From assembly GCA_030429735.1 (NCBI GenBank), contig JAUIET010000003.1, positions 310,001 through 374,000 of the forward strand: a DNA stretch of 64,000 bases, given 5' to 3'. Origin of the DNA: Gammaproteobacteria bacterium. GTDB taxonomy: Bacteria > Pseudomonadota > Gammaproteobacteria > Pseudomonadales > JAUIET01. The translations under genes were made by a program, and so were the position numbers. The notes under the pieces are model-generated. The model was not told the DNA's origin. It saw nothing but the letters and a program-made list of their open reading frames with translations, and searched no databases. This document shows positions 1 through 64,000 of this stretch, one piece after another; within the stretch, counting starts at the first letter, position 1; every line of letters starts with the position of its first letter.

Positions 1-845
1 GGCGCGGCAAGAAAACCGATGTGTTTGTGGTCTACGATCGAAGTACACTGAAGATCAAAAAAGAAATTGTGTGGCCAACGGATCGTATGCAGGTGTTGCC
101 CGAGCGTTACGCCATGACGGTATCCGGCGACGGTGATTATGTGTTTGCCGCTAACTTCAACCCGGCTGCATCGTTCTCTGTTGTTCGGCTGGACGATCAT
201 GAGCTACTCGACACTATTGGTACGCCAGGCTGTGTACTCACCTACCCTGTCGGCAAACGCAGCGTTGCATCGCTGTGCAGCAATGGTGGCATGCTGACAA
301 CCGTGGTGAACAAAGATGGCAGCCTGAAGTCACAGCAACGTATGGAGCCATTTTTTGACACTGACAAAACGCCTATATTCGAGCGGCCTGCGATCATCGG
401 CGGGCACGCCTACTTCCCCAGCTTCAAAGGTGTTATGCACGATATCGATGTGAGCGGCGAAATAGCTAAATACAACGGTTCCTGGAGCATGCTCAGCGAT
501 GAAGAGAAAGCAGCGAACTGGCGGCCAAGTGGTCTGGGGCTGCTGGACAAAGACGACTCCGGATTGATTTATGTGATCATGCACCCCGACGGCGCCGAGG
601 GCACTCAGTCACATGGCGGGCCGCAAATCTGGGTTTTCGACCCCAAGAAAAAGAAACGCGTAAAGATTATAGAAGCGCCTAACCATGCTATTTCTGTGGC
701 GGTCAGTCGTGGTAAATCGCCCAAGCTGGTCGTTACCAACGGCATGCTGGGGCTTGATGTCATTGACGCGCAGTCGGGTGAGCTGGTGCAAACTGTCACA
801 GACTTTGGCAATGTCACGCCATTGCTGTTGCACAAGTCTTACTAA
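1..845 (+). CDS. aauB: Aromatic/aralkylamine dehydrogenase large (heavy) subunit, 3' part
   Basis: The gene is cut by the window edge: the reading frame is open from base 3, so about 281 C-terminal residues are seen and roughly the first third, including the signal peptide, is missing. The protein is the seven-bladed beta-propeller large subunit of a periplasmic TTQ amine dehydrogenase, which with the small subunit oxidises primary amines to aldehyde, ammonia and two electrons. Recognisable family stretches are the FVVYDRSTLKIKKEI and WVFDPKKKKRV propeller strands. The mauE-, mauD- and mauA-like genes follow with almost no spacing, which fixes the identity. I choose aau over mau because the small subunit resembles aromatic amine dehydrogenase more closely and because no mauF/G/L/M/N follow. 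Substrate is inferred, not seen. Confidence 0.88.
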   Translation, partial: RGKKTDVFVVYDRSTLKIKKEIVWPTDRMQVLPERYAMTVSGDGDYVFAANFNPAASFSVVRLDDHELLDTIGTPGCVLTYPVGKRSVASLCSNGGMLTTVVNKDGSLKSQQRMEPFFDTDKTPIFERPAIIGGHAYFPSFKGVMHDIDVSGEIAKYNGSWSMLSDEEKAANWRPSGLGLLDKDDSGLIYVIMHPDGAEGTQSHGGPQIWVFDPKKKKRVKIIEAPNHAISVAVSRGKSPKLVVTNGMLGLDVIDAQSGELVQTVTDFGNVTPLLLHKSY

Positions 846-847
846 GC

Positions 848-1399
848 ATGAACCTGTTCGCTGTTTTTGCCGACTCCGCCGCCGTCTTTTTAATGACTGT
901 GCTGTTGATCGCGGGCATTCACAAGCTCAGCCCAGCCAACCAGAACTATTATCGCGGCGTGCTGGAAGGATACGGCTTGCCCTACCATTCGCAGTTGAAT
1001 CTGGCCAGTCTTGTGCTTGGCGTGGTTGAAGTGTTTACCGCGTTTGCCATTCTGATCCCGGTATCAAGGTCGCTCGGGGCATTATTTGCGATTGCCTTGT
1101 TCAGCATTTATCTGGCAGCGATGGCGGTTCAATTAATCCAGGGCAAGCGTGACCTGGATTGCGGCTGCGCTGGCCCGCTTGGCAGTTCAACAATAAGCCC
1201 GGCGTTGCTGCTGCGCAATGCCGTGTTAATCGGTATTGCCATCTACTGCCTGATTGAATCAGCCAGCCTTTTCGGGCAACTTACCAGCATTGCCTTAAGC
1301 GCACCCTTTGCGCTGCTGGCATTGATGGTTTACGTGTGTTCTGAACAGTTAATCGCGAACAGCCAAAAGCTAAAGCTGTTGCAACGCAGAGTGTCGTAG
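848..1399 (+). CDS. aauE: MauE/AauE-type membrane protein for amine dehydrogenase maturation
   Basis: Integral membrane protein of 183 residues with about four hydrophobic helices (roughly 10-28, 55-100, 118-140, 143-165), in the DoxX/MauE superfamily. MauE is needed, together with MauD, for transport, disulfide formation or stability of the small subunit. A cysteine pair in a DCGCAG motif (near residues 98-102) lies between helices, as expected for a thiol-exchange partner of a thioredoxin-like protein. The ATG lies two bases after the aauB stop and the stop lies one base before aauD, so the four aau genes are almost certainly one transcript. Confidence 0.88.
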   Translation: MNLFAVFADSAAVFLMTVLLIAGIHKLSPANQNYYRGVLEGYGLPYHSQLNLASLVLGVVEVFTAFAILIPVSRSLGALFAIALFSIYLAAMAVQLIQGKRDLDCGCAGPLGSSTISPALLLRNAVLIGIAIYCLIESASLFGQLTSIALSAPFALLALMVYVCSEQLIANSQKLKLLQRRVS

Positions 1400-1400
1400 T

Positions 1401-2000
1401 ATGGAACCGTTACTGATCTCAAATATTTTATTGTGGCTGGTGGTGATCGCTATGAGCGTGGTCATTTTCGCTCTGACCCGGCAGATCGGCATCTTGTATG
1501 AGCGGGTAGCGCCCGCCGGCGCATTAGCGGTAAATCAAAATATCTCGGTGGGTCAGGATGCCCCGGCGATGTCGTTCCAGAGTATCTCCGCTGAGATGAT
1601 TCAGATAGGTGGTGAAAGCCAGCAGGGTAAATCTCAGTTGCTGTTCTGGGCATCACCTGATTGCCCGGTGTGCAAAACCTTGATGCCCACATTGAAGTCA
1701 GTTGCCAAAGCGGAAGCAGACTGGATACAACTGGTGATCGCGTCAGATGGCATGGAGCTGGACCATAAATCATACATCAAACAGTTTGGCCTGGATGACT
1801 TCCCATACATCATCTCTGAGGTGCTGGGTAAGAGTTACGGTGTCGCGAAACTGCCTTATGCGGTTGTTATTGATGAAACCGGTAAAGTTGCATCGATGGG
1901 AATCGTGAACTCAAGAGAGCATTTGGAAAGCCTGTTTGAAGCGAAGGAACGAAAGGTCGCGTCAATTCAGGACTATATGGCCGCACGCGGCGATCAATAG
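1401..2000 (+). CDS. aauD: MauD/AauD-type thioredoxin-like protein
   Basis: Membrane-anchored periplasmic thioredoxin-fold protein of 199 residues. An N-terminal helix (about 6-25) is followed by a thioredoxin/AhpC-TSA-like domain with a CPVC redox centre (C88 and C91) after the FWASPDCP strand, and a cis-proline KLPYAVVID stretch near residue 150. MauD proteins help form the six disulfides of the TTQ subunit; loss of mauD abolishes the small subunit in known systems. It sits between aauE and aauA in the canonical B-E-D-A order. Confidence 0.9.
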   Translation: MEPLLISNILLWLVVIAMSVVIFALTRQIGILYERVAPAGALAVNQNISVGQDAPAMSFQSISAEMIQIGGESQQGKSQLLFWASPDCPVCKTLMPTLKSVAKAEADWIQLVIASDGMELDHKSYIKQFGLDDFPYIISEVLGKSYGVAKLPYAVVIDETGKVASMGIVNSREHLESLFEAKERKVASIQDYMAARGDQ

Positions 2001-2033
2001 TTAGCACAAGAGTAAGAGAAACAGGTAAATACT

Positions 2034-2555
2034 ATGAACATTCTCGATAAATTCATGGAAAAGTCTTCCAGGCACGTTGCGCAGCGAAGCTCACGGCGCG
2101 GCCTGTTACGCGGACTGGGAACCGCCATGGTCGGCGCCGCCAGCATTCCGCTGTTACCTGTTGCGCGCGCTTCCGAGGGTGGCGCGCAAGCCAGCGCGCC
2201 GGTTGATACGGGTGACCCAACCACTTGCGACTATTGGCGTTACTGTGCCATTGACGGCTTTCTGTGTGAGTGCTGTGGCGGTACATACAATAGCTGTCCG
2301 CCCGGCACGGAAATGTCGACCCTTACCTGGATTGGTACCTGTACTAATCCGGACGATGGTCGCAACTACGTGATCTCCTACAACGATTGTTGTGGTGCTA
2401 CACAGTGCGCCAACTGTTTGTGCCAGCGTGATGAACGTGACCGGCCGGTGTATCGCGCTGACAAGTCAAACGACATCAACTGGTGTCTTGGTTCGTCGAG
2501 TTCGATATACCACTGCTCAACAGCGATTGTGGTTGGATTGGCATTAGAAGATTGA
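2034..2555 (+). CDS. aauA: Aromatic amine dehydrogenase small subunit (TTQ precursor)
   Basis: Catalytic subunit of 173 residues carrying the tryptophan tryptophylquinone precursor. A Tat signal (SSRRGLLRG near 19-27, then a hydrophobic stretch ending PVARA) exports it folded. W99 (in TLTWIGTC) and W150 (in INWCLG) correspond to TTQ residues W57 and W108 of Paracoccus methylamine dehydrogenase with a constant offset of 42; the same offset places the essential aspartates at D74 and D118. The cysteine-rich CDYWRYCAIDGFLCECCGG block matches the six-disulfide fold and is closer to Alcaligenes faecalis AADH as I remember it than to MADH. Its stop overlaps the likely TTG start of the next gene. Confidence 0.93.
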   Translation: MNILDKFMEKSSRHVAQRSSRRGLLRGLGTAMVGAASIPLLPVARASEGGAQASAPVDTGDPTTCDYWRYCAIDGFLCECCGGTYNSCPPGTEMSTLTWIGTCTNPDDGRNYVISYNDCCGATQCANCLCQRDERDRPVYRADKSNDINWCLGSSSSIYHCSTAIVVGLALED

Positions 2556-2989
2556 AGAATTGCGCTTGGCTCATCCTGTTTTTTGCAGTTCTGCCTGATT
2601 ATGGCCAGGCGGACTCGGACCGCCGTCAGGCAGACACAGATCAAAGGCGGGCAAAATTTAATTACCAACTGTTTTGCCAGGGTTGTCATGGGCCCGATGG
2701 TGCCGGTCGCAATGGTGTGCCCAGGATCCATTCTGAAATTGGTGTGTTTCTAAAATCTCAGGCCGGACGTGAGTATCTGATAAAAGTACCGGGGGCGGCC
2801 AATGCGCCGCTCAAGGACGCTGAGCTCGCCGATGTAATGAACTGGACGTTGAATCAATTTGCCGGCAACAGCCTACCCGAACAATGGCGGGAATACACCG
2901 AACACGAAGTCGCCGAGTACCGTAAGCAACCTTTACTCGAAGTACTCGAACACCGCAAGACATTGCTCCAGGAACTCAGCACTCAATGA
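2552..2989 (+). CDS. Periplasmic mono-haem cytochrome c, aau-linked
   Basis: Small secreted cytochrome c of about 145 residues with one haem site (CQGCH, C42/C45/H46 counted from the chosen start). The frame is open further upstream inside aauA (a GTG at 2483), but a TTG at 2552 that overlaps the aauA TGA gives a normal signal peptide (MKNCAWLILFFAVLP then QA), so I choose it. In the A. faecalis aau cluster a small periplasmic mono-haem cytochrome gene (orf-2) also follows aauA. It probably takes electrons from the dehydrogenase or from its primary acceptor. The downstream end overlaps the next ATG by four bases. Confidence 0.8.
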   Translation: MKNCAWLILFFAVLPDYGQADSDRRQADTDQRRAKFNYQLFCQGCHGPDGAGRNGVPRIHSEIGVFLKSQAGREYLIKVPGAANAPLKDAELADVMNWTLNQFAGNSLPEQWREYTEHEVAEYRKQPLLEVLEHRKTLLQELSTQ

Positions 2990-3564
2990 GGTCAATAATG
3001 AAAACGCACTCTTTTGTATCAACTCTGCCGTTTACCATTTTGTTGCTGCTGGGCGTTTACGCTCACGCCGAAGACGGTAAAGCGCTCGCACAGGCATGCA
3101 TTGCCTGCCATGGTGAAAACGGAGTGGGTTCTGCACCGAGCTGGCCCAACCTCGCTGGGCAAAAACGCGACTACCTGGTGACGCAAATTACTGCGTTCCG
3201 TGACGGTGAGCGCAAGGAGCCCACAATGCTGCCTTTCGTGCAAAACCTGAACGACACTCAAATCCTTGCATTGGCAGACCATTATTCCACGTTGGACACG
3301 CCCGGCAATGCGGGTGCCAAACAGGTCAACCAGGCTGGGCTAAATGTTCGCGCAAATTGTCTTTCGTGCCATGGTGTACACGGTAAAACCGTGAACGATT
3401 TGTGGCCCAATCTGGCCGGCCAGAAAGCGCAGTACCTGCTGAAGCAGCTTCAAGACTTTAAACAAGGCACGCGGTACTCGCCAATTATGAATGTGATCGC
3501 CGGCGAACTGAACGAGCAACAAATGAAAGACGTGGCGGAATACTACAGCCAGCTGGCCTACTGA
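2986..3564 (+). CDS. Di-haem cytochrome c, c4 type
   Basis: Secreted di-haem cytochrome c of 192 residues. After a signal peptide (to about residue 28) two homologous cytochrome c domains follow, with haem sites CIACH (C38/C41/H42) and CLSCH (C125/C128/H129). Both domains share the WPNLAGQ and Y-L-Q-hydrophobic motifs typical of cytochrome c4, which shuttles electrons to terminal oxidases. The ATG at 2986 overlaps the previous stop (ATGA); a second ATG at 2998 is possible and would give a shorter signal peptide. It lies in the aau transcript, so it is a likely carrier between amine oxidation and the respiratory chain. Confidence 0.88.
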   Translation: MRSIMKTHSFVSTLPFTILLLLGVYAHAEDGKALAQACIACHGENGVGSAPSWPNLAGQKRDYLVTQITAFRDGERKEPTMLPFVQNLNDTQILALADHYSTLDTPGNAGAKQVNQAGLNVRANCLSCHGVHGKTVNDLWPNLAGQKAQYLLKQLQDFKQGTRYSPIMNVIAGELNEQQMKDVAEYYSQLAY

Positions 3565-3581
3565 TCCGTTTTTCACATACT

Positions 3582-4214
3582 TTGCCCGACCGCTTTTACG
3601 CCTACTGCTGTGTATTGCCGATCGCCGGCGTTTTACTTGGCCATAGAGCAGCAGCCGGATGGGTGTGGGATCTTGCCAACGGTTTTGGCTTCGCCGCGCT
3701 CGCAGGGCTTATCTACTTAAGTGTGCAGGGCAGACAACGTAAGCTGCAACAAATACACAAGCATTTTAGCTACGCCGTTACCATCATGGTGGCGGCTCAC
3801 GTGTTGATTCTACTCAGTACGGATGCCGTCGTTATCAACTATGTGCTGCCGGGTGCACCGTTGTATATGTGGGCAGGCACATTGGCCCTGTTCTTACTGA
3901 TTTTTATTGTACTGAGCTCGGTACCCGGTAATCGCAAGCGTTGCTTCAACGAGTTAGAAGGATTTCGAGCGTGGCACAAGCCGCTTAGCTGGCTGCTCAT
4001 TGCCAGCGTTGTGTATCATATTATTGGCAGCGGCTTCTATTTTCGATCGGTGCTGCAATGGTGCGCATTGATACTGCTGTTAGCCCCACTGTTACTTTCT
4101 GCAAAACATCATGACCGAATCGGGCTACGGTCGTTCTCTCCTGTCACGTTCCTGCTAGGCGGCTCATTGGCTTCAGGCTTGCTTGCTCTCGTACTGAACT
4201 GGCAAACAGTGTGA
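3582..4214 (+). CDS. Ferric-reductase-like transmembrane b-type cytochrome
   Basis: Polytopic protein of about 210 residues with six to seven hydrophobic helices. Two histidine pairs spaced as in ferric-reductase-like domains are visible: H59/H61 with H73 in helix three and H132 with H146 in helix five (RAWHKPLSW...VYHIIG). That pattern would bind two stacked b haems across the membrane. No FAD/NAD domain is attached, so it would be a pure electron conduit. The start is uncertain: the first start in frame is a TTG at 3582 without a clear ribosome site. Its stop overlaps the GTG of the tetra-haem cytochrome, so the two are probably made together. Confidence 0.7.
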   Translation: MPDRFYAYCCVLPIAGVLLGHRAAAGWVWDLANGFGFAALAGLIYLSVQGRQRKLQQIHKHFSYAVTIMVAAHVLILLSTDAVVINYVLPGAPLYMWAGTLALFLLIFIVLSSVPGNRKRCFNELEGFRAWHKPLSWLLIASVVYHIIGSGFYFRSVLQWCALILLLAPLLLSAKHHDRIGLRSFSPVTFLLGGSLASGLLALVLNWQTV

Positions 4215-4576
4215 AGGTGTACGCTCTGGGTATTCTGTTTTTCTTGTTTGCAAGCATTGCTTTACTCGTCTATCTGTCCAGCGATCATCACCGCGCAACC
4301 GCAGACATCCACCACCAACCACGGCTGGCGATGACCTTCGACCATCAAACCCACGGCAAACAACAATGTATTGCCTGCCATCACAATTTCGTTGATAAAT
4401 CCGGGCAAGGCTTGTGCCTGGAGTGTCACGTCGCAACCAAAGGTTTACGCCTTGAATTCGAAGAGCAGTTTCACAACTTGTGCCGCGGATGCCATGAGGA
4501 AAAACAAGCCGAGGGCGAAAAGCATGGCCCGATTCGGCAATGTCTGGCTTGTCATACTGAAGACACGCTGCCGTAA
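4211..4576 (+). CDS. Membrane-anchored tetra-haem cytochrome c (class III-like)
   Basis: Protein of 121 residues with an uncleaved or cleavable N-terminal helix (residues 4-22) and four CxxCH sites: C53/C56/H57, C69/C72/H73, C91/C94/H95 and C111/C114/H115. Additional histidines (H45, H48, H58, H88, H105) could be sixth ligands, as in cytochrome c3/c7 proteins. The GTG start overlaps the preceding stop (GTGA). Coupled translation with the ferric-reductase-like b cytochrome suggests a membrane complex that moves electrons between the periplasmic cytochromes and the quinone pool. Direction of flow cannot be deduced from sequence. Confidence 0.85.
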   Translation: MKVYALGILFFLFASIALLVYLSSDHHRATADIHHQPRLAMTFDHQTHGKQQCIACHHNFVDKSGQGLCLECHVATKGLRLEFEEQFHNLCRGCHEEKQAEGEKHGPIRQCLACHTEDTLP

Positions 4577-4625
4577 CCGCACTTTACGCAAGGAAGCTCT
4601 GAAAAATACCCGATGCCTCTGCTTC

Positions 4626-5303
4626 CTAATCTTTTGATCTCGTCGAAGCTTTCACTGGGCGGTTCAGTTCTTTACCCAGTCGACGTAGTGTTTTCGCCGC
4701 TTTCACGATTGGTTGATTTGTATCAACCCACCGGGAACCTGGACTGTCCAGCATTCGATTTCCCAGCGCCCGGATTTCATCCAGAGAGGACACAAGGCCA
4801 ACTGAGATCCGCGCGTTGGACCACAGAGCGGAACGCTCCATATGGTGAGCACATGCGTGCAGGTTCCATCCGGCCAGCTTTAAATCGTTTTGATCCCTGG
4901 CGGCCATAGCCTGCAGCAAGTAATGTTGCGACAGCAGCCAGTGAGCGCGTGCAAATAGCGGGTCAAAGTCCCCCACCGTTACCGTTGGTTCATGAAGACG
5001 ACTTGCGAGATGTTCCATACTGTCTACCACATCTAATATGTCTGGCGCCAACCGCTCATCTGCACGATTTGCTTCAACGCCTATATAATTTTTCGCAACC
5101 ACTAAATCAGCGGCAGCTGCGTCAAAATTCCGAATCAGAAAAGCGTCGCGGATTCTGCGAAAACGTCGCGACGGCAAATCATAAAACGTAACCCAGACCT
5201 CTCCGTCTGGCTGAAAAAAACGCTGCTTTGTATCGCCGTCAGCCACAACCGAATCGGCAGCAATAACGAACAAAAAAAGCGCAACGCGCTGGTAAACCTT
5301 CAT
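4626..5303 (-). CDS. Secreted helical protein of unknown function
   Basis: Protein of 225 residues with a signal peptide (MKVYQRVALFLFVIAADSVVA, roughly 1-21). The mature part is rich in alanine, leucine and histidine, appears all-helical, and contains paired segments (about 55-105 and 115-170) that look like helical-repeat bundles; an HACAHHMERSA segment could bind a metal or haem but this is only a suggestion. It reads towards the aau operon and ends 49 bases from it, so it is not part of that transcript. I do not recognise the family; the pattern faintly recalls YfdX-type periplasmic helical proteins. Confidence 0.72.
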   Translation of the reverse strand: MKVYQRVALFLFVIAADSVVADGDTKQRFFQPDGEVWVTFYDLPSRRFRRIRDAFLIRNFDAAAADLVVAKNYIGVEANRADERLAPDILDVVDSMEHLASRLHEPTVTVGDFDPLFARAHWLLSQHYLLQAMAARDQNDLKLAGWNLHACAHHMERSALWSNARISVGLVSSLDEIRALGNRMLDSPGSRWVDTNQPIVKAAKTLRRLGKELNRPVKASTRSKD

Positions 5304-5511
5304 AGTGAGCTCCTGGTATGGTTCATAGTCACTATCTCCACTGTGGCTTCCACAGGTGCCTGCTCACCTGTCAGTCGTGTTTCACACATAGGGTGAAGCA
5401 GCGGTATTCGCCACACCATAGATCCTAATTTTTTATAAGGCAAGCAGTCAGACGCGGGTTATCCAATTGTTTTGTTGCGACAACTGGAAATATTGCAGCA
5501 ATTAAAGCGTT

Positions 5512-6294
5512 TTATGACTCCAACACGGGCGAACAATAAAAATACTCCACATCCCTGAATGAAAGCAGCGGCTCACCACTCCCAAAAATACGCACTGACG
5601 TGAAGAGCTTACGACGATCGGATTGAATCCGCCAAATACCAGCCTCCTCTGCCTGATACTCTGCATCCAAGCCATGTTTGCTAACTCCGGTCTCAATTTG
5701 CTCGCAATCGTTGATTAAACGAAGCACGAAAGCTGGCGAAACGTCGCCGCGCATGATCTGTCTCGCATGATCATTGCGTGCGTAAATATGCAAAATTACG
5801 CTGATACCATCCGGTTTTGGGAAATGGTCCGGAAAAACTGTATACAGCAGGCTTGCTGCATCAAACAAGTTTCTACGCAATGCCACACGTGCCGAAGATT
5901 GCCAAATCTTGCGATCGTTTGCATTAACACATAACTGCAAAAGTTCGTTACGATCAAGGCGTCCACCGGTTTTATGCTCGATAACATAACGAGCCGCTAC
6001 CATTGGATCTCGTTGTCTCAATCCATCAATACATCGCTTACGAATTTGCTTGCCCTGCAATCGCCAGGCATCCGAGATCTGCATCTTTTCCAGCAGCAAG
6101 CGATAATCATGGTCATCCCAAGCTTCCGGAATTTCATGCACGAATCCGAATTGTGCAATTTCAACCTCAAATCGAGCTTCGCCTAGCATCCTGTTCGCTC
6201 CAAATATGTGCAGTCTTTTATCTGTGGCCGGTGAAGGTCTGGACGCAATTGGTAGTGCTTGAGTCACATTTAGGTTCTTTAAAACATCGAACAT
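5512..6294 (-). CDS. Uncharacterised cytoplasmic protein
   Basis: Protein of 260 residues with no signal peptide or membrane helix. It is charged and rich in arginine and aspartate, with a helical middle part (about 80-205) and a beta-rich C-terminal end (TSVRIFGSGEPLLSF). I recognise no domain. It stands alone: 208 bases separate it from the secreted protein downstream and the divergent neighbour is the amidoligase operon. An ATG at 6294 with a GTGGA a few bases upstream is the likely start. Confidence 0.6.
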   Translation of the reverse strand: MFDVLKNLNVTQALPIASRPSPATDKRLHIFGANRMLGEARFEVEIAQFGFVHEIPEAWDDHDYRLLLEKMQISDAWRLQGKQIRKRCIDGLRQRDPMVAARYVIEHKTGGRLDRNELLQLCVNANDRKIWQSSARVALRRNLFDAASLLYTVFPDHFPKPDGISVILHIYARNDHARQIMRGDVSPAFVLRLINDCEQIETGVSKHGLDAEYQAEEAGIWRIQSDRRKLFTSVRIFGSGEPLLSFRDVEYFYCSPVLES

Positions 6295-6435
6295 TCCACA
6301 GGATTAACCGAAATAGGCTTCGAGTCTGGAGATCGGCGCAGATGACCATTATTTGTGTGACTCCGCTTGTTCATGTATCGTCAAACAAAGGTTGCATACC
6401 GGTGACCGCTATACCTGATTCCAGATACTAATCCA

Positions 6436-7935
6436 ATGAATAACAAGAACGCTGTGAACCCGCCAAAACCATCGCTAAAGGGCAGCGGGGATGTGTGGGG
6501 GGCCTACGATCCAGGTCAGTTTTATGATGAGCTCATCCGCAACCCGGGCAGCGCGCGCGTGTGCGCGAGACGTGCTGTGGACTATTTTCAGAAGATGTCC
6601 ATGCAGCGACTGATATCGCGACAGAAAGCCGCAGATTTGGCAATTCTTGAAATGGGTATCACCTTTACCGTGTATAACGAGGGGGAAAACATCGATCGCG
6701 CCTGGCCAATGGATATCATTCCACGCATTATTCCCTTGAGCGAATGGCGTACATTGAGTGATGGATTGCAACAACGATTGACAGCTCTGAATTTATTCAT
6801 CGATGACATTTACCATAAGCAGCAAATTCTCAAGGACAAAGTTGTCCCGGCGGAGCTGATTTTGAATTCACCGGAGTACTTGAAAGAGTGCCGCAACGTG
6901 AGTCCACCTTTTGGAGTATGGGCCAATATTTGTGGTACAGATCTGGTGCGCGACAACGATTCTACAGTCTATGTGCTGGAAGACAATCTGCGAGTCCCGT
7001 CAGGCGTTTCCTACATGCTGGAGAACCGCGCTATTTCGAAGCGGGTGTTGCCACAGCTTTTTAAGAATAACGACATCCAGCCTGTGGATGACTACCCTTC
7101 ACAGTTGTTTGACATGCTTGCGTCGCTTTCGCCTAGAAAAATTGAACGTCCGGAAATTGTTGTACTAACACCTGGCATCTACAACTCCGCCTATTTCGAA
7201 CACGCCTACCTTGCGCAACGGATGGGTGTCGAGTTGGTAGAGGGCTCAGATTTGCTGGTCGACAGCAACGACATCGTGTATATGAAGACGATTGGCGGTC
7301 TTGAGCGCGTCGATGTTATTTACCGTCGCATAAATGATAGTTTCCTGGATCCGGAAGTCTTTCGAAAAGACTCTGCACTTGGCACGCCAGGCCTGTTCAG
7401 GGCCTGGGCCAGAGGCAATGTAGCGTTGGCGAATGCGCCGGGCGCAGGTGTTGCCGACGACAAGGTCATTTATACCTATCTACCCGCCATCATCAAATAC
7501 TACCTCGATCAGGATCCAAAAATCGCCAACGTGCCTTCATACCCCTGCGTGGACGATCAATGCCGCAAGCATGTGCTCGCCAATTTGGACAGCATGGTCG
7601 TCAAACCGGCCAATGAATCCGGAGGCTATGGCATGATGATTGGTCCGGCCGCGAGCAACAAAGAGCGCGAAGAGTTTCGTGCTTTGATACAGAAAAATCC
7701 GCGAAATTACATGGCACAACCGGCGCTTAGCCTTTCAACCGCACCTACCTTATGTGGGGAAACCATCAAGCCGCGACACCTGGATCTGCGACCCTTCATA
7801 TTGCATGGCGAAACGCAGTACATCACAGCTGGGGGGCTAACTCGGGTCGCGCTTAGGGAAGGGTCTCTGGTGGTGAATTCCTCTCAGGGTGGTGGCAGCA
7901 AAGATACCTGGGTAGTTGATACGGAGGCCAGCTAA
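6436..7935 (+). CDS. Circularly permuted ATP-grasp amidoligase (DUF404/DUF407)
   Basis: Protein of 499 residues of the circularly permuted ATP-grasp family. Family signatures are GVWANICGTDLVRD with YVLEDNLRVPSGVSYMLENR (about residues 157-200), and the C-terminal ATP-grasp part with VVKPANESGGYGMMIGP and DLRPFILHG (about 390-460). These proteins are predicted to form amide or peptide bonds in a modification pathway together with alpha-E, transglutaminase-like and proteasome-like (Anbu) partners, all present here. The stop overlaps the ATG of the alpha-E gene by one base. No ribosome site is obvious upstream of the ATG. Confidence 0.9.
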   Translation: MNNKNAVNPPKPSLKGSGDVWGAYDPGQFYDELIRNPGSARVCARRAVDYFQKMSMQRLISRQKAADLAILEMGITFTVYNEGENIDRAWPMDIIPRIIPLSEWRTLSDGLQQRLTALNLFIDDIYHKQQILKDKVVPAELILNSPEYLKECRNVSPPFGVWANICGTDLVRDNDSTVYVLEDNLRVPSGVSYMLENRAISKRVLPQLFKNNDIQPVDDYPSQLFDMLASLSPRKIERPEIVVLTPGIYNSAYFEHAYLAQRMGVELVEGSDLLVDSNDIVYMKTIGGLERVDVIYRRINDSFLDPEVFRKDSALGTPGLFRAWARGNVALANAPGAGVADDKVIYTYLPAIIKYYLDQDPKIANVPSYPCVDDQCRKHVLANLDSMVVKPANESGGYGMMIGPAASNKEREEFRALIQKNPRNYMAQPALSLSTAPTLCGETIKPRHLDLRPFILHGETQYITAGGLTRVALREGSLVVNSSQGGGSKDTWVVDTEAS

Positions 7936-8870
7936 TGCTTTCTAAAGTGGCACAGCGAATTTACTGGCTTGCGCGGTACCTGGAACGCACTGAAAGCACT
8001 GCGCGGCTAATACTGGTGCGGCACCACTCTGTATTGGACCTGCCAAAGGAAATTCAACCCGAATGGAGCCACTTGCTTCAGGTGTTAGGCTCTCAACAAC
8101 AATTCAGCAATCTACCCGGAAAGGCCAACGAACGAAATGTGATCCGATTCGTTTTTGGCGAGCGCGACAACCCCTCATCCATCATTAGTTGCGTGGCCAG
8201 CGCGCGCGAAAACATGCGCACTACCAGGGAAGTACTGCCCAGCGAAACTTGGGAGCGTGTAAACAGTCTCTATCTCAGTGTTGCCCGCCGCTCAACCAAG
8301 GAATTGCCACGTAGCGTTCGCCACAAAGTCCTGAACAGCATCATTCAATCCTGCCAGCAGATAACTGGTATGTTGGCGGGCACCATGAGTCATGATGCGG
8401 CCTACCAGTTCGTGCGCCTGGGCCGCAATCTTGAGCGGGCCGATATGAGCAGCCGCATTATTGACTCAGGCAATGCCAGTATACCCAGCCAGCGCGATGA
8501 ATTGGCGCCGTACCGCAACGTTCTTTGGATCAGCGTTCTGCAGTCGCTAAGTGCGTATCAAATGTATCGCCAGAACGTGCAACGCAAGGTTAGTTCCTCA
8601 GAAGTTATTGATTTCCTGCTGCACAGCCGGGTATTCCCGCGCGCCATAGAACATACGATTCAGGAAATTGACCAGGCGATGCAATTGCTGCCAAACAATC
8701 AGATCGCCGTACAATGCGTCACCAGGTTAAAGAATGAATTGAAAGATGGACGGGGAAACACGCCCACAGGCGATACACTACAATCGTACATCGACCAGTT
8801 ACAACTTCGCTTTATGGAGGTTGATCAGGCCATTCACGATAGTTGGTTCTCACCCACTATAGAAAATTGA
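7935..8870 (+). CDS. Alpha-E domain protein (DUF403)
   Basis: All-helical protein of 311 residues with the characteristic start MLSKVAQRIYWLARYLERTESTAR and a repeated GRNLERADMSSRIID stretch near residues 165-180. It is the standard partner of circularly permuted ATP-grasp ligases and is translationally coupled to it here. The biochemical role is not established; it is predicted to be a scaffold or cofactor of the amidoligase. Its stop is two bases from the stop of the convergent transglutaminase gene. Confidence 0.9.
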   Translation: MLSKVAQRIYWLARYLERTESTARLILVRHHSVLDLPKEIQPEWSHLLQVLGSQQQFSNLPGKANERNVIRFVFGERDNPSSIISCVASARENMRTTREVLPSETWERVNSLYLSVARRSTKELPRSVRHKVLNSIIQSCQQITGMLAGTMSHDAAYQFVRLGRNLERADMSSRIIDSGNASIPSQRDELAPYRNVLWISVLQSLSAYQMYRQNVQRKVSSSEVIDFLLHSRVFPRAIEHTIQEIDQAMQLLPNNQIAVQCVTRLKNELKDGRGNTPTGDTLQSYIDQLQLRFMEVDQAIHDSWFSPTIEN

Positions 8871-8872
8871 CC

Positions 8873-9754
8873 TCATAGTTTTTTAATTGAACTCGACACC
8901 GAAAGCAGTACCTTGCAGGGGTCTGTTGAACCTTCGACGGGTGCTGCAGACCAAGGCATGGATGTGCATGCCAGCGGGATGTGTGACGAACCCGCAAAAA
9001 TTCCGGAGGTTGGATCTAGGCCAATCCAGCCAGCTCCCGGCAGGTAGACTTCAACCCAGGCGTGCAAACTCGCGCGATTAGTTTCACTCAATGCAGCATT
9101 CGTGCTGGCATCCGCACCGGAGTCAAACTCAAGCAAATAGCCTGATACAAATCGCGCTGCAATATTCGAATGCCTCAATATCTGTATCAGCAACCAGCTG
9201 ATGTCTCTGCAAGAGCCAGAACGCATCTGCAGGGTGCTATCAACATGCTGTACACCCTCTTCTTCCCGAACGACATAATTGATTTCCTTGGGCAATCGCG
9301 CGTTGAGCTGTACCAGAAAATCAAGCGTCAATGCCGACTGAATAGTAGTACTCTGTCGGTCAATGAATTGGAACAATTCAGGCCCTGCCTCCTCTTTTAT
9401 TAAATAGGGAGCCAAATCATCGGCCAATTGCGGCGAATAGTGAAACGGCCAATGAGTGACGTAATCTTCGAGAAAGAAATCGAATGGGTTTATGTCTACC
9501 AGGTCGGCTTCAAGTCGAACATCAATTTTGAGAGAGGTAGTCTTAGAACTGAAAACAAGTCGGGCGATAAAATTCCCAAATGGGTCTTGTTGCCAATGCA
9601 GGTAATGATCGCCAGGAGTCACTTTCAGACTGTATTGGCCTATCGGGGTTCGACTGTGCGCAGCAGGTCTCAGGCGGATGAGATGCGGAGACAATGCAAC
9701 TTCACGATCGAATTGATAGCAACTACTGTGTTGAACTTCAACTCTTGTGGTCAT
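8873..9754 (-). CDS. Transglutaminase-like cysteine peptidase of the Anbu/amidoligase set
   Basis: Protein of 293 residues with an N-terminal beta domain (Bact_transglu_N, about 5-85) and a transglutaminase-like core. The triad is visible: C182 in RSGSCRDISW, H231 in SLHAWVEVYLP and D247 in GLDPTSG. No signal peptide is seen, so it should act in the cytoplasm, probably removing or transferring peptide groups in the same pathway as the amidoligase. It is 18 bases downstream of the Anbu gene on the same strand, and faces the ATP-grasp/alpha-E pair tail to tail. Confidence 0.9.
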   Translation of the reverse strand: MTTRVEVQHSSCYQFDREVALSPHLIRLRPAAHSRTPIGQYSLKVTPGDHYLHWQQDPFGNFIARLVFSSKTTSLKIDVRLEADLVDINPFDFFLEDYVTHWPFHYSPQLADDLAPYLIKEEAGPELFQFIDRQSTTIQSALTLDFLVQLNARLPKEINYVVREEEGVQHVDSTLQMRSGSCRDISWLLIQILRHSNIAARFVSGYLLEFDSGADASTNAALSETNRASLHAWVEVYLPGAGWIGLDPTSGIFAGSSHIPLACTSMPWSAAPVEGSTDPCKVLLSVSSSIKKL

Positions 9755-9772
9755 TGCCCGTGCAGCACAGGA

Positions 9773-10582
9773 TCAGTGGCCGCGATTCAGCGGCGTAACT
9801 GTGCCCGGGCCGTCCTGATCGTCAACCTCGCCGACGCTGGAACAGGACAAATCTTCCCATGCGAACAATGGCAAGCCCGAAAAAGCAGATTGAAGCGCTT
9901 CATTCCAGGCATGGCGAATAGCATTCAGATACGGGTCATGCTCAGCCAATTTAATATGATGATCAGACTCGAATGTACCCGCTTCATAAACCAGTATTTC
10001 TATCGGTGGACCAACAGTTGCATTAGCCCTGATCGTGGAATCCATTGATACCAGCGCGCAGCGGGCTGCATCTTCAAGACTGGTTGTTGGACCTAAAATT
10101 CTGTCCAGTATCGGCTTGCCGTATTTACTTTCGCCAATTTGCAAATACGGCGTTTCCGCCGATGCGGAAATAAAGTTACCCGCCGGATAAATCAGGTGAA
10201 TGGCGGGCTTACTGAATTGGGTTTGCCCACCAACAATAAAGGACGCTGAAATATCGATGCTTGAGTCGCTCACGGCGAGTCGTGCTTGCTCCTGCACTTC
10301 ACGGCTGATCGAAGCGATATAACCTGCAACCTCCACCATTTTACGAAAGCTTTTCAGGGAGATCTCGGCACCCGGGTCTTCCAGCTCAGCTTCAATGCGA
10401 CTTATCACGGCCTGCGTAGTAGCCAAATTGCCGGCACTGAGTATTACCACCATGCGATCGCCACTGAACGCAAAGGTGTGCATCTTGCTGTAAGACGACA
10501 ATAGGTCCGGACCCGCATTGGTCCGAGAATCGGAACAAAAAACCAACCCATCCCCACTTTGAATAGCGACACAGTAGGTCAT
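9773..10582 (-). CDS. Anbu, bacterial proteasome-like protease
   Basis: Ntn-hydrolase of 269 residues in the Anbu (ancestral beta subunit) family. The start MTYCVAIQ places Thr2 at the mature N-terminus after methionine removal, and D18 (CSDSRTNAG) and K33 (SYSKMHTF) match proteasome beta residues D17 and K33. Anbu particles are known to assemble as open helical or ring-like oligomers. It forms a two-gene unit with the transglutaminase. The C-terminal tail (last 25 residues, SSVGEVDDQDGPG) is acidic and probably disordered. Confidence 0.92.
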   Translation of the reverse strand: MTYCVAIQSGDGLVFCSDSRTNAGPDLLSSYSKMHTFAFSGDRMVVILSAGNLATTQAVISRIEAELEDPGAEISLKSFRKMVEVAGYIASISREVQEQARLAVSDSSIDISASFIVGGQTQFSKPAIHLIYPAGNFISASAETPYLQIGESKYGKPILDRILGPTTSLEDAARCALVSMDSTIRANATVGPPIEILVYEAGTFESDHHIKLAEHDPYLNAIRHAWNEALQSAFSGLPLFAWEDLSCSSVGEVDDQDGPGTVTPLNRGH

Positions 10583-10908
10583 AAATCAGCATCCTTGGTT
10601 CGGTAAGCTGGCGAAATAGCTAGGGAAGAAAATAGCAGCTTTTGAAACGATCAGGAACAAATATCGTCAACTATTTATGGCCTGCTAAGATGCCACGGCA
10701 AAGCGGGCCTTTTTACCCATTTCGAGAACTTGCGGCTGGCGAATCAGAGACGCGGCAGGCGCAGAATTAGTCACATTAACGCAGGTTGCTAAACGAAATA
10801 ATTTACTAGCCAGACTCTTACCAGGCACACTTAAAAATATCGTAGATGTCTCAAGACTATTGCCTTACTATTGGCCGTCACGGTCAATCTCTTGGTACCA
10901 GCACTAGG
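10583..10908. other. Intergenic region between Anbu and a secreted unknown protein
   Basis: About 326 bases with no supported gene. It must hold the divergent promoters for the Anbu pair (-) and the downstream gene (+). I see short AT-rich stretches (around 10655-10680 and 10795-10845) but no convincing promoter match, hairpin or repeat. Confidence 0.5.
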
Positions 10909-12009
10909 ATGAAGTTAAACGTATCTCTTGGCGCATTCGCCCTTATGTTCGCGGTGTTGCTACTCCCCTGTCCGGTTGAAGCTGTGCAGACTTCTGCTGA
11001 ACATGAAGCGTTAGATGCTCGTGCAACACATCTTATAAATCAGCTGGGTTACAATCCAGCTGACGATTTTCGGCGTCAGATACCATTACCGAAACTTGTT
11101 CGAAAGTATCAAAACTTAAACAATATTGATGAAACTGGTCTGGTCACTGCAGAGCTCATTGCCCGTATGGAGAGAGATCTGAAAACCAAGCGTTATCACG
11201 ATGATGTACTGAATCAGAAAATACAGAAAGCAGTCAGTATTGAACTACCAGTGGGTGATATAGCCAAGCTGGTATGCGATAACGTGGTCAGCCAGGACAA
11301 TGCTGACAACTGTATTATTTACACTCTGATGAGCAGGTCCGGTGCTGATGGCGGCACCTCTCAGCGGTTGCTGTTTGCTTTGATCCGAAACTTGCAGCCG
11401 GTAGCAACTGACTATGCAAATTGCGACGCAGTTAAGTCGCTCATCGGCCAGCTGAAAAACGAGTTATTCGAAGCCCTTACAATTGAACAGCTTTATAAAG
11501 GGATTGCTGTTCGCAAACATGTCTATCAATGCGGTGATATATCGCGATTGCAGAAAACGCTTTTTGATCATTCCTTCGATCGGCAATATTGCCCGCTTTC
11601 GATGTCAAATTCCGCCGACGTGCTGAGTTGTTGGAAGAAAAGTATGTCGGAACAAGATTTGGAAGTAGCGAGACAGTCTCTGCAGCAATTCTACGAGGTG
11701 CATGGAGTTGCGGTTCCGCATCGCGCGATGGAATTACTTTCGTATCACGATATTGCGGATACTCTGCTTGTCGGGCTGAAAGAAGATAATCGACTGTGTG
11801 AGGCTCAAAAACAAACAGTATCGAGCAGTAAAATAAGGTATAAGCCGGAAACCCGGCATCTTGGTTCGATAATTGCCCGTTTCATCTATGCTGGGCACAC
11901 CAGCCTTGAGCTCGATCAGGTGCAGGTAACTCGCCACCAAATTCGCCAACGATTTACCTGCCAAGACGTCAAAGAAATCATGCTTCATTTCGATAGGCGC
12001 CAGCTCTGA
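10909..12009 (+). CDS. Secreted protein of unknown function
   Basis: The reading frame is open from an ATG at 10846, but the ATG at 10909 opens a clear signal peptide (MKLNVSLGAFALMFAVLLLP then PVEA), so I choose it, giving 366 residues. The mature protein looks helical and has several scattered cysteines (in KLVCDN, DNCIIY, ANCDAV, QCGD, YCPLS, LSCWK, LCEAQ and FTCQD) that could form disulfides in the periplasm. I do not recognise a family. It stands alone between the Anbu pair and the CNNM protein. Confidence 0.65.
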   Translation: MKLNVSLGAFALMFAVLLLPCPVEAVQTSAEHEALDARATHLINQLGYNPADDFRRQIPLPKLVRKYQNLNNIDETGLVTAELIARMERDLKTKRYHDDVLNQKIQKAVSIELPVGDIAKLVCDNVVSQDNADNCIIYTLMSRSGADGGTSQRLLFALIRNLQPVATDYANCDAVKSLIGQLKNELFEALTIEQLYKGIAVRKHVYQCGDISRLQKTLFDHSFDRQYCPLSMSNSADVLSCWKKSMSEQDLEVARQSLQQFYEVHGVAVPHRAMELLSYHDIADTLLVGLKEDNRLCEAQKQTVSSSKIRYKPETRHLGSIIARFIYAGHTSLELDQVQVTRHQIRQRFTCQDVKEIMLHFDRRQL

Positions 12010-12110
12010 GTAAGCAAAAATTCGAGCTATGGGACACTCCGCACTCTTCTCTGGCTTTCTCTACCGAACGTAAACACCCCCTTCTTGCGTCTCTTCCTGT
12101 TGCGAATCGC

Positions 12111-12122
12111 CCTGGCGCCAGG
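12111..12122. repeat. Perfect 12-bp palindrome upstream of the CNNM gene
   Basis: CCTGGCGCCAGG is a perfect palindrome in the 185-base gap before the CNNM/CBS gene. It has no T-run, so it is not a good terminator; it could be a regulator site. Nothing else supports a function. Confidence 0.3.
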
Positions 12123-12194
12123 CCGGTTTATTGGGGCTTGTGACTATTTTTTCGAATACGCATCTACTAATGATCTAACCAAGAGTATGTCGCT

Positions 12195-13526
12195 ATGACT
12201 AGTTTGTTTGCAATAGTTGCTTTGTTGCTTATCAACGGTTTCTTTGTCGCTGCAGAATTTGCGCTGGTTAAAGCAAAAGCTGTTCGAATAGAAACGCTGG
12301 CCACCGAAGGGAGCGCTTCGGCACGCCTAACCGTCGCCATTCAGCAAAATCTGGAAGCCTATCTCGCTGCCTGCCAACTCGGTATCACCATGGCTTCACT
12401 TGGCCTGGGATGGGTTGGAGAACCGGCCGTAGCTGCGCTGCTGGAGCCGCTGTTTTCATCAATGGGAATGCCGGAAGAAGTGCTGCATACGGTCGCGTTT
12501 CTGGTTGGCTTTTTATTGTTTTCCTCGCTGCACATTGTGATTGGCGAACAGGTCCCGAAAACCTTCGCCATTCGTCAAGCTGAGCAAGTTTCGCTTTGGG
12601 TTGCCTACCCGCTTTACTGGTCCTATATGCTGGTTTGGCCACTCAACTGGTTGCTAAACTGGGCATCGCGAAGTCTGCTAAGCCTGTTTAATGTAGAGGA
12701 AGCAACGCACGGCGATGTGTACACCGAAGGTGAACTAAAAGACCTGGTCAGCAACACCCAGGAACACGGCAGCATGGAACAAGAAAAAGCCCAGATGCTA
12801 CACAACCTGCTGGATTTTGATCAGCAGGATCTGGCTAGCGTCATGATTCCGCGCAAGGCAGTTACTGTGCTGGATACTTCACAACCGGGCACCGAGCTTG
12901 AACAAATAATCTTACAAAGCAAGCACTCCCGATACCCGCTGATTGATACCAGCAGCGGCGAAATCCATGGCGTTATATTGAGCAAATCGATATTGCGCGC
13001 CATGCACTCTACAGCGCCATTCGACTGGACCAGGCTAAGTGAACACGTAGTACCCGCACTGGTGGTGCCAGACAGCCTCAAGATAGTCAGCATGTTCGAA
13101 ATGATGCGAGCTCGAAAAAGCCACATGGCACTGGTTGTCGACGAATACGGCGATTTCGTCGGCATTGTCACGCTGGAAGACCTGCTTGAGGAAATAGTCG
13201 GTGATATTGAAGATGAGACAGATGGCTTGGCTAACGCCGCGCCTATCGAGGTGCTAGGCGTTGAGAGTTGGCGAGTTTCCGGTCTGGCCTCATTAATCGA
13301 TGTGCAACGGGCAACCGGACTCAGCGCGGAAGCAAGCCTTGATGCAAACTCCATATCTGGTTTGTTAATCGATAGGTTGCAACGCTTGCCATCAGTGGGA
13401 GATGTAATTCGGGAAGGCGAGTTCACTCTCTGTGTTTCCGAGCTGGATCAAAGGCGCATCAAGACCATAGATATCGAGAAATGCAGCAATGATGAGTACC
13501 CGGACCCCACAGAAACCAGCAAGTAG
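12195..13526 (+). CDS. CNNM/CBS (HlyC/CorC, hemolysin-family) membrane protein
   Basis: Protein of 443 residues. The N-terminal CNNM (DUF21) domain has about four helices (residues 1-165, including LGITMASLGLGWVGEPAV), then a CBS pair (about 205-335, with MIPRKAVTVLD and VVDEYGDFVGIVTLEDLLEEIVGDIEDE) and a C-terminal CorC_HlyC domain (about 345-430, DANSISGLLIDRL). The family is linked to Mg2+ or Co2+ export and Na+/Mg2+ exchange; the hemolysin name is historical. It is followed after 37 bases by an HdfR-like regulator in the same direction. A second, divergent CNNM protein occurs at 49068. Confidence 0.9.
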   Translation: MTSLFAIVALLLINGFFVAAEFALVKAKAVRIETLATEGSASARLTVAIQQNLEAYLAACQLGITMASLGLGWVGEPAVAALLEPLFSSMGMPEEVLHTVAFLVGFLLFSSLHIVIGEQVPKTFAIRQAEQVSLWVAYPLYWSYMLVWPLNWLLNWASRSLLSLFNVEEATHGDVYTEGELKDLVSNTQEHGSMEQEKAQMLHNLLDFDQQDLASVMIPRKAVTVLDTSQPGTELEQIILQSKHSRYPLIDTSSGEIHGVILSKSILRAMHSTAPFDWTRLSEHVVPALVVPDSLKIVSMFEMMRARKSHMALVVDEYGDFVGIVTLEDLLEEIVGDIEDETDGLANAAPIEVLGVESWRVSGLASLIDVQRATGLSAEASLDANSISGLLIDRLQRLPSVGDVIREGEFTLCVSELDQRRIKTIDIEKCSNDEYPDPTETSK

Positions 13527-13563
13527 GTTTGCTGCTTTCTGAAAATAAATTTATGCTGCAAGC

Positions 13564-14445
13564 ATGGATTTAGAACTTTTAAGAACTTTTCTTGAGGTTA
13601 ATCGCTCGCGCAATTTTGGCCGCGCTGGTGAGACCTTGTTTGTTACGCAGGCGGCTGTCAGCGCGCGGATCAAGCAACTGGAGGGCCTGCTGGGTGTAAA
13701 GTTGTTTGTGCGCCAATATCACGATCTGCAACTGACGCCGGAAGGGCATCGTTTGGTTCGCCACGCCGACATCATGCTTGCCGGCTGGCGTAAAGCGCGT
13801 CAGGAAGTGGCTATGGGTGATGCTTTGCAGCAACTCACCGTGGGCGGCAGCCTGAGGCTTTGGGACGTTGCTCTTCAGGACTGGTTTCACAATGTCCGTC
13901 GTGGCATGCCTGATCTCGCCATAATTGCTGAAAGCCACACACCAGATCTGCTCACTCGTCGCATGTTAGATGGCCATCTAGACCTCGCCTTTATGCTGGA
14001 ACCGGCGCAGCTGGATCTCTTGCAGATCAAGAAAGTCGGCGAGATTGATTTAGCCATGGTTAGCAACGTCCGGGCACAATCCTTGGAACAGGCGCTAGGC
14101 CAGGACTACATAATGGTGGACTGGGGCCTTGCTCATGGTTTGCAGCACCGGCGTATGTATCCGGATGCACCTGAACCCCGCCTGCGTGTTTCACAGGCAA
14201 AAATGGCGCTCGCTCATATGCTGGCGCTGGGTGGCAGTGCCTATCTGCCAAAGCGGATGATTGCAGCCGAACTTGAACAGGGTATTCTGTGGCCGGTAGC
14301 TGGCGCCACTGAAATCAATACCAGCGCCTTTGCTGTGTATCCAATTCGTTCCCCCAAGGAAGTATTAATAAAACAAGTCCTGGAATACTTCGAGTACAGG
14401 GTGGAAGTCAGCCCGGCTGACCTCACGCATCCCGATCACCAATAA
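13564..14445 (+). CDS. LysR-family regulator, HdfR-like
   Basis: Protein of 293 residues. The N-terminal winged helix-turn-helix (residues 1-60, MDLELLRTFLEVNRSRNFGRAGETLFVTQAAVSARIKQLE, listed here as the family region and matching HdfR position by position) is followed by a periplasmic-binding-like effector domain (90-285). HdfR in enterics represses flhDC; no flagellar gene is in the window, so the target is unknown. The last 23 bases overlap the 3' end of the convergent mscS-like gene. Confidence 0.85.
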   Translation: MDLELLRTFLEVNRSRNFGRAGETLFVTQAAVSARIKQLEGLLGVKLFVRQYHDLQLTPEGHRLVRHADIMLAGWRKARQEVAMGDALQQLTVGGSLRLWDVALQDWFHNVRRGMPDLAIIAESHTPDLLTRRMLDGHLDLAFMLEPAQLDLLQIKKVGEIDLAMVSNVRAQSLEQALGQDYIMVDWGLAHGLQHRRMYPDAPEPRLRVSQAKMALAHMLALGGSAYLPKRMIAAELEQGILWPVAGATEINTSAFAVYPIRSPKEVLIKQVLEYFEYRVEVSPADLTHPDHQ

Positions 14446-15736
14446 TCCGAACCTCACGTTGCGGGAACGGAATCTGCATATTGTGTTCCTGAATGCTTCG
14501 CCAGATGGAATGCATTAGATCAGCGGCAACACGGTTCTTGCCATCGTCGATACCCTCCATCCAGAACTCAACAAGGATATCGATACCCGAATCACCAAAA
14601 CCGGCAATTTCTGCATCAGGCCGGAATTCTATGGCTATGTGTTCGCCACTGATAACCGACGGGTGTTCATTGCAAATGGCTCGGATATTGTCGAACAGCA
14701 AGTCAAGATCGGTAGAGTATGCGACCTGAAACTCTATCGGGTAGCGTTGCTTTGGATCTTTGTGTGTCCAGTTCGTATACGACGAAGTAATGAAGGCTTC
14801 GTTCGGCACCATAATGTCCTTGCCATCGTAAGTCTCCAGCACACCGAAGCGCATATTCAACTCGCGCAAGGTCCCCGAGCGTCCATCTTCTAACTGAATA
14901 AAATCACCAATGGTGATTGATCGGTCTAGCAGAATAATGATGCCGGAAATAAAATTGGATGCAATTTGCTGCAGGCCAAAACCCAAACCCACGCCTAGGG
15001 CACCGCCAAATACCGCTAGCGCTGTAAGGTTTATTCCCATGACCTGTAAAAGCAACAGAAATACAACAACGTATAAGGCAATTTCAAACAGTTTGACGAA
15101 TACCTCCCTGGTGCCAATATCCAGGGTTTGCTGATTTCGAATCACTGCCTTGCCTGCGGTGTTCGATATTCTTCCCAACCAGAAAAGTAAAGCTCCAAAT
15201 ACCAGGGTGCGCAGCAACGCGAGCAGCGTCAGGTGAATATCGCCGATGGAAATTGCAATCGAATCGAGATAAGCAGTCACACTATCCAGCCAATCGAATA
15301 CATGCAGGGTGGCAATAGGAATACCAACCCACTTGCCCAATGCCCGCATCGCTGGATGGCTAATGTATTGGTTGATCACCGAAAACAGGAAGAAAACCAG
15401 TGCCAGACTTTGCGCTATCTTGATTAGCCAACTCTGGGCCAATCCCGTTTCCACAATACTGCTGGCAACGCCAAGTAGTGTGATGTTCAACACAGGGAAA
15501 AACAGGTCTTTCAACTTGAACAGCAATTTGCGCAACGTGCGGAAAATGGCATCCTGTGTTGACGGTTGCGCGTTGGTAATACCTGCTTTTAAAAACCTGG
15601 CCAACACAAAGGCCAGGACAATTGCTACCGCAATAGCTGACAACTGAATATAGAAATCTGGTGATGTCGCCCAAGTGACGAAGGACTCCCAGGCATTCTT
15701 TGACCAGGCGGCTAACTTAGAATACATATCTGCCAT
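14423..15736 (-). CDS. MscS-family mechanosensitive channel
   Basis: Membrane protein of 437 residues with about five to six helices (roughly 25-50, 75-95, 105-130, 160-190, 205-275). The pore helix and beta domain are seen in ALAVFGGALGVGLGFGLQQIASNFISG and LDRSITIGDFIQLEDGRSGTLRELNMRFGVLETYDG (segments named separately, around 232-310). It releases solutes at hypo-osmotic shock. It is the longer of two MscS-type proteins in this window and is monocistronic, convergent with the LysR gene. Confidence 0.9.
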   Translation of the reverse strand: MADMYSKLAAWSKNAWESFVTWATSPDFYIQLSAIAVAIVLAFVLARFLKAGITNAQPSTQDAIFRTLRKLLFKLKDLFFPVLNITLLGVASSIVETGLAQSWLIKIAQSLALVFFLFSVINQYISHPAMRALGKWVGIPIATLHVFDWLDSVTAYLDSIAISIGDIHLTLLALLRTLVFGALLFWLGRISNTAGKAVIRNQQTLDIGTREVFVKLFEIALYVVVFLLLLQVMGINLTALAVFGGALGVGLGFGLQQIASNFISGIIILLDRSITIGDFIQLEDGRSGTLRELNMRFGVLETYDGKDIMVPNEAFITSSYTNWTHKDPKQRYPIEFQVAYSTDLDLLFDNIRAICNEHPSVISGEHIAIEFRPDAEIAGFGDSGIDILVEFWMEGIDDGKNRVAADLMHSIWRSIQEHNMQIPFPQREVRIIGDRDA

Positions 15737-16153
15737 AACTTTCTGCTCATTTTATTGTTAGTCAATCAAGCCAGGCGCTAATACGCGTCATTTGCATGAC
15801 TGCGCCAGTTTATGTTCTGGAAAACCGGGCTTGCCAGATGATACGGCTGACTTCTGGAGAGCTATGCCCGGAAACTTTGTCTTTATACAATCGACGCGAC
15901 GCAGCGCTGTTTGCCAGACCGTCCGGCGATCAGGTTCGCCGCAAACGCGTCGACCCAGCCATTCTAAAGAATTTCCCAGTCCTTTGGACGGAAAGATTAG
16001 TCTTTGAGTCACAATACTTAAAACAGTGCATGCTGCATCTGATAGTACATTGACTATTAACTTAACAGGGCGGACTATTCTCTACTCGGTGACTGATTCG
16101 CTATCTTCGACATCCAGACAACAATGCATCATTATTCTGCCAGGACCACAATC
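15737..16153. other. Intergenic region with three nested hairpins
   Basis: About 417 bases without a supported gene; the short frames here have no start signal or family. Between 15784 and 15953 three inverted-repeat structures stand in series. First: GTCAT/ATGAC (15787-15791 with 15796-15800). Second: CCGGGC/GCCCGG (15825-15830 with 15866-15871) enclosing CCAGA/TCTGG (15834-15838 with 15853-15857). Third: TCGACGC, GTTTGC and GGCGA (15891, 15909, 15925) all pair with the continuous 18-base strand 15936-15953. No T-run follows, so I do not call a terminator. It could be a structured RNA or the remains of a mobile element. Confidence 0.4.
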
Positions 16154-16687
16154 ATGCGCTTCAAGACTTTTAACATTGCATGTTTGCTTTTGCTTAGCTC
16201 TGCGATTTGCAATGCGCAGGCAGTGTTTACCGTGACCTTAAGCGAAGCAATGACAAACACAATGATTGCTGCGATGTTCCCACGTCAGATTAAAATCGAG
16301 AAGTCAGTGGTTTATCTTCGAAATCCAAGAATAGTGTTTATGGGCCAGGAACGACTTGGCTTGAGCCTTGATCTGGACGCAAGACATCTGCAACAGGCAC
16401 AGTCCGCTTCAAACGGTCAGGCAATGATGTCTGGTCGGCTCAATTACGACGCTGAAAACAGTAAATTCTCATTACAGGACCCACAGCTGGAAACCCTGGT
16501 AATGGACGGCCAATCACCCGATGAGAAAAAGCTTGTCAAAGATCTTGAGGCACATTGGACAAAATCGATTAATGAACCAATTGAAATTCAACTTCCTGAA
16601 AACTCCCCTGTATACGCCTACAGAACAGCCATCAAAAACGTGACCGTGGGCTCAGATGCGATTAATCTATTAGTACAATTTCCTTAG
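16154..16687 (+). CDS. DUF1439 (YceB-like) secreted protein
   Basis: Protein of 177 residues from the ATG at 16154, which has an AGGA eight bases upstream and opens a signal peptide (MRFKTFNIACLLLLSSAICNAQA). An earlier ATG at 16124 is less likely. The mature domain (residues 25-177) has the DUF1439 pattern: an initial SEAMTNTMIAAMFP helix, VVYLRNPRIVF, and a PVYAYRTAIKNVTVGSDAI end strand. YceB-type proteins are periplasmic or lipid-anchored with a tubular lipid-binding fold; unlike YceB there is no lipobox here. Confidence 0.78.
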   Translation: MRFKTFNIACLLLLSSAICNAQAVFTVTLSEAMTNTMIAAMFPRQIKIEKSVVYLRNPRIVFMGQERLGLSLDLDARHLQQAQSASNGQAMMSGRLNYDAENSKFSLQDPQLETLVMDGQSPDEKKLVKDLEAHWTKSINEPIEIQLPENSPVYAYRTAIKNVTVGSDAINLLVQFP

Positions 16688-16704
16688 TACGCACACGGAG
16701 AAAA

Positions 16705-17910
16705 CTAAGGAGCCTCGGAACTGCTGGCCTCATCGGTAACAAGATCTTTCACCTTAGGCTGCCGGCGCCGCCGCGTTTTGGCCGGTATCATTCCACGCAT
16801 CGACTCGAGCTTACCAAAGCAAAGTAGCTTGTCCCCTGCCTCTAGAATACGATCTCTTCGGGGGTTTGGTATTACTTTATTGCCGCGATACAAAGTAAGC
16901 ACATTGATGTCCTGCTCTGAAAGTTTGGTGTCGGTAATCGTGATACCCACAAAGTTCGACCCCTCAGGCACATAAATTTCACTCACGCCGTAACCTCTGC
17001 TAACAGTGAGCCGCTGGCGAATATCTATTTCAGGAAAATCCACCTGCGCGGCAATGTAATCAATCACCGCACCAGCAACATCAAGATCTGTGCAGGTTTC
17101 AATCCCTTCCAGCCCAGGCGAGGAGTTGACCTCCATGATCTGTGGACCTTTTTTACCTTCCAGCATATCTACCCCCGCTACGCGCAGGCCCAGTATTTGG
17201 GCTGCCCGCACAGCAGTTTGCTGGTAGTCTTCTGTTAGCTCAACCGCTTCTGCCAAGCCACCACGATGAACGTTGCTGCGAAATTCCTGGCCCTGAGCAA
17301 CACGCCGCATCGCGGCCACAACTCGGTCACCAACAACGAATGCGCGGATATCCTTACCTTTGCTTTCCGCCACGAATTTTTGTACCAACACGTTCTGTTT
17401 CTGGCTCTGCAATAGTTCGATAATTGATTCGGCAGCACTCATGGATTCAGCCAGCAGCACGCCAATACCCTGTGTTCCCTCAATGAGTTTGATGATTACT
17501 GGGGCACCACCCACTCGTTCAATGGCAGGAATGACATCTTTTTTGTCGCGAACAAAGGTCGTTCTGGGAATACCCAGATGATGTCGGCTTAAAATCTGCA
17601 AACTGCGGAGCTTATCGCGAGAATTTATGATGCCATGCGCGGTATTTGCACAGAACACATCCATTTCCTGAAATTGCCTTACTACGGCGGTACCATAGTA
17701 AGTAATAGACGCTCCTATTCTCGGCAAAACAGCATCATAGGTAGACAGTGCCTTCTGTCGGTAATACAGGTCCGGTACACCTTGCTGCAAATCAATCGCA
17801 AACTTCAGAGTATTGAGAACCTTCACGTTATGACCGCGTTGTAGCGCCGCTTCCTTCAAGCGCCGGGTGCTGTAGGAATTCGGTCCGCAGGACAATATTG
17901 CGAGTTTCAT
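16705..17910 (-). CDS. RimK-family ATP-grasp ligase fused to an RCK_C domain
   Basis: Protein of 401 residues. Residues 1-300 are a RimK-type ATP-grasp ligase (MKLAILSCGPNSYSTRRLKEAA start; IIKLIEGTQGIGVLLAES phosphate loop; IMEVNSSPGLEGIE metal site), the enzyme that adds glutamate to the C-terminus of ribosomal protein S6 in E. coli. Residues about 308-378 form an RCK_C (TrkA C-terminal) domain: YGVSEIYVPEGSNFVG, NVLTLYRGNKVIPNP, ILEAGDKLLCFG. RCK_C binds small ligands in K+ channels and transporters, so it probably regulates the ligase allosterically. A basic tail (KTRRRRQPKVKD) ends the protein. Orphan on its strand, 149 bases downstream of the sigma gene. Confidence 0.88.
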   Translation of the reverse strand: MKLAILSCGPNSYSTRRLKEAALQRGHNVKVLNTLKFAIDLQQGVPDLYYRQKALSTYDAVLPRIGASITYYGTAVVRQFQEMDVFCANTAHGIINSRDKLRSLQILSRHHLGIPRTTFVRDKKDVIPAIERVGGAPVIIKLIEGTQGIGVLLAESMSAAESIIELLQSQKQNVLVQKFVAESKGKDIRAFVVGDRVVAAMRRVAQGQEFRSNVHRGGLAEAVELTEDYQQTAVRAAQILGLRVAGVDMLEGKKGPQIMEVNSSPGLEGIETCTDLDVAGAVIDYIAAQVDFPEIDIRQRLTVSRGYGVSEIYVPEGSNFVGITITDTKLSEQDINVLTLYRGNKVIPNPRRDRILEAGDKLLCFGKLESMRGMIPAKTRRRRQPKVKDLVTDEASSSEAP

Positions 17911-18059
17911 ATGAGTTCACCTGGTTGCAGCTGAATTTAGAGTTCTCAGCTTTTTCGGAATTGTCGGGCTCTAGCTCTAGTCAAGAGCCTCAAAACAATA
18001 GACTACCGTAGTTTCAGAATACATTGAAATTTATTTTTGGATCTGTACTCTAAAAACCG

Positions 18060-18683
18060 TCACAACGAAACGACATTTCTTGTACTCTCAGGACTACCAG
18101 CGTCAATCTCCAGATTGGCGGCCAGTTTTTCCAATCCACGGTACAAACGCATCTTTGTCGCGCTCAAACTAAGCCCCAACATCGAGCTGATATCTTCCAG
18201 CGAATGGTCGCCGAAAAAACGCAATTGAATCACGTCACGTACTCCGGGTTGCAAGGTTTCTACTTCCCGTAGTATTTGTTTGTAGTTGATGTCCTCCAGC
18301 CCGGTAGCAGGCCGCAAGACATGCTCATGAATGCGAATCAGCTCCGCAATATGATCGGAGACCACGTTGCGCGATCTGCGCCGAATTAAACTAATGCATT
18401 CGTTGTAGGCTATGCGTCCAATCCATGTGCGCAGAGAAGATCTGCCTTCAAATTGTGGCAGGTACTGATACACCTTTAGTACAACCTCCTGCGCTGCATC
18501 GTCTGCGTCGGCCTGATTGCGTAGAATTTGCATGCAGCGGGCACGAATCCAGGGGTAGTTGCGCTGGAGCAAAGTCGCCAGTGCCTGCTCGCCCAGCAGG
18601 CCACCAAGGCGACTTAAACGAAGCAACGCCTCTCCATCCATGGACTCTTCGCAAGCCATTGTTTCTAAACATAAAAAGCTCAT
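18060..18683 (-). CDS. ECF-type RNA polymerase sigma factor
   Basis: Sigma-70-family factor of 207 residues with region 2 (LRNQADADDAAQEVVLKVYQYLPQFEGRSS, listed as two parts about 90-120), and region 4 (QPGVRDVIQLRFFGDHSLEDISSMLG with LSLSATKMRLYRGLEKL). The frame is open to 18779, but the ATG at 18683 is preceded by AGAGAG at a good distance, and I choose it. No anti-sigma gene is adjacent; the gene upstream in the other direction is a symporter. The target regulon is unknown. Confidence 0.85.
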   Translation of the reverse strand: MSFLCLETMACEESMDGEALLRLSRLGGLLGEQALATLLQRNYPWIRARCMQILRNQADADDAAQEVVLKVYQYLPQFEGRSSLRTWIGRIAYNECISLIRRRSRNVVSDHIAELIRIHEHVLRPATGLEDINYKQILREVETLQPGVRDVIQLRFFGDHSLEDISSMLGLSLSATKMRLYRGLEKLAANLEIDAGSPESTRNVVSL

Positions 18684-18758
18684 TCTATAACTCTCTTTTG
18701 GTCTCTCATTACCTGAGATGCAGAGATTAGGAGCTTTCACATAACAAATGAAACTACG

Positions 18759-18784
18759 AATTATTGTCGTATGAGACAATTATT
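18759..18784. repeat. Near-perfect inverted repeat between sigma factor and symporter
   Basis: AATTATTGTC (18759-18768) and GACAATTATT (18775-18784) form 10-base arms with one pair mismatched and a six-base centre. It lies 75 bases upstream of the sigma start, in the divergent promoter region. An operator is more likely than a terminator because the stem is AT-rich and both flanking genes read away from it. Confidence 0.4.
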
Positions 18785-18969
18785 TTTATGGTAAGTAGAT
18801 CCGCTATTTAAGCCGTTCGTTGTATAAGCAGACGCTAAACGAACCTATAAGGTCACCTCAGATTTGCGCCGCACCTGCCGTAGAGCACGCATAACTTGAC
18901 TTCAATCAACGCCCTGACCTAAGCAATCGCCGTACACTTCAACATCCGCTCCCAACGACCAGGAATTGA

Positions 18970-20349
18970 ATGCCCAACGGAAAGCAACGATCGACCATGC
19001 ATGTCGGAAAAGCGCGCCCGCTCGCCTTTCTGAGCGATTATTTGGCTAGCTTTGTGAAGAGCCAACTTTGGCTCAAAGTTCTGGTCGGTATGTTTCTCGG
19101 CATTGTCGTAGGGATTATTTTGGGTCCTTCTGTGGGGTTGCTGCCGACGCGCGTGGCTGCAATAGTTGGTAACTGGCTGGCATTTCCTGGCCAGCTTTTT
19201 CTTACTCTGATTCAAATGATCGTAATACCGCTGGTCTTTGCCTCGGTCATACGAGGAGTTGCCGCGGGCGAAAGCCTGGATCAACTCAGAAGAATGGGTT
19301 CACGCGTGGTGCTTTACTTCTTGTTGACCACAGCAGCCGCGATACTTATCGGTATCAGTCTAACGCTGTTAATCAAACCCGGTAGCTATATTGACAGCAC
19401 TTTGGTGCAAGCCGCGCTGGGTACCAATACGAATGTTGCAACGACCGGGGCTCTTGTTGAACCGAGCTTGGAAGCACTGCCCAGCAAACTGATTACCTTA
19501 TTGCCCAGCAATCCACTGACATCAATGGTGGAAGGACAAATGTTACAGATTGTCTTATTCGCGCTGGTGTTCGGTGTGGCGTTGGTAACCATGGCTCCAC
19601 TGCAGTCGAAACCTTTGCTTGACCTGATGGCGTCCTTACAAGAGGTGTGCATGACGGTGGTGCGCTGGGCTATGCGCCTGGCGCCTTTCGCCGTTTTCGG
19701 CCTTATGGCTCAACTCACGACTAAACTCGGCATTAACGCCTTACTGGGCATGGCCGTGTATGTTGGCACCGTATTGCTGGGCTTGCTCGTTTTAATGCTT
19801 GCCTACCTGGCGCTGTTATTCGCGTTTACCCGGCAGCACCCGCTGGCGTTTGTACGAAATACACGTGACGTTTTGTTACTGGCTTTCTCTACATCCAGTT
19901 CGGCGGCGGTGATGCCATTGTCTATCAAAACCGCTGAAGAAAGACTGGGTTGTAGAACATCGGTTGCACAGTTTGTTATTCCCCTGGGAGCAACCATCAA
20001 TATGAATGGCACGGCTCTGTATCAAGGCGTTGCAACGGTCTTTCTTGCACAGGTATTTGGCATCGACCTCAGTACTGGCGGTTTATTGCTGGTAGTCATC
20101 ACTGCGGTTGGGGCCTCTATCGGCTCACCAGCAACACCGGGGGTTGGTATCGTTATACTCGCGCTTGTGCTGGACAGCGTAGGAATACCCACCGCAGGTA
20201 TTGCGCTCATTATCGGTGTTGATCGAATTCTGGATATGAGTCGAACAGCTGTCAATGTATGCGGAGACCTCGTTGCATGCGTACTGGTCGAGCATTGGAT
20301 ACCCGGCGACCTGACACCAACCAGTGCGGCTAAACCCAACACGGGCTAA
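18970..20349 (+). CDS. Dicarboxylate/amino acid:cation symporter (DAACS family)
   Basis: Polytopic protein of 459 residues of the GltP/DctA family. Diagnostic motifs are the serine-rich hairpin AFSTSSSAAVMPLSIKTAEE (about 300-320), NMNGTALYQGVATVFLAQ (about 343-360) and the substrate-site segment SRTAVNVCGD (about 420-430). It imports C4-dicarboxylate, glutamate or aspartate with Na+ or H+. The arginine in the last motif favours dicarboxylate or acidic amino acids over neutral ones. AGGA eight bases before the ATG supports the start. Confidence 0.9.
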   Translation: MPNGKQRSTMHVGKARPLAFLSDYLASFVKSQLWLKVLVGMFLGIVVGIILGPSVGLLPTRVAAIVGNWLAFPGQLFLTLIQMIVIPLVFASVIRGVAAGESLDQLRRMGSRVVLYFLLTTAAAILIGISLTLLIKPGSYIDSTLVQAALGTNTNVATTGALVEPSLEALPSKLITLLPSNPLTSMVEGQMLQIVLFALVFGVALVTMAPLQSKPLLDLMASLQEVCMTVVRWAMRLAPFAVFGLMAQLTTKLGINALLGMAVYVGTVLLGLLVLMLAYLALLFAFTRQHPLAFVRNTRDVLLLAFSTSSSAAVMPLSIKTAEERLGCRTSVAQFVIPLGATINMNGTALYQGVATVFLAQVFGIDLSTGGLLLVVITAVGASIGSPATPGVGIVILALVLDSVGIPTAGIALIIGVDRILDMSRTAVNVCGDLVACVLVEHWIPGDLTPTSAAKPNTG

Positions 20350-20664
20350 GGCGATGATATTATCCGCGGTGTAGACCCAATGTGAGCGTCAGTGTACACA
20401 CCAGTTGCTCTCCAGTCGGAGCAACTTGCTGCTGAACCTGAAGCGATCTCATCGCCACGCGGCGCAATTAAAATTGGTAAACGTGGTGACCAACGAACCA
20501 TTAGCAACGTCCACTTTACGTCCGCCTATATAGGCTACAAGCAGCACAAAGCCACAATGCCAGCCGTTTCCAGCTGGCTTGTCGGAATACTCGTGGGCTA
20601 CACTCAAAGAAAACCAATCATTCCGATTGGAAGAAAAACGACATATCTTGTCCGTACATAGCTT
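20350..20664. other. Intergenic region with a series of hairpins
   Basis: 315 bases between the symporter and the QEGLA gene with no supported gene. It contains AGTTGCTC/GAGCAACT (20403-20410 with 20419-20426), the perfect palindrome GCCTATATAGGC (20524-20535), GCCAGC/GCTGGC (20559-20564 with 20573-20578) and CCAATC/GATTGG (20614-20619 with 20625-20630). The first may end the symporter transcript but lacks a T-run. The rest could be a folded leader of the QEGLA gene. Confidence 0.4.
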
Positions 20665-21930
20665 ATGAACAGTTTTTCCGAGGCCGACCACCAGCGATTC
20701 TCACTGATTGCAGAGCAGCTCTACAATGTGAGCAAGCACATCAGAGTATTGAGTCACATAAGTTGGCCGAGCTCCGCGAAAGATCAATTTTTACGTGGCG
20801 GAGCTGCGCAACTGCCAGACGTTAGCTATCCTGACTTTAACAGCCGTGAACCCCTCACCTTACTGCAAGATCTCCGCACGCAACTGGGTGATACACCGGT
20901 AGACAATTGGCTCTCAAAAAAGGCCGACACCCTTGAGCATAGTGTTGCGCTACTAGCGGCCACTGGCAGCGATAACTTTCACAAGTATTCGACTCTATTG
21001 TATGGCACGCCTGCCCTGCCTTTACCAGATGAAAGCAATACCTGCCTGGGTCTTGCTGAGCAATTCAGTGCCAATACAGAGGTATTTTCTCGTCTGGACA
21101 TAGGGACTCCGCCACCGGCTTGCCACCTTGCCAGCAGCGTGGCTGCAGCATTGCAGCAAGCCTGCGGTGACTGCTTCGGAAATGCCGCTCCGGCTGTTCA
21201 GATTGTCGAGGAGCTTTCTGCCAATGCACTGGCCGGCCCAAAACGAATACGCCTGCGCCGCACGGCCTGTTTCACTGACAAGGATGTTGATCAACTGATT
21301 CACCACGAGGCGTTCGTGCACGTTGCAACGTCGTTGAATGGGCTAGCCCAAAATAAGCTTAAGATTCTTGGAGCGGGACATCCCGGCACAACTAAAACAC
21401 AAGAAGGTTTAGCCGTATTCGCTGAAATCATTACTGGCTGCATGGACCTGGATCGAATGCAACGATTGTGCGACCGCGTGGTCGCTATTCAGGCAGCGAT
21501 TGACGGGGCTGACTTTATCGATATTTATCGATTTTTCCTGGAACGCACTGGTAGTGAGGATCAGGCGTTTGAAAACAGCCGTCGGGTGTTTAGAGGTGGA
21601 ACACTTAAAGGTAGCGCACCATTTACCAAAGATATCGTTTATCTGGACGGCTTACTGCGCGTACACAATTTTATGAAGGTTGTCGTTGATGCGGGTAAAA
21701 CCGATTATTTAAAGTTATTGTTTTGCGGAAAACTCGATATTGAAGACCTGCCAATCATTGCTCAGCTAAGCGACGCAGGTTTGTGCAAAGCGCCAATGTA
21801 TTTACCGCCCTGGCTTGCCGACATGCGCTACCTTCTATTCCATCTGAGTTACAGCACGTATTTGAGTGGCGTGAATCTTATCCAAATCAAAGAGCATTAC
21901 CGGGAAATGCTTGCCACTGATCAGGCCTAG
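20665..21930 (+). CDS. QEGLA-motif (DUF1704) zinc metallopeptidase, MATCAP-like
   Basis: Protein of 421 residues annotated in relatives as flavohemoglobin expression-modulating QEGLA motif protein. The zinc site is clear: H214-E215-x-x-x-H219 (HHEAFVH) and the third ligand in T-QEGLA (Q246-A250). The family is related to the eukaryotic MATCAP tyrosine carboxypeptidases that trim the C-terminus of tubulin; in bacteria it tends to lie near ATP-grasp ligases, and a RimK-type ligase is 2.8 kb away here. No signal peptide. No clear ribosome site at the ATG. Stop overlaps the stop of the convergent pseudogene (CTAG). Confidence 0.88.
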   Translation: MNSFSEADHQRFSLIAEQLYNVSKHIRVLSHISWPSSAKDQFLRGGAAQLPDVSYPDFNSREPLTLLQDLRTQLGDTPVDNWLSKKADTLEHSVALLAATGSDNFHKYSTLLYGTPALPLPDESNTCLGLAEQFSANTEVFSRLDIGTPPPACHLASSVAAALQQACGDCFGNAAPAVQIVEELSANALAGPKRIRLRRTACFTDKDVDQLIHHEAFVHVATSLNGLAQNKLKILGAGHPGTTKTQEGLAVFAEIITGCMDLDRMQRLCDRVVAIQAAIDGADFIDIYRFFLERTGSEDQAFENSRRVFRGGTLKGSAPFTKDIVYLDGLLRVHNFMKVVVDAGKTDYLKLLFCGKLDIEDLPIIAQLSDAGLCKAPMYLPPWLADMRYLLFHLSYSTYLSGVNLIQIKEHYREMLATDQA

Positions 21931-22436
21931 TCGTCGTGATAAATTTCGATTAAAGGCTGCTGATTGACTTGAATTAAACCCCTCTTGGGGCGAGTGCCCA
22001 AAACCACCTCAGGCACATGAATTTGCAACAGAGCATTTCTCTTCGCCTGGCTGTCGAACATATCATTAAGCGCCTTTACGAAAACTCCGGTAGTGATTGG
22101 TCTTGGGTCGTCATTGGTTGCGATAATTGCGAGGTCCCAGAGCTCCGCTTGCAGTTTGCGAACTCGCTGGTTGTAGCCTTTTCTCTGCTCACGCTTAGTC
22201 ACGTCTACCACACTCATCTCTATGCGCAGGTCGACATAAGTTTTGAACAATTCCCTGGCTTTAGGTTGATGCTCGGCTGGTAATAAATCAGCGCGCAGAA
22301 TGGCCGTGCCAATCGCATTCGCCTCGTCGATCAGCGCCGCCGTACGACCGTCAAACCGCTGCATTGACATACTAAATGTAAACCCTAGCAACAATGCTAA
22401 CAAACCTAAAATGCTGCCCTGTATTAGGCCGGTTAG
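21927..22436 (-). pseudogene. Remnant of a bestrophin-like (DUF4239-type) membrane protein gene
   Basis: The frame reads GLLALLLGFTFSMSMQRFDGR, EEANAIGTAIL-type, LRADLLP, YVDLRIE and ends LIQVNQQPLIEIY, which is the layout of bestrophin-like domain proteins of about 250 residues. Two pieces are missing. The first helix and start codon are absent, because the family-like sequence begins straight after the stop of the upstream serine hydrolase; only a TTG at 22403 is available. A block of about 60 residues containing the last two helices is also missing between HVPEVV and GTRPKRGLI. Both losses keep the frame. I call it a decayed gene; a shortened functional protein cannot be excluded. Confidence 0.6.
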
Positions 22437-22447
22437 CGATTTATAGC

Positions 22448-23821
22448 TTACTGACCACCGGATGCACGAATCTGCTCTTCCGCACCGTCTTCACGAACCT
22501 TGACGACAGCGCGCGTTCGAACGATTTCCTCAATGGCGGCTCCCAGACGGGCATGGTCCCATGCGGAGTTTTTCCGCAAAACGTTGGACGTTAGGGCGAC
22601 CAGATAACGCTTTTGACCCTCGCTCACTGCGGCCGGCGTCTGTACGATTGCAATCGAGTTCATTGCATTCTCCACATTGCCTTTGTATTTTCCACAAACG
22701 AAATCGATCTCCTCACGGCACTTATATAATGAACCACTCTTGAAGAATACCGCGGCATTTTTCAGTTCTTCAGAAAAAATGTAACGATAACGGCGAGTAG
22801 TTGTATACAGGAATTTCTTCATCTCGAGGCTGGACCAGTGATCAACCAACTTGCCCTGTTCCAGCCGCAATAGATAGCGTGCCAGTTCTCTGGGCGTTGC
22901 TCTGGACCCGCCATTGCCCGGAATTAATTGCTTGGCCGTTCGTGTCCAGAAATTTCCCACCCACAGAATATCCGGGTCCAGCTTAGCAGCCTGCATAGGT
23001 TCGGACACCGCATTTGACGCCAATTGCCAAAGTATTTTCTTGGGCGTTTCACGGAAAAACTGCGCCTCCTGCTCAGGCGATGGCGGGTAGGCCTTGCCAA
23101 AATGGCGTAGCAATACACTTTCTTTCCAAACTGTCGCTGCAGCTGAATTGGCTGATGATGCGATCATGTGATCAAGCCATTCGGCCAGCGTAAATTGTTC
23201 GCCTGGTCGGATTATGGCACTGCGCACAGAATTAGTGTCGCGGTTGTATCGGGGCACCGCATGCTCATCCCAATTTACCCACTCACCCGCAGTGACGACA
23301 TGCTCGCGCAATAAACTTCGTCGATGGTCTATATTCGGAAATGCCTTAGCCAATTCAGAGAAGAATGCCAGCATAGTGGTGATCTTGCCAACACTGCCCG
23401 GCAGCCGGGAGTTATTTTCCCGAACACCCGCCCACGCAAGCTTGTCAGGGTCCGTAATATCAATCACTAGCACACCGTAGGAGCGATCTCGTTGCTTGAA
23501 CACGCTTTCCAGGGCACGCTGCAACTCCGCGTCCTGGTTATTGGTATCTATATCCCAATCAACACCCGGTGACTCCAGCAAATTCAGCCGAATATCGTCG
23601 CTGCCCAGTAGTGCGCCCGGTGGTTGTCGCAAGGCCCCTTTGGCAGCCGTTTGCGGGTCAAAACCTGCCAACCGACTGATGCCCGCATAGCTATTTCCGT
23701 CCAGCGGATAGGCACGCAGATTGGGCGCCGACAAGATGCTCAAGGTCAACAGTACGCCGAGTCCGATAAGCGTTTTGCACAACGCCAATTTGAAAAATTG
23801 GTAAGGAATCATATTGCTCAT
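22448..23821 (-). CDS. Secreted class-A-beta-lactamase-like serine hydrolase
   Basis: Protein of 457 residues with a signal peptide (about 12-37). The penicillin-binding fold motifs are S143-x-x-K146 (PGSVGK), S223-A-N225 (ASSANSA) and K361-S-G363 (FFKSGS). Large family-specific insertions (about 155-215 and 240-290) set it apart from true beta-lactamases. Probably a D,D-peptidase-like or esterase-like enzyme acting in the periplasm. It lies 12 bases after the dikinase-like gene, last intact gene of the block. Its extreme C-terminus abuts the deletion in the next gene and may itself be altered. Confidence 0.82.
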   Translation of the reverse strand: MSNMIPYQFFKLALCKTLIGLGVLLTLSILSAPNLRAYPLDGNSYAGISRLAGFDPQTAAKGALRQPPGALLGSDDIRLNLLESPGVDWDIDTNNQDAELQRALESVFKQRDRSYGVLVIDITDPDKLAWAGVRENNSRLPGSVGKITTMLAFFSELAKAFPNIDHRRSLLREHVVTAGEWVNWDEHAVPRYNRDTNSVRSAIIRPGEQFTLAEWLDHMIASSANSAAATVWKESVLLRHFGKAYPPSPEQEAQFFRETPKKILWQLASNAVSEPMQAAKLDPDILWVGNFWTRTAKQLIPGNGGSRATPRELARYLLRLEQGKLVDHWSSLEMKKFLYTTTRRYRYIFSEELKNAAVFFKSGSLYKCREEIDFVCGKYKGNVENAMNSIAIVQTPAAVSEGQKRYLVALTSNVLRKNSAWDHARLGAAIEEIVRTRAVVKVREDGAEEQIRASGGQ

Positions 23822-23833
23822 GTATCAGACACC

Positions 23834-26782
23834 CTAACGCAGTAAATTATCAGTGAGATTTACGCGACTATCTCCGACGGGTCTGGCAATTATCGCTGAC
23901 ACAGCCTGCTCCGCAGCCACTGCGCCACGCTGCACCAGAGGTCTTATCTGCAGCAACATTAACTTACCCTTGGCAAAGGCGAATTCAATGTCCCATGGCA
24001 AAGCCCGGCCGTCGCTCGCCAGGCTGGGTGGGTATTTGCTAATGACTTCCTGCGCCAATGCTCTGAGTTCCCGCATTTCGGTTACCTCAAGCACACCACC
24101 CTTATTGGCCGCTTTCCAGCCGACGCCGCCTTCCTCGCGCAAATATCGCTGGTACGGTGCTTTAGCTTCCGATAGCAACACATTATTACCATCGGCCTTG
24201 AGCAGATACGACGCTGCACTCTCGTTGTCGACGGCGCCACCGACTCCCCACGACAAGGAAACGGTGTACGCATCTCCAGCATCGCTACTCAAATCGGTGG
24301 TTACCAATACTCCGGATTTATCTGAGGGCACACTTTTCATCAGCAACACCGAGGAATAAACCTCATCCGGATTACTTAGTATGCGTGACCGCCATGCCAT
24401 CGCTCGGCGAGAATACACCGACGACCAGACACGGCTAATGGCAGCCAATTGATTATTCAGGCCAATCACATGCGGCACGGTTTCGTTTAACCCGGCACCG
24501 GTAAATTGCGGAAGATCCTCCATGTTGGTGTCGGACCTTACGAACACCCCATAATGCTCGCCAGCCCCAAATTGAGCATTCATCGCATCAACCAGCGACT
24601 CCCTGAATGCGCTTTGCAGCTGAATCTTGCCTACCTCGTCACGCGCAACGTCCAATTCTATCTGGAATTCCTGCTCGCTAATGTCGCCATGGTTTAAGCG
24701 TGAGAAAGCCCGTTTAACCCTTAAACGCGGTGCCTTATTGCCCGCCTCGGTATGGCGGGCAAAAACACCGAACGGCAAAGCAACTGCTGGCGCAATACGG
24801 TCAGGAAAAAGGCGCGCCAGCTCACCTACATTGGCGGCTTTCGGACCCACAACCCGGCCGGATAAGCCGGCATGCAATTGCGCCAATTGCAGTGGCTGAG
24901 TGGCGCTGAGGTCGGGCACCGGTGCCAACACTTTTTCAGTGGCATTGGGCGATTCTGCCGCAGCAGTAGCTAATTCCGCTGTACTCGCTGTTTGCTCATC
25001 TGTGACTTCCTGCAGCACCACGCGGCCGTCTGCTGAGGCCGCCAGTTGCACTATTTTCCGGTCATGCGCTGTTAGCTCCGATAGCAATGATTCCGCAATA
25101 ACAACGTTTGGAATTCCCAAATTGCGGGCCAGCATTTGGATATGCGACAGCGGATTGCCCTCGCCAACGGTGACAATGCCGGCGGCCGGAAACAGGCTGG
25201 ACGTGGTATTGGGTATCACCACAATATCGTCAGCATTAAATTGATGACCGCTCAACTCTTCGCCGGCAGAGAACACTTTTAGGCGTCCTGTTGCCAGACC
25301 CGGATTAAGACCCCAAACACTGTCTTGCGTTATTCCAAACAGTGATGACGTGGCTCCCGTTAGTTTGCTGCTGTCCAACACCAGCAAATGGGTTAAATTG
25401 GCGAGCGGCATCAAGGAGGAGCCACGCAGTAAATCATCCACAAATTGAGCAGCGCGTGGATCCAGTGCCTGGTAGTACACGAGTGCTTCGGCAAACGCAT
25501 GCTTGACGCTTGCCTGAGCCCAAGCCGGCGCTAGTTGCAGACGACGTATCAATCGACGGTAGTGATCCTGGGTCAAACCATCGTCGCTCTTTAACGCAGC
25601 GGCAATCGGTTCGGACAAGGCTCGATATTCACCTACAGACAACCAGCCGAAATTATGCGTCGCCTGCAGTAACAATTCGATCCGTTCCAATGCCTGCTGA
25701 CGCGTTTGCGGCTCTGGTGCCGTGCGAGCAACGGCTAACAACTCTGCTTCCAGTTCCGTCATCATATTCAGGCGACGCAGGTTCTTGCGTCGATCAGTCG
25801 AATTGCGCATCGACTTGCGCAAGCTATCAACAGCGGCAACCAGGTGCGTGATGCGCTCCACACTGTTAGCACTTTGCGCGGCGCTGTGAATCAGTTGCGC
25901 AATTCTCTGGTCCTGTTCGCCCAGCCCTGTCGCCAGCGCACTAAGTCGCTCAGCACCTCCCTTAAGGCTGTACAGGGCAGTCAGATCGTCTGCCAGACCT
26001 GACGCAATGGCGTGAATTTTATCGCTTGCTGCCGGTCTGTCGGCCAGCCATTTGCGAACTTTATCAGCGGTACTTCTGCGAGGTTGGCCATGAATCTCGG
26101 CCCTTAACGGCTCGAAAGATGCGTCTAACTCGGCTAACAGCTGCGATTGCCTTCTTACGCCACGCGTGGGATCGTCGGTTTCCTGACTGTGCGGGATCAC
26201 CCGCACCAGTTCACGCAACAGTAGAAAATGCTGCTGCTCCCATTGTTGATCTGCCAGCATGCCGAGCAGTAGCTCAGCGCCGGCCTTTTGCTCGTCTTCA
26301 ATTTGCACTCTGCCGCGATACGAATTCGCTTTGCGCAACACCCAGCCATCGTCTATATCGATTAAGTATTGCTCCAACGGCAACTCGCGAATGCGCCAAT
26401 ACGGCCTGGCCGCCAATGCCTGCGCGTTACCGGCTTCATCAAACGCGGCAAAAATCGTACCCACCCGCCAGCCAAGCTCTGCCAATCGCTTGCGTTGGCT
26501 GGAGAAAACAGCATGTTGCTTGCCGCCGCCACGGCTACTGCAGGCGTAAGCCTTCGGTGGCAGAATGGCACCATCATTGCAGAACCAGCTGATGGCCTCG
26601 TAAGGGCCGCGCCGATTATCTTTCATTGCCGCCACAATCTGGCGTGCCTCGTTGACCACCTCTGCTGGCGGTGCTTTCATAATCGGTGCTTGCGCCGCCA
26701 GCTGCTGGGCACCAAATGCCGACAGGACGGTACAGAGTATCGCCAGACTTCTGGTGTTGATAAAACGAATGCTGCACATCAT
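23834..26782 (-). CDS. Secreted dikinase-like protein (phosphohistidine domain then PPDK_N ATP-binding domain)
   Basis: About 982 residues from the ATG pair at 26782/26779, which has AAGG eight bases upstream, lies 17 bases after the previous stop and opens a signal peptide (CSIRFINTRSLAILCTVLS then LAAQA). Frame is open to 26830. A long N-terminal helical region (about 60-460) has no recognised domain. Then comes a PEP-utiliser mobile domain with the phospho-acceptor histidine in GNPLSHIQMLARN (H547), and a PPDK_N ATP-grasp domain (about 630-960) with GPKAANVGELARLF, VRSDTNMEDLPQFTGAG and DIEFAF...LLQIRPL. The histidine-then-ATP order is that of glucan water dikinases; PEP synthase has the reverse. 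No carbohydrate-binding module or PEP-binding TIM barrel is visible. Confidence 0.82.
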   Translation of the reverse strand: MMCSIRFINTRSLAILCTVLSAFGAQQLAAQAPIMKAPPAEVVNEARQIVAAMKDNRRGPYEAISWFCNDGAILPPKAYACSSRGGGKQHAVFSSQRKRLAELGWRVGTIFAAFDEAGNAQALAARPYWRIRELPLEQYLIDIDDGWVLRKANSYRGRVQIEDEQKAGAELLLGMLADQQWEQQHFLLLRELVRVIPHSQETDDPTRGVRRQSQLLAELDASFEPLRAEIHGQPRRSTADKVRKWLADRPAASDKIHAIASGLADDLTALYSLKGGAERLSALATGLGEQDQRIAQLIHSAAQSANSVERITHLVAAVDSLRKSMRNSTDRRKNLRRLNMMTELEAELLAVARTAPEPQTRQQALERIELLLQATHNFGWLSVGEYRALSEPIAAALKSDDGLTQDHYRRLIRRLQLAPAWAQASVKHAFAEALVYYQALDPRAAQFVDDLLRGSSLMPLANLTHLLVLDSSKLTGATSSLFGITQDSVWGLNPGLATGRLKVFSAGEELSGHQFNADDIVVIPNTTSSLFPAAGIVTVGEGNPLSHIQMLARNLGIPNVVIAESLLSELTAHDRKIVQLAASADGRVVLQEVTDEQTASTAELATAAAESPNATEKVLAPVPDLSATQPLQLAQLHAGLSGRVVGPKAANVGELARLFPDRIAPAVALPFGVFARHTEAGNKAPRLRVKRAFSRLNHGDISEQEFQIELDVARDEVGKIQLQSAFRESLVDAMNAQFGAGEHYGVFVRSDTNMEDLPQFTGAGLNETVPHVIGLNNQLAAISRVWSSVYSRRAMAWRSRILSNPDEVYSSVLLMKSVPSDKSGVLVTTDLSSDAGDAYTVSLSWGVGGAVDNESAASYLLKADGNNVLLSEAKAPYQRYLREEGGVGWKAANKGGVLEVTEMRELRALAQEVISKYPPSLASDGRALPWDIEFAFAKGKLMLLQIRPLVQRGAVAAEQAVSAIIARPVGDSRVNLTDNLLR

Positions 26783-26798
26783 CTGGCGGGCCTTGCTG

Positions 26799-27710
26799 CT
26801 ATTCATTCGGACGTGGCAAGACACTTTCAATCGCTGGCACCAGGTCTTTCATAATTTGCCCGCCGTTGGCAGACTCCACCATGCCTACCAAAATGTAGCG
26901 GCGCCAAACCGGGCCCCAGACAATTGCCGAATCGGCGTGCCAGTTCTTCCAGGTACCCGATTTACGATAGATCTTTGCATCCGGCGCCGTTTGCAGTAGC
27001 GCTGCGACAAACTTATGTTTGATGCCAGGATCAACCAGAAAATCAAGCATCTCCCTGGAGCGCTCACGGCTCACCAGGCGCCCGGTTGCCAGCAGGTAAT
27101 AGAAGCGTGCCACCTGGGTAGCACTGGCACCGTGGCTGATACCAAAGATTGGATCGGGCACCCGGCGGCCACTCTTCTGATAACGCTTGCCAACCCACAG
27201 TCCGCCACCAAGCTTTTCGTCATACAGTTTGTAGCGCGGATCTGTTAATACGGCGTTTACTTTGTCCAGGCCGCCGACCCGGTCAATCATCTGTGTAGCA
27301 GCCGTGTTGCTTGACTTTCTAATCATGGCGGCCAGTTCTTTCTTCACTTCCGGTGTCATTGTCAGCTCGCCATCGTCAATACTCTGAAAAGCCGCCAGTA
27401 AAATGGCGATCTTGGGCATGCTGGCGGCGTACATGGTTTGTCGACCGTTAACGCGGGCAAAATGTGGATTATTCGGATCTGAAAGATCAACCAGGGCAAC
27501 GGCCATTTTCTTTTGTTTGATCAAACGCTTCCACTCAGGGTTTTTATTCAGTTGCAGATCCAGTGCGGTCTGTAAGGGTTTATAAACGTGTTCGTACAGC
27601 GGTAGCCAGGAATTTCCTTCCAGCAGAATTGGCAGTGGTGGCGCCTCATCAGCTGCCAGTGGGGGCACGCAGGTAACAATGGCGAGCAAAATGGCAGTAA
27701 AGTATTTCAT
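26799..27710 (-). CDS. Secreted class-A-beta-lactamase-like serine hydrolase (second copy)
   Basis: Protein of 303 residues with signal peptide (1-20, ending LAADE). Catalytic motifs are S97-M-P-K100, S133-S-N135 and K250-S-G252 (YRKSGTW). At about 280 mature residues it has normal class A length but lacks the usual glutamate of the omega loop as far as I can see, so peptidase or esterase activity is more likely than beta-lactam hydrolysis. It is a shorter paralogue of the 22448-23821 protein and lies between the nucleotide-transporter-like gene and the dikinase-like gene. Confidence 0.85.
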   Translation of the reverse strand: MKYFTAILLAIVTCVPPLAADEAPPLPILLEGNSWLPLYEHVYKPLQTALDLQLNKNPEWKRLIKQKKMAVALVDLSDPNNPHFARVNGRQTMYAASMPKIAILLAAFQSIDDGELTMTPEVKKELAAMIRKSSNTAATQMIDRVGGLDKVNAVLTDPRYKLYDEKLGGGLWVGKRYQKSGRRVPDPIFGISHGASATQVARFYYLLATGRLVSRERSREMLDFLVDPGIKHKFVAALLQTAPDAKIYRKSGTWKNWHADSAIVWGPVWRRYILVGMVESANGGQIMKDLVPAIESVLPRPNE

Positions 27711-27766
27711 GATCCAATCTCGTTAGTGGTGACAGAAAGAAGCTAGCTCGCTTTGCGCAAGCCCCA

Positions 27767-29197
27767 TCAAGCTTGAATGGCAGCCGTGCTTGGCTCCAGC
27801 TTGTCGGCTTCCCATTTTCTTCTCTCCTTCAAGATCAGAACGGCAACGATAAGCCACATAAGTATTATGACGATATTGAGCAGGAAAAATTCCATTGTTG
27901 TAGCACCTAAAAATCGTGTGCCAATAATCACTGTGACCGCGGCCAGTCCATCGGCAAAGCGTACACACATCGTGTCGATAGCCGCTTTTGCCTTATACAA
28001 GGCTTCTCGCGCAACCGGCAGCCACAATATATGTCTGGCGGTATTGGTTACCGAGTAATTCGTCGCGTTCTCAGCAGTTTTAGCGACTGTCAGCAGGCCA
28101 ACACCGCCACCGCCGGCAGTCATGGCACCATAACCGGCGAGTGATACGAAAGGTGGAATGAGCAGCACACCTGCAATGCCGCCGTAGAAGAGCAGGCGTG
28201 ACACTACGAAAGCCTGAAGCAACATGCCAATCAAATTAACCCAGAAATATATTTTGCTGTAAAAAGTCGCCGTTTCATCCTGCTGTATCCGACTTGCCTC
28301 CTCCGCTGACATGTTGGCAAAGTCGTAACTGTTGGCGATCGATTCTTGCACTGCCGCAAATAAAATGTTCTCGCCATTGGTGGTAACCCAATTCAGCAGA
28401 AACACGAAAGTCGCAATAAGCAGCAGATATCGACTACTCATTATAATTCGGAACGCATTCCTTGGATCTTCGTCAGGCTCATCATCCGCAGCGAGATGCT
28501 CATGACCCTGCTGTGTTTCGCGACGATCAACTACGTAAATCAACCAGCTCGCTATCAATAGCGGAACGGGGGCCAAAAGCAACATGCTGTAGCTGCCGAG
28601 GGCCAGGTCTTTGACCAGATAATTGGTTAGCCAACTGCCAATTACCGCACCGGACGAGGCGCCCAAAGCGATCAATGGAAACAGCCGTTTTCCGTCCGAT
28701 TCGTCATACAGGTCTGCCGCAAACGCCCAGAATTGGGCCACAACGGACACTGCGAAAATGCCTATCCAGACGTAAAACACCACACCGGCGAAAGGAATCT
28801 GCTCAGCGAGAAACCCTGGGCGCAGCAGCCAAAAAACCGGGAATAGCAAAATGAAAAAGAAATTCACGCCGATCAATAGCTTGCCCCGCGGCACCCTGTC
28901 ATAGAGATGCGCATAAACAGGAATTAGCGCCATCAGCACTATGGATTGCAGAAAACCCGAGTAGGCTTTTATTTCGATTTTCGATAAGTCAGCAATCACT
29001 GAAACCGCCAGCCAGCTCTCGCGCACGGGCTTGGCGAGATAATAGGCGGTTAACATCAAAAACACTGTCGTAAATAGTGTGATCGTAAGCCGAATTTCAC
29101 CGGGATAGATCTTGGTGAAGAACGACAGGAATTTCACTCCCGCGGTTTGGATGAACCGCGGGTTGGCATTGTTGTTATCCGTCATGGATTGACACAT
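27767..29197 (-). CDS. ATP/ADP-translocase-like (Npt1/Npt2, Tlc family) transporter
   Basis: Membrane protein of 476 residues with about 12 helices. It resembles the nucleotide exchange carriers of intracellular bacteria and plastids: LTAYYLAKPVRESWL in helix 1, LYDRVPRGKLL in the first loop, FWAFAADLYDESDGKRLFPLIALGASSGAVIGSWL in helices 4-5 and NYSVTNTARHILWLPV in helix 10 (segments named separately). An acidic loop (about 240-258) divides the halves. Substrate cannot be proven; free-living bacteria carry related proteins of unknown role. ATG at 29197, with an alternative at 29185. It is the first gene of the four-gene block and is separated from the OmpA gene upstream by a terminator. Confidence 0.8.
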   Translation of the reverse strand: MCQSMTDNNNANPRFIQTAGVKFLSFFTKIYPGEIRLTITLFTTVFLMLTAYYLAKPVRESWLAVSVIADLSKIEIKAYSGFLQSIVLMALIPVYAHLYDRVPRGKLLIGVNFFFILLFPVFWLLRPGFLAEQIPFAGVVFYVWIGIFAVSVVAQFWAFAADLYDESDGKRLFPLIALGASSGAVIGSWLTNYLVKDLALGSYSMLLLAPVPLLIASWLIYVVDRRETQQGHEHLAADDEPDEDPRNAFRIIMSSRYLLLIATFVFLLNWVTTNGENILFAAVQESIANSYDFANMSAEEASRIQQDETATFYSKIYFWVNLIGMLLQAFVVSRLLFYGGIAGVLLIPPFVSLAGYGAMTAGGGGVGLLTVAKTAENATNYSVTNTARHILWLPVAREALYKAKAAIDTMCVRFADGLAAVTVIIGTRFLGATTMEFFLLNIVIILMWLIVAVLILKERRKWEADKLEPSTAAIQA

Positions 29198-29274
29198 CTC
29201 AGTTTATCAGCACGCAAGGAGCGCAGTTTAACCTGTCTCACCAGGTAATGGTCGAGTCGGGAATTATGACAGAG

Positions 29275-29298
29275 AAAACCCGCCATGTAGGCGGGTTT
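29275..29298 (-). terminator. Rho-independent terminator of the OmpA-family gene
   Basis: AAACCCGCC (29276-29284) and GGCGGGTTT (29290-29298) form a perfect nine-pair stem with a five-base loop; on the minus strand it is followed by TTTT. It lies 18 bases after the OmpA-family stop and separates that gene from the nucleotide-transporter-like block. Confidence 0.85.
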
Positions 29299-29316
29299 CG
29301 ATTACGCGCAGTGGTT

Positions 29317-30747
29317 TTACAGAATCGGCTTGATCAAAAGATCAATGCGACGGTTCCGCTTGCGACCTTCAGCGGTTTCGTTATTAGCTACCGGTCTTGA
29401 TTCACCAAAACCTACCGCTGTAATTTTCTGATTTTGCAGATCATTCATGTTGGCTTGCAGGTAAGTCAAGACGGCGTCTGCGCGCTTTTGCGACAATACG
29501 AGATTGCTGGCATCTCCACCAAAAGAGTCGGTATGTCCTTCAATAGTCACTTCCGAATTCGGAAAGATGCGCATTGCATCGATCACTTTGCGCAAAGTCA
29601 CGAAATATTGTGACGAAATAACCGATTTTCCGGAATCAAAATTCAGACCAACCATACGGATCACCACGTTGTTTCCCTGACGATACACTGAGGCCTCTTC
29701 ACTGTCGAACATGGCTTCCGTTTGCACGAATTTGCGCCGAATCTCCTCTTGCTGCTTCATTCGATTCGATTGAGTACCCAGCTTTTGTTCCAATAGGCGT
29801 AACTCACTTTCTAACGCCATGATCTCATCTCGACGCTCGCTGAGTTCAAACGAGTCTTTGCGCAAACGCTCGATGCTTGCTACCAGTTCTTTTGTAGGCT
29901 TGTCCAGGCCGCTGTCGAATTCGACCACCATATCAAGTGCACTGCCCACACGCTCCAGGGGTTTTTCCGCAGAAAGTGCAAAGTCTTCCAGGCTGAGTTC
30001 TTTATCCTTAACGCCTTGCAACACTTCGTTCAGATAAAGCGCATGCTTTGCCTGGTACTTCGCCTGCCGAGCAAGAGAGCGAGCTTCGTCCGTGTCGTAG
30101 CGATTAGAGTTAAGCTTCTTCTCTGCATCCGCCAACAAGGAGCGCGCCTGCTCCAAAGTTTTTGGCGCCAGTTTTTTAACTTTCTGCTTATCGGCCAGCT
30201 CAATGAGACGACGCGCCTCAGCAAGATAATTATTCTTGATCGCTGCCAGTTCTGCCGCGCGGTATTTTCCATTGGCATCAGCGCCTTTGCGTTTGGCCGA
30301 GTTTATGTTCCCGCCTTCAAGCCTTCGCGCAGCCTCAGCAAACAATTCTTCCGCTTCCTGCCATTCTTCAGCCGCGTACTTTTCCGCTTCAGCCGATTCG
30401 GCATCATTTCTCGCTTGAATTTCCGAGGCCAGGCTTACTTCAGCAACACGCGTTGCCGCGACGGCCGCGCGCAAGTGCTTCACTGCTTTTTCAAGGTCAG
30501 AATTTATCCCTTCCAAACTTTTTTTGCGCGACAGCTTGTCTTCCGCAGATTTGTAGTACGCAGTCGCTTTTGAATAATTATCTGGCGCGAGTATGTGCGC
30601 GCGGGCTTCATTTGCTGCCTTCACTGCATTGTCGGCCGCGGCAAATAAATTGCCACGAATATCTTCAGCGCTGGCTGTTCCTGCAAGCAAAAAAATCAGT
30701 AGCACAAGGCCGGAAAAACTGAAAATGCGGGTAATCATGTTGCGCAT
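29317..30747 (-). CDS. OmpA-family protein with long helical N-terminal region (DUF4398-like)
   Basis: 476 residues from the ATG at 30747, which has AGGA seven bases upstream and opens a signal peptide (ITRIFSFSGLVLLIFLL then TASAED). Residues 30-290 are alanine- and glutamate-rich helices with repeated EARRLIELADKQK / AARRLEGG / QARSLLADAEKK segments (DUF4398-type), likely a periplasmic coiled rod. The C-terminal OmpA domain (about 360-476) binds peptidoglycan: GLNFDSGKSVI, VTIEGHTDSFGG, LSQKRADAVLTYL and GFGESRPVANN. No beta-barrel is visible. A LysM lipoprotein gene follows upstream on the same strand, so both may tether the envelope. Confidence 0.88.
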   Translation of the reverse strand: MRNMITRIFSFSGLVLLIFLLAGTASAEDIRGNLFAAADNAVKAANEARAHILAPDNYSKATAYYKSAEDKLSRKKSLEGINSDLEKAVKHLRAAVAATRVAEVSLASEIQARNDAESAEAEKYAAEEWQEAEELFAEAARRLEGGNINSAKRKGADANGKYRAAELAAIKNNYLAEARRLIELADKQKVKKLAPKTLEQARSLLADAEKKLNSNRYDTDEARSLARQAKYQAKHALYLNEVLQGVKDKELSLEDFALSAEKPLERVGSALDMVVEFDSGLDKPTKELVASIERLRKDSFELSERRDEIMALESELRLLEQKLGTQSNRMKQQEEIRRKFVQTEAMFDSEEASVYRQGNNVVIRMVGLNFDSGKSVISSQYFVTLRKVIDAMRIFPNSEVTIEGHTDSFGGDASNLVLSQKRADAVLTYLQANMNDLQNQKITAVGFGESRPVANNETAEGRKRNRRIDLLIKPIL

Positions 30748-30833
30748 AGCGATATCCTGTGTAGGTTTTCTCTGCTGCATAGACGTGGGGGCAGAGGTAA
30801 GAGTCACATTCTTTTTTAGCAACCGTGTGCCAG

Positions 30834-31370
30834 CTAACGGTTAATCTCCAACACTTCGCCAACAAAGATTTCATTGGCATCGTTAATTTCATTGTCGGCA
30901 ATTAATTTGGCAAGTGAAATCTGATATTGTTTTGCGATTTTGTACAAAGTGTCGCCTTGCTGAACTTCATGCTCTATGCGTTTTGAAGCTAATTTCCCAG
31001 CCTTTGCTGAACTGCTGACTGCCTTCGAATCAGCGGTGCGCGGTTGTTGCGTCCCGAAAACGGGTGCTTGGTCAAAGTCGTCGGCGTCAGTATCCAGTTC
31101 ATCGAAGAACTCACCGTCGTAAGGCTGTGCTATTTCTTCTCCGCCTTCACCTGCTTCTTCAACGCTCGTTCGCCGTTCACGCAACTGCTCATGCTGGGTG
31201 TATTGATCTGCTAGCGATTCGTTTTTTTCGCTATTCCTGCTTGCAACTCCCGGGGAATCAGGCGAGCTAATCCGTTTCGTGTCGGGAGCTTCTGCATCAG
31301 AACAAGCGCCCAGCAGCAACAGAGGTAGCGCGAGCACGACCGCAAAACCTGAATGAGCGTGCATATTCAT
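30834..31370 (-). CDS. LysM-domain lipoprotein
   Basis: 178 residues from the ATG at 31370, preceded by GGTGA. A lipoprotein signal ends in LLLGAC (lipobox cysteine near residue 22). A long acidic linker (about 30-125, rich in E, D, S) leads to one C-terminal LysM domain (about 130-178: HEVQQGDTLYKIAKQYQISLAKLIADN, EIFVGEVLEI, segments of the standard LysM fold) that binds peptidoglycan. It ends 87 bases before the OmpA-family start on the same strand, so they may share a transcript. Confidence 0.85.
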   Translation of the reverse strand: MNMHAHSGFAVVLALPLLLLGACSDAEAPDTKRISSPDSPGVASRNSEKNESLADQYTQHEQLRERRTSVEEAGEGGEEIAQPYDGEFFDELDTDADDFDQAPVFGTQQPRTADSKAVSSSAKAGKLASKRIEHEVQQGDTLYKIAKQYQISLAKLIADNEINDANEIFVGEVLEINR

Positions 31371-31474
31371 AAGATCACCAGTTATTCGGTTTACGACTCC
31401 TGATAGACGAAGCGATCTCTTCAAAAGTCACACAAATTCTGGAGATCAGTTCCGGAGCATATGTACCTGTACGT

Positions 31475-31817
31475 TAAGGGACACTAGAGCGAACTGCGTA
31501 TCTTGCCATAGGCTTTTTTCAGTTCCTCGCCGAGCAGTTCAATGGCAGCTTCAAGATCTTCAGAGCTATCAGCTGCCTGTTTTTGCACCTGACTAATTTT
31601 ACCCTCAAATCGCTCCCATTTAGCCTCAAGCTCTTCCCATTCATCTTCCAGCTCGGCTTTTCCCAGGTGGATTTTCAAACGAAGCTCATCTCGCTCGGTT
31701 TTCAGCGTTTTAAAAACGTTTGCCATCGGTTTTTGTTCAGTCATTTGGGACTCTCTGTGGTTCATTTCTCTTGTAGACGGCAATTTAAACTAAATTGTCA
31801 CAGCCTAGTGTCCCTTA
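31475..31817. repeat. Perfect 13-bp inverted repeat framing a small gene
   Basis: TAAGGGACACTAG at 31475-31487 and its exact reverse complement CTAGTGTCCCTTA at 31805-31817 flank a 343-base unit holding one small gene; the left arm overlaps that gene's stop codon and the right arm lies about 60 bases before its start. I see no target-site duplication next to either arm and no transposase, so it could be the ends of a small non-autonomous element, a long-range RNA stem, or a paired regulator site. Confidence 0.55.
31484..31744 (-). CDS. Small coiled-coil protein
   Basis: 86 residues from the ATG at 31744 (an ATG at 31765 would add seven). The sequence is almost entirely one charged helix with heptad-like spacing (KTERDELRLKIHLGK then EEWEELEAKWERFEGK). 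No signal or membrane segment. Similar short proteins occur in many Gammaproteobacteria without a known function; they resemble small stress or envelope-associated helical proteins. It sits alone, framed by the 13-bp inverted repeat, and is divergent to mgtC. Confidence 0.7.
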   Translation of the reverse strand: MTEQKPMANVFKTLKTERDELRLKIHLGKAELEDEWEELEAKWERFEGKISQVQKQAADSSEDLEAAIELLGEELKKAYGKIRSSL

Positions 31818-31929
31818 CCATAAGTAAGCCCACTCAGATTACACTGGCATGTATGTGAGACCATGCGTCATACTTGCTGGTTTGCAAAACTAACAAGGAA
31901 AGCTTTACCTGGAAATTGGCTCTTACTGA

Positions 31930-32427
31930 ATGATGGACATAACTCAAGTATTTCTCATTGAACCCTATAGCTGGCCGGCTGTTGGCACCGCCGTGTTTTG
32001 TGGGGCAATAATTGGTCTGGAGCGGCAATTGCGCGGTAAACCAGTAGGTATTCGAACATCTTCTTTAATAACACTGGGCACCTATCTTTTTGTGGCTACT
32101 GCTTACATGCTGGATACAGAGAACACTGACCCTACGCGCGTCATTGGGCAGGTAATTACCGGGATCGGGTTTTTGGGTGCCGGCGTCATGCTGGCCAAAG
32201 ACGGTGGCGTGGTAGGGGTAACATCTGCCGCAAGCATCTGGGTATTAGCGTCAGTTGGTGTGATTGTCGCGATGGACCACCTCTTGCCGGCAATAAAACT
32301 GTCTTTACTGGTGGTAATGATACTTTACGGCGTGGATTTTCTCGAAGTACATACCAAGGCCTTCAGCCGCGGTGTGCACGCAAGAATGCGTGGCTTTACC
32401 AGTAATAAAAAAACACGTGGTGAATAG
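31930..32427 (+). CDS. MgtC/SapB-family membrane protein
   Basis: 165 residues with four to five helices. Family motifs are GAIIGLERQLRGKPVGIRTSSLI (about 22-45), RVIGQVITGIGFLGAGVML (about 70-90) and TSAASIWVLASVGV. It is the short form without the C-terminal ACT-like cytoplasmic domain found in Salmonella MgtC. Members affect Mg2+ limitation survival and F-type ATP synthase. It opens a run of Mg2+ and tension related genes on the same strand. Confidence 0.88.
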   Translation: MMDITQVFLIEPYSWPAVGTAVFCGAIIGLERQLRGKPVGIRTSSLITLGTYLFVATAYMLDTENTDPTRVIGQVITGIGFLGAGVMLAKDGGVVGVTSAASIWVLASVGVIVAMDHLLPAIKLSLLVVMILYGVDFLEVHTKAFSRGVHARMRGFTSNKKTRGE

Positions 32428-32508
32428 CAATCTCAAGCATGTGACTCAAAGCCTTCTGCAGCCGTCAAAGTAAATGGAATTCTGCATTGATGCAACCAAG
32501 GAGGCGAC

Positions 32509-33261
32509 ATGGCTGTTGAGCAAAGCAGCTTGGTCAGTCAATATCCGGAAGTAACCGCGCTCACCGTATTGGCGTTGGGCCTGTTGCTGGCCATCGCCGC
32601 TACCCGGCTGGTAACTTGGCTGTTTTCGCGCGTTAATGCGCTTGCCACAGACTCCGACCACGCCACCAGCGGCGCGGTTAAAACGGCCAGACAAATTGTG
32701 TTCTGGACGATACTCGCCTTTACTCTGCTATTGTCTATGCGGGTTATTGGCAAAAGTTTTGCAGCTACCTGGCACGAAGTCTATCTCGACTACGCGGCCC
32801 AGACTCTGGTGGCATTCACAATTATTGCACTCGGCTATGGGCTTGGTCGCCTGGTGCGCGATTTGCTATCAAGCTCTCACTCGTCTACAGCCCTGCCCGA
32901 ATTCGTTTTTTGGAGTGTTGTCGGCGGCTCGATGATCATCGCGCTAGACCAGATTGGCCTCAATCTAAGCTTGCTGACTACTATTGTTACCATTGCGGCG
33001 GTCCTCGTACTTTCATCATTGGCCCTGGCTTTTGCGCTTGGCTCAAAAGACTATGTGGCTAATCTTGTCGCTCAAGATGCCATGCACGCCATTAACGTGG
33101 GTGATCGAATGAGGATCGACAGCTTTGAAGGTGTTGTAGTGCAGATTCGTACAACAGGATTCGACATTGCCATTGAAAATGCGATCGTAACCATTCCTGC
33201 TTCTTGGCTGCACACGCGGCCGGTAATCAAGGTAGTTGGTGAAGACGATGGCGGAGCCTGA
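32509..33261 (+). CDS. Small MscS-like channel protein (CmpX-type)
   Basis: 250 residues with four helices (about 15-38, 62-80, 100-120, 128-150) and an MscS beta domain at the C-terminus (HAINVGDRMRIDSFEGVVVQIRTTGFDIAIEN named as about 195-230). It lacks the large cytoplasmic alpha/beta vestibule of MscS. A perfect AAGGAGG lies five bases before the ATG, so it is probably well translated. Overlaps the next gene by 14 bases. Confidence 0.82.
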   Translation: MAVEQSSLVSQYPEVTALTVLALGLLLAIAATRLVTWLFSRVNALATDSDHATSGAVKTARQIVFWTILAFTLLLSMRVIGKSFAATWHEVYLDYAAQTLVAFTIIALGYGLGRLVRDLLSSSHSSTALPEFVFWSVVGGSMIIALDQIGLNLSLLTTIVTIAAVLVLSSLALAFALGSKDYVANLVAQDAMHAINVGDRMRIDSFEGVVVQIRTTGFDIAIENAIVTIPASWLHTRPVIKVVGEDDGGA

Positions 33262-34096
33262 ACTTGTTTCAGGCAATGGCCCGTTACGGCTTAGCCTGCT
33301 GGAGCGATACGCTGCAACGGACCCGAAAAAAATGATCCAGAAGATGGCAGAGTATGATCACAAGGAAATAGCCACGACTGTTGCCAGCTTATCACCACGC
33401 TCAGCCAGCAAATTACTGGCGCTACTGCCAGATTCGATATCGGATTCCATCTGTGGCCATGCCAGTGACGATACGCTGGCCGCCTGGATAAAACACGCCA
33501 GCCCGGATGACGCACAATCGATCGCACTGAGACTGCCGATTGCACGAAAACAAGCGCTTACCAGCCTGCCCGGAAGTCGCATAATCAAAAGCAGGCTTAA
33601 CGTATTCGGCGGGGCTGGCCTGGAACGCATGGTGAATGTCAATTTTGTTCGAGTGGGTTCCTCGGCTACGTTGGACGACGTTGTAAACGAACTGCAGGCG
33701 AACCAAAATCGTCACTGCAGCGCCGTGTATATCTGCTCGGATAAGGGGTTATACCTTGGTGTGCTCGATCTGCACCGTGCGTTCACGGCGGCCAGGCATA
33801 CACGTGCACTTGATGTGTCGCGCAAAATACGCGCCTTGCCAATTACCAGCTCATTACAGCAAGCGACAAGAGTGCCTCAGTGGAGCACTCATCGTGAACT
33901 ACCCGTAGTTGATGCGCGTGGCCGATTGCTTGGTTCAGTTTCCTACATGGATTTAAGAAAAAATCTAGAGACGCAGTCACCGCCCATCACCTCAACAAAA
34001 GCCAGAGGCTCTGCTCAGGTTTTCGAGTTAGCAATAGCCTTGCTCGCAAAACTGAGCGCACTTTGTTTTTCATCCCGGCCCAGGTCTCGATCATGA
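33248..34096 (+). CDS. MgtE-like cytoplasmic protein lacking the membrane domain
   Basis: 282 residues from the ATG at 33248, inside the end of the previous gene; the frame is open from a TTG at 33236. Residues about 15-120 resemble the MgtE N superhelical domain (IATTVASLSPRSASKLLALLP, AAWIKHASPDDAQSIALRLP). Residues about 125-250 form a CBS pair (VRVGSSATLDDVVNELQ, LYLGVLDLHRAF, ELPVVDARGRLLGSVSYMD). No transmembrane helix follows. The TGA overlaps the ATG of the full MgtE gene, so both should be made in matched amounts; a regulatory partner is a reasonable inference. Confidence 0.75.
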   Translation: MAEPELVSGNGPLRLSLLERYAATDPKKMIQKMAEYDHKEIATTVASLSPRSASKLLALLPDSISDSICGHASDDTLAAWIKHASPDDAQSIALRLPIARKQALTSLPGSRIIKSRLNVFGGAGLERMVNVNFVRVGSSATLDDVVNELQANQNRHCSAVYICSDKGLYLGVLDLHRAFTAARHTRALDVSRKIRALPITSSLQQATRVPQWSTHRELPVVDARGRLLGSVSYMDLRKNLETQSPPITSTKARGSAQVFELAIALLAKLSALCFSSRPRSRS

Positions 34097-35385
34097 ATAT
34101 GAGTGACACACTCATTGAGAGTTATTTCAATGAGCACACAGCTGACGCCGCTCAATGGCTGGAATCGCTGTCATCTGACTCTTTGAGAGAATTTGCCCCA
34201 AGTGTCCCCCTCGAATCCATACTACCGGTATTCGATCGACTGACGCCGTCACGCAGTATGGAGTTGTTCGATGGCTTACCCGCTAAAGATCAGCTCATAG
34301 TATTAAGCAGTTCACCTCCCAGAGTGGCCGTATTGCTGCTCGCTGGTGTAGACCCGCTAACCCGAGAACAGCTCCTTGCCCAACTAAGCGAGCCGGTTCG
34401 CAACGAACTGGTGCGTATACTTAACTTCCCCGAAGATACCGCGGCCAGACTGATGGACCGCGCGCAAGACACCTATCTCATTTCGATCAACGTTCGCGAG
34501 GCCCGAACGCGCCTGCGCAAATCCCGTAGCCGCAGAGCGCGATCAATTTACGTAGTCGATGAAAATGTCAAGCTGATCGGCCGAGTTGATGTTCAGGACC
34601 TGGCGACAAGCAGTGAATCCACGCCTTTGGCCAGCATTATCAATGAGGTCGATGGCGTAGTAGAGATGAATGCCAATCGGGAAGAGCTTGTGTTGGTTTT
34701 TAATCGCCTTGGGCTGGATTCCATACCAGTGGTTGACGCCGATGCGAGGCTGATCGGCATTGTGCGCTATCAAAGTCTGTTTCGCGCAGCAGAAAGTGTC
34801 GCTTCGGCCGACCTGCAGAAAATGGTGGGTGTCAGCGCAGATGAGCGCGCGCTGTCTTCTCCTGTGTTCGCAGTTAAAAGGCGCCTGCCCTGGTTACATA
34901 TTAATTTGCTTACGGCCTTTCTCGCAGCAGCAGTTGTTGGATTATTCGAAAACTTGATTGCTCAATTTACGGCACTAGCCATATTGCTACCGGTGGTAGC
35001 CGGTCAGTCAGGGAACGCAGGCTCGCAGGCACTGGCAGTAACAATGCGCGGACTTAACTTGCGCGAAGTAGGTTTAAACCAATGGCGCGCAGTCATGAGC
35101 AAAGAAGCGCTGGTAGGCTTGATCAATGGTGTGGCGCTGGCGTTCACCTGCGGCCTAGGCGTGTATGTCTGGAGTCAGTCGTTTGGCTTAGCCGTGGTCA
35201 TTGGCATTGCTATGCTGTTATCCATGGTCGCAGCTGGAATCTCGGGTGCCGTGGTACCGATGCTGTTGCTGCGCTACGGTCAGGACCCCGCTACCGCTTC
35301 ATCAATCATTCTAACCACAGTCACAGATGTTAGTGGTTTCTTCGCTTTTCTGGGAACGGCTACGCTGCTTTCCAGTATGCTTTAG
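34093..35385 (+). CDS. mgtE: MgtE-family magnesium transporter
   Basis: 430 residues from the ATG at 34093 (overlapping the previous stop as ATGA; the frame is open from 34063). It has an MgtE N domain (about 25-125), a CBS pair (about 130-245, with SIYVVDENVKLIGRVDVQDL and SIPVVDADARLIGIVRYQSL) and five helices (about 265-430). The pore signature LLPVVAGQSGNAGSQ is intact. MgtE is an Mg2+-gated Mg2+ channel whose N and CBS domains sense cytoplasmic Mg2+. Why it is paired with a second sensor module is not known. Confidence 0.9.
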   Translation: MNMSDTLIESYFNEHTADAAQWLESLSSDSLREFAPSVPLESILPVFDRLTPSRSMELFDGLPAKDQLIVLSSSPPRVAVLLLAGVDPLTREQLLAQLSEPVRNELVRILNFPEDTAARLMDRAQDTYLISINVREARTRLRKSRSRRARSIYVVDENVKLIGRVDVQDLATSSESTPLASIINEVDGVVEMNANREELVLVFNRLGLDSIPVVDADARLIGIVRYQSLFRAAESVASADLQKMVGVSADERALSSPVFAVKRRLPWLHINLLTAFLAAAVVGLFENLIAQFTALAILLPVVAGQSGNAGSQALAVTMRGLNLREVGLNQWRAVMSKEALVGLINGVALAFTCGLGVYVWSQSFGLAVVIGIAMLLSMVAAGISGAVVPMLLLRYGQDPATASSIILTTVTDVSGFFAFLGTATLLSSML

Positions 35386-35510
35386 GGCACGCCGTGACCG
35401 ATTTACCGCCAGCCGATAAGCGAAGGCAAGCCGATATCAGTCGGTCATTCTGAACGTTGCCAATGCTGGATTTTCGTAATAATATTCTGAAAACGTCGAC
35501 AAATGATTGA

Positions 35511-36206
35511 GTGATTATTTCAGATATCCTCCTGCACGCCGCCGATCTCTTCGCACTAGGCTTAGTAATAGTGCTGATCTGGGGATACCATCTTTATTTG
35601 CGAAGGTTGGCACGCAACAATCCATCGGCGGTTCTAACTTTCGCTACCAAGGCGGTGCGCAGTCGTTGGGTAGAAGCCTTATCCGAATCGGAAGGCGCGC
35701 TGCTTGCAGTTCAAACGTTACGAAACTCATCCATGGCTGCCTCCTTTCTTGCATCTACCACGGTGCTGCTGATGATGGGTGCACTGACACTGACTGGTCA
35801 GTCGCATGCATTGGAAGACACGTGGAAGGGGCTAAACTTAATAGGAACGCTGTCGAGCGAGATCTGGTTAATTAAGATTCTCTGCGTGCTGCTGCTCTTG
35901 TTCTTCGCTTTTTTCAATTTGCTGAATGCCATTAGAGTGTTCAACCATGTTGGTTATATGGTTGCGATACTCGCAGCCCCTGAAAACACCAATCTTACTC
36001 CCACCATGGTGGGCAGTGAACTTAACCGCGGCCATAGCTTCTTCACACTCGGGGTGCGCAGCTATTACTACCTTATCCCCTTGGTATTCTGGCTGTTCGG
36101 CCCAATTTATATGATCGCGTCCGCCTGCGTTCTGGTATTCGTGTTGTTACCTAGAATCGATAAAACACCACACGCATTCGGCAACGGTTCGTCTGATAAA
36201 AAATAA
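35511..36206 (+). CDS. DUF599 membrane protein
   Basis: 231 residues with four helices (about 8-25, 75-97, 118-145, 183-215). The N-terminal ADLFALGLVIVLIWGYHLYLRR and the RGHSFFTLGVRSYYYLIPLVFW region are typical of DUF599. Function unknown. It begins 125 bases after mgtE on the same strand; whether it belongs to that transcript is unclear. Confidence 0.82.
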   Translation: MIISDILLHAADLFALGLVIVLIWGYHLYLRRLARNNPSAVLTFATKAVRSRWVEALSESEGALLAVQTLRNSSMAASFLASTTVLLMMGALTLTGQSHALEDTWKGLNLIGTLSSEIWLIKILCVLLLLFFAFFNLLNAIRVFNHVGYMVAILAAPENTNLTPTMVGSELNRGHSFFTLGVRSYYYLIPLVFWLFGPIYMIASACVLVFVLLPRIDKTPHAFGNGSSDKK

Positions 36207-36337
36207 AGTAAGCACCAGGCCTGCCCATGTAAAGTACACCTGTTCGTGATGAATTCCATCTATGAGCCTGGCTGCCTAAGAGCTTTCACCAGCGATCCAT
36301 AAATTTCGTGGTTTTGGTACACTAAACCATTTAAAGT

Positions 36338-36366
36338 GGAATAAGGTCGTTTTGCGAACCGTCAAC
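36338..36366 (+). promoter_or_regulatory. Candidate ECF sigma promoter upstream of the sigma/anti-sigma pair
   Basis: GGAATAA (36338-36344), 16 bases, then GTCAAC (36361-36366) fits the RpoE-like layout GGAACTT-N16-GTC. It ends 17 bases before the TTG start of the sigma gene, implying a very short leader and autoregulation. The match is by eye only. Confidence 0.45.
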
Positions 36367-36383
36367 ATAGAGATAATCACGCC

Positions 36384-36878
36384 TTGAGCAACGCCGATGC
36401 CGATTTTCGAGCGCAATTGCTGGATGCGCTGCCCGCCTTGCGCAGGTTTGCGCTGGTCTATTGCCGATCGAAAGCAGACGCAGATGATATGGTACAGAGC
36501 ACCGTGGAACGTGCCTTGTTGAAGCAGGCGCAGTGGTCGCGGAAGTCTCCTTTGCGATCCTGGTTATTCTCAATATTGCGTAACCGTTGGCATGATGAGC
36601 AGCGCGGTCGACGAAATGAGGTGGATGAGGAGTACATAGATACAGAGAAAGCGCAAAAAGACAGCAATCTCACCACACTGGAATTCGAGCGAGTTCACGA
36701 GAAAATCTTACGGCTCCCTGAGAAACACCGCGAGGTGTTACTACTGGTGGCGGTTGAGGGCATGAGCTACCGTGAAACCGCCGAGTGCCTGGGTGTTCCA
36801 ACAGGTACTGTGATGAGTCGCCTGGCCAGGGCACGCAGTGCTCTGCTCAAAGACATGGGGGCCAATAACGATGCGTGA
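36384..36878 (+). CDS. ECF RNA polymerase sigma factor
   Basis: 164 residues with region 2 (about 15-80: RRFALVYCRSKADADDMVQSTVERAL and SWLFSILRNRWHDEQR) and region 4 (about 108-160: RLPEKHREVLLLVAVEGMSYRETAE, PTGTVMSRLARARSAL). The start is a TTG at 36384, as no ATG lies in a suitable place. The stop overlaps the anti-sigma start by eight bases, the classical arrangement for a sigma factor controlled by its co-transcribed anti-sigma. Confidence 0.9.
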   Translation: MSNADADFRAQLLDALPALRRFALVYCRSKADADDMVQSTVERALLKQAQWSRKSPLRSWLFSILRNRWHDEQRGRRNEVDEEYIDTEKAQKDSNLTTLEFERVHEKILRLPEKHREVLLLVAVEGMSYRETAECLGVPTGTVMSRLARARSALLKDMGANNDA

Positions 36879-37605
36879 TGAAATTACCGACGAGTTACTG
36901 GGCGCCTATCTCGACGGAGAAGCTTCGCCCGCGGACATTGAACTCATTGAGCAACTGGCAAAAACCGACCCTGATTTGCAAGAACGAATCTCAGCCTTGC
37001 GTAAAGTCAATGAGCAGGTTTATGCTTCGATCACAGCGCTAGGACAACGTACGGGTGATGATCCCCTGCCAGATCTCATTCGCCGACAAACAGGCAATCG
37101 GAATATTTGGCACAAACGTTTACGATGGCCTGTACCTCTTGCCGCCGGCCTGCTGTTAGGTTTGCTTCTGGCGTTGAATCTGCGCAATGACGTACCCCGC
37201 GCAGTTTGGCATGATGATGTAGCAGCTTTCCATGACCTCTATTCTGTCCAGGGATTGACAATGCCTATGGCCCTGGACGTTACCGAGCGTTCTAAGTTAC
37301 AGCCGACCGCCAAAACACTATTAGGAGAAAGGGTCGTCATTCCAAAATTCGGTGATTCCGGCTACTCTTTCCACGGAGCGCGTATAAAAGCCAATTCACA
37401 CGGAACCGTACTTCTTGTCCTATTCAAGAATTCGTCGCGTCACTGGGTCACTCTAGGCATTCGCAAGCGTACAGAATTCGGCGCGGGCGAGCACGAATAC
37501 GCTGCTTGGGAAAATCAACACCATCAATACAGTTTACACGGTGGTAGCGGCGATGAAGATATCGCCAGCTTGTTCAATTGGGCGCAGCAGCAAACCATTC
37601 AGTAG
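36871..37605 (+). CDS. Membrane anti-sigma factor
   Basis: 244 residues from the ATG at 36871. The cytoplasmic N-terminus (1-80, TDELLGAYLDGEASPADIELIEQLA) is the usual anti-sigma fold, followed by one helix (about 86-103) and a periplasmic domain of 140 residues. The HxxxCxxC zinc motif of ZAS anti-sigmas is absent; there is no cysteine at all, so it should sense something other than thiol oxidation. The periplasmic part (PKFGDSGYSFHGARIKANSHG, LVLFKNSSRHWVTLGI) resembles anti-sigma-type FecR/RskA-like domains only loosely. Confidence 0.85.
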   Translation: MRDEITDELLGAYLDGEASPADIELIEQLAKTDPDLQERISALRKVNEQVYASITALGQRTGDDPLPDLIRRQTGNRNIWHKRLRWPVPLAAGLLLGLLLALNLRNDVPRAVWHDDVAAFHDLYSVQGLTMPMALDVTERSKLQPTAKTLLGERVVIPKFGDSGYSFHGARIKANSHGTVLLVLFKNSSRHWVTLGIRKRTEFGAGEHEYAAWENQHHQYSLHGGSGDEDIASLFNWAQQQTIQ

Positions 37606-37991
37606 ATCAATTACGAAAGGGGCGTGCTTACCCAACAGGAACAGCATGGGTGATCAGGACTGTTCGAAAGACTCAGAATACATTTTGCTGAAAATAAGTC
37701 GTATTCAATCATTCGCTCGCATCTGTCTATTTAATTCGTCAATAACTTACGCTTTCTATTCTTCTCGAGGCCCAGTCATCACTCGGTTTCATTCCTGTTA
37801 TTCCCTCTATGGGTGTACCTCTTCGTTATAAGACGAGGTTGATGCGGAGTTATTCCAAAATTAGCTGGAATATTTTTTTGCTCAATCGCGTCTGTGCAAT
37901 ATACTTCCATTTTAGCCTCATTGTCTGCCACACAGTACGAGCAGACTGGCCGATTTGGTAACGCTACAACCAATTGAAAGTGACCTGAATT
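37606..37991. other. Intergenic region with dispersed repeat copy A
   Basis: 386 bases without a supported gene. At 37844-37877 lies copy A of a 34-base repeat whose other copy is at 40441-40474 (29 of 34 bases identical). Its core TATTCCA...TGGAATA is an inverted repeat followed by seven T. Just upstream ACCTC (37818-37822) and GAGGT (37835-37839) form a second small hairpin. On the plus strand the hairpin plus T-run could end the anti-sigma transcript, but it is 240 bases from that gene. Confidence 0.5.
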
Positions 37992-38786
37992 TTGACCAAA
38001 ATTTTCGCCTATTTAGTGGTGGGAATAGGGTTTGGCATGCTTGCACGAGCCTTCCCTTTTCGAAAGCAACTTCCGGATACCGAATTTTTCTGGAACCTAC
38101 TTGGCATGTTCCTGACCGGGGCTTGTTTCGTGGCTTACGGCTTGCTGTTCGCAAGCCCATTCACTGCGGCTTTCAGCGGCGTCGAGACTGTCTCTCAATG
38201 GCATCAAGAGGTCAAGAGTTGGCCGTGGATACCAATGCTGATAGTCAATTTCGCGCTAGCTGATCTTTTGAACTACTTCGCCCACCGCGCACTTCACACA
38301 AAGTATCTTTGGCATTTCCACGCATGGCACCACGCACCAGAAAATGTTTCCTGGATGTCTGGGCTGCGCGGCTCCCCGGTACACGTGTTCATCAACCTGT
38401 TCCCCTACACGCTGGCTTACCTGATATTCCCAACTAAAGCAGGCGGCCTGCTCGGTATTGCAATGGTACTGCTGGGTATGGCCAACCAGCACTGGCAACA
38501 CTCAAATATCCGCCTTCCCTATGTAGAACTAATAGAGAAAGTATTCGTCACGCCTAGGTATCACTTCGTGCATCACAGTGCAAAAGAGGAATACAACAAC
38601 TCCAATTTTGCTGCGTTTTTCACTTTATGGGATAGGTGGTTTGGCACTTACACAAACCCTGCATCCATAGATGTGGAAGAGCCACTCGGGCTGAACTACC
38701 AAAACTCAAAGCTCCGTATGATGCTTGGTTTGCCGCCACGTCAGGCGTCAGGAACCACGACTAACGATTTCGAGCATTCCACATAA
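37992..38786 (+). CDS. Sterol desaturase/fatty acid hydroxylase family membrane enzyme
   Basis: 264 residues with four or more helices. The di-iron histidine clusters are complete: H98-x3-H102, H108-x-H110-xx-HH114 (HFHAWHH) and H191-xx-HH195 (HFVHHS), with a further H168/H170 (NQHWQH). The family hydroxylates or desaturates sterols, fatty acids, carotenoids or ether lipids; the substrate cannot be read from sequence. The only upstream start is a TTG at 37992 with no strong ribosome site, so the exact start is uncertain. It is bracketed with the next glycosyltransferase by the dispersed repeat. Confidence 0.85.
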   Translation: MTKIFAYLVVGIGFGMLARAFPFRKQLPDTEFFWNLLGMFLTGACFVAYGLLFASPFTAAFSGVETVSQWHQEVKSWPWIPMLIVNFALADLLNYFAHRALHTKYLWHFHAWHHAPENVSWMSGLRGSPVHVFINLFPYTLAYLIFPTKAGGLLGIAMVLLGMANQHWQHSNIRLPYVELIEKVFVTPRYHFVHHSAKEEYNNSNFAAFFTLWDRWFGTYTNPASIDVEEPLGLNYQNSKLRMMLGLPPRQASGTTTNDFEHST

Positions 38787-38863
38787 CATCATATTACTGA
38801 GTAAGGCTGCAAAAAACGCGCACTTACTTAGATCTGCTTTTCCCGAATCCCCGATTCGGTTCG

Positions 38864-39037
38864 TTAGCGCGTTCGGAAGATACGAAAGATTTCAAGCTTC
38901 TTCTTCATGGCTGTGAATATATCTGGGTAAATAGCCATATATAATTCCAGAGCCTTCTTATCGCCTTCCAGAATACGCTGAGTGAGGATGAGGCGTCCCA
39001 TTTCAGATTCAGGCGACCTGTTTGTAAACCGCTTCAT
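38864..39037 (-). CDS. Possible small protein coupled to the glycosyltransferase gene
   Basis: 57 residues from an ATG at 39037 with a strong ribosome site (GGAG seven bases upstream) located inside the end of the glycosyltransferase gene, overlapping it by 29 bases in another frame. The product is basic and helical (MGRLILTQRILEGDK, then MKKKLEIFRIF). No family is recognised. The good ribosome site and the position suggest translational coupling, but it may be chance. Confidence 0.4.
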   Translation of the reverse strand: MKRFTNRSPESEMGRLILTQRILEGDKKALELYMAIYPDIFTAMKKKLEIFRIFRTR

Positions 39038-40163
39038 AGCATTCTCCAACGTGGCGCCAGGAGTAATTCTCAATCGCTTTCTGTCGATTGGCAAAGCCAA
39101 TTTGTTCTCGCAGGGTACGCTGCTTGGCCAAGCTTTTTATCGCGGTGACCAGACCTTCAACTGAGCCAGGCTCTACCAGAATTCCGTTTTCCTCTTTAAC
39201 GATGTCTGGCACACCACCAACTCGTGCACCAATTACTGGAAGACCGCAGGACATGGCTTCCACGAAAACCATACCAAATGACTCAGCCATTGATGGGAGA
39301 ACAAAAATATCACTGATGTTATAGAGATGGATCAGGTCTTCACGCGGGCAGTAGCCATGAAAGCGTACTTTTGACCTGACATTGAGCTGATCTGCAAGCG
39401 CCAGAAGTTCAGTCATATAGTTACCTTCGCCAACAATGGTCAGATAGACACAATCATCCAGCTGGCTGATAGCCTGCAGCAACACCTGCACTCCTTTGCG
39501 CTCTATTAAGCGTGTGACGCAAATGAGCTGTACATGATCTGTAGGGTACAGTTTTCGATGTTCAGACTTGATATACGGGTCGCATAGAAACAGTTCCGAC
39601 TCTATACCGTTCGGGATTATTCTAATGTCTGTATTGCTATCAACCTTAGAGGCAGTTCTCGCCAGATCGGCGCTTAATGCCACCACCTGGGCAGCTTTGC
39701 GCCAGATAGTACGCGTGACTGGGTTCAACAACTTGTGGACGAGTTGAAGGCTCCAGTTAAATGCGTCGTAGTTCGGAACATCGGACCCACGAAGAGACAC
39801 GATGTAGGGAATTTTACGGTGCCTCCCTGGTAAAAATCGAAGTAAGCCGGTAGGCAAACTGAAAAAGTAGTGAACGATGTCGTAGTCCCTACTGTTTGTG
39901 AGACGAAGAAATACTGGCGCAGCGAACAGCAAGAACGTAAGCGCCCCCCTAAAACCCGAATCATGTATGCCTTTGCGGTAACTTTTAACTCGATGAACAC
40001 TAAACCCGTCCACCGATTCAACTGCCTCAGATCCCATCAAACCCGAAGTGAGAACGTCAACTGAATGCCCGGCAGCCGCTAGCTCTCTAGCAAGATTATG
40101 GGTACCTCTGCCCGCCCCTCCTCCCAGCGGAGGAAACTCGTAGTTAATAAGTAAAATGTTCAA
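39009..40163 (-). CDS. Family 4 glycosyltransferase
   Basis: 384 residues, GT-B fold. The N-terminal domain has the acceptor-side glycine loop PPLGGGAGRGTHNLA (11-25); the C-terminal nucleotide-sugar domain has VTRLIERKGVQVLLQA (R218, K223) and the E-x7-E motif E294-SFGMVFV-E302. It adds a sugar to a lipid-linked or soluble acceptor in the cytoplasm. It is isolated from any polysaccharide cluster. Acceptor and sugar unknown. Confidence 0.9.
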   Translation of the reverse strand: MNILLINYEFPPLGGGAGRGTHNLARELAAAGHSVDVLTSGLMGSEAVESVDGFSVHRVKSYRKGIHDSGFRGALTFLLFAAPVFLRLTNSRDYDIVHYFFSLPTGLLRFLPGRHRKIPYIVSLRGSDVPNYDAFNWSLQLVHKLLNPVTRTIWRKAAQVVALSADLARTASKVDSNTDIRIIPNGIESELFLCDPYIKSEHRKLYPTDHVQLICVTRLIERKGVQVLLQAISQLDDCVYLTIVGEGNYMTELLALADQLNVRSKVRFHGYCPREDLIHLYNISDIFVLPSMAESFGMVFVEAMSCGLPVIGARVGGVPDIVKEENGILVEPGSVEGLVTAIKSLAKQRTLREQIGFANRQKAIENYSWRHVGECYEAVYKQVA

Positions 40164-40711
40164 GGAACTGAGGAATCTCTCGGTGCTGTGGCCCGGTGAC
40201 TTTTCAAAGCACTTAGACCGGCAGACATCCCACTTTCACAGATAAACACTGTGAACGGGCAACATGGCTAAAGAGCAGGCATATAGATTCGCAACCGGGT
40301 TGGCCTGTTTGATGCGCTCAAACATAGCGTGGCGGCGCATTCCATGAGCATTTCCTGCCGTGTTCGCGACAACTAATTTACACTTTCTACTCATTCTTTC
40401 ATTCTGCTTGCTCATGTCCAGCCTATATGACGATCCAAGAGCGAAGTTATTCCCAATTGCGCTGGAATATTTTTCGGACGAGCGGCGTCAGGTAATAGAA
40501 ACTTCAGATTCACATTGCGAACTGCGAATGCAGACGAGTCTCCAAACTGGTTCGGCAGAACGTTTTCATACTCACTACCCGGGTCACAATACACATGCAA
40601 CGATTACGAAAATATCAAGGGCTGCGAAATACTGCGCAAATTGCGCTCTTACTTTGCATTATCATTCTTCTGATCGTGACGATGCCAGGGGAATGATAAC
40701 GCTTACTTCAA
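40164..40711. other. Intergenic region with dispersed repeat copy B
   Basis: 548 bases between the divergent glycosyltransferase and the end of nhaD. Copy B of the repeat lies at 40441-40474 (GCGAAGTTATTCCCAA, then GCTGGAATATTTTT). An open frame at 40360-40767 crosses it but runs into nhaD, has no ribosome site and resembles no family, so I do not call it. The region must hold the glycosyltransferase promoter. Confidence 0.5.
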
Positions 40712-42100
40712 TCAGGTATTCATCAGATAATGAACATATATTCCTGCGGCATATCCCAGCGCAATAACCGGCGTCCATTTCAGGTGAGATAAAAAAGTGT
40801 ACTGCCCCCGCGCCTGCCCCATTAATGCAACGCCAGCGGCCGACCCTATTGACAGCAAGCTGCCCCCTACCCCGGCGGTTAAGGTAACTAGTAGCCATTG
40901 CCATTCATCCATGGCGGGAGACATTGACAATACGGCGAACATAACAGGAATATTGTCGACTATCGCAGATAACAGCCCTACGGCAATGTTAGCCAGAGTC
41001 GGACCCAATTCCCCGTATAGAAATTCCGACGTGACACCAAGGTAACCAATAAACCCCAAACCACCCACTGCGAGAATTACGCCATAAAAGAAAAACAAAG
41101 TGTCCCATTCTGATTTTGCAATATTCGAAAATACATCGAATTCATCGTCAATATTGCTGCTGGTGGGATTATCTGAAGGGTCTATATGTTCGATACTATG
41201 GCTCTTGATAAAGAAGGCATAGAATTTCAAATACGCCAAACCTGTCATCATGCCAAACACAGGAGGAAGATGAAGAAAGTTCTGAAAACTGACGGCTGTG
41301 ACGATGGTTGCCAGAAACAACAACGCGATAAGCAAACCGCCTCTTTTTATCGGAGCGATTGCGCCGCCTATGCTATCTGGCCGGCCAGCAGGTAGCGCAA
41401 ACTGCATGAACATCGCGGGTACAAGAAAATTCGCCATGGCAGGCAGCAGGAGTTTGAAAAAGGTGGTAAATGACAAAATTCCTGCCTGCCAGACCATTAG
41501 TGTGGTGATGTCTCCAAATGGACTGAAGGCTCCCCCAGCATTCGCTGCAACCACTATATTAACGCAGCCTATCGCCACAAACTTCGGTTGGTCATGCCCC
41601 ACAGCCAAGACAACCGCAGACATAATCAAAGCGGTAGTGAGATTATCAGCAACCGGAGACAAGCAAAACGCAAGAAAACCGGTCAGCCAGAACAAAGATC
41701 GATAGCCAAAGCCCCGTTGAATAAGCCAATCTCGTAGCGCATCAAACACGCCGCGTTCAAGCATGGCGTTAATGTAAGTCATTGCGACCAGTAGAAAGAA
41801 AAACAGCTCTGTGTATTCTAGAAAAATGTGCCGAATCGATTGATTGGCAGAGTGAGTGTCGCCGATGCTACTCATGTAGATGGCAATCAGAATCCAAATC
41901 AATCCCGCAGCCAAAAGGACAGGCTTAGATTTGCGCAGATGAATGCGCTCTTCAAGAATAACTAGAATGTAGGCTGCAATGAAAATACAAAGCGCCGTAA
42001 TTCCAACCCAGTGATTTGTGAGATCGACTGTTACAGCCGTTTCGATGGCCCGAGTGTCAGCCGAGAGGAACATCAGTGTTAGTAGCGAAATTCTTATCAT
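40712..42100 (-). CDS. nhaD: NhaD-type Na+/H+ antiporter
   Basis: About 462 residues from the ATG at 42100; the frame is open to 42220 but the extension is basic and unlike the family. About 12 helices. Signatures are FFFLVAMTYINAMLERGVF, SPVADNLTTALIMSAVVLAVG, NIVVAANAGGAFSPFGDITTLMVW and DNIPVMFAVLSM. NhaD exports Na+ at alkaline pH and is common in marine and halophilic bacteria. The first 20 residues look like a signal sequence (RISLLTLMFLSADTRA), which is usual for NhaD. It lies 106 bases after the FMN protein on the same strand. Confidence 0.9.
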   Translation of the reverse strand: MIRISLLTLMFLSADTRAIETAVTVDLTNHWVGITALCIFIAAYILVILEERIHLRKSKPVLLAAGLIWILIAIYMSSIGDTHSANQSIRHIFLEYTELFFFLLVAMTYINAMLERGVFDALRDWLIQRGFGYRSLFWLTGFLAFCLSPVADNLTTALIMSAVVLAVGHDQPKFVAIGCVNIVVAANAGGAFSPFGDITTLMVWQAGILSFTTFFKLLLPAMANFLVPAMFMQFALPAGRPDSIGGAIAPIKRGGLLIALLFLATIVTAVSFQNFLHLPPVFGMMTGLAYLKFYAFFIKSHSIEHIDPSDNPTSSNIDDEFDVFSNIAKSEWDTLFFFYGVILAVGGLGFIGYLGVTSEFLYGELGPTLANIAVGLLSAIVDNIPVMFAVLSMSPAMDEWQWLLVTLTAGVGGSLLSIGSAAGVALMGQARGQYTFLSHLKWTPVIALGYAAGIYVHYLMNT

Positions 42101-42206
42101 CTTCTTAACCCGCGACTTCGCAGCTCGTATCGTTGAGTCATAACAATTGATCCATAGTAAGCAGTACCTGAAGCGCCTATCCGCTGTAACAGACCGGCGC
42201 GGCGAC

Positions 42207-43697
42207 TTAGGTTTTTTCAACAGATTTGTCGGGGAACATCACGTTTAAAGGAACTACATTGCCCTCACTTGACACGTAATTGGCATGCTGGCGGCGCAGC
42301 AGTCTTGGTTCGGCTACTCCACAGGAATGCGCAATAACGCACACCTCTTTAACCATGTTTTTTGCATAGTGCGCCACGCGCTCTGCTTTATTCTCCGGTA
42401 CAAGACCCTTCTGCAAATCGGGGTCGTGTGTCGTCACGCCCGTGGGGCAGGTGTTTTTATTGCATTGTAAGGCCTGAATGCATCCGAGCGAAAACATGAA
42501 ACCGCGTGCGGAATTGACGAAATCAGCACCCATGCACAGTGCCCATGCGACGTTAGCGGGCGTAATCAATTTACCGGACGCAATGACTTTCACCCGCCCT
42601 CGCAGGCCATAGGTGTTCAGCTTATCAACGACCAGTGGCAAGCTTTGCTTCAATACAAGCCCCACATTATCCATCAGCGCCTGCGGAGCTGCTCCCGTTC
42701 CGCCATCGCCTCCATCAATGGTTATAAAATCCGGTGCGGTTTGTTCACCACGCGCATTGATTTCCTCGAATAAAGTATCCAGCCAATCATAAGCGCCAAT
42801 GACTGCTTTGCAGCCCACCGGTTTTCCTGTCACGTCACGCACATGCTGGATCATGTCTAACAGTTCCGCGGGTGAGCTTATTTCCGGGTGTCCATTCGGG
42901 CTAATCGACGCCTGACCAACCGGAATGCCGCGAATGCCTGCAATTTCCTCATTCACTTTAACCGCTGGCAGTATGCCACCCTTGCCAGGTTTTGCACCCT
43001 GGCTGAGCTTGATCTCAAACATTTTTACCTGCGCATGCGCGGCTACCGATCGCAACTTTTCATCCGACAACTTACCGTCCAGCGTTCTGACGCCGTATTT
43101 CGCCGTGCCAATCTGAAATATCAAATCAGCACCACCTTCAAGATGGTACGACGACAATCCGCCCTCACCAATATTCAGCCAACAGCCTGCTTTTGCCGCA
43201 CCTTTTGACAGCGCACGAACTGCAGGCGTAGATAGCGCGCCGTAACTCATGGCAGAAACATTAAAGAACGATGAGGCGGCATAGGGCTGCAGGCAATAGG
43301 GACCAATCTCGATCTTGCCAACCGTAGCGGAATCTTTCTCCAGCGCGGGAAACGCACAATTGGCGAAAATGATCGAGCCCGTTGCCGCAAGGTTTTGCGT
43401 GGATCCAAAAGCGATCGTACTGTCCAAGTTTTTTGCCGCACGATATACCCAGCTTCGCTCCGCGCGATTAAACGGCATTTCTTCCCTGTCCATTGCGAAG
43501 AAATACTGCCGAAAAAACTCCCCCATCTGCTCAAAAAGGTATCGAAAACGACCAATAACAGGAAAATTTCGTCGAACTGCATGTTTTTTCTGGGTTACAT
43601 CCTGTACATACATAACAATCAGCCAAATCAACCCTGCCACCAGACCGATCGCAACGAGACCACTGATCAATTCTGTTACGAGTATTAGATTGTTCAT
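42207..43697 (-). CDS. FMN-binding glutamate-synthase-family protein with membrane anchor
   Basis: 496 residues. One N-terminal helix (8-30) anchors it, then a GltB2/Glu_synthase FMN TIM-barrel (about 130-440): SFFNVSAMSYGALSTPAVRALSKGA, KFLSQGAKPGKGG-type loop seen as IKLSQGAKPGKGGILPA, TIDGGDGGTGAAPQALMDNVG and CNKNTCPTGVTTHD. The glutaminase and the NADPH subunit of true glutamate synthase are absent. Members of this short family include archaeal-type GOGAT-like oxidoreductases and methylglutamate-synthase-related proteins; the reaction is not known. The ATG overlaps the MFS gene stop. Confidence 0.87.
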   Translation of the reverse strand: MNNLILVTELISGLVAIGLVAGLIWLIVMYVQDVTQKKHAVRRNFPVIGRFRYLFEQMGEFFRQYFFAMDREEMPFNRAERSWVYRAAKNLDSTIAFGSTQNLAATGSIIFANCAFPALEKDSATVGKIEIGPYCLQPYAASSFFNVSAMSYGALSTPAVRALSKGAAKAGCWLNIGEGGLSSYHLEGGADLIFQIGTAKYGVRTLDGKLSDEKLRSVAAHAQVKMFEIKLSQGAKPGKGGILPAVKVNEEIAGIRGIPVGQASISPNGHPEISSPAELLDMIQHVRDVTGKPVGCKAVIGAYDWLDTLFEEINARGEQTAPDFITIDGGDGGTGAAPQALMDNVGLVLKQSLPLVVDKLNTYGLRGRVKVIASGKLITPANVAWALCMGADFVNSARGFMFSLGCIQALQCNKNTCPTGVTTHDPDLQKGLVPENKAERVAHYAKNMVKEVCVIAHSCGVAEPRLLRRQHANYVSSEGNVVPLNVMFPDKSVEKT

Positions 43698-44971
43698 TTG
43701 ACAACTCCTTTGGCATTTTGGACATCTGAGTCGGTTGTTGACGATTCGCTCATGCGCGGGTCGAGGACCAGCGCGATAGGTGTGTGATCCGAAACCGCAA
43801 CAAACGGTTCATCGTTGGTTTCATGCAATGGCGCCACCCTGGTACGCCGTCTGACTGCAATACTTGCGATAAGGGCAACATACATGGCAGCGGCAAAGGC
43901 AAACATGCCGCCATTGCCCAGAGGAGTTGTCATCATTAGCCCGGCCAGCGGTGCGCCAATGGCAGAGCCCAAACCGTTGAGCATCAGCAAACCAGAACCG
44001 ATCACCACAAAATCCAGCTGCTGGGTACGATCGTTAGCGTGCGCCACACACAACGCGTAAAGCGGCATACAGGCTGCGCCGAACAGAAAAGCCATTATTA
44101 CGGCGGGTATAAACGCGAGCTGATCAAAGATTGCCAACAGCGACGCCATTACCGCTGCGCAGGCCGAACTAACCATAACAACTACGCGCCGATCATAACG
44201 GTCAGATAATCTGCCGATGGGAATTTGAGACAGCGCGCCTCCTGCCACTGCTGCAGAGCTGAACAGCGTAATTTGCAAGGTATTTAAGCCACTGGACTCT
44301 GCATAAACGGGCGCCAGTGACCAAAATCCTCCGGCCGCTGCACCAGCCAGCAACGTTCCAAAGAAAGCCACGTGCGAAGTTCGCCATAATAAGCGCAAGT
44401 CAATCTTAACCGATTGAATTGGCGCAGGCGCGTCGGTCGCCAACGCTACGGGAACAAGTGACATTGACAATAAAATACTGGCGATACTGAACAGAAAGCT
44501 ACTATGCAGGTCACCAAAATTTAACATCATTTGTCCGAGCATGATCATGCTCAGATTAATAAACATATACACCGACATGAGCGTGCCGCGACTCTCATTA
44601 GTCGCACTTTCGTTGAGCCAGCTTTCTATCAACATGTAAAGGCCGGCTATTGCCCAACCAATTGCGAATCGTAACACCAACCATGGCACAAACTCCGGCC
44701 ACATCGGCAACAAAAGAGCGAACACCGACATAGTGCTGGCAAGAATGGCGAAGGTACGAATATGTCCTGCTCGGCGAGCTATGAGCGGCGTGAGTATGCA
44801 CCCAACCGTGAACCCGACAAAGTAAGCCGCACCAGTCAGGCCTATCTCTGCCAGTGTGAAACCTTCGAGCTTGGCTCGCAGCGGTAGCAACGTCATCACC
44901 AACCCATGGCCGACCAGCAACATAGCTTGCGACAGCATCAGTAATGACAGAGGCTTTATTAATTGAAACAT
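43694..44971 (-). CDS. MFS transporter, YcaD-like
   Basis: 425 residues with 12 helices in the major facilitator fold. The loop 2-3 motif is LIARRAGHIRTF and the loop 8-9 equivalent is GRLSDRYDRRVVVM. It resembles the YcaD group of uncharacterised carriers. The C-terminal 60 residues are acidic and cytoplasmic. Its stop overlaps the ATG of the FMN protein by four bases (ATGA), so the two and perhaps nhaD form one transcript. Confidence 0.85.
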   Translation of the reverse strand: MFQLIKPLSLLMLSQAMLLVGHGLVMTLLPLRAKLEGFTLAEIGLTGAAYFVGFTVGCILTPLIARRAGHIRTFAILASTMSVFALLLPMWPEFVPWLVLRFAIGWAIAGLYMLIESWLNESATNESRGTLMSVYMFINLSMIMLGQMMLNFGDLHSSFLFSIASILLSMSLVPVALATDAPAPIQSVKIDLRLLWRTSHVAFFGTLLAGAAAGGFWSLAPVYAESSGLNTLQITLFSSAAVAGGALSQIPIGRLSDRYDRRVVVMVSSACAAVMASLLAIFDQLAFIPAVIMAFLFGAACMPLYALCVAHANDRTQQLDFVVIGSGLLMLNGLGSAIGAPLAGLMMTTPLGNGGMFAFAAAMYVALIASIAVRRRTRVAPLHETNDEPFVAVSDHTPIALVLDPRMSESSTTDSDVQNAKGVVK

Positions 44972-45011
44972 GTTTGTTAGATCAGATTCCAGAGGTAAGG
45001 CGCGAACAGTC

Positions 45012-47264
45012 TTAACTGTGATCCGGGATGTTACTCTCCATAAACTTACCGACCAACGCGCGGATAGCGTCCGCGCTGTCCAATCTGCTGGCAGAATCGA
45101 CCAGCATTTCCAGTTTTTTTGTATTCACACTACGAATCAACTGCTTGGTATGCAACAGCTTGGCAGCACTGACACTGAATTGCCGCACCCCCATACCCAG
45201 CAATAATGGTAACGCAGTGTCATCTGAAGCTAGTTCACCACACACACTCAACGGCAGGTCTATCGACCGGGAAATAGTAGTAATACGAATCAATTCGTGA
45301 ACGATGGCCGGATGAACCGGATCATAACGGGCCGCTACGCGAGTATTGTTACGATCAATAGCCAGCACATACTGACTTAAGTCATTGGAGCCAATTGACG
45401 CAAAGTCAATTTTCTTGCGCCAGAACGCGAGCTGAGAAATAGCAGCAGGTGTTTCAATCATAATGCCCACTTTCGGTTTTTGAAACTGTATCTTCTCAGA
45501 TTCAAGCTGCCCAGAAACCGTGCGCAGAATGTGGTGAAATGCATCCAGTTCTCCAGTGGAAATCACCATCGGTAAGGTTATGTGCAAGTTATTGGAATTT
45601 TCCGAGGCAATAATCATTGCTCTCAGTTGCGTTACCATCAATTGCATATTGTCCAACGAGAAACGAATGCCACGCCAACCGAGCACGGGATTACTTTCGT
45701 TGTCTATCGGAAAATAAGGTAAGGGCTTGTCGCCACCTATGTCGAGCGTTCGCATGAAAATCGGTTTGCCAGTGTATGCGGAGAAGACCTTGCGGTATTC
45801 TTCGATTTGCTCCTTCTCACTTGGGAAACTATCACGAACCATGAAAGGTATCTCGGTGCGATACAAGCCAACACCGTCAGCACCGTACTTTACACCAGGC
45901 GAAATATCGGCAAGCAGGCCAGTATTGACAAATAAATTTATGCTTTCGCCGTCCACCGTGCGAGCCGGCAAATCGCGATACTGCATAAGTTCGCTCTGGT
46001 GGGCCTGCTGCAAATCGAACAACTGTTTGTATTCAGTGTGCATCGTGGCATCGGCGTGCACGATTACCTGGCCATGATCGGCATCAATAATAAGGCGTTC
46101 TTCTGCCGGAATCTCTGGCACAGTGGCAAAACCCACAATGGCTGGAATTCCCAGCGCGCTGGCAAGTATGGCCGTGTGAGACAGGCTGGACCCTTCAAAA
46201 CTGATTATTCCAGCCAAGAACTGGGTGGGTACAGTGGCTATATCAGAAACACTGACGTGCCTGCCCACGAGAATAACCGGCTCCGTCCACTGCCCGGCTG
46301 AGGCCTGCTGATTCTGGTTACCTAGTAAATGCTCATACAGCTTATTTCCCAGGAAAAGTATGTCCTCAGCACGCTGCTGCAAGTAGCTGTCGGGCATCTG
46401 CCGGAACAAGTCGGCAAAGTAAGAGATACTAAGCTGCAAGGCCTTCGGCAGCCAATGCCCAGCACTCAGTTCTAATTCAACTTTGCTGTTAAGTGCTTGG
46501 TCCTGCAGTAGCAATTTGTAGGCTTCAAACACCGAATTGATGTCGTCACCCACTTGACCCCGCAATTTTTTCTGATCATTTTCGATCGCAAGTGCAGTAG
46601 CAGCCCTAATCTTTTGCCACTGTGCAATGCCGGCCTCAAGGTCGTCGCATACGCCATCCGGCGCCGAAGAAAGCTGTAGCTGATCGCAGAAGTATGGAAT
46701 ACCAATGCCGATACCTGGAGCACCCTTTAGGCCATGGATGCATATATTTTTTCGCACCTTGCCTTGCGGCAATTGCTCCAGTTCGGGAATAAGCAACGCG
46801 AGCTGGCATGCGAGCGTAAACAAAAATGCTTCATCGTCGCCACTGAATGCGGTGGCTGACGAACTCTGAACTGCCAGCGCGCCAATGACAATGCCATTAC
46901 GCACTAACGGCACACCACAGAAACTGTGCAGGTGCTTTTCGCGAATTTCAGGTACCTCCAGAAAATCAGGATGTGCCGGCGCGTCGTCAATGTTGAGGGT
47001 TACACAGTTACGAATTACATGGCCAATCAACCCCTTATTCACTGAAAAAGCAACTTCTGCACTGGGTTGCAAGCCGTGGCAAGCAACCAATACCGCATTC
47101 TTATTGCTGTCCAGGCCATATAAATTGCACACCTGTACCGCGAGAGTTGCACAGATTTCATCAACAATAAGATTAACAGCCGCGCTGGCTGAACTGGCGC
47201 TAGCCACTTTGTGTACAATTTGATGCAGGACATGAATGCGATCTGATGATGAGCCGGGCGTCAT
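45012..47264 (-). CDS. ptsP: PtsP, nitrogen-PTS enzyme I with GAF domain
   Basis: 750 residues: GAF domain (about 5-165), PEP-utilisers N-terminal domain (about 175-300), phosphohistidine domain with H363 in SFEGSSLSHTAILA, and PEP-binding TIM barrel (about 420-735; GVGLYRTEIPFM, MRTLDIGGDKPLPYF, NDLSQYVLAIDRNN, CGELASDD). It takes phosphate from PEP and passes it to NPr, controlling K+ and nitrogen responses. In many relatives rppH precedes ptsP; here it is followed by a DUF502 gene two bases upstream of its start on the same strand and no rppH is present. Confidence 0.95.
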   Translation of the reverse strand: MTPGSSSDRIHVLHQIVHKVASASSASAAVNLIVDEICATLAVQVCNLYGLDSNKNAVLVACHGLQPSAEVAFSVNKGLIGHVIRNCVTLNIDDAPAHPDFLEVPEIREKHLHSFCGVPLVRNGIVIGALAVQSSSATAFSGDDEAFLFTLACQLALLIPELEQLPQGKVRKNICIHGLKGAPGIGIGIPYFCDQLQLSSAPDGVCDDLEAGIAQWQKIRAATALAIENDQKKLRGQVGDDINSVFEAYKLLLQDQALNSKVELELSAGHWLPKALQLSISYFADLFRQMPDSYLQQRAEDILFLGNKLYEHLLGNQNQQASAGQWTEPVILVGRHVSVSDIATVPTQFLAGIISFEGSSLSHTAILASALGIPAIVGFATVPEIPAEERLIIDADHGQVIVHADATMHTEYKQLFDLQQAHQSELMQYRDLPARTVDGESINLFVNTGLLADISPGVKYGADGVGLYRTEIPFMVRDSFPSEKEQIEEYRKVFSAYTGKPIFMRTLDIGGDKPLPYFPIDNESNPVLGWRGIRFSLDNMQLMVTQLRAMIIASENSNNLHITLPMVISTGELDAFHHILRTVSGQLESEKIQFQKPKVGIMIETPAAISQLAFWRKKIDFASIGSNDLSQYVLAIDRNNTRVAARYDPVHPAIVHELIRITTISRSIDLPLSVCGELASDDTALPLLLGMGVRQFSVSAAKLLHTKQLIRSVNTKKLEMLVDSASRLDSADAIRALVGKFMESNIPDHS

Positions 47265-47266
47265 GA

Positions 47267-47842
47267 TTATTTCTTCATCCCGCCCGTCAGAGTAAGTCGC
47301 ATCGCGGTTTCAGCATCAATATCCAGCTCCACCAGCTGATCTCTGTCCACGTAAATAGTGAACCCACCCAGTTGATAACTCATCGGCAGATAGACACTGA
47401 CTTTATCAGTAAATACCTCACCAAACAGTCCCGCAGCGTCGTTATTGGTCACGAAGCCTATCAGACGGATATCGCCAGCCATCTGGACACTCACAGCACG
47501 CTTGGGTGTATTGGTATCGTCTTGTGATAGGAACTGCATAATATCCTTGCTGCCCGAATACAAGCTGCTAACGAGCGGTATTCGTTCCAGTAGTCGGTCT
47601 CCATACGTAAGAAAAAGGCGGAAAAGATAAGCTTTGGCGAGCAGCCCAATGACGAATACTGTAAAAATACTGGCGAGTATGCCAAGCCCAGGAACGTAGG
47701 CCAGGTCCGGAAACAAGCCAAGCATTGCCCGTTTACTGATGTCCTCGATGCTGGCACCTGCCCATGCAACAATATAAGCGGTAATCAATATAGGCAGTAC
47801 GACAACCAAGCCGCTGCTAAACACTTTCCACAAGCCACGCAT
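47267..47842 (-). CDS. DUF502 membrane protein
   Basis: 191 residues with two N-terminal helices (about 8-30 and 50-75) and a soluble C-terminal domain. Typical motifs are LKVFSSGLVVVLPILITAYIVAW-like start, RIPLVSSLYSGSKDIMQFL and the VSVYLPMSYQLGGFTIYV strand. Family function is unknown; in plants the related LCV proteins are membrane-associated. It is co-directional with ptsP, two bases apart, so probably co-transcribed as the first gene. Confidence 0.88.
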   Translation of the reverse strand: MRGLWKVFSSGLVVVLPILITAYIVAWAGASIEDISKRAMLGLFPDLAYVPGLGILASIFTVFVIGLLAKAYLFRLFLTYGDRLLERIPLVSSLYSGSKDIMQFLSQDDTNTPKRAVSVQMAGDIRLIGFVTNNDAAGLFGEVFTDKVSVYLPMSYQLGGFTIYVDRDQLVELDIDAETAMRLTLTGGMKK

Positions 47843-48138
47843 ACATCGCCTCTATCGGATACCGGAATTTAGATTAAAGAATTCAGTGACGACCACCGTT
47901 AGATCAGCGGGAAGATCTGAGGTAATCGAGAACAGACACAGGGCGTACTTATAAACCAGCGCAGCTCAAAGTTCCAGTTCATTGCAATTATATTTGTTAC
48001 GTGTTGAAGTGACTTGAAGCGCGATTGATGCGTCATTGATTGGGTAGATCTAATACATCGCAATCCGATGGCGGTGCGAGTTACCTGATCACGCTCTGCG
48101 GCAGCAATAATTAAGATAAACAAGGCAGGAGTACTTGA

Positions 48139-48909
48139 ATGGACTGGCTAACCGACCCTCACCTATGGCTTGCCTTCGCAACACTGGCCACCCTCGAAAT
48201 TGTACTCGCGATCGACAACATTATATTTATTTCAATATTGGTGAATGGCCTTCCCGAAGATCAGCGCGAGCGAGCGCGACGGTTTGGGATTGGATTCGCG
48301 CTAGTTACTCGGCTGATGCTGCTCGCGTCGCTTGCCTGGCTGGTCAAACTTACCGAGCCGTTGTTTACTTTTATGGAACATGCGGTTTCCACGCGCGACC
48401 TGGTATTGGTTATCGGCGGTGTTTTCCTGATTTATAAGGCAACAGCCGAAATCCACAATAGCCTGGAAGGACCTAAAGAAATGGGTGCGAACGTACTGGT
48501 TGAACGTGGCTTTTTGGCAACAGTATTGCAAATCGGTTTGATCGATATAATTTTCTCTCTGGACTCTGTCATTACGGCAGTAGGTCTCGTGAATCACCTT
48601 CCGATTATGATTGCAGCGATTCTGGTCGCCATGGTGTTAATGCTGTTTGCAACGCGTCAGATTGGCGAAATTATTGATACGCACCCAACCATCAAGATGC
48701 TTGCTTTCAGCTTCTTACTGTTAGTAGGGTTCACTCTTGTGGCCGAAGGCGCGGGGGTGCATATACCGAAAGGCTATATTTATTTTGCCATGGCGTTCTC
48801 TATGAGTGTCGAATTTCTGAATACCATGATACGAAAACAAAGAAACAGTGCGGTAAAACTTAGGAGCGTTCTGACAGACGAGGAAAACCCCGCCAATAGC
48901 AAATACTGA
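48139..48909 (+). CDS. TerC-family membrane protein
   Basis: 256 residues with seven or more helices. Motifs are LEIVLAIDNIIFISILVNGLP (18-38) and GLIDIIFSLDSVITAVGLV (about 130-150), each with acidic residues inside helices that in related proteins export Mn2+ or other metals. GGCAGGAG seven bases before the ATG is a strong ribosome site. Divergent from the ptsP-DUF502 unit across a 296-base gap. The family also includes tellurite-resistance proteins, but recent work on it points to metal supply of exoenzymes. Confidence 0.9.
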   Translation: MDWLTDPHLWLAFATLATLEIVLAIDNIIFISILVNGLPEDQRERARRFGIGFALVTRLMLLASLAWLVKLTEPLFTFMEHAVSTRDLVLVIGGVFLIYKATAEIHNSLEGPKEMGANVLVERGFLATVLQIGLIDIIFSLDSVITAVGLVNHLPIMIAAILVAMVLMLFATRQIGEIIDTHPTIKMLAFSFLLLVGFTLVAEGAGVHIPKGYIYFAMAFSMSVEFLNTMIRKQRNSAVKLRSVLTDEENPANSKY

Positions 48910-49067
48910 CTGGGTTGACGATCGACCTATTGCTTGAGGAAAAAAATCGCTGTGATGCGCGCCAACGAGGTGTAATGAATGGTATCTGATTAAAGTTAAC
49001 TTACAATTACTTTCACCCGCAAACCTTTGTAAACTACCCCACCTTCTCTACCGGGCAGTATTCAAAA

Positions 49068-50081
49068 ATGACTGATATCTTTATCTGGATCGGAATCGGT
49101 CTCTGTGTGGTGCAATCGGCGATGTTTTCCGGCCTGAACCTGGCAACCTTTAGCCTCAGCAGACTTCGCCTGGAAGTCGAGGCGGAAAACGGCAGCAAAG
49201 CCGCTGCAACGTTGCTGGGCCTGCGCAAGGACTCCAATTTTCTTTTGACGACCATTCTGTGGGGAAATGTTGGCATTAATGTATTGCTTACCCTGCTTTC
49301 CAATTCCGTGATGACTGGAATCTCGGCCTTCTTGTTCTCTACTTTTTTAATTACCTTCGGTGGCGAGATATTTCCACAGGCCTATTTCTCTCGCAATGCT
49401 CTGAAAATGGGCTCGCTGCTGGCACCAGTGCTGCGGGTTTACCAATTTATTCTCTATCCAGTGGCTAAACCCTCCGCAATGATCCTCGACATGTGGCTCG
49501 GTCATGAGAGAGTGGAATATCTGAAGGAACGCGACCTGCAAAGCATATTGGCAATGCATGTAGACTCAGAAAAATCAGATATGGATTACATCGAAGGTCA
49601 AGGTGCGTTGAATTTTCTGTCTATTGATGACATATCCGTGGGGCGCGAAGGCAATCGGGTGGATAAAAGAAGCATCATCAGTTTACCCACTCACGTGGAT
49701 CTGCCGATCGTTCCTGCATTCGAGAATTCTGCAAAAGACCCTTTTCTTCAGAAAATACAGGCCTCCGGAAAAAAGTGGGTGGTACTAACTGATCTGTCTG
49801 ATACGCCATTGCTGGTTATTGATGCGGACGGGTTTTTACGTTCCGTTTTTTTTGATTCCGACAATGTCGACTTTTACGCATTCTGTCATCGCCCGATTGT
49901 CGTCAAAAATGATCACCTGCCGCTTGGCGACGTCATCAGGAAGCTCAAAAGGGACACTCGCACACCCAATGATGAAGTAATTGAACGTGACTTGATTCTT
50001 GTCTGGTCGAATGAAGAAAAGCGTGTTGTTACCGGCGCCGATATACTCGGTCGTCTTCTGAGAAATCTGGATAAAGTGTAG
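49068..50081 (+). CDS. CNNM (DUF21) protein with degenerate CBS region
   Basis: 337 residues. The CNNM domain (1-150) starts with four helices and SGLNLATFSLSRLRLEVEAENGSKAA, TTILWGNVGINVLLTLLSNS and ITFGGEIFPQAYFSR. The following region (about 190-335) is in the place of the CBS pair and has a SIDDISVGREGNRVDKRSI and LVIDADGFLRSVFFD pattern but is poorly conserved; no CorC_HlyC domain follows. Compared with the longer CNNM at 12195, it is a shortened paralogue. Probably a Na+/Mg2+ transport protein; it lies just upstream of nhaA. Confidence 0.82.
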   Translation: MTDIFIWIGIGLCVVQSAMFSGLNLATFSLSRLRLEVEAENGSKAAATLLGLRKDSNFLLTTILWGNVGINVLLTLLSNSVMTGISAFLFSTFLITFGGEIFPQAYFSRNALKMGSLLAPVLRVYQFILYPVAKPSAMILDMWLGHERVEYLKERDLQSILAMHVDSEKSDMDYIEGQGALNFLSIDDISVGREGNRVDKRSIISLPTHVDLPIVPAFENSAKDPFLQKIQASGKKWVVLTDLSDTPLLVIDADGFLRSVFFDSDNVDFYAFCHRPIVVKNDHLPLGDVIRKLKRDTRTPNDEVIERDLILVWSNEEKRVVTGADILGRLLRNLDKV

Positions 50082-50138
50082 AGTACCCGCTTAGTCGATA
50101 AGAACAGCGATTTCTGAAAGCCGATAAATACAGTAGTC

Positions 50139-51389
50139 ATGAGTAATAATACTGCCCCCGCCAAAAACTTCGGACAGCAACTGACCCGATTTCTGCACAC
50201 TGAAACTGCCGCGGGCATGATGCTGGTGATTGCCGCAATACTCGCGATGATCGTAAAAAACTCACCATTGTCGGACTTATACGCCAGCTTTCTAGCCATA
50301 GAAGGTGAAGTTCGCATAGGAACACTTGCCGTCGAAAAAGCGCTGTTCCTCTGGGTGAACGATGGTTTGATGGCAGTGTTTTTCTTCCTGATCGGTTTGG
50401 AACTGAAGCGAGAAGTGTTGCACGGGCATCTGGCCGATCGACGTCAAATCGTTCTGCCGGCCGCAGGTGCGATAGGCGGAGTTGCCGTACCCGCCGGAAT
50501 CTACATCGCCCTTAACATAAATAATCCGGAAGGCGCGATAGTGGGCTGGGCCATTCCAACAGCCACAGATATTGCCTTTGCTTTGGGTGTACTCGCGCTA
50601 TTAGGACCATCAATACCGCCAGCCCTGCGCGTGTTTTTGATGACACTGGCAATTATCGACGATCTGGTGGCAATAATAATCATTGGCTTGTTCTACACCT
50701 CCGGTCTGTCGTTTGTATCGCTGACGTCGGCCACTGTATTTTTGCTGATATTGCTAACACTTAACAGATGCAAAGTGACCGCTCTCACGCCGTATATTCT
50801 CGCCGGAATCGCGCTGTGGGTATGCGTACTAAAGTCAGGGGTGCATGCAACCCTTGCTGGTGTATTAGTCGCCCTTTTCATACCGTCCATAAAGGCAGAT
50901 GACGATGTGGAGCCACCTTTGGACAGTTTGATAGCCGACCTACACCCCTGGATTGCGTTTGCTATACTGCCGTTGTTTGCATTCGTGAATGCGGGTGTTT
51001 CCTTTGATGGACTCAACATTGGCAAATTATTCGACCCGGTTCCGCTGGGTATCGCCCTGGGATTACTGGTAGGAAAACCAGTTGGCGTATTGTTTTTTTG
51101 CACTCTGGCGATAGCAAGCAAAACAGCACGTTTGCCGGCAAACGTTAATTGGGGACAATTCGTTGGAGTCGCCTGCCTCTGCGGTGTGGGTTTCACGATG
51201 AGCTTATTCATCGGTGGCTTGGCTTTTGCTGAGGAAGGAACAGGCTACGCACGAATTGAACGCCTCGGGATGCTGATTGGTTCCTTGTCAAGTGCGCTGC
51301 TTGGCTATCTCATTCTTAGACTATCTACTCCTCAAAAACCTGCACCGCCTCCGTCACCGTTTCCCAATCCTGACCATACAAACGCTTAA
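50139..51389 (+). CDS. nhaA: Na+/H+ antiporter NhaA
   Basis: 416 residues with about 12 helices. Diagnostic segments are LWVNDGLMAVFFFLIGLELKRE, IPTATDIAFALGVLALLG, FLMTLAIIDDLVAIIIIGLFY (the two adjacent ion-binding aspartates), GVHATLAGVLVALFIP and GVGFTMSLFIGGLAF. It exchanges two H+ for one Na+ at alkaline pH. The proline-rich C-terminal tail (STPQKPAPPPSPFP) runs 65 bases into the 3' end of the convergent sulfatase gene. Confidence 0.95.
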   Translation: MSNNTAPAKNFGQQLTRFLHTETAAGMMLVIAAILAMIVKNSPLSDLYASFLAIEGEVRIGTLAVEKALFLWVNDGLMAVFFFLIGLELKREVLHGHLADRRQIVLPAAGAIGGVAVPAGIYIALNINNPEGAIVGWAIPTATDIAFALGVLALLGPSIPPALRVFLMTLAIIDDLVAIIIIGLFYTSGLSFVSLTSATVFLLILLTLNRCKVTALTPYILAGIALWVCVLKSGVHATLAGVLVALFIPSIKADDDVEPPLDSLIADLHPWIAFAILPLFAFVNAGVSFDGLNIGKLFDPVPLGIALGLLVGKPVGVLFFCTLAIASKTARLPANVNWGQFVGVACLCGVGFTMSLFIGGLAFAEEGTGYARIERLGMLIGSLSSALLGYLILRLSTPQKPAPPPSPFPNPDHTNA

Positions 51390-52896
51390 ACATGTAAGGC
51401 CGCATCACGGAACCTTTTGCTACGCCGCCTTTCCACAGGTCGTATCTCGGAACACTGTAGCGCGTAAAAAACGCATCAATTTTTTGGTCCAGATCTTTTA
51501 CCACCGCTTTTAGATCTTCCCGTTCGATCAAATTGTGATTCTGTTGTGGATCAGTCTGCATATCATACAGGGCATTCCCGCCCACTTGCGGGATGCGCTT
51601 CCAATAGGCATAGCGGTTGGTACGAACCCCCCTGCTCTCTTCCTGCTCGTAAAATACGATATCGTTCCAGTTACGTTCATCGCCTCGCAAAACGGCTGAG
51701 AAGCTGCGGCCCGGGCTGCCTTCAAATTCCACATCGTTGATACCTAAATAGTCAAGCACGGTGCGAGGAATATCGTACTGGCCAATCAAACGCTGATTGA
51801 CCTTTCCGGCGTCTATTTTTCCAGGATGCTTAACGATAAGTGGAATATTCAGTGCGGCTTCATAGAGATTGGCCGGTGTCGTGACTGTAACGTGTTGCCA
51901 TAATCCGTGCTGGCCATAGAAATTCCCCTGGTCAGAGGAAAATATCACCAGGGTATTGCTTTCCAAACCGGCGTTTTTGAGTGCTTGCAGCACCTTTCCC
52001 ACACCGTCGTCAACAACCGTATTCTGCGATGCAACATTGGCCAGAGATTCAGGGTCGTTATTGTGCAGTATGGATTGCTTGTGCATACCTTTAATAAAAT
52101 CCGAAACGTTCGGGTCAAACAATTGCGCCAGTATATTGGGGTTAACCGCCAATCGCGGGAAAGACTCGAATGCCGAACCAAGGTAGCTCTCATAATGTCG
52201 GTTTCTGGCCGGCCCGGTATTGGTCGGCGGATTCAAGTATGGGCCGTCAAAATTAAGCTGCAAGTAGAACGGCTTTTTCCTGTCGTGTTGCGCAATGTAG
52301 TCAACGGCTTTCTCGGCAAAAAAATCAACTATGTGTTGGTCTGCAACCTGGTACTGCTGGTCGTTTTCAATAACCGTATTGTTCCAGAAATCCACCGTGT
52401 GACCATCAGTGAAGGTCACCCAGTGCTGATAGCCAATGGATGCTTGCCAAGGTTGACCAAGATGCCATTTACCGATCATGGCGGTTTGGTAGCCACGCTG
52501 CGCAAGTGTATACGGCAGCGTTCGGTACTCCGCCACTGCAGACCAATCTTTGGGCCAGTGCTTTAGCTCCTCATCGTCTAGCCAGTTGTGTACACCGTGT
52601 TGCGAGGGCATTAATCCGGTCATCAAGGTTGCTCGTGTGGGCGAGCACATACCATTAACCGCAAACGCATTCGTGAACCGCATGCCCTCGGCCGCCAGCC
52701 GGTCTATGTGCGGCGTTCGAACATCTTTATTACCGTAGCTTCCAATAATCGAGGCAGGCTGGTTGTCAGTCAGGATAAAGAGAACATTGAGTGGGTCTTT
52801 CGCTGCCGAGAGTTGCGGCACAAAGGTAAGCAACAATACCGTCAGTAACCAACGGTAAGAGATGGATACGCCAGATGATGGCAGGATTGTGTTCAT
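51325..52896 (-). CDS. Secreted sulfatase
   Basis: 523 residues with signal peptide (about 13-31). Type I sulfatase: the formylglycine cysteine C84 lies in CSPTRATLMTGL and the metal site includes TDNQPA (D44, N45) and the SDQGNFYGQHG strand (about 325-335). The residue pattern TDN instead of the common DDQ/DDL is a minor variation. It would release sulfate from glycans, aryl or lipid esters in the periplasm. No formylglycine-generating enzyme gene is in the window. It overlaps nhaA tail to tail by 65 bases. Confidence 0.9.
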   Translation of the reverse strand: MNTILPSSGVSISYRWLLTVLLLTFVPQLSAAKDPLNVLFILTDNQPASIIGSYGNKDVRTPHIDRLAAEGMRFTNAFAVNGMCSPTRATLMTGLMPSQHGVHNWLDDEELKHWPKDWSAVAEYRTLPYTLAQRGYQTAMIGKWHLGQPWQASIGYQHWVTFTDGHTVDFWNNTVIENDQQYQVADQHIVDFFAEKAVDYIAQHDRKKPFYLQLNFDGPYLNPPTNTGPARNRHYESYLGSAFESFPRLAVNPNILAQLFDPNVSDFIKGMHKQSILHNNDPESLANVASQNTVVDDGVGKVLQALKNAGLESNTLVIFSSDQGNFYGQHGLWQHVTVTTPANLYEAALNIPLIVKHPGKIDAGKVNQRLIGQYDIPRTVLDYLGINDVEFEGSPGRSFSAVLRGDERNWNDIVFYEQEESRGVRTNRYAYWKRIPQVGGNALYDMQTDPQQNHNLIEREDLKAVVKDLDQKIDAFFTRYSVPRYDLWKGGVAKGSVMRPYMFKRLYGQDWETVTEAVQVFEE

Positions 52897-52921
52897 TGTT
52901 ATAGTCTCCGTATGAGAAGCG

Positions 52922-54322
52922 CTAGTCGCAGCGTCTTTCCGAAGCGGCGGTATTCAGGATTTCTTCCAACAGCACTGGTCTGTCCGTCATAATGGCATCA
53001 ACTCTGAGATCAATCATCCGCAACATTTCCTCACAGCTATTCACTGTCCACACTTGCACGGCCAAATTAACGGCGTGCGCGTCGGCCACAAAGTCGGGAG
53101 TAACAACCTCAAGGAAAAAATCATCCGGTATCTGACTGATCTGACTCGTATCTGGCGGCACCTGAAAGGCAACATGCTCCGGAACATCAGGCATGGCGGC
53201 TGGACCCTGCGCGCCTAACACAATACCCGTGCCCTGATTCAGAGGTATAGAGGTGTGCACGCACGGTGCTACCGCTTTGAAATTGTTAGCCGCCTCATCA
53301 ACAAAAGACGCCGCTATCACATCATTGAAACGTCCATAGCGCTGCAGTAAATCTGCCATTTGCTGTTCGTAGTTGCCATTGCCATCCAGGTCGGGTTTCA
53401 ACTCAACGTTTATCAGATGTCCAGCGAACCGCTGCAGTGCCTGCTCAAGGGTGGGAATTTTAAAGTCGTCGGCGGAGTAGCCGGGTGGCGGCGGTTTGTC
53501 ACCGGTTGCAATACCTCTAAACACATATTCTTCCGCGGGCCGGCCTCGGGGCGTGCCTACCCCGGGTACAAACCAGTAAGCAGCATCCAACGTGCGCAAT
53601 TCAGCCAGAGTCAAATCCACCACATTGCCACTGCCGTTTGTGGTTCGGTCCACATCAAGGTCGTGCAGAATGACAAGCTCATTGTCCGCGGTTTGATAAA
53701 CGTCCATCTCCAGCACATCAGCGCCAACCTTCGCCACTTCGGCATAGGCGTACAAGGTGTTCTCCGGAAAATCAATCACGCCGCCTCGATGCGCGTAGTT
53801 CAAGGGGTCGGCGTCAATCACTCGCCAACGATTGGGTTGCGCTTTAACGTAGGGCGAATCGCAAACGCTGTCATCATTGGCTATGGTGCCAATTACGGTG
53901 CCTGAGTTGAGCACAGCATTGTTACTGGTGCGTGCGGTCAGCTCGAACGTTTCTGCTGCCTCTTCAACGTCGTCACCAATCAGCGTGACATCAATACGAG
54001 CCTCCAACGAGCCTGGAGCAATCAATACATGGTCGTCAGCCGCGAGAAAATCCTGGCTTTCTGTCGCGGTAATGGCCTGGGTGCGATAATGGACGGTAAC
54101 CACCTTGGGTTGCGGTTCTGACATCAACACTTTAAAGCTCAAGGTAGTCATCTCACCCAACGCACCTTCCGGGCGTGCTGTAGGCACTATCGTTATCAGG
54201 GATGGCTCAACATACTCTTGAAACCGGGGCGAACCGGCGTCGGAACACGCGCCGAGTAACACAACCGCGGCACAGCAAATCAACGGCTGGGAAAAACGGG
54301 GATTAAATAATTGTCTAACCAT
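52922..54322 (-). CDS. Lipoprotein with Calx-beta and glycerophosphodiesterase domains
   Basis: 466 residues. The lipobox is LLGAC (C26). Residues about 40-152 form a Calx-beta repeat (FELTARTSNNAVLNSGTVIG, NDD end), which usually binds Ca2+. Residues about 165-460 are a GDPD TIM barrel with H178 and E187 (HRGGVIDFPENTL), E205 and D207 (EMDVYQT) and H220 (LHDLDVDRTTNG). It would cleave glycerophosphodiesters to glycerol-3-phosphate at the cell surface or periplasm. It follows the same direction as the sulfatase, 25 bases upstream, and the two may be one transcript for scavenging sulfate and phosphate. Confidence 0.88.
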   Translation of the reverse strand: MVRQLFNPRFSQPLICCAAVVLLGACSDAGSPRFQEYVEPSLITIVPTARPEGALGEMTTLSFKVLMSEPQPKVVTVHYRTQAITATESQDFLAADDHVLIAPGSLEARIDVTLIGDDVEEAAETFELTARTSNNAVLNSGTVIGTIANDDSVCDSPYVKAQPNRWRVIDADPLNYAHRGGVIDFPENTLYAYAEVAKVGADVLEMDVYQTADNELVILHDLDVDRTTNGSGNVVDLTLAELRTLDAAYWFVPGVGTPRGRPAEEYVFRGIATGDKPPPPGYSADDFKIPTLEQALQRFAGHLINVELKPDLDGNGNYEQQMADLLQRYGRFNDVIAASFVDEAANNFKAVAPCVHTSIPLNQGTGIVLGAQGPAAMPDVPEHVAFQVPPDTSQISQIPDDFFLEVVTPDFVADAHAVNLAVQVWTVNSCEEMLRMIDLRVDAIMTDRPVLLEEILNTAASERRCD

Positions 54323-54430
54323 AGTTTCTTACGCCCTACGCGGTGTACAGCAGTATGTTACAGCATGCCAGCCCGCATTATTCGTGAACCCACGGCTGTA
54401 AGTGCGTTCACAATTATACGGGCGAGTTGC

Positions 54431-54446
54431 GTAAAGTTTCAGTAAA
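54431..54446 (+). promoter_or_regulatory. Tandem GTAAA, CpxR-box-like
   Basis: GTAAA at 54431-54435 and again at 54442-54446 with six bases between. CpxR binds GTAAA repeats with about five bases spacing. It lies 72 bases before the CpxA-like kinase gene. By-eye match only. Confidence 0.35.
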
Positions 54447-54517
54447 CCCGACCTTTTGACACGATCTGGGGTGGATACCACATATAATTTCATTGATCTA
54501 ATAGGGAATCCAGCAGC

Positions 54518-55918
54518 ATGCTGAATCTGTACTGGAAAATTTTTCTGGCCTTTTGGCTAAGCACACTGTTAATGATTGGCGGCGCGTTCTGGCTATCGCA
54601 ATACATCCCGGTCAATAACAGTTTTGAGCAAGGACCGCCGCCCAGGGCACTGGCCAGAGAGGCACGGCGCATTCTGAGAAGTGGCGACCTTGAAGCGTTT
54701 GAACGTTGGGCAACACAGCTCAAGCGTCGGCATCACGTGGAGTTTTTTCTGTTCGATCGCGATGGCAACGCCCTGTTTGACCCAAGTTTATCGCCCTATT
54801 CTGCTCCACAATGGCATGAGTTTCTTCACGCTCTGTCGAAAGCACGCGGTAATACGCTACCCAGGGGTCGGTATATATACCTTAGTCGCAGCGCTCACCA
54901 TAGGGGATTTCACCGCACAGACTCTGACATCGCCCGCTACGTGATGAAAGTTCCTGCACCAAAAAGTGAGTTTGAACGCTTGTTTATTCGCAATGCCAGC
55001 ATCAGGTTTGGCATCTCGGTAGTGATCAGCGGGTTGCTGTGTTTGTTGCTGGCACGCTATTTCACAGTGCCGATCCGCCGGCTTAGAACCGCTATGAACC
55101 AGGTAAGCGCTGGCGATTACGGCGTTCGCACCATGGCCGGCACCGCCCCCGGCAACGATGAGTTAAAGCTACTTGCCGCAGACTTTGACCGCATGACAGA
55201 GAAAGTGGAAGACACACTGGGTAACCAGGCGCGATTGATCAAAGATGTATCACACGAATTGCGTTCACCTCTGGCTCGGTTGCAGGCGGCACTGGGTCTT
55301 GCCCAGCAAAAAACCGCTGGCGAACGCAGTAGCCCGGACATTAGCGCTGAGCTCAACCGCATTGAGTCCGAAGTGCAGGCCATCGATGAGCTCATTGAAC
55401 AAATTCTCAGTTTGCCCCAGCAGAACATTGCGTTAACCGATGCAATCGATATTAAGGGGTTGCTGACGCATTGTATTGCTCACAGCACAGCCAGTGCAGC
55501 TGATAGGGAGGTGAGTATCATTCTCGATACTGATCTGGAAGAAGCTGTAGTGGCCACCCGTGGACGTTTACTCAACAGCGTGTTCGAGAACTTACTGCAA
55601 AATGCAGTGCGGTTTGCACCACCTGGCAGCCAGGTAATGGTGCAGCTGACGGCCGACCAAAATCACGTTCACATAAGCGTCGAAGACCGTGGTCCGGGCG
55701 TGGAAGATCATCACCTTGATAAGCTGTTCACGCCATTTTACAGAGCATCTGATGCGCGCGAGCGCGACAGCGGCGGCCATGGTTTAGGGCTTGCTATAGC
55801 CGAACGCAATGTTCGGCTTCATAAAGGTAATATTCGCGCACAAAACGCAACACCGAGCGGTCTAATTATCAGCGTGAGTTTACCAATTGACCGGGAAACA
55901 CCTTTTCATACCGATTGA
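54518..55918 (+). CDS. CpxA-like sensor histidine kinase, orphan
   Basis: 466 residues: helix 1 (7-28), periplasmic sensor (about 30-158), helix 2 (162-181), HAMP (about 182-235), HisKA with H246 in VSHELRSPLARLQ, and HATPase_c (N-box ENLLQNAVRFAP, G1 EDRGPGV, F-box LFTPFYRA, G2 GGHGLGLAI). The FYRASDARERDSGGHGLGLA run is very close to CpxA. No response regulator gene is adjacent on either side (GDPD divergent, cyclase downstream), so its partner must be elsewhere. The histidine-rich stretch SRSAHHRGFHR in the sensor (about 124-132) might bind metal. Confidence 0.88.
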   Translation: MLNLYWKIFLAFWLSTLLMIGGAFWLSQYIPVNNSFEQGPPPRALAREARRILRSGDLEAFERWATQLKRRHHVEFFLFDRDGNALFDPSLSPYSAPQWHEFLHALSKARGNTLPRGRYIYLSRSAHHRGFHRTDSDIARYVMKVPAPKSEFERLFIRNASIRFGISVVISGLLCLLLARYFTVPIRRLRTAMNQVSAGDYGVRTMAGTAPGNDELKLLAADFDRMTEKVEDTLGNQARLIKDVSHELRSPLARLQAALGLAQQKTAGERSSPDISAELNRIESEVQAIDELIEQILSLPQQNIALTDAIDIKGLLTHCIAHSTASAADREVSIILDTDLEEAVVATRGRLLNSVFENLLQNAVRFAPPGSQVMVQLTADQNHVHISVEDRGPGVEDHHLDKLFTPFYRASDARERDSGGHGLGLAIAERNVRLHKGNIRAQNATPSGLIISVSLPIDRETPFHTD

Positions 55919-56016
55919 TCAATCGCGGGGCGGTGCTTGTCATTCCGCCTCCAAGGGTTGAAAATGATTGGCCATCGACAGATGTATCAACAATAAGCTA
56001 ATAATCTGGAGCCCGC

Positions 56017-56976
56017 ATGTCATTTGATTACCGCGTAAGATCTTTATTTCTCACACTCTTATTGGGTCTGCTAACAAACCCGGCAGTTGCACAGGACTGT
56101 AAACCCTCTCAGTGGGGCAAAGATGACCAGATGGGAGCCGCCAACCTGGTCACACCTGACAATACACTGAAAGCTACAACGCTGATCAAGAAAGGCGAAA
56201 GCCATCCTCTGGGTATTGTGATTGATCCGAACATGCCGGCGTTTTCGCCAAGGAAAATGATGTTGCAGGTGGTTCAACCCAACCAGCAAAATGGTCGTTC
56301 GCTGAAGAAAGATTTTGGCTGGGATGTGGTCTATAACGACGATCTTGCTCAATTGTGGTGGGGAATCGGACCGCAGCTCGATGGTCTTGGCCACATGGGC
56401 GAAAATGCGGAGTACTACAACTGTAACCAGGCAACTGAAATCTCTGAGCTGACCGGGCTGACTCGACTGGGCATACATCAAATTCCCCCGCTCGTTGGTC
56501 GAGGGGTGCTGATCAACATGGCAAAGCACTTTGGTGTGGAGACACTGTCAGGCGGCCAGGCCATCACCCGCAATGACCTGGAAGCTGCGATGAAAGACCA
56601 GCAAATACAGTTGCGCAAGGGGGATGTGATTCTGTTGCACACTGGCTGGACCGACAGCAAGCTGGCATCAGCACCACAAGAGTGGGTTTCAACCGAACCA
56701 GGGTTGAATAATGACGCGGCTGTTTTTCTTGCCGAAAAACAACCGATGGCCGTGGGTGCTGACACCTGGGGCCTTGAAGCTATCCCCCCGGCACCTGGTG
56801 ACAAAATGTTTTACGGTCACGTGACGATGCTAAAACACAATGGCATCTATATTCTGGAAACAATGAACACCGGGCGGCTAGCGAAGGAAGGCGTGACCGA
56901 GTTTATGTTTGTACTGGGCCAGGCGCGTTTAAAAGGCGCGGTTCAAATGATGATTAATCCAGTAGCCATGTGGTAA
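56017..56976 (+). CDS. Secreted cyclase-family (kynurenine-formamidase-like) hydrolase
   Basis: 319 residues with a signal peptide (FLTLLLGLLTNPAVAQD, to about 25). The cyclase-family core is seen in NAEYYNCN, QIPPLVGRGVLINMA, AITRNDLEAAMK, GDVILLHTGW and GADTWGLEAIPP. The usual HxGTHxDxPxH metal site reads here G-PQLDGLGHMG, so the first histidine is replaced, as in a distinct branch of the family. It would hydrolyse an amide or cyclic ester; substrate unknown. The START-domain remnant follows after 31 bases, so both may once have formed an operon. Confidence 0.85.
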   Translation: MSFDYRVRSLFLTLLLGLLTNPAVAQDCKPSQWGKDDQMGAANLVTPDNTLKATTLIKKGESHPLGIVIDPNMPAFSPRKMMLQVVQPNQQNGRSLKKDFGWDVVYNDDLAQLWWGIGPQLDGLGHMGENAEYYNCNQATEISELTGLTRLGIHQIPPLVGRGVLINMAKHFGVETLSGGQAITRNDLEAAMKDQQIQLRKGDVILLHTGWTDSKLASAPQEWVSTEPGLNNDAAVFLAEKQPMAVGADTWGLEAIPPAPGDKMFYGHVTMLKHNGIYILETMNTGRLAKEGVTEFMFVLGQARLKGAVQMMINPVAMW

Positions 56977-57007
56977 CGCGGCAAAAACCAATACTCTGAG
57001 ACTGACT

Positions 57008-57662
57008 ATGAAACACAGTGTATTGATTTGGTTTCTATTCGCGTTGAGCACGATTGCGCTCGCCCAGGAAAACGCTGCTAATGGCTGGGAGTTAAAGAAA
57101 GATAAACGGAATACAGGTTTACACACGCAACGTGGAAGGCTCAAAGTTCAAACAGGTGCGCAGTGTTATGCACGCTGATTTTCGCTTGCAGAGCGTGGTC
57201 GCCTTGATTCGTGATGGCGAGACATGCCCGCGTTGGGCGGATCTGTGCAAGGAATCGAGGGTGGTTAAGGCCGTCAGCGAAACCGAATTTTACGTCTACA
57301 ATCTGAATGATATTCCATGGCCGGTCAAAGATCGCGACGCAATTACACATGTGGTATGGGAGCGCAACAATGGCACGGGGTTGGTAACAATGACCGCCAC
57401 AGCTATTGACTCTGACCTGGTGCCCGCCAGCAAAAAAGCAGTACGACTGAAAAAAGCCGTCACCCGATGGATGATGTTACCCAAGCCAGACGGCACACTC
57501 GAGATATCCAGTGAAGGCCATATAGACCCGGCTGGCCCAACGCCTGCCTGGGTTACCAATTTGATGCTCATCGACTCGCCGTTTAAAACGATGGAGAACT
57601 TACGTAAGGAAATGGCGGAAGACGCCTACGCTGACGTTAGTTTCGAGTTTTTAAGCAATTAG
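57008..57662 (+). pseudogene. START-domain protein gene with a frameshift
   Basis: An ATG at 57008 opens a signal peptide (KHSVLIWFLFALSTIALAQE) and the START-like beginning NGWELKKDK. The family continues IQVYTRNVEGSKFKQVRS, but that is in another frame from about 57105 on; the body then runs intact to 57662 (WPVKDRDAITHVVWERN, TRWMMLPKPDG, HIDPAGPTPAWVTNLMLIDSPF). The break sits in GATAAACGG where the family pattern (DKNGIQVY) calls for GATAAAAACGG, so two A are missing from an A-run. Without a correction the protein ends early at about 57172. Either a recent mutation, slippage, or an assembly error. Confidence 0.82.
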
Positions 57663-57696
57663 TTAACGCCAGTTTGGGCGCTGCGCCGCACACCGT

Positions 57697-58785
57697 TCAA
57701 CGCCGCAGTTGCGCTCCGCCGTGAATCAATGGCAAGTCCAATGGACTCAATATACCTGACTTGCCCGCACAAACCGCGGGAATTGCGTTGACTATTCGAT
57801 TTGCCGCGGAGCAGTTACCACCACCAGCGGGGCCCGGCTCCACTGGATCATGGCCGTGAAAACTGACGATCAGCTCAGGGTTACCTTTGATGATAGCCTG
57901 ATGACAACCTTCTCCTTCGGCAGGATAAGGCCAGTCTGGAGCACATGATTGATCAATGCGCGTGATGTGCTCTACTACTATTCTGGATTTTCCGGCAACC
58001 ATGCCGCGCACCTCGAACCGGAAAGCCCCTTGCGTGCCGGCCTCGAAGTGCCCCATACCATCAACATCAATAGATTCAGTAAGCGGCAAGCGCTCTACGT
58101 GGGTTTCAATAGCGTCCAGCGGATAATCAAGAGCTGCAGCAACGATCTCAACCATGGGTGCCCAAACAAGCTTCAACGAATTATCTTCCAGCATTTGTGG
58201 CAAGGTATCCATGGCTTGCCCAAAGCCGATCACATTACGCACCACTTCCGGTTGGTCGTACAGAGCGTAGTTAAACACTTCCTGCATGCGTATCTCTTCG
58301 ATATCTGACACAACGCCACTGAGCAACACAGGAAGAATATCCATCGCCCAGCCTGGATCAACACCTGATACAAATACCGAGCATTTGTTTTGCTCGCAAA
58401 CCATGGTCACCGGGTCAATGGCTTCCTTAATCGCGCCTTGCCCGTTCGGGTACAGCAGTGGGTAAAAAGAAGTAGACACTACATTTACACCAGCCCCCAA
58501 GCAGGCCAACAGATCCATGAAAGCGGCTTCTCCCCGCGTATCGGCACTGGCGGTGTATACCAGCGCATCAATATTTGCGGCGGCGATTACAGCTTGCCAG
58601 TCATCGGTTGCAGTAACACCCAGCGGCTTGATCCCGGCCAGAACGCCTGCGTCCTTACCAACTTTCTCCGGGTTTGACACCACAACGGACACCAGCTCAA
58701 GATCACGGTGCGCCGCAACAGCTCTGATGGCCGGACGCCCTACGTTTCCCGTTCCCCAAACTGCAACCCTTAATTTTTCGCTCAT
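57697..58785 (-). CDS. DapB-like NAD(P)-dependent dehydrogenase (diaminopentanoate dehydrogenase-like)
   Basis: 362 residues from the ATG at 58785, which has AGGAA six bases upstream (the frame is open to 58842). The Rossmann start is LRVAVWGTGNVGRPAIRAV, followed by a dihydrodipicolinate-reductase-like C-terminal domain with GVNVVSTSFYPL, SVFVSGVDPGWAMDILP and VFNYALYDQPEVVRNVIGFG. It is in the family annotated as dihydrodipicolinate reductase or NAD(P)H-dependent amine dehydrogenase; members occur near lipid and steroid catabolism genes. Substrate unknown. True DapB is shorter (about 270 residues), so lysine synthesis is unlikely. Confidence 0.82.
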   Translation of the reverse strand: MSEKLRVAVWGTGNVGRPAIRAVAAHRDLELVSVVVSNPEKVGKDAGVLAGIKPLGVTATDDWQAVIAAANIDALVYTASADTRGEAAFMDLLACLGAGVNVVSTSFYPLLYPNGQGAIKEAIDPVTMVCEQNKCSVFVSGVDPGWAMDILPVLLSGVVSDIEEIRMQEVFNYALYDQPEVVRNVIGFGQAMDTLPQMLEDNSLKLVWAPMVEIVAAALDYPLDAIETHVERLPLTESIDVDGMGHFEAGTQGAFRFEVRGMVAGKSRIVVEHITRIDQSCAPDWPYPAEGEGCHQAIIKGNPELIVSFHGHDPVEPGPAGGGNCSAANRIVNAIPAVCAGKSGILSPLDLPLIHGGAQLRR

Positions 58786-59002
58786 TTGATTTCCTGCCAC
58801 GGTGAGACTGCTTTGCTGCGCTGTGATCGGTTGGTTCAGCATTCTGTCGTGGGCACAGTGTATCTTTCAATACGGCGAGCTGCTGTGACAACTTGGTTAT
58901 TCGAGGGTTTTCTTCCTGCGGACATGCGACAGCAATGCCACGTTACTACGCCCTGCAAAATCGGTACAATCAACCCATCAAGTTCTAAAATCTCTGCTCA
59001 CA

Positions 59003-61318
59003 ATGAAACACTTTTGCATACCGTGTCAGCTGGCTGTGGCCACGCTCTTGTTGTCTATGCCTTCTCTTTTAATGGCGAGTAACGATGTAGATGCGAACAT
59101 CACCGGGCTGTTTACAGCGTTCGATGCCGGCGCACAGCCAGGCGTTGCCGTATTAGTGCAACGTAACGACGAGGTAGTGTATGAGCGGGGATTTGGCCTG
59201 GCGGATCTTTCGGAACACAGGAGAATCGATGCGCAAACCCTGTTTCGGCTCGCTTCGGTATCCAAGCAGTTTACAGCAGCAGCGGTGCTCAAACTGGAGG
59301 AGCTGGAGCGCTTGTCGCTTGATGATCTGGTTAGTAATTATATTCCGGAGCTGAGTAGCTATACCGGTGTTCGGATTCGACATTTGCTGAACCATACTGC
59401 GGGTTTACCAGATTACTACGATCAGTACAGGTTCGACCCCGGATCAATGCCTGCCAACAGCGACGTTGCACTCGCATTAAAAGACTTGGCAAGCCCACAA
59501 TTCACTCCAGGTGAGCAATTTGACTACAGCAACGCTGCCTACGAAATGCTTGCGCTGCTGGTAGAACGCGTCAGTGGCATGCCGTTCAGGGACTTCATGC
59601 GTGAAAAGCTTTTCTCTGCTGCGGGCATGAAGACCGCGATGGTATTTGACCACACGCGTCCAAGCATTGCCAAGCGCGCGCTGGGGTATTCACCTGACAA
59701 TAACGCATACCGTCTAAACGACTACGACTTACTAAATGGCATCACGGGCTCTGGTGGTGTCTACGCAAGTCTGCGGGATTTTACGGCCTGGCTGAACGCG
59801 CTGTACGCACAACAAATACTCCCAGCCAATACTCTAGGCACGGCTTGGGCGCCAGGCGTACTCACTAACGGCGAACTCATTGATTATGGCTACGGCTGGA
59901 ACAGCGACAGCTACCGTGGTTTTAAACGTGTCAGCCACGGCGGCTCATGGGTGGGCTTTAGAACGCACTTTACTACGTTTCCCGAGCAGCGCTTGAGTAT
60001 TGTTGTACTCGCAAACCGTACAGACATAGAGCCTGCACACTACGTTGAGCAGATTGCTAACATTCTATTGCCTGAATACGGGAATTATCTGGCTCCAAAT
60101 ACAACGCTCAAATGGCAACAGAACCGCCTGAAAGGCATACCCGAGGATGATATTTGGTGGACCGCAACTGGCAAAGAGATGGCCTGGATGCATAAGAATC
60201 TGCCTCAAATGTTCCCAACCGTCACTGTGCATCGTTCAGGTGCGGTAAAACCACTTGCGCAACAATTATTGCCGGCGATTGCAGAACATCCTGTGAATAC
60301 ACCAGACGGAACGATTGCATTCGATGAATTTTTGCAATCGGAGTATTCAACCGCAATGGGCGTCGTTATTCTCCATAAAGGTAAGCTTGTGTTTGAGCGC
60401 TACCCGCGAATGCAAGCGTATGAGAAGCCCATCTACTGGTCGGTTGCCAAAATCCTGCCCGCCACTTTGTTGCGCATAATGGAAGAACGCGGTGAAGTCG
60501 ACGTTGATAAGCCAATCGAGCACTATATTTCTGACCTGGCAAGCTCTGCTTTTGCCGGCACCACGGTCCGCAATGTACTGGATATGGCCAGCGGCCTTAA
60601 CTGTGAAGATGAGTACGAAGACCGCAACTCCTGCTATTACCAGTATTCTGCAGCAATAGGCGATGGTTATCGCGATGAACATTCCGCTGAGAATCCGTAT
60701 GAGTTCCTCAAAACACTTGTCGCAGAAAGACACGCTCCGCAAGGAACGGTGTTTTCTTATTCCGGGGTAAATACTTTTATTCTTGGTTGGCTGCTGGAAG
60801 TATTGACGGGGCAACCTCTACAAGACGTGGTAAGCCAACAAATCTGGTCGCAAATTGGCGCTGAAGCTGATGCCGCTTTCGTAGCCTACCATTCGGGTAT
60901 CCCGTTGGCTCATGGTGGCTTTCTGGCTCGCCCAAGAGATCTTGCGCGCTTTGGTTTATTGTTCACCCCCAGCTACCACATGGTTACTGACAAGCGAATC
61001 GTTTCGGCTGACCATATACGTTTTCTGCAAACACAGGGTCGTCCCGAATTGCTTGCAAAAGCCGGCCTGGCTGCCAACAATCCGGACGGTATTGCTCACA
61101 ATATCTATCAATGGGATCAAGTCCGCCACAACGGCACCTTGTACAAAGGTGGCTGGGCAGGACAAGGGTTAATTATAAACCCCGAACATGATGTGGTAGC
61201 TGTCTTTGCCAGCTACTTTAAAGACGCTGACTATAGTGAGATACCACTGGAGACGGTGGTATTTGATGTGATTAATTCGGTATTCAAGCTCAACGAGCAC
61301 ACGGTCAAGACTGATTGA
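59003..61318 (+). CDS. Secreted protein with two tandem beta-lactamase-fold domains
   Basis: 771 residues with signal peptide (about 8-25). Domain 1 (about 30-360) has S85-x-x-K88 (ASVSKQF), Y175-S-N177 and HGGSWVGF (312-319). Domain 2 (about 430-760) has S480-x-x-K483 (WSVAKIL), Y586-S-G588 and KGGWAGQG near the end. Both look catalytically competent, although the second has YSG in place of YxN. Members of this serine hydrolase family (class C-like) include esterases and D-aminopeptidases; fusion of two active copies is unusual. The neighbourhood of dehydrogenase, thiolase and DUF35 suggests ester or lipid hydrolysis rather than antibiotic resistance. Confidence 0.88.
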   Translation: MKHFCIPCQLAVATLLLSMPSLLMASNDVDANITGLFTAFDAGAQPGVAVLVQRNDEVVYERGFGLADLSEHRRIDAQTLFRLASVSKQFTAAAVLKLEELERLSLDDLVSNYIPELSSYTGVRIRHLLNHTAGLPDYYDQYRFDPGSMPANSDVALALKDLASPQFTPGEQFDYSNAAYEMLALLVERVSGMPFRDFMREKLFSAAGMKTAMVFDHTRPSIAKRALGYSPDNNAYRLNDYDLLNGITGSGGVYASLRDFTAWLNALYAQQILPANTLGTAWAPGVLTNGELIDYGYGWNSDSYRGFKRVSHGGSWVGFRTHFTTFPEQRLSIVVLANRTDIEPAHYVEQIANILLPEYGNYLAPNTTLKWQQNRLKGIPEDDIWWTATGKEMAWMHKNLPQMFPTVTVHRSGAVKPLAQQLLPAIAEHPVNTPDGTIAFDEFLQSEYSTAMGVVILHKGKLVFERYPRMQAYEKPIYWSVAKILPATLLRIMEERGEVDVDKPIEHYISDLASSAFAGTTVRNVLDMASGLNCEDEYEDRNSCYYQYSAAIGDGYRDEHSAENPYEFLKTLVAERHAPQGTVFSYSGVNTFILGWLLEVLTGQPLQDVVSQQIWSQIGAEADAAFVAYHSGIPLAHGGFLARPRDLARFGLLFTPSYHMVTDKRIVSADHIRFLQTQGRPELLAKAGLAANNPDGIAHNIYQWDQVRHNGTLYKGGWAGQGLIINPEHDVVAVFASYFKDADYSEIPLETVVFDVINSVFKLNEHTVKTD

Positions 61319-61326
61319 TACAAGCG

Positions 61327-61758
61327 CTATACAGCTTCCCAATTCGGTATGAGTAGCTCTTCACCACTTTCGGGGTCTGTTGCTTTTTCGAAAATAGCTC
61401 TAACGTTCTGTCCTATGCTGACATCTGTCTCATCACTGTTAACGATATTGCCAATCGCATTACAACCGGGTGCGCCACTCAAGGATATCACGGCGACATT
61501 GTAGGGTACACGATCTGCCAGCAAGGGATGCACAGGGTGCTGAACTTCAACCACACTCTCTATGACCCCTTCTCCGGCAATTGCACGAAACTCCAGGTCT
61601 GTACTCTGGCACCGAAAACACACATCTTCTGCGGGATATCTGGCGGCGTCACAACTGTTGCAAAACTGCACATGTAATTGCCCGTTGGTGAACCAGTGTC
61701 TGTTGTCTGGTTCCAGCGCAGGAAGAAGAAAACTGTCGCCTAGGTATCTATTTGCCAT
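61327..61758 (-). CDS. Zn-ribbon/OB-fold (DUF35) acyl-CoA-associated protein
   Basis: 143 residues from the ATG at 61758, five bases after the thiolase stop; the longer open frame overlaps the thiolase and is not used. A zinc ribbon with CNSCDAARYPAEDVCFRC (C-xx-C and C-xx-C) is followed by an OB fold (EGVIESVVEVQHPVHP, YNVAVISLSG, IGQNVRAIFE). Such proteins pair with SCP2-type thiolases and are needed for their activity, e.g. in sterol side-chain breakdown. Confidence 0.9.
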   Translation of the reverse strand: MANRYLGDSFLLPALEPDNRHWFTNGQLHVQFCNSCDAARYPAEDVCFRCQSTDLEFRAIAGEGVIESVVEVQHPVHPLLADRVPYNVAVISLSGAPGCNAIGNIVNSDETDVSIGQNVRAIFEKATDPESGEELLIPNWEAV

Positions 61759-61762
61759 AATA

Positions 61763-62923
61763 CTAATCTCGTCCAAACAACACGGCGCTGCCGGGTGCAT
61801 AACCGGGTCCACCAACAGCAAACGATAAGTCGACCTTATCAACCTGGCAGGTGGATTCACCGCGTACTTGCCGCACCGCTTCATTGATCATTTCAAAGCC
61901 ATGAATATAGGCTTCACCGATATTCCCACCACTGGTGTTAAATGGTAAGCGCGCATCCGGCCCTTCCAGCGCACCATTGGCAACAAAATCCTGCAACTCA
62001 CCCGGTTCGCAATAGCCCAATTCACATAAGGACATCATTACCGGGCCCGTGAAGTTCTCGTACATTTGCAAAACATCAACGTCAGTCGCGCGAATACCTG
62101 CGCGTTGCCAGATAGTTTCAGCCACACCCTCATAGAACATGCCCGGAAACCAGCGCCCCTGAAACGAATCAATACCAATGTTCGGGCCAATGCCTTGAGC
62201 GGTAGCAAGTATGGGCACTGCCTCCCCTTTTAGATCTCTTGCTCTGTCAGGCGTCGTAATGATCACCGCAGCCGCGCCGTCATTTTCCGGGCAGCAATCA
62301 TACAGATGAAACGGCTCCACTATCCAGCGAGAGTCATGATACTTCTCCCGCGTCAGCGGGCTGCCGTAGCGCACGGCGCGCGGGTTACGCTGCGCATTGG
62401 CATAGCAGGCCATTGAGATATCGCACAGGGCTTCCTGCGTGATGCCGTAGTCGTGCATAAACCGTTTGGTGTGCAGCGCGCATTCCTGTGCTGGCGAAAT
62501 AAGCCCGTACGTATGTGTCCAGGCGTGTGGCCCGGCTGCGTTGGTCATACCGGAAAAATGCGAACCAAAGCGTGAGAACTGACCTTGTGCGAGGGCACGA
62601 AAAGCAACCACATAACTGGCATACCCGCCGCTAACGGCTGCGTCCGCGCATTGGATGGCTGCAGCGGAGTTGTTTCCACCACCTGCCCATGGCGTCATGG
62701 CCCAGCGCAGCTCTTTCATGCCTAACGCAGCCGACAAACGCAACGGGTCGTTGCGGTTATCCATGTAAGAGACCAGTCCATCAATTTCCGACAGCTCAAG
62801 ACCAGCGTCTTCGGCGGCACGGCTGATCGCCTTGACAGCCAATTGAAATTCGGTCTCCTGGGCACCGCCGCGTTTGTAGTATTCCGACTCGCCGATGCCA
62901 ACGACTACTGCGTTTCCGTTCAT
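61763..62923 (-). CDS. SCP2-type thiolase
   Basis: 386 residues of the lipid-transfer (SCP2) thiolase group: GIGESEYYKRGGAQETEFQL, TPWAGGGNNSAAAIQCADAAV, CCPENDGAAAVIIT, DVLQMYENFTGPVMMSLCELGY and the C-terminal GGNIGEAYIHGFEMINEAVRQ (active histidine region). The nucleophilic cysteine of classical thiolases is not obvious in the N-terminal position (the AAAIQCADAAV cysteine is offset), as in many proteins of this subgroup that act as aldolases or thiolases together with a DUF35 partner. Co-transcribed with that partner. Likely steroid or branched-lipid catabolism; inference. Confidence 0.86.
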   Translation of the reverse strand: MNGNAVVVGIGESEYYKRGGAQETEFQLAVKAISRAAEDAGLELSEIDGLVSYMDNRNDPLRLSAALGMKELRWAMTPWAGGGNNSAAAIQCADAAVSGGYASYVVAFRALAQGQFSRFGSHFSGMTNAAGPHAWTHTYGLISPAQECALHTKRFMHDYGITQEALCDISMACYANAQRNPRAVRYGSPLTREKYHDSRWIVEPFHLYDCCPENDGAAAVIITTPDRARDLKGEAVPILATAQGIGPNIGIDSFQGRWFPGMFYEGVAETIWQRAGIRATDVDVLQMYENFTGPVMMSLCELGYCEPGELQDFVANGALEGPDARLPFNTSGGNIGEAYIHGFEMINEAVRQVRGESTCQVDKVDLSFAVGGPGYAPGSAVLFGRD

Positions 62924-63006
62924 ACAATCTCCACACTCATACCCGCTAGTTTAATAGAAGCTGAACCAGAAAATTCATGACTGAATAGTTACTGTGCGAG
63001 CGATTG

Positions 63007-63534
63007 CTACAAGTCGATGATGGGGTCAGGGCAATATTCTCTGCGTCGACAGTTATGACAATATTCGCCTAGGTAAAGCTCGTCGACCCAATCCATCAGT
63101 TCCTTCAGCGACTCTGGGTCATCAAATAGAAACCCCGCCTCAAAATTGCGCTTGTCTTCATGTTTGCTGCCAAGCCCTGCACCCGTCAGGTTGGGGGACC
63201 CGACGAACGCCTCGCGCCCGTCTATGATGATTGCTTTGGTATGTACCCTGGGACACAGAATTCGCTCGAACAGCTGATTGTTGATCAAGGTGTCAAATCG
63301 GTCAAAATCTTCCCGAAATCGGGGGCCCGGTTCTTTAGCGTGTATTAACCGAATGGCAACGCCGTTTTCAACCAGCTCAGACAATAGTTGCAACAGCGGC
63401 ACAAAACCCGTGCCGTATTCCACATACATGTCTTTAATATCGGCGGTGACAATCCAAACATAGCGCTTCGCATTTGGCAGCCGGTCCTGGATCACCTCCA
63501 GATAGATATCACGATTAAGCAGAAGCTTGTGCAT
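63007..63534 (-). CDS. Phospholipase-D-like protein with one HKD motif
   Basis: 175 residues with a single HxKxxxxD motif (H98, K100, D105 in RVHTKAIIIDG) followed by GSPNLTGAGLG, the normal PLD lipid-phosphatidyltransferase or nuclease signature. With one motif it should dimerise, like the Nuc endonuclease. No signal peptide. The C-terminal end has a cysteine group (C159, C162, C168 in YCHNCRRREYC) that may bind zinc. It starts 36 bases after the ABC substrate-binding gene. Nuclease or lipase function cannot be separated from sequence. Confidence 0.8.
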   Translation of the reverse strand: MHKLLLNRDIYLEVIQDRLPNAKRYVWIVTADIKDMYVEYGTGFVPLLQLLSELVENGVAIRLIHAKEPGPRFREDFDRFDTLINNQLFERILCPRVHTKAIIIDGREAFVGSPNLTGAGLGSKHEDKRNFEAGFLFDDPESLKELMDWVDELYLGEYCHNCRRREYCPDPIIDL

Positions 63535-63569
63535 ACTCGCAAGTCGCTCAGCAGGTACGACCTGGCCGG

Positions 63570-64000
63570 CTAAAAGCTGATCGACGTTTCCAATGTGTGC
63601 CAGCGCCCGTCGCGAACCTGTGACAAAGTAGACTCACTGACTCCCTGGTGTTTATCCGGGCCAAAAGACAATGTGTAACCGAAGATATCGGTGTAATTGT
63701 CAATCGACTCCAGGGCCGCAACGAAGGAATCCACAGTGAGATCACTACCCGCTCTGCGCAAGGCCTCTACGATTACGTCGGCATTGCGATAGGCTTCCAT
63801 GGCGACGTATTCGGGGTCGCGGCCATGACGTTCAACAAAGCGGTCCCACCATTGAGCGGCCGCCTCGGTGGGTGGATTGTCGCGGTACATCATCGCCATG
63901 TGCACAAAGGCATAATACCCTTCACCCGCACCGCTCTCCTGATCAGCAACAACCTGGTTATACGCTGCATTGCTGCCTACAAACGAAGCACCTGTCCAGC
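63570..64000 (-). CDS. Branched-chain-amino-acid-type ABC transporter substrate-binding protein, 3' part
   Basis: The frame is open to the window end; about 143 C-terminal residues are seen. The pattern (TEAAAQWWDRFVERHGRDPEYVAMEAYRNADVIVEALRRAGS, listed as its parts; FVAALESIDNYTDIFG, SFGPDKHQG) is typical of Peripla_BP_6 (LivK-like) proteins that bind amino acids, amides or aromatic acids. Its ligand and the permease genes lie beyond the window. Confidence 0.85.
   Translation of the reverse strand, partial: WTGASFVGSNAAYNQVVADQESGAGEGYYAFVHMAMMYRDNPPTEAAAQWWDRFVERHGRDPEYVAMEAYRNADVIVEALRRAGSDLTVDSFVAALESIDNYTDIFGYTLSFGPDKHQGVSESTLSQVRDGRWHTLETSISF

Follow-up and report, generated by a model that had tools for sequence, protein, structure and literature searches.

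The periplasm is generally taken to be free of ATP, which raises the question of where an exported, ATP-consuming enzyme would find its nucleotide. A block of four genes in a 64,000-nucleotide stretch of gammaproteobacterial DNA (contig JAUIET010000003.1; "the window" denotes this whole stretch) poses the question directly, as it encodes a nucleotide carrier of the NTT/Tlc type together with a dikinase and two serine hydrolases, all three predicted to be exported. The carrier poses a question of its own, since Major et al. 2017 (PMC5381601) left the part that NTTs play in free-living bacteria open and described NTT-HEAT proteins without an assigned role. An earlier note, made from the DNA letters alone, had proposed that the carrier feeds a phosphorylation reaction in the periplasm, and we followed up this proposal by computation, covering gene content, linkage, conserved active sites, export-like N-termini and NTT membership. 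Among the open-access PMC papers listed in literature searches, none described this four-gene set.

Read 5' to 3' on the minus strand, the four open reading frames follow each other in the order NTT, SHS, DIK and SHL. The carrier (NTT, type A, 476 aa; positions 27,767 to 29,197, minus strand) was identified by the Pfam family TLC, and a gap of 56 bases separates it from SHS, a short, putatively exported serine hydrolase of 303 aa (26,799 to 27,710, minus strand; Beta-lactamase2 and motif residues). The dikinase DIK comprises 990 aa when read from the ATG at 26,806 (23,834 to 26,806, minus strand; PPDK_N and PEP-utilizers), or 998 aa from an alternative TTG start at 26,830; from the ATG it overlaps SHS by 8 bases, and a gap of 16 to 19 bases results if translation of DIK begins at an internal Met. 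Another 12 bases separate DIK from SHL, a long, putatively exported serine hydrolase of 457 aa (22,448 to 23,821, minus strand; Beta-lactamase2 and structure model). The four co-directional genes described in the earlier note were all found at this place, and the carrier, the dikinase with its ATP-grasp domain and the serine-hydrolase type had been named correctly, the matching Pfam families being TLC, PEP-utilizers plus PPDK_N, and Beta-lactamase2, respectively. None of the four proteins matched PADLOC or PHROGs at E <= 0.01, and a defence or phage origin was rejected on these grounds.

By its domains and catalytic residues, DIK can be placed in the dikinase superfamily (PPS/PPDK/RPH/GWD), with Pfam matches to PPDK_N (E 6.4e-29) and PEP-utilizers (E 9.3e-7), both of which are present in 38/38 DIK relatives. 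The protein is divided into a mostly helical N-terminal domain (residues 50-485; 25,352 to 26,659, minus strand), a phospho-histidine swivel domain (residues 488-606; 24,989 to 25,345, minus strand; PEP-utilizers) with the predicted catalytic H555 (codon 25,142-25,144, minus strand; a His column in 81/81 aligned DIKs), and an ATP-grasp domain (residues 636-958; 23,933 to 24,901, minus strand) with K656, R757, E941, Q953 and R955. For the DIK model (pLDDT 83.9, pTM 0.81), the closest solved ATP-grasp domain is that of rifampin phosphotransferase (RPH) in structure 5hv1 (VIA-align Z 34.0, 2.2 A over 309 residues), and the DIK domains also align to PEP synthase, catalytic residues K, R, E, Q, R and H included. 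The catalytic H, K and R are invariant in 81/81 aligned copies (81 of the 83 sources, two partial DIKs having been left out), and E, Q and R of the ATP site are kept in 79/79 filled rows, with two rows gapped.

DIK has an ATP-grasp domain and a phospho-His swivel domain in common with RPH and PEP synthase/PPDK, and the catalytic residues can be aligned, but it differs from them in being predicted to be exported, in carrying its His domain ahead of the ATP-grasp domain (the reverse of PEP synthase/PPDK), and in having an N-terminal domain without known sequence relatives in place of the RIF-binding part of RPH or the PEP-binding part. DIK as a PEP synthase/PPDK was rejected on the reversed domain order and the absence of PEP-utilizers_C, the PEP-binding barrel, from 38 members at E <= 0.01, and DIK as a rifampin phosphotransferase on domain order, which in RPH begins with the ATP-grasp domain, continues with the RIF-binding domain and ends with the His domain, and on a score of 65 bits against a cut-off of 999 with the model NF041857. 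The N-terminal domain, which carries the motif WFCNDG..LPPKAYAC...GGG.QH, had no occurrence outside DIKs and their fragments in a search of 274 genomes of the class; no Pfam family occurs in more than one of 29 members at E <= 0.1, and the best profile match among PDB sequences reaches only E 0.09. By sequence it matches no known family; fold searches with the DIK model barely probe this part, as the catalytic domains fill their match list. An ATP-grasp domain in last place, as in DIK, is also found in the glucan, water dikinases GWD and PWD, plastid enzymes with carbohydrate-binding modules, to which DIK is likened by description, not by sequence; a Pfam scan (E <= 0.01) returned no such module in 38 DIK members. 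GWD and PWD are phospho-His dikinases that phosphorylate glycan (PMC12892837, PMC7569903), and the chemistry given for RPH in PMC4844700, in which ATP is converted to AMP, Pi and a phosphorylated acceptor, would be expected of DIK too.

Both hydrolases carry the SxxK, SxN and K(S/T)G motifs common to PBP-A and class A beta-lactamases. SHS matches Beta-lactamase2 (E 1e-22), a family also matched by 27/27 relatives, and all seven motif residues (S97xxK100, S133xN135, K250SG) are present in 57/57 aligned copies. SHL matches at E 4.8e-8, with 28/28 relatives matching, and its motif residues (S143xxK146, S223xN225, K361SG) are kept in 70-71 of 71 aligned copies, as is its own Cys pair (C368/C376, 71/71), a difference from PBP-A and class A enzymes. 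From its model (pLDDT 83.8), SHL is predicted to have the PBP-A/class-A fold, with Z 25.6 and 2.7 A over 263 residues against PBP-A 2j7v, level with class A enzymes (TLA-3, Z 26.0). The description of the hydrolases as class-A-like held for the motifs of both and for the fold of SHL, but not for the deacylating Glu (Glu166) of class A, which has no conserved equivalent: between SxN and KSG of SHS no Glu column exceeds 0.51 in the 57-row alignment, and the sole invariant Glu of SHL, E321, lies 96 residues after SxN and, by eye, outside the expected loop.

Signal peptides had also been claimed, with failure of the prediction for DIK named as evidence against the proposal; export-signal-like N-termini were found. 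That of DIK (about residues 1-45; 26,672 to 26,806, minus strand) contains the hydrophobic stretch SLAILCTVLSAFGAQQLAA. In a first run of a home-made hydrophobicity test (not SignalP), 61/79 DIKs scored positive vs 2/243 internal slices, and 51/71 SHLs vs 2/213; in a second run, which omitted 6/81 DIK and 52/71 SHL rows with the motif missing or too little preceding sequence, 70/75 DIKs did so vs 25/225 internal controls. The conserved Cys pairs of SHL and DIK (98% in the latter) would be fitting for proteins of an oxidising compartment.

We consider the chances about even that these four genes form a periplasmic phosphorylation module, in which NTT supplies ATP, an envelope substrate receives phosphate from DIK, and the hydrolases process the same material. 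In such a module, NTT would sit in the inner membrane and swap cytoplasmic ATP for spent adenine nucleotide of the periplasm, while DIK, exported by a Sec-type signal, would use its C-terminal ATP-grasp domain to bind ATP and would autophosphorylate H555, giving off AMP and phosphate. The swivel domain would then ferry the phosphate to an acceptor, probably an envelope glycan or peptidoglycan, that is bound by the N-terminal helical domain, and SHS and SHL, as peptidase-like enzymes of PBP-A/class-A fold, may cut or trim the same material. What we infer here is the outward transport of ATP, the return of AMP, the nature of the acceptor and the part played by the hydrolases; the carrier-fed phosphorylation of the earlier note is supported in part, by the export-like N-termini and by co-occurrence across genomes. 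A works-like analogy, eukaryotic and with unrelated proteins, is offered by the kinases of the ER/Golgi secretory pathway, which are fed by an ATP exchanger, so that ATP enters a topologically external compartment for phosphorylation.

The carrier of the window can be assigned to the NTT/Tlc family, being only distantly similar to the NTT carriers of parasites and plastids: Pfam TLC (PF03219) matches at E 4.3e-8 (32.9 bits, above the cut-off of 21), and TIGR00769 at E 7e-10, yet below that model's cut-off. Among 28 carrier relatives TLC is matched by 22 (E <= 0.01), and the profile of all 28 matches the solved ADP/ATP carriers 9j3n (E 9.6e-33, positions 8-442 of 451) and 9j3j (E 6.9e-27, positions 28-446 of 451). 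Mutagenesis positions of plastid NTT1 were dropped as a guide to nucleotide contacts, the numbering used for them not fitting the aligned chain. Module carriers belong to several NTT subfamilies (type A, type B and long NTT-HEAT-like forms), and what distinguishes them within the family, NTT-HEAT proteins of free-living bacteria included, is the tie to an exported dikinase. Carrier type switches at least 7 times on the DIK tree as drawn, and well-supported branches alone force 4 changes for A, 3 for B and 3 for the long form; because the type changes in this way, it seems to be NTT activity, rather than one particular NTT gene, that is kept with the module.

An unlikely reading, though the strongest of the rivals, is that the block serves salvage, with NTT importing a nucleotide or nucleotide-like product from the periplasm, DIK either converting a small molecule or running backwards to make nucleotide from AMP, and the hydrolases freeing the substrate. 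As a matter of general knowledge, ATP is high in the cytoplasm and low in the periplasm of free-living cells, which favours export by an exchanger, and DIK needs a ligand for its ATP-grasp domain outside the membrane, its active site being invariant in the aligned copies. Salvage would nevertheless agree with the characterised NTTs, which import nucleotides into parasites or plastids (PMC5381601), and the direction of transport is not readable from sequence. According to the same paper, NAD or other nucleotides are the cargo of some NTTs, so that ATP is not assured here.

The NTT-SHS-DIK-SHL block is a recurrent module, and the association is more than chance because the four families are linked to one another elsewhere as well; the synteny check that had been proposed was borne out in 34 loci and 274 genomes. 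Of 34 public DIK loci with complete flanks, 33 have SHL nearby, 31 have SHS, 26 have an NTT and 25 have all three, the locus profiles having been iterated on the same loci that were later counted. DIK is present in 26/274 genomes of the class, and these carry SHL in 26/26 (vs 2/248 without DIK; Fisher p 2e-34), SHS in 24/26 (vs 1/248; p 4e-31) and NTT in 26/26 (vs 41/248; p 1.5e-18), with kinship ignored in all three tests. These and the phylum counts are more independent than the locus counts, though not wholly so, since G290 and the genome behind L112, which show the same NTT place, are probably one genome. In the phylum sample, 19/23 other DIK genomes come from one genus and do not make 23 independent cases. 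The search scored few first-look candidates per genome (3 for DIK), so that divergent copies may be missed, and the family alignments (71 SHL, 57 SHS and 50 NTT rows) omit partial proteins below the score cut. Among the 26 class DIKs three are broken (G102 by an inner stop; G224 and G356 as fragments), and two of the NTT matches are weak (a 138-residue fragment in G102; 76 bits in G325). Cultured marine isolates with DIK and SHL include Pseudomaricurvus alcaniphilus, Aestuariicella albida and Agaribacterium haliotis, as well as Halioglobus pacificus and two Parahaliea; in the first three species, an NTT lies in the DIK locus. Clustering of neighbour ORFs (within 9 kb) gave no fifth family beyond a few loci, the top clusters appearing from their position, without a check of each, to be antisense shadows of NTT, SHS, DIK and SHL themselves, and no gene in these neighbourhoods points to the phosphate acceptor. 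The genes for OmpA/DUF4398 and LysM proteins that directly precede the carrier gene were rejected as members because they are rarely shared: in a search of 83 sources, 3 had OmpA-like matches, and LysM was confined to the window.

The carrier could also be a mere neighbour, with DIK using ATP from lysis or leaks and the three exported enzymes forming the real unit. Its linkage is the loosest, not only by locus count but also by distances, which track those of DIK at r 0.46 (DIK-SHL r 0.91; DIK-SHS r 0.76). No NTT or SHS was found in G433 (97% complete), which has an intact DIK and SHL, and no NTT at E <= 1e-8 in the genome behind L057, where DIK and SHL are present; in the genus g335, no NTT occurs in the 19 kb examined around DIK in 3/5 loci, and several genomes have as their only NTT another kind, located elsewhere. 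That NTTs have other jobs too is indicated because they occur in 41 genomes without DIK. However, every DIK-positive class genome has an NTT, and 10/11 genomes examined without one in the DIK locus carry it elsewhere (12 were queried; L060 proved to have it beside DIK). In favour of the module, too, the complete genome G591, whose divergent DIK has 5/6 active-site residues replaced, is without NTT, SHL and SHS. Moreover, NTTs scoring >= 400 bits against the module profile, itself built from module NTTs, occur in 23/26 genomes with DIK vs 2/248 without, and these two (G131, G297) hold, on our reading, pieces of the module. With one carrier subfamily replaced by another, and with the only NTT found in G305 being a long form directly beside SHS, a carrier without function in the module appears improbable. 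Slightly more improbable still is an antibiotic-inactivating cassette of an exported RPH relative, drug hydrolases and an MFS-type carrier, which would fit the RPH-like ATP-grasp domain (Z 34.0), the fold of SHL, the motifs of both hydrolases and the patchy distribution (26/274 genomes), but is opposed by the differing domain order of RPH, whose His domain is C-terminal (PMC4844700), the hydrolases without a conserved class A Glu, the match of the carrier profile to ADP/ATP carriers, and 72,556 plasmid records with 0 SHL matches and none with 80% of DIK, on which a plasmid origin was also rejected.

By pairing an NTT with an exported enzyme that uses ATP, the conserved module offers one testable answer to both opening questions, that of ATP in the periplasm and that of NTTs in free-living bacteria. 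We put it at somewhat below even that free-living, two-membraned bacteria keep a dedicated periplasmic ATP supply, in which NTT exports ATP for an exported phospho-histidine dikinase, and that this would explain part of their unexplained NTT and NTT-HEAT genes. The module suggests that cells may deliberately send ATP across the inner membrane to a compartment believed to be ATP-free, and the model predicts that the bacterial envelope is modified with phosphate and that a new type of substrate-binding domain exists. If true, the periplasm of these cells would not be free of ATP, and there would be a phosphorylated envelope polymer still to be discovered.

On the minus strand, the window encodes, in 5'->3' order, a nucleotide carrier of the NTT/Tlc type (NTT; Pfam TLC), a short serine hydrolase (SHS; Beta-lactamase2), a dikinase (DIK; PEP-utilizers and PPDK_N) and a long serine hydrolase (SHL; Beta-lactamase2), confirming the four-gene block described in the earlier note. 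NTT and SHS are separated by 56 bases, SHS and DIK overlap by 8 bases (or stand 16-19 bases apart if an inner start codon is used), and the gap between DIK and SHL is 12 bases. Directly upstream of the carrier, OmpA/DUF4398 and LysM proteins are encoded on the same strand (29317-31424, minus; gaps of 119 and 11 bases), possibly co-transcribed with it; these two genes are rare or absent in other module loci. Just downstream of SHL lies a Bestrophin-like ORF of 158 aa (21927-22403, minus), apparently without its N-terminal part, its match beginning at profile position 41. A bacterial MATCAP/QEGLA-motif protein (20665-21930, plus; PF08014, E 1.5e-114) follows, of a family named after microtubule tyrosine carboxypeptidase.

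Genome contigs searched with a DIK profile yielded 306 relatives. The analysis used the best 80 of these, and partners were seen beside them on contigs that were in many cases short (SHL at 72, SHS at 56, NTT at 48). Flanks of 9 kb or more on each side were available for 34 loci; 33 of these have SHL, 31 SHS, 26 NTT and 25 all three, so that synteny of the four families recurs in other genomes, with gene order and direction differing between loci. Pseudomaricurvus alcaniphilus carries the closest named DIK among those best 80 of 306 relatives (64% identity), which makes a gammaproteobacterial source of the window likely. Because all ORF matches (ORFs of at least 110 aa) between the 22.9-kb Pseudomaricurvus locus and the 64-kb window are confined to the four module genes, the surroundings of the module differ between the two. 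By record title, module loci come from Pseudomonadota, Thermodesulfobacteriota, Acidobacteriota, Gemmatimonadota and Myxococcota, all of which are two-membraned groups. One module-bearing MAG (L056) is labelled Klebsiella pneumoniae, a label that looks doubtful; it groups with other gammaproteobacterial MAGs.

Co-occurrence of the families was also borne out in whole genomes. Searches of 274 genomes from the class detected DIK in 26, SHL in 28, SHS in 25 and NTT in 67; genomes with DIK had SHL and NTT in 26/26 and SHS in 24/26 (not found in G102 and G246), whereas the 248 without DIK had SHL in 2, NTT in 41 and SHS in 1. Both genomes with SHL and no called DIK hold traces of it: G131 (81% complete) has an N-terminal DIK fragment at a contig edge, and G297 has short DIK, SHL and SHS remnants together, adjoining an intact NTT, which may reflect assembly collapse. 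By our own reading of the search output, NTT lies within 10 kb of DIK in 20 of the 26 DIK genomes, and NTTs of at least 400 bits occur in 23/26 genomes with DIK versus 2/248 without (G131 and G297); NTT matches in G102 and G325 are weak only. A phylum sample of 299 genomes held DIK in 24, and the 23 besides the window's, 19 of them from a single genus (g335), had SHL in 22, NTT in 21 and SHS in 21. NTT in g335 is often away from DIK, being present within 19 kb in 2/5 loci; three g335 loci (L123, L124 and L126) carry an additional copy of SHS close to the module.

Signal peptides had been proposed for the dikinase and both hydrolases, and our own hydrophobicity test, which left out 6/81 DIK and 52/71 SHL rows (motif missing or too little sequence before it), points the same way: signal-like N-terminal stretches were present in 70/75 DIK, 18/19 SHL and 56/57 SHS rows, compared with 25/225, 4/57 and 3/171 internal controls, respectively. 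One cysteine pair is kept in DIK and one in SHL. The AlphaFold2 model of DIK (pLDDT 83.9, pTM 0.81) has an ATP-grasp domain resembling those of rifampin phosphotransferase (RPH; Z 34.0) and PEP synthase (Z 31.2). HMMER alignments place the same catalytic residues in DIK as in solved PEP synthases, although the order of the two domains is swapped; all 81 aligned copies have the active-site H, K and R, and E, Q and R occur in 79/79 rows with letters there. For RPH, PMC4844700 reports that resistance requires Lys22 and Arg117, not Glu297. The N-terminal part of DIK carries a conserved WFCNDG...C..HGGG.QH motif, and sequence search recognised no relative of it.

Both hydrolases have SxxK, SxN and KSG motifs, and the SHL model is equally near to PBP-A (Z 25.6) and class A beta-lactamases (Z 26.0). 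Because neither conserves an equivalent of Glu166, the deacylating residue of class A beta-lactamases, a peptidase-like or esterase-like function is favoured over drug hydrolysis. In G266, divergent forms of both, a DIK and an SHS-like gene, are arranged back to back, which suggests that the DIK-SHS partnership is old.

The simplest account would be that the carrier exports ATP, that DIK phosphorylates itself on H555, releasing AMP and Pi, that the phosphate passes to an acceptor in the envelope to which the N-terminal helical domain binds, and that SHS and SHL then trim. Of this, the analysis shows only the parts list, the linkage and the active sites. The earlier functional reading is supported in part.

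Two solved ADP/ATP carriers are matched along nearly all of a profile built from 28 module carriers. Classified by type, the loci's 50 NTT rows are 23 of type A (including the window's), 19 of type B, 7 long forms and one unassigned. Mapped on a FastTree DIK tree (47 rows, some weak forks; L038 and L065, with two kinds each, entered as A), carrier types A, B and long require a minimum of 7 changes, and well-supported branches alone force 4 (A), 3 (B) and 3 (long). Among the sequence evidence, the strongest case for nucleotide transport being important is this apparent supply of one activity by different NTTs. Long NTT-family proteins occur near the module at L060, L064, L065, L089, L093, L095, L038 and L121 (G305). 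Of four long forms scanned, L064 has HEAT_2 and TLC above cut-off, L060 has both slightly under it, L121 has TLC and no HEAT match, and L065 has a cNMP-binding domain and no TLC match at E <= 0.01. G305 has a single detected NTT, a long form of 738 residues adjoining SHS. The window's genome has further NTT-family genes (G000:C2:629689-630936 and G000:C7:16775-18358).

Exceptions fall on both sides. When 11 genomes without NTT in the DIK locus were asked, 10 had one elsewhere and none was found in that behind L057; in G433, where DIK is intact and SHL present, genome profile searches found neither NTT nor SHS. Both genomes speak against the carrier being strictly required. In the complete genome G591, the dikinase homologue (L125, 7057-9969) has lost the active-site His, K, R, E and last R, keeps the N-domain cysteines and a signal-like N-terminus, and profile searches found no NTT, SHL or SHS; absence of the partners together with loss of the active site is as the model predicts, in a single case. 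This homologue is possibly a pseudo-enzyme, in which the function of the N-domain outlives the kinase.

No description of this gene set appeared among the matches listed in open-access literature, and to our knowledge the whole system would be unlike any described kind, provided that the transport and the kinase activity can be demonstrated. Major et al. 2017 (PMC5381601) left open what NTTs do in free-living bacteria. The long forms near the module give the uncharacterised long NTT family a first context.
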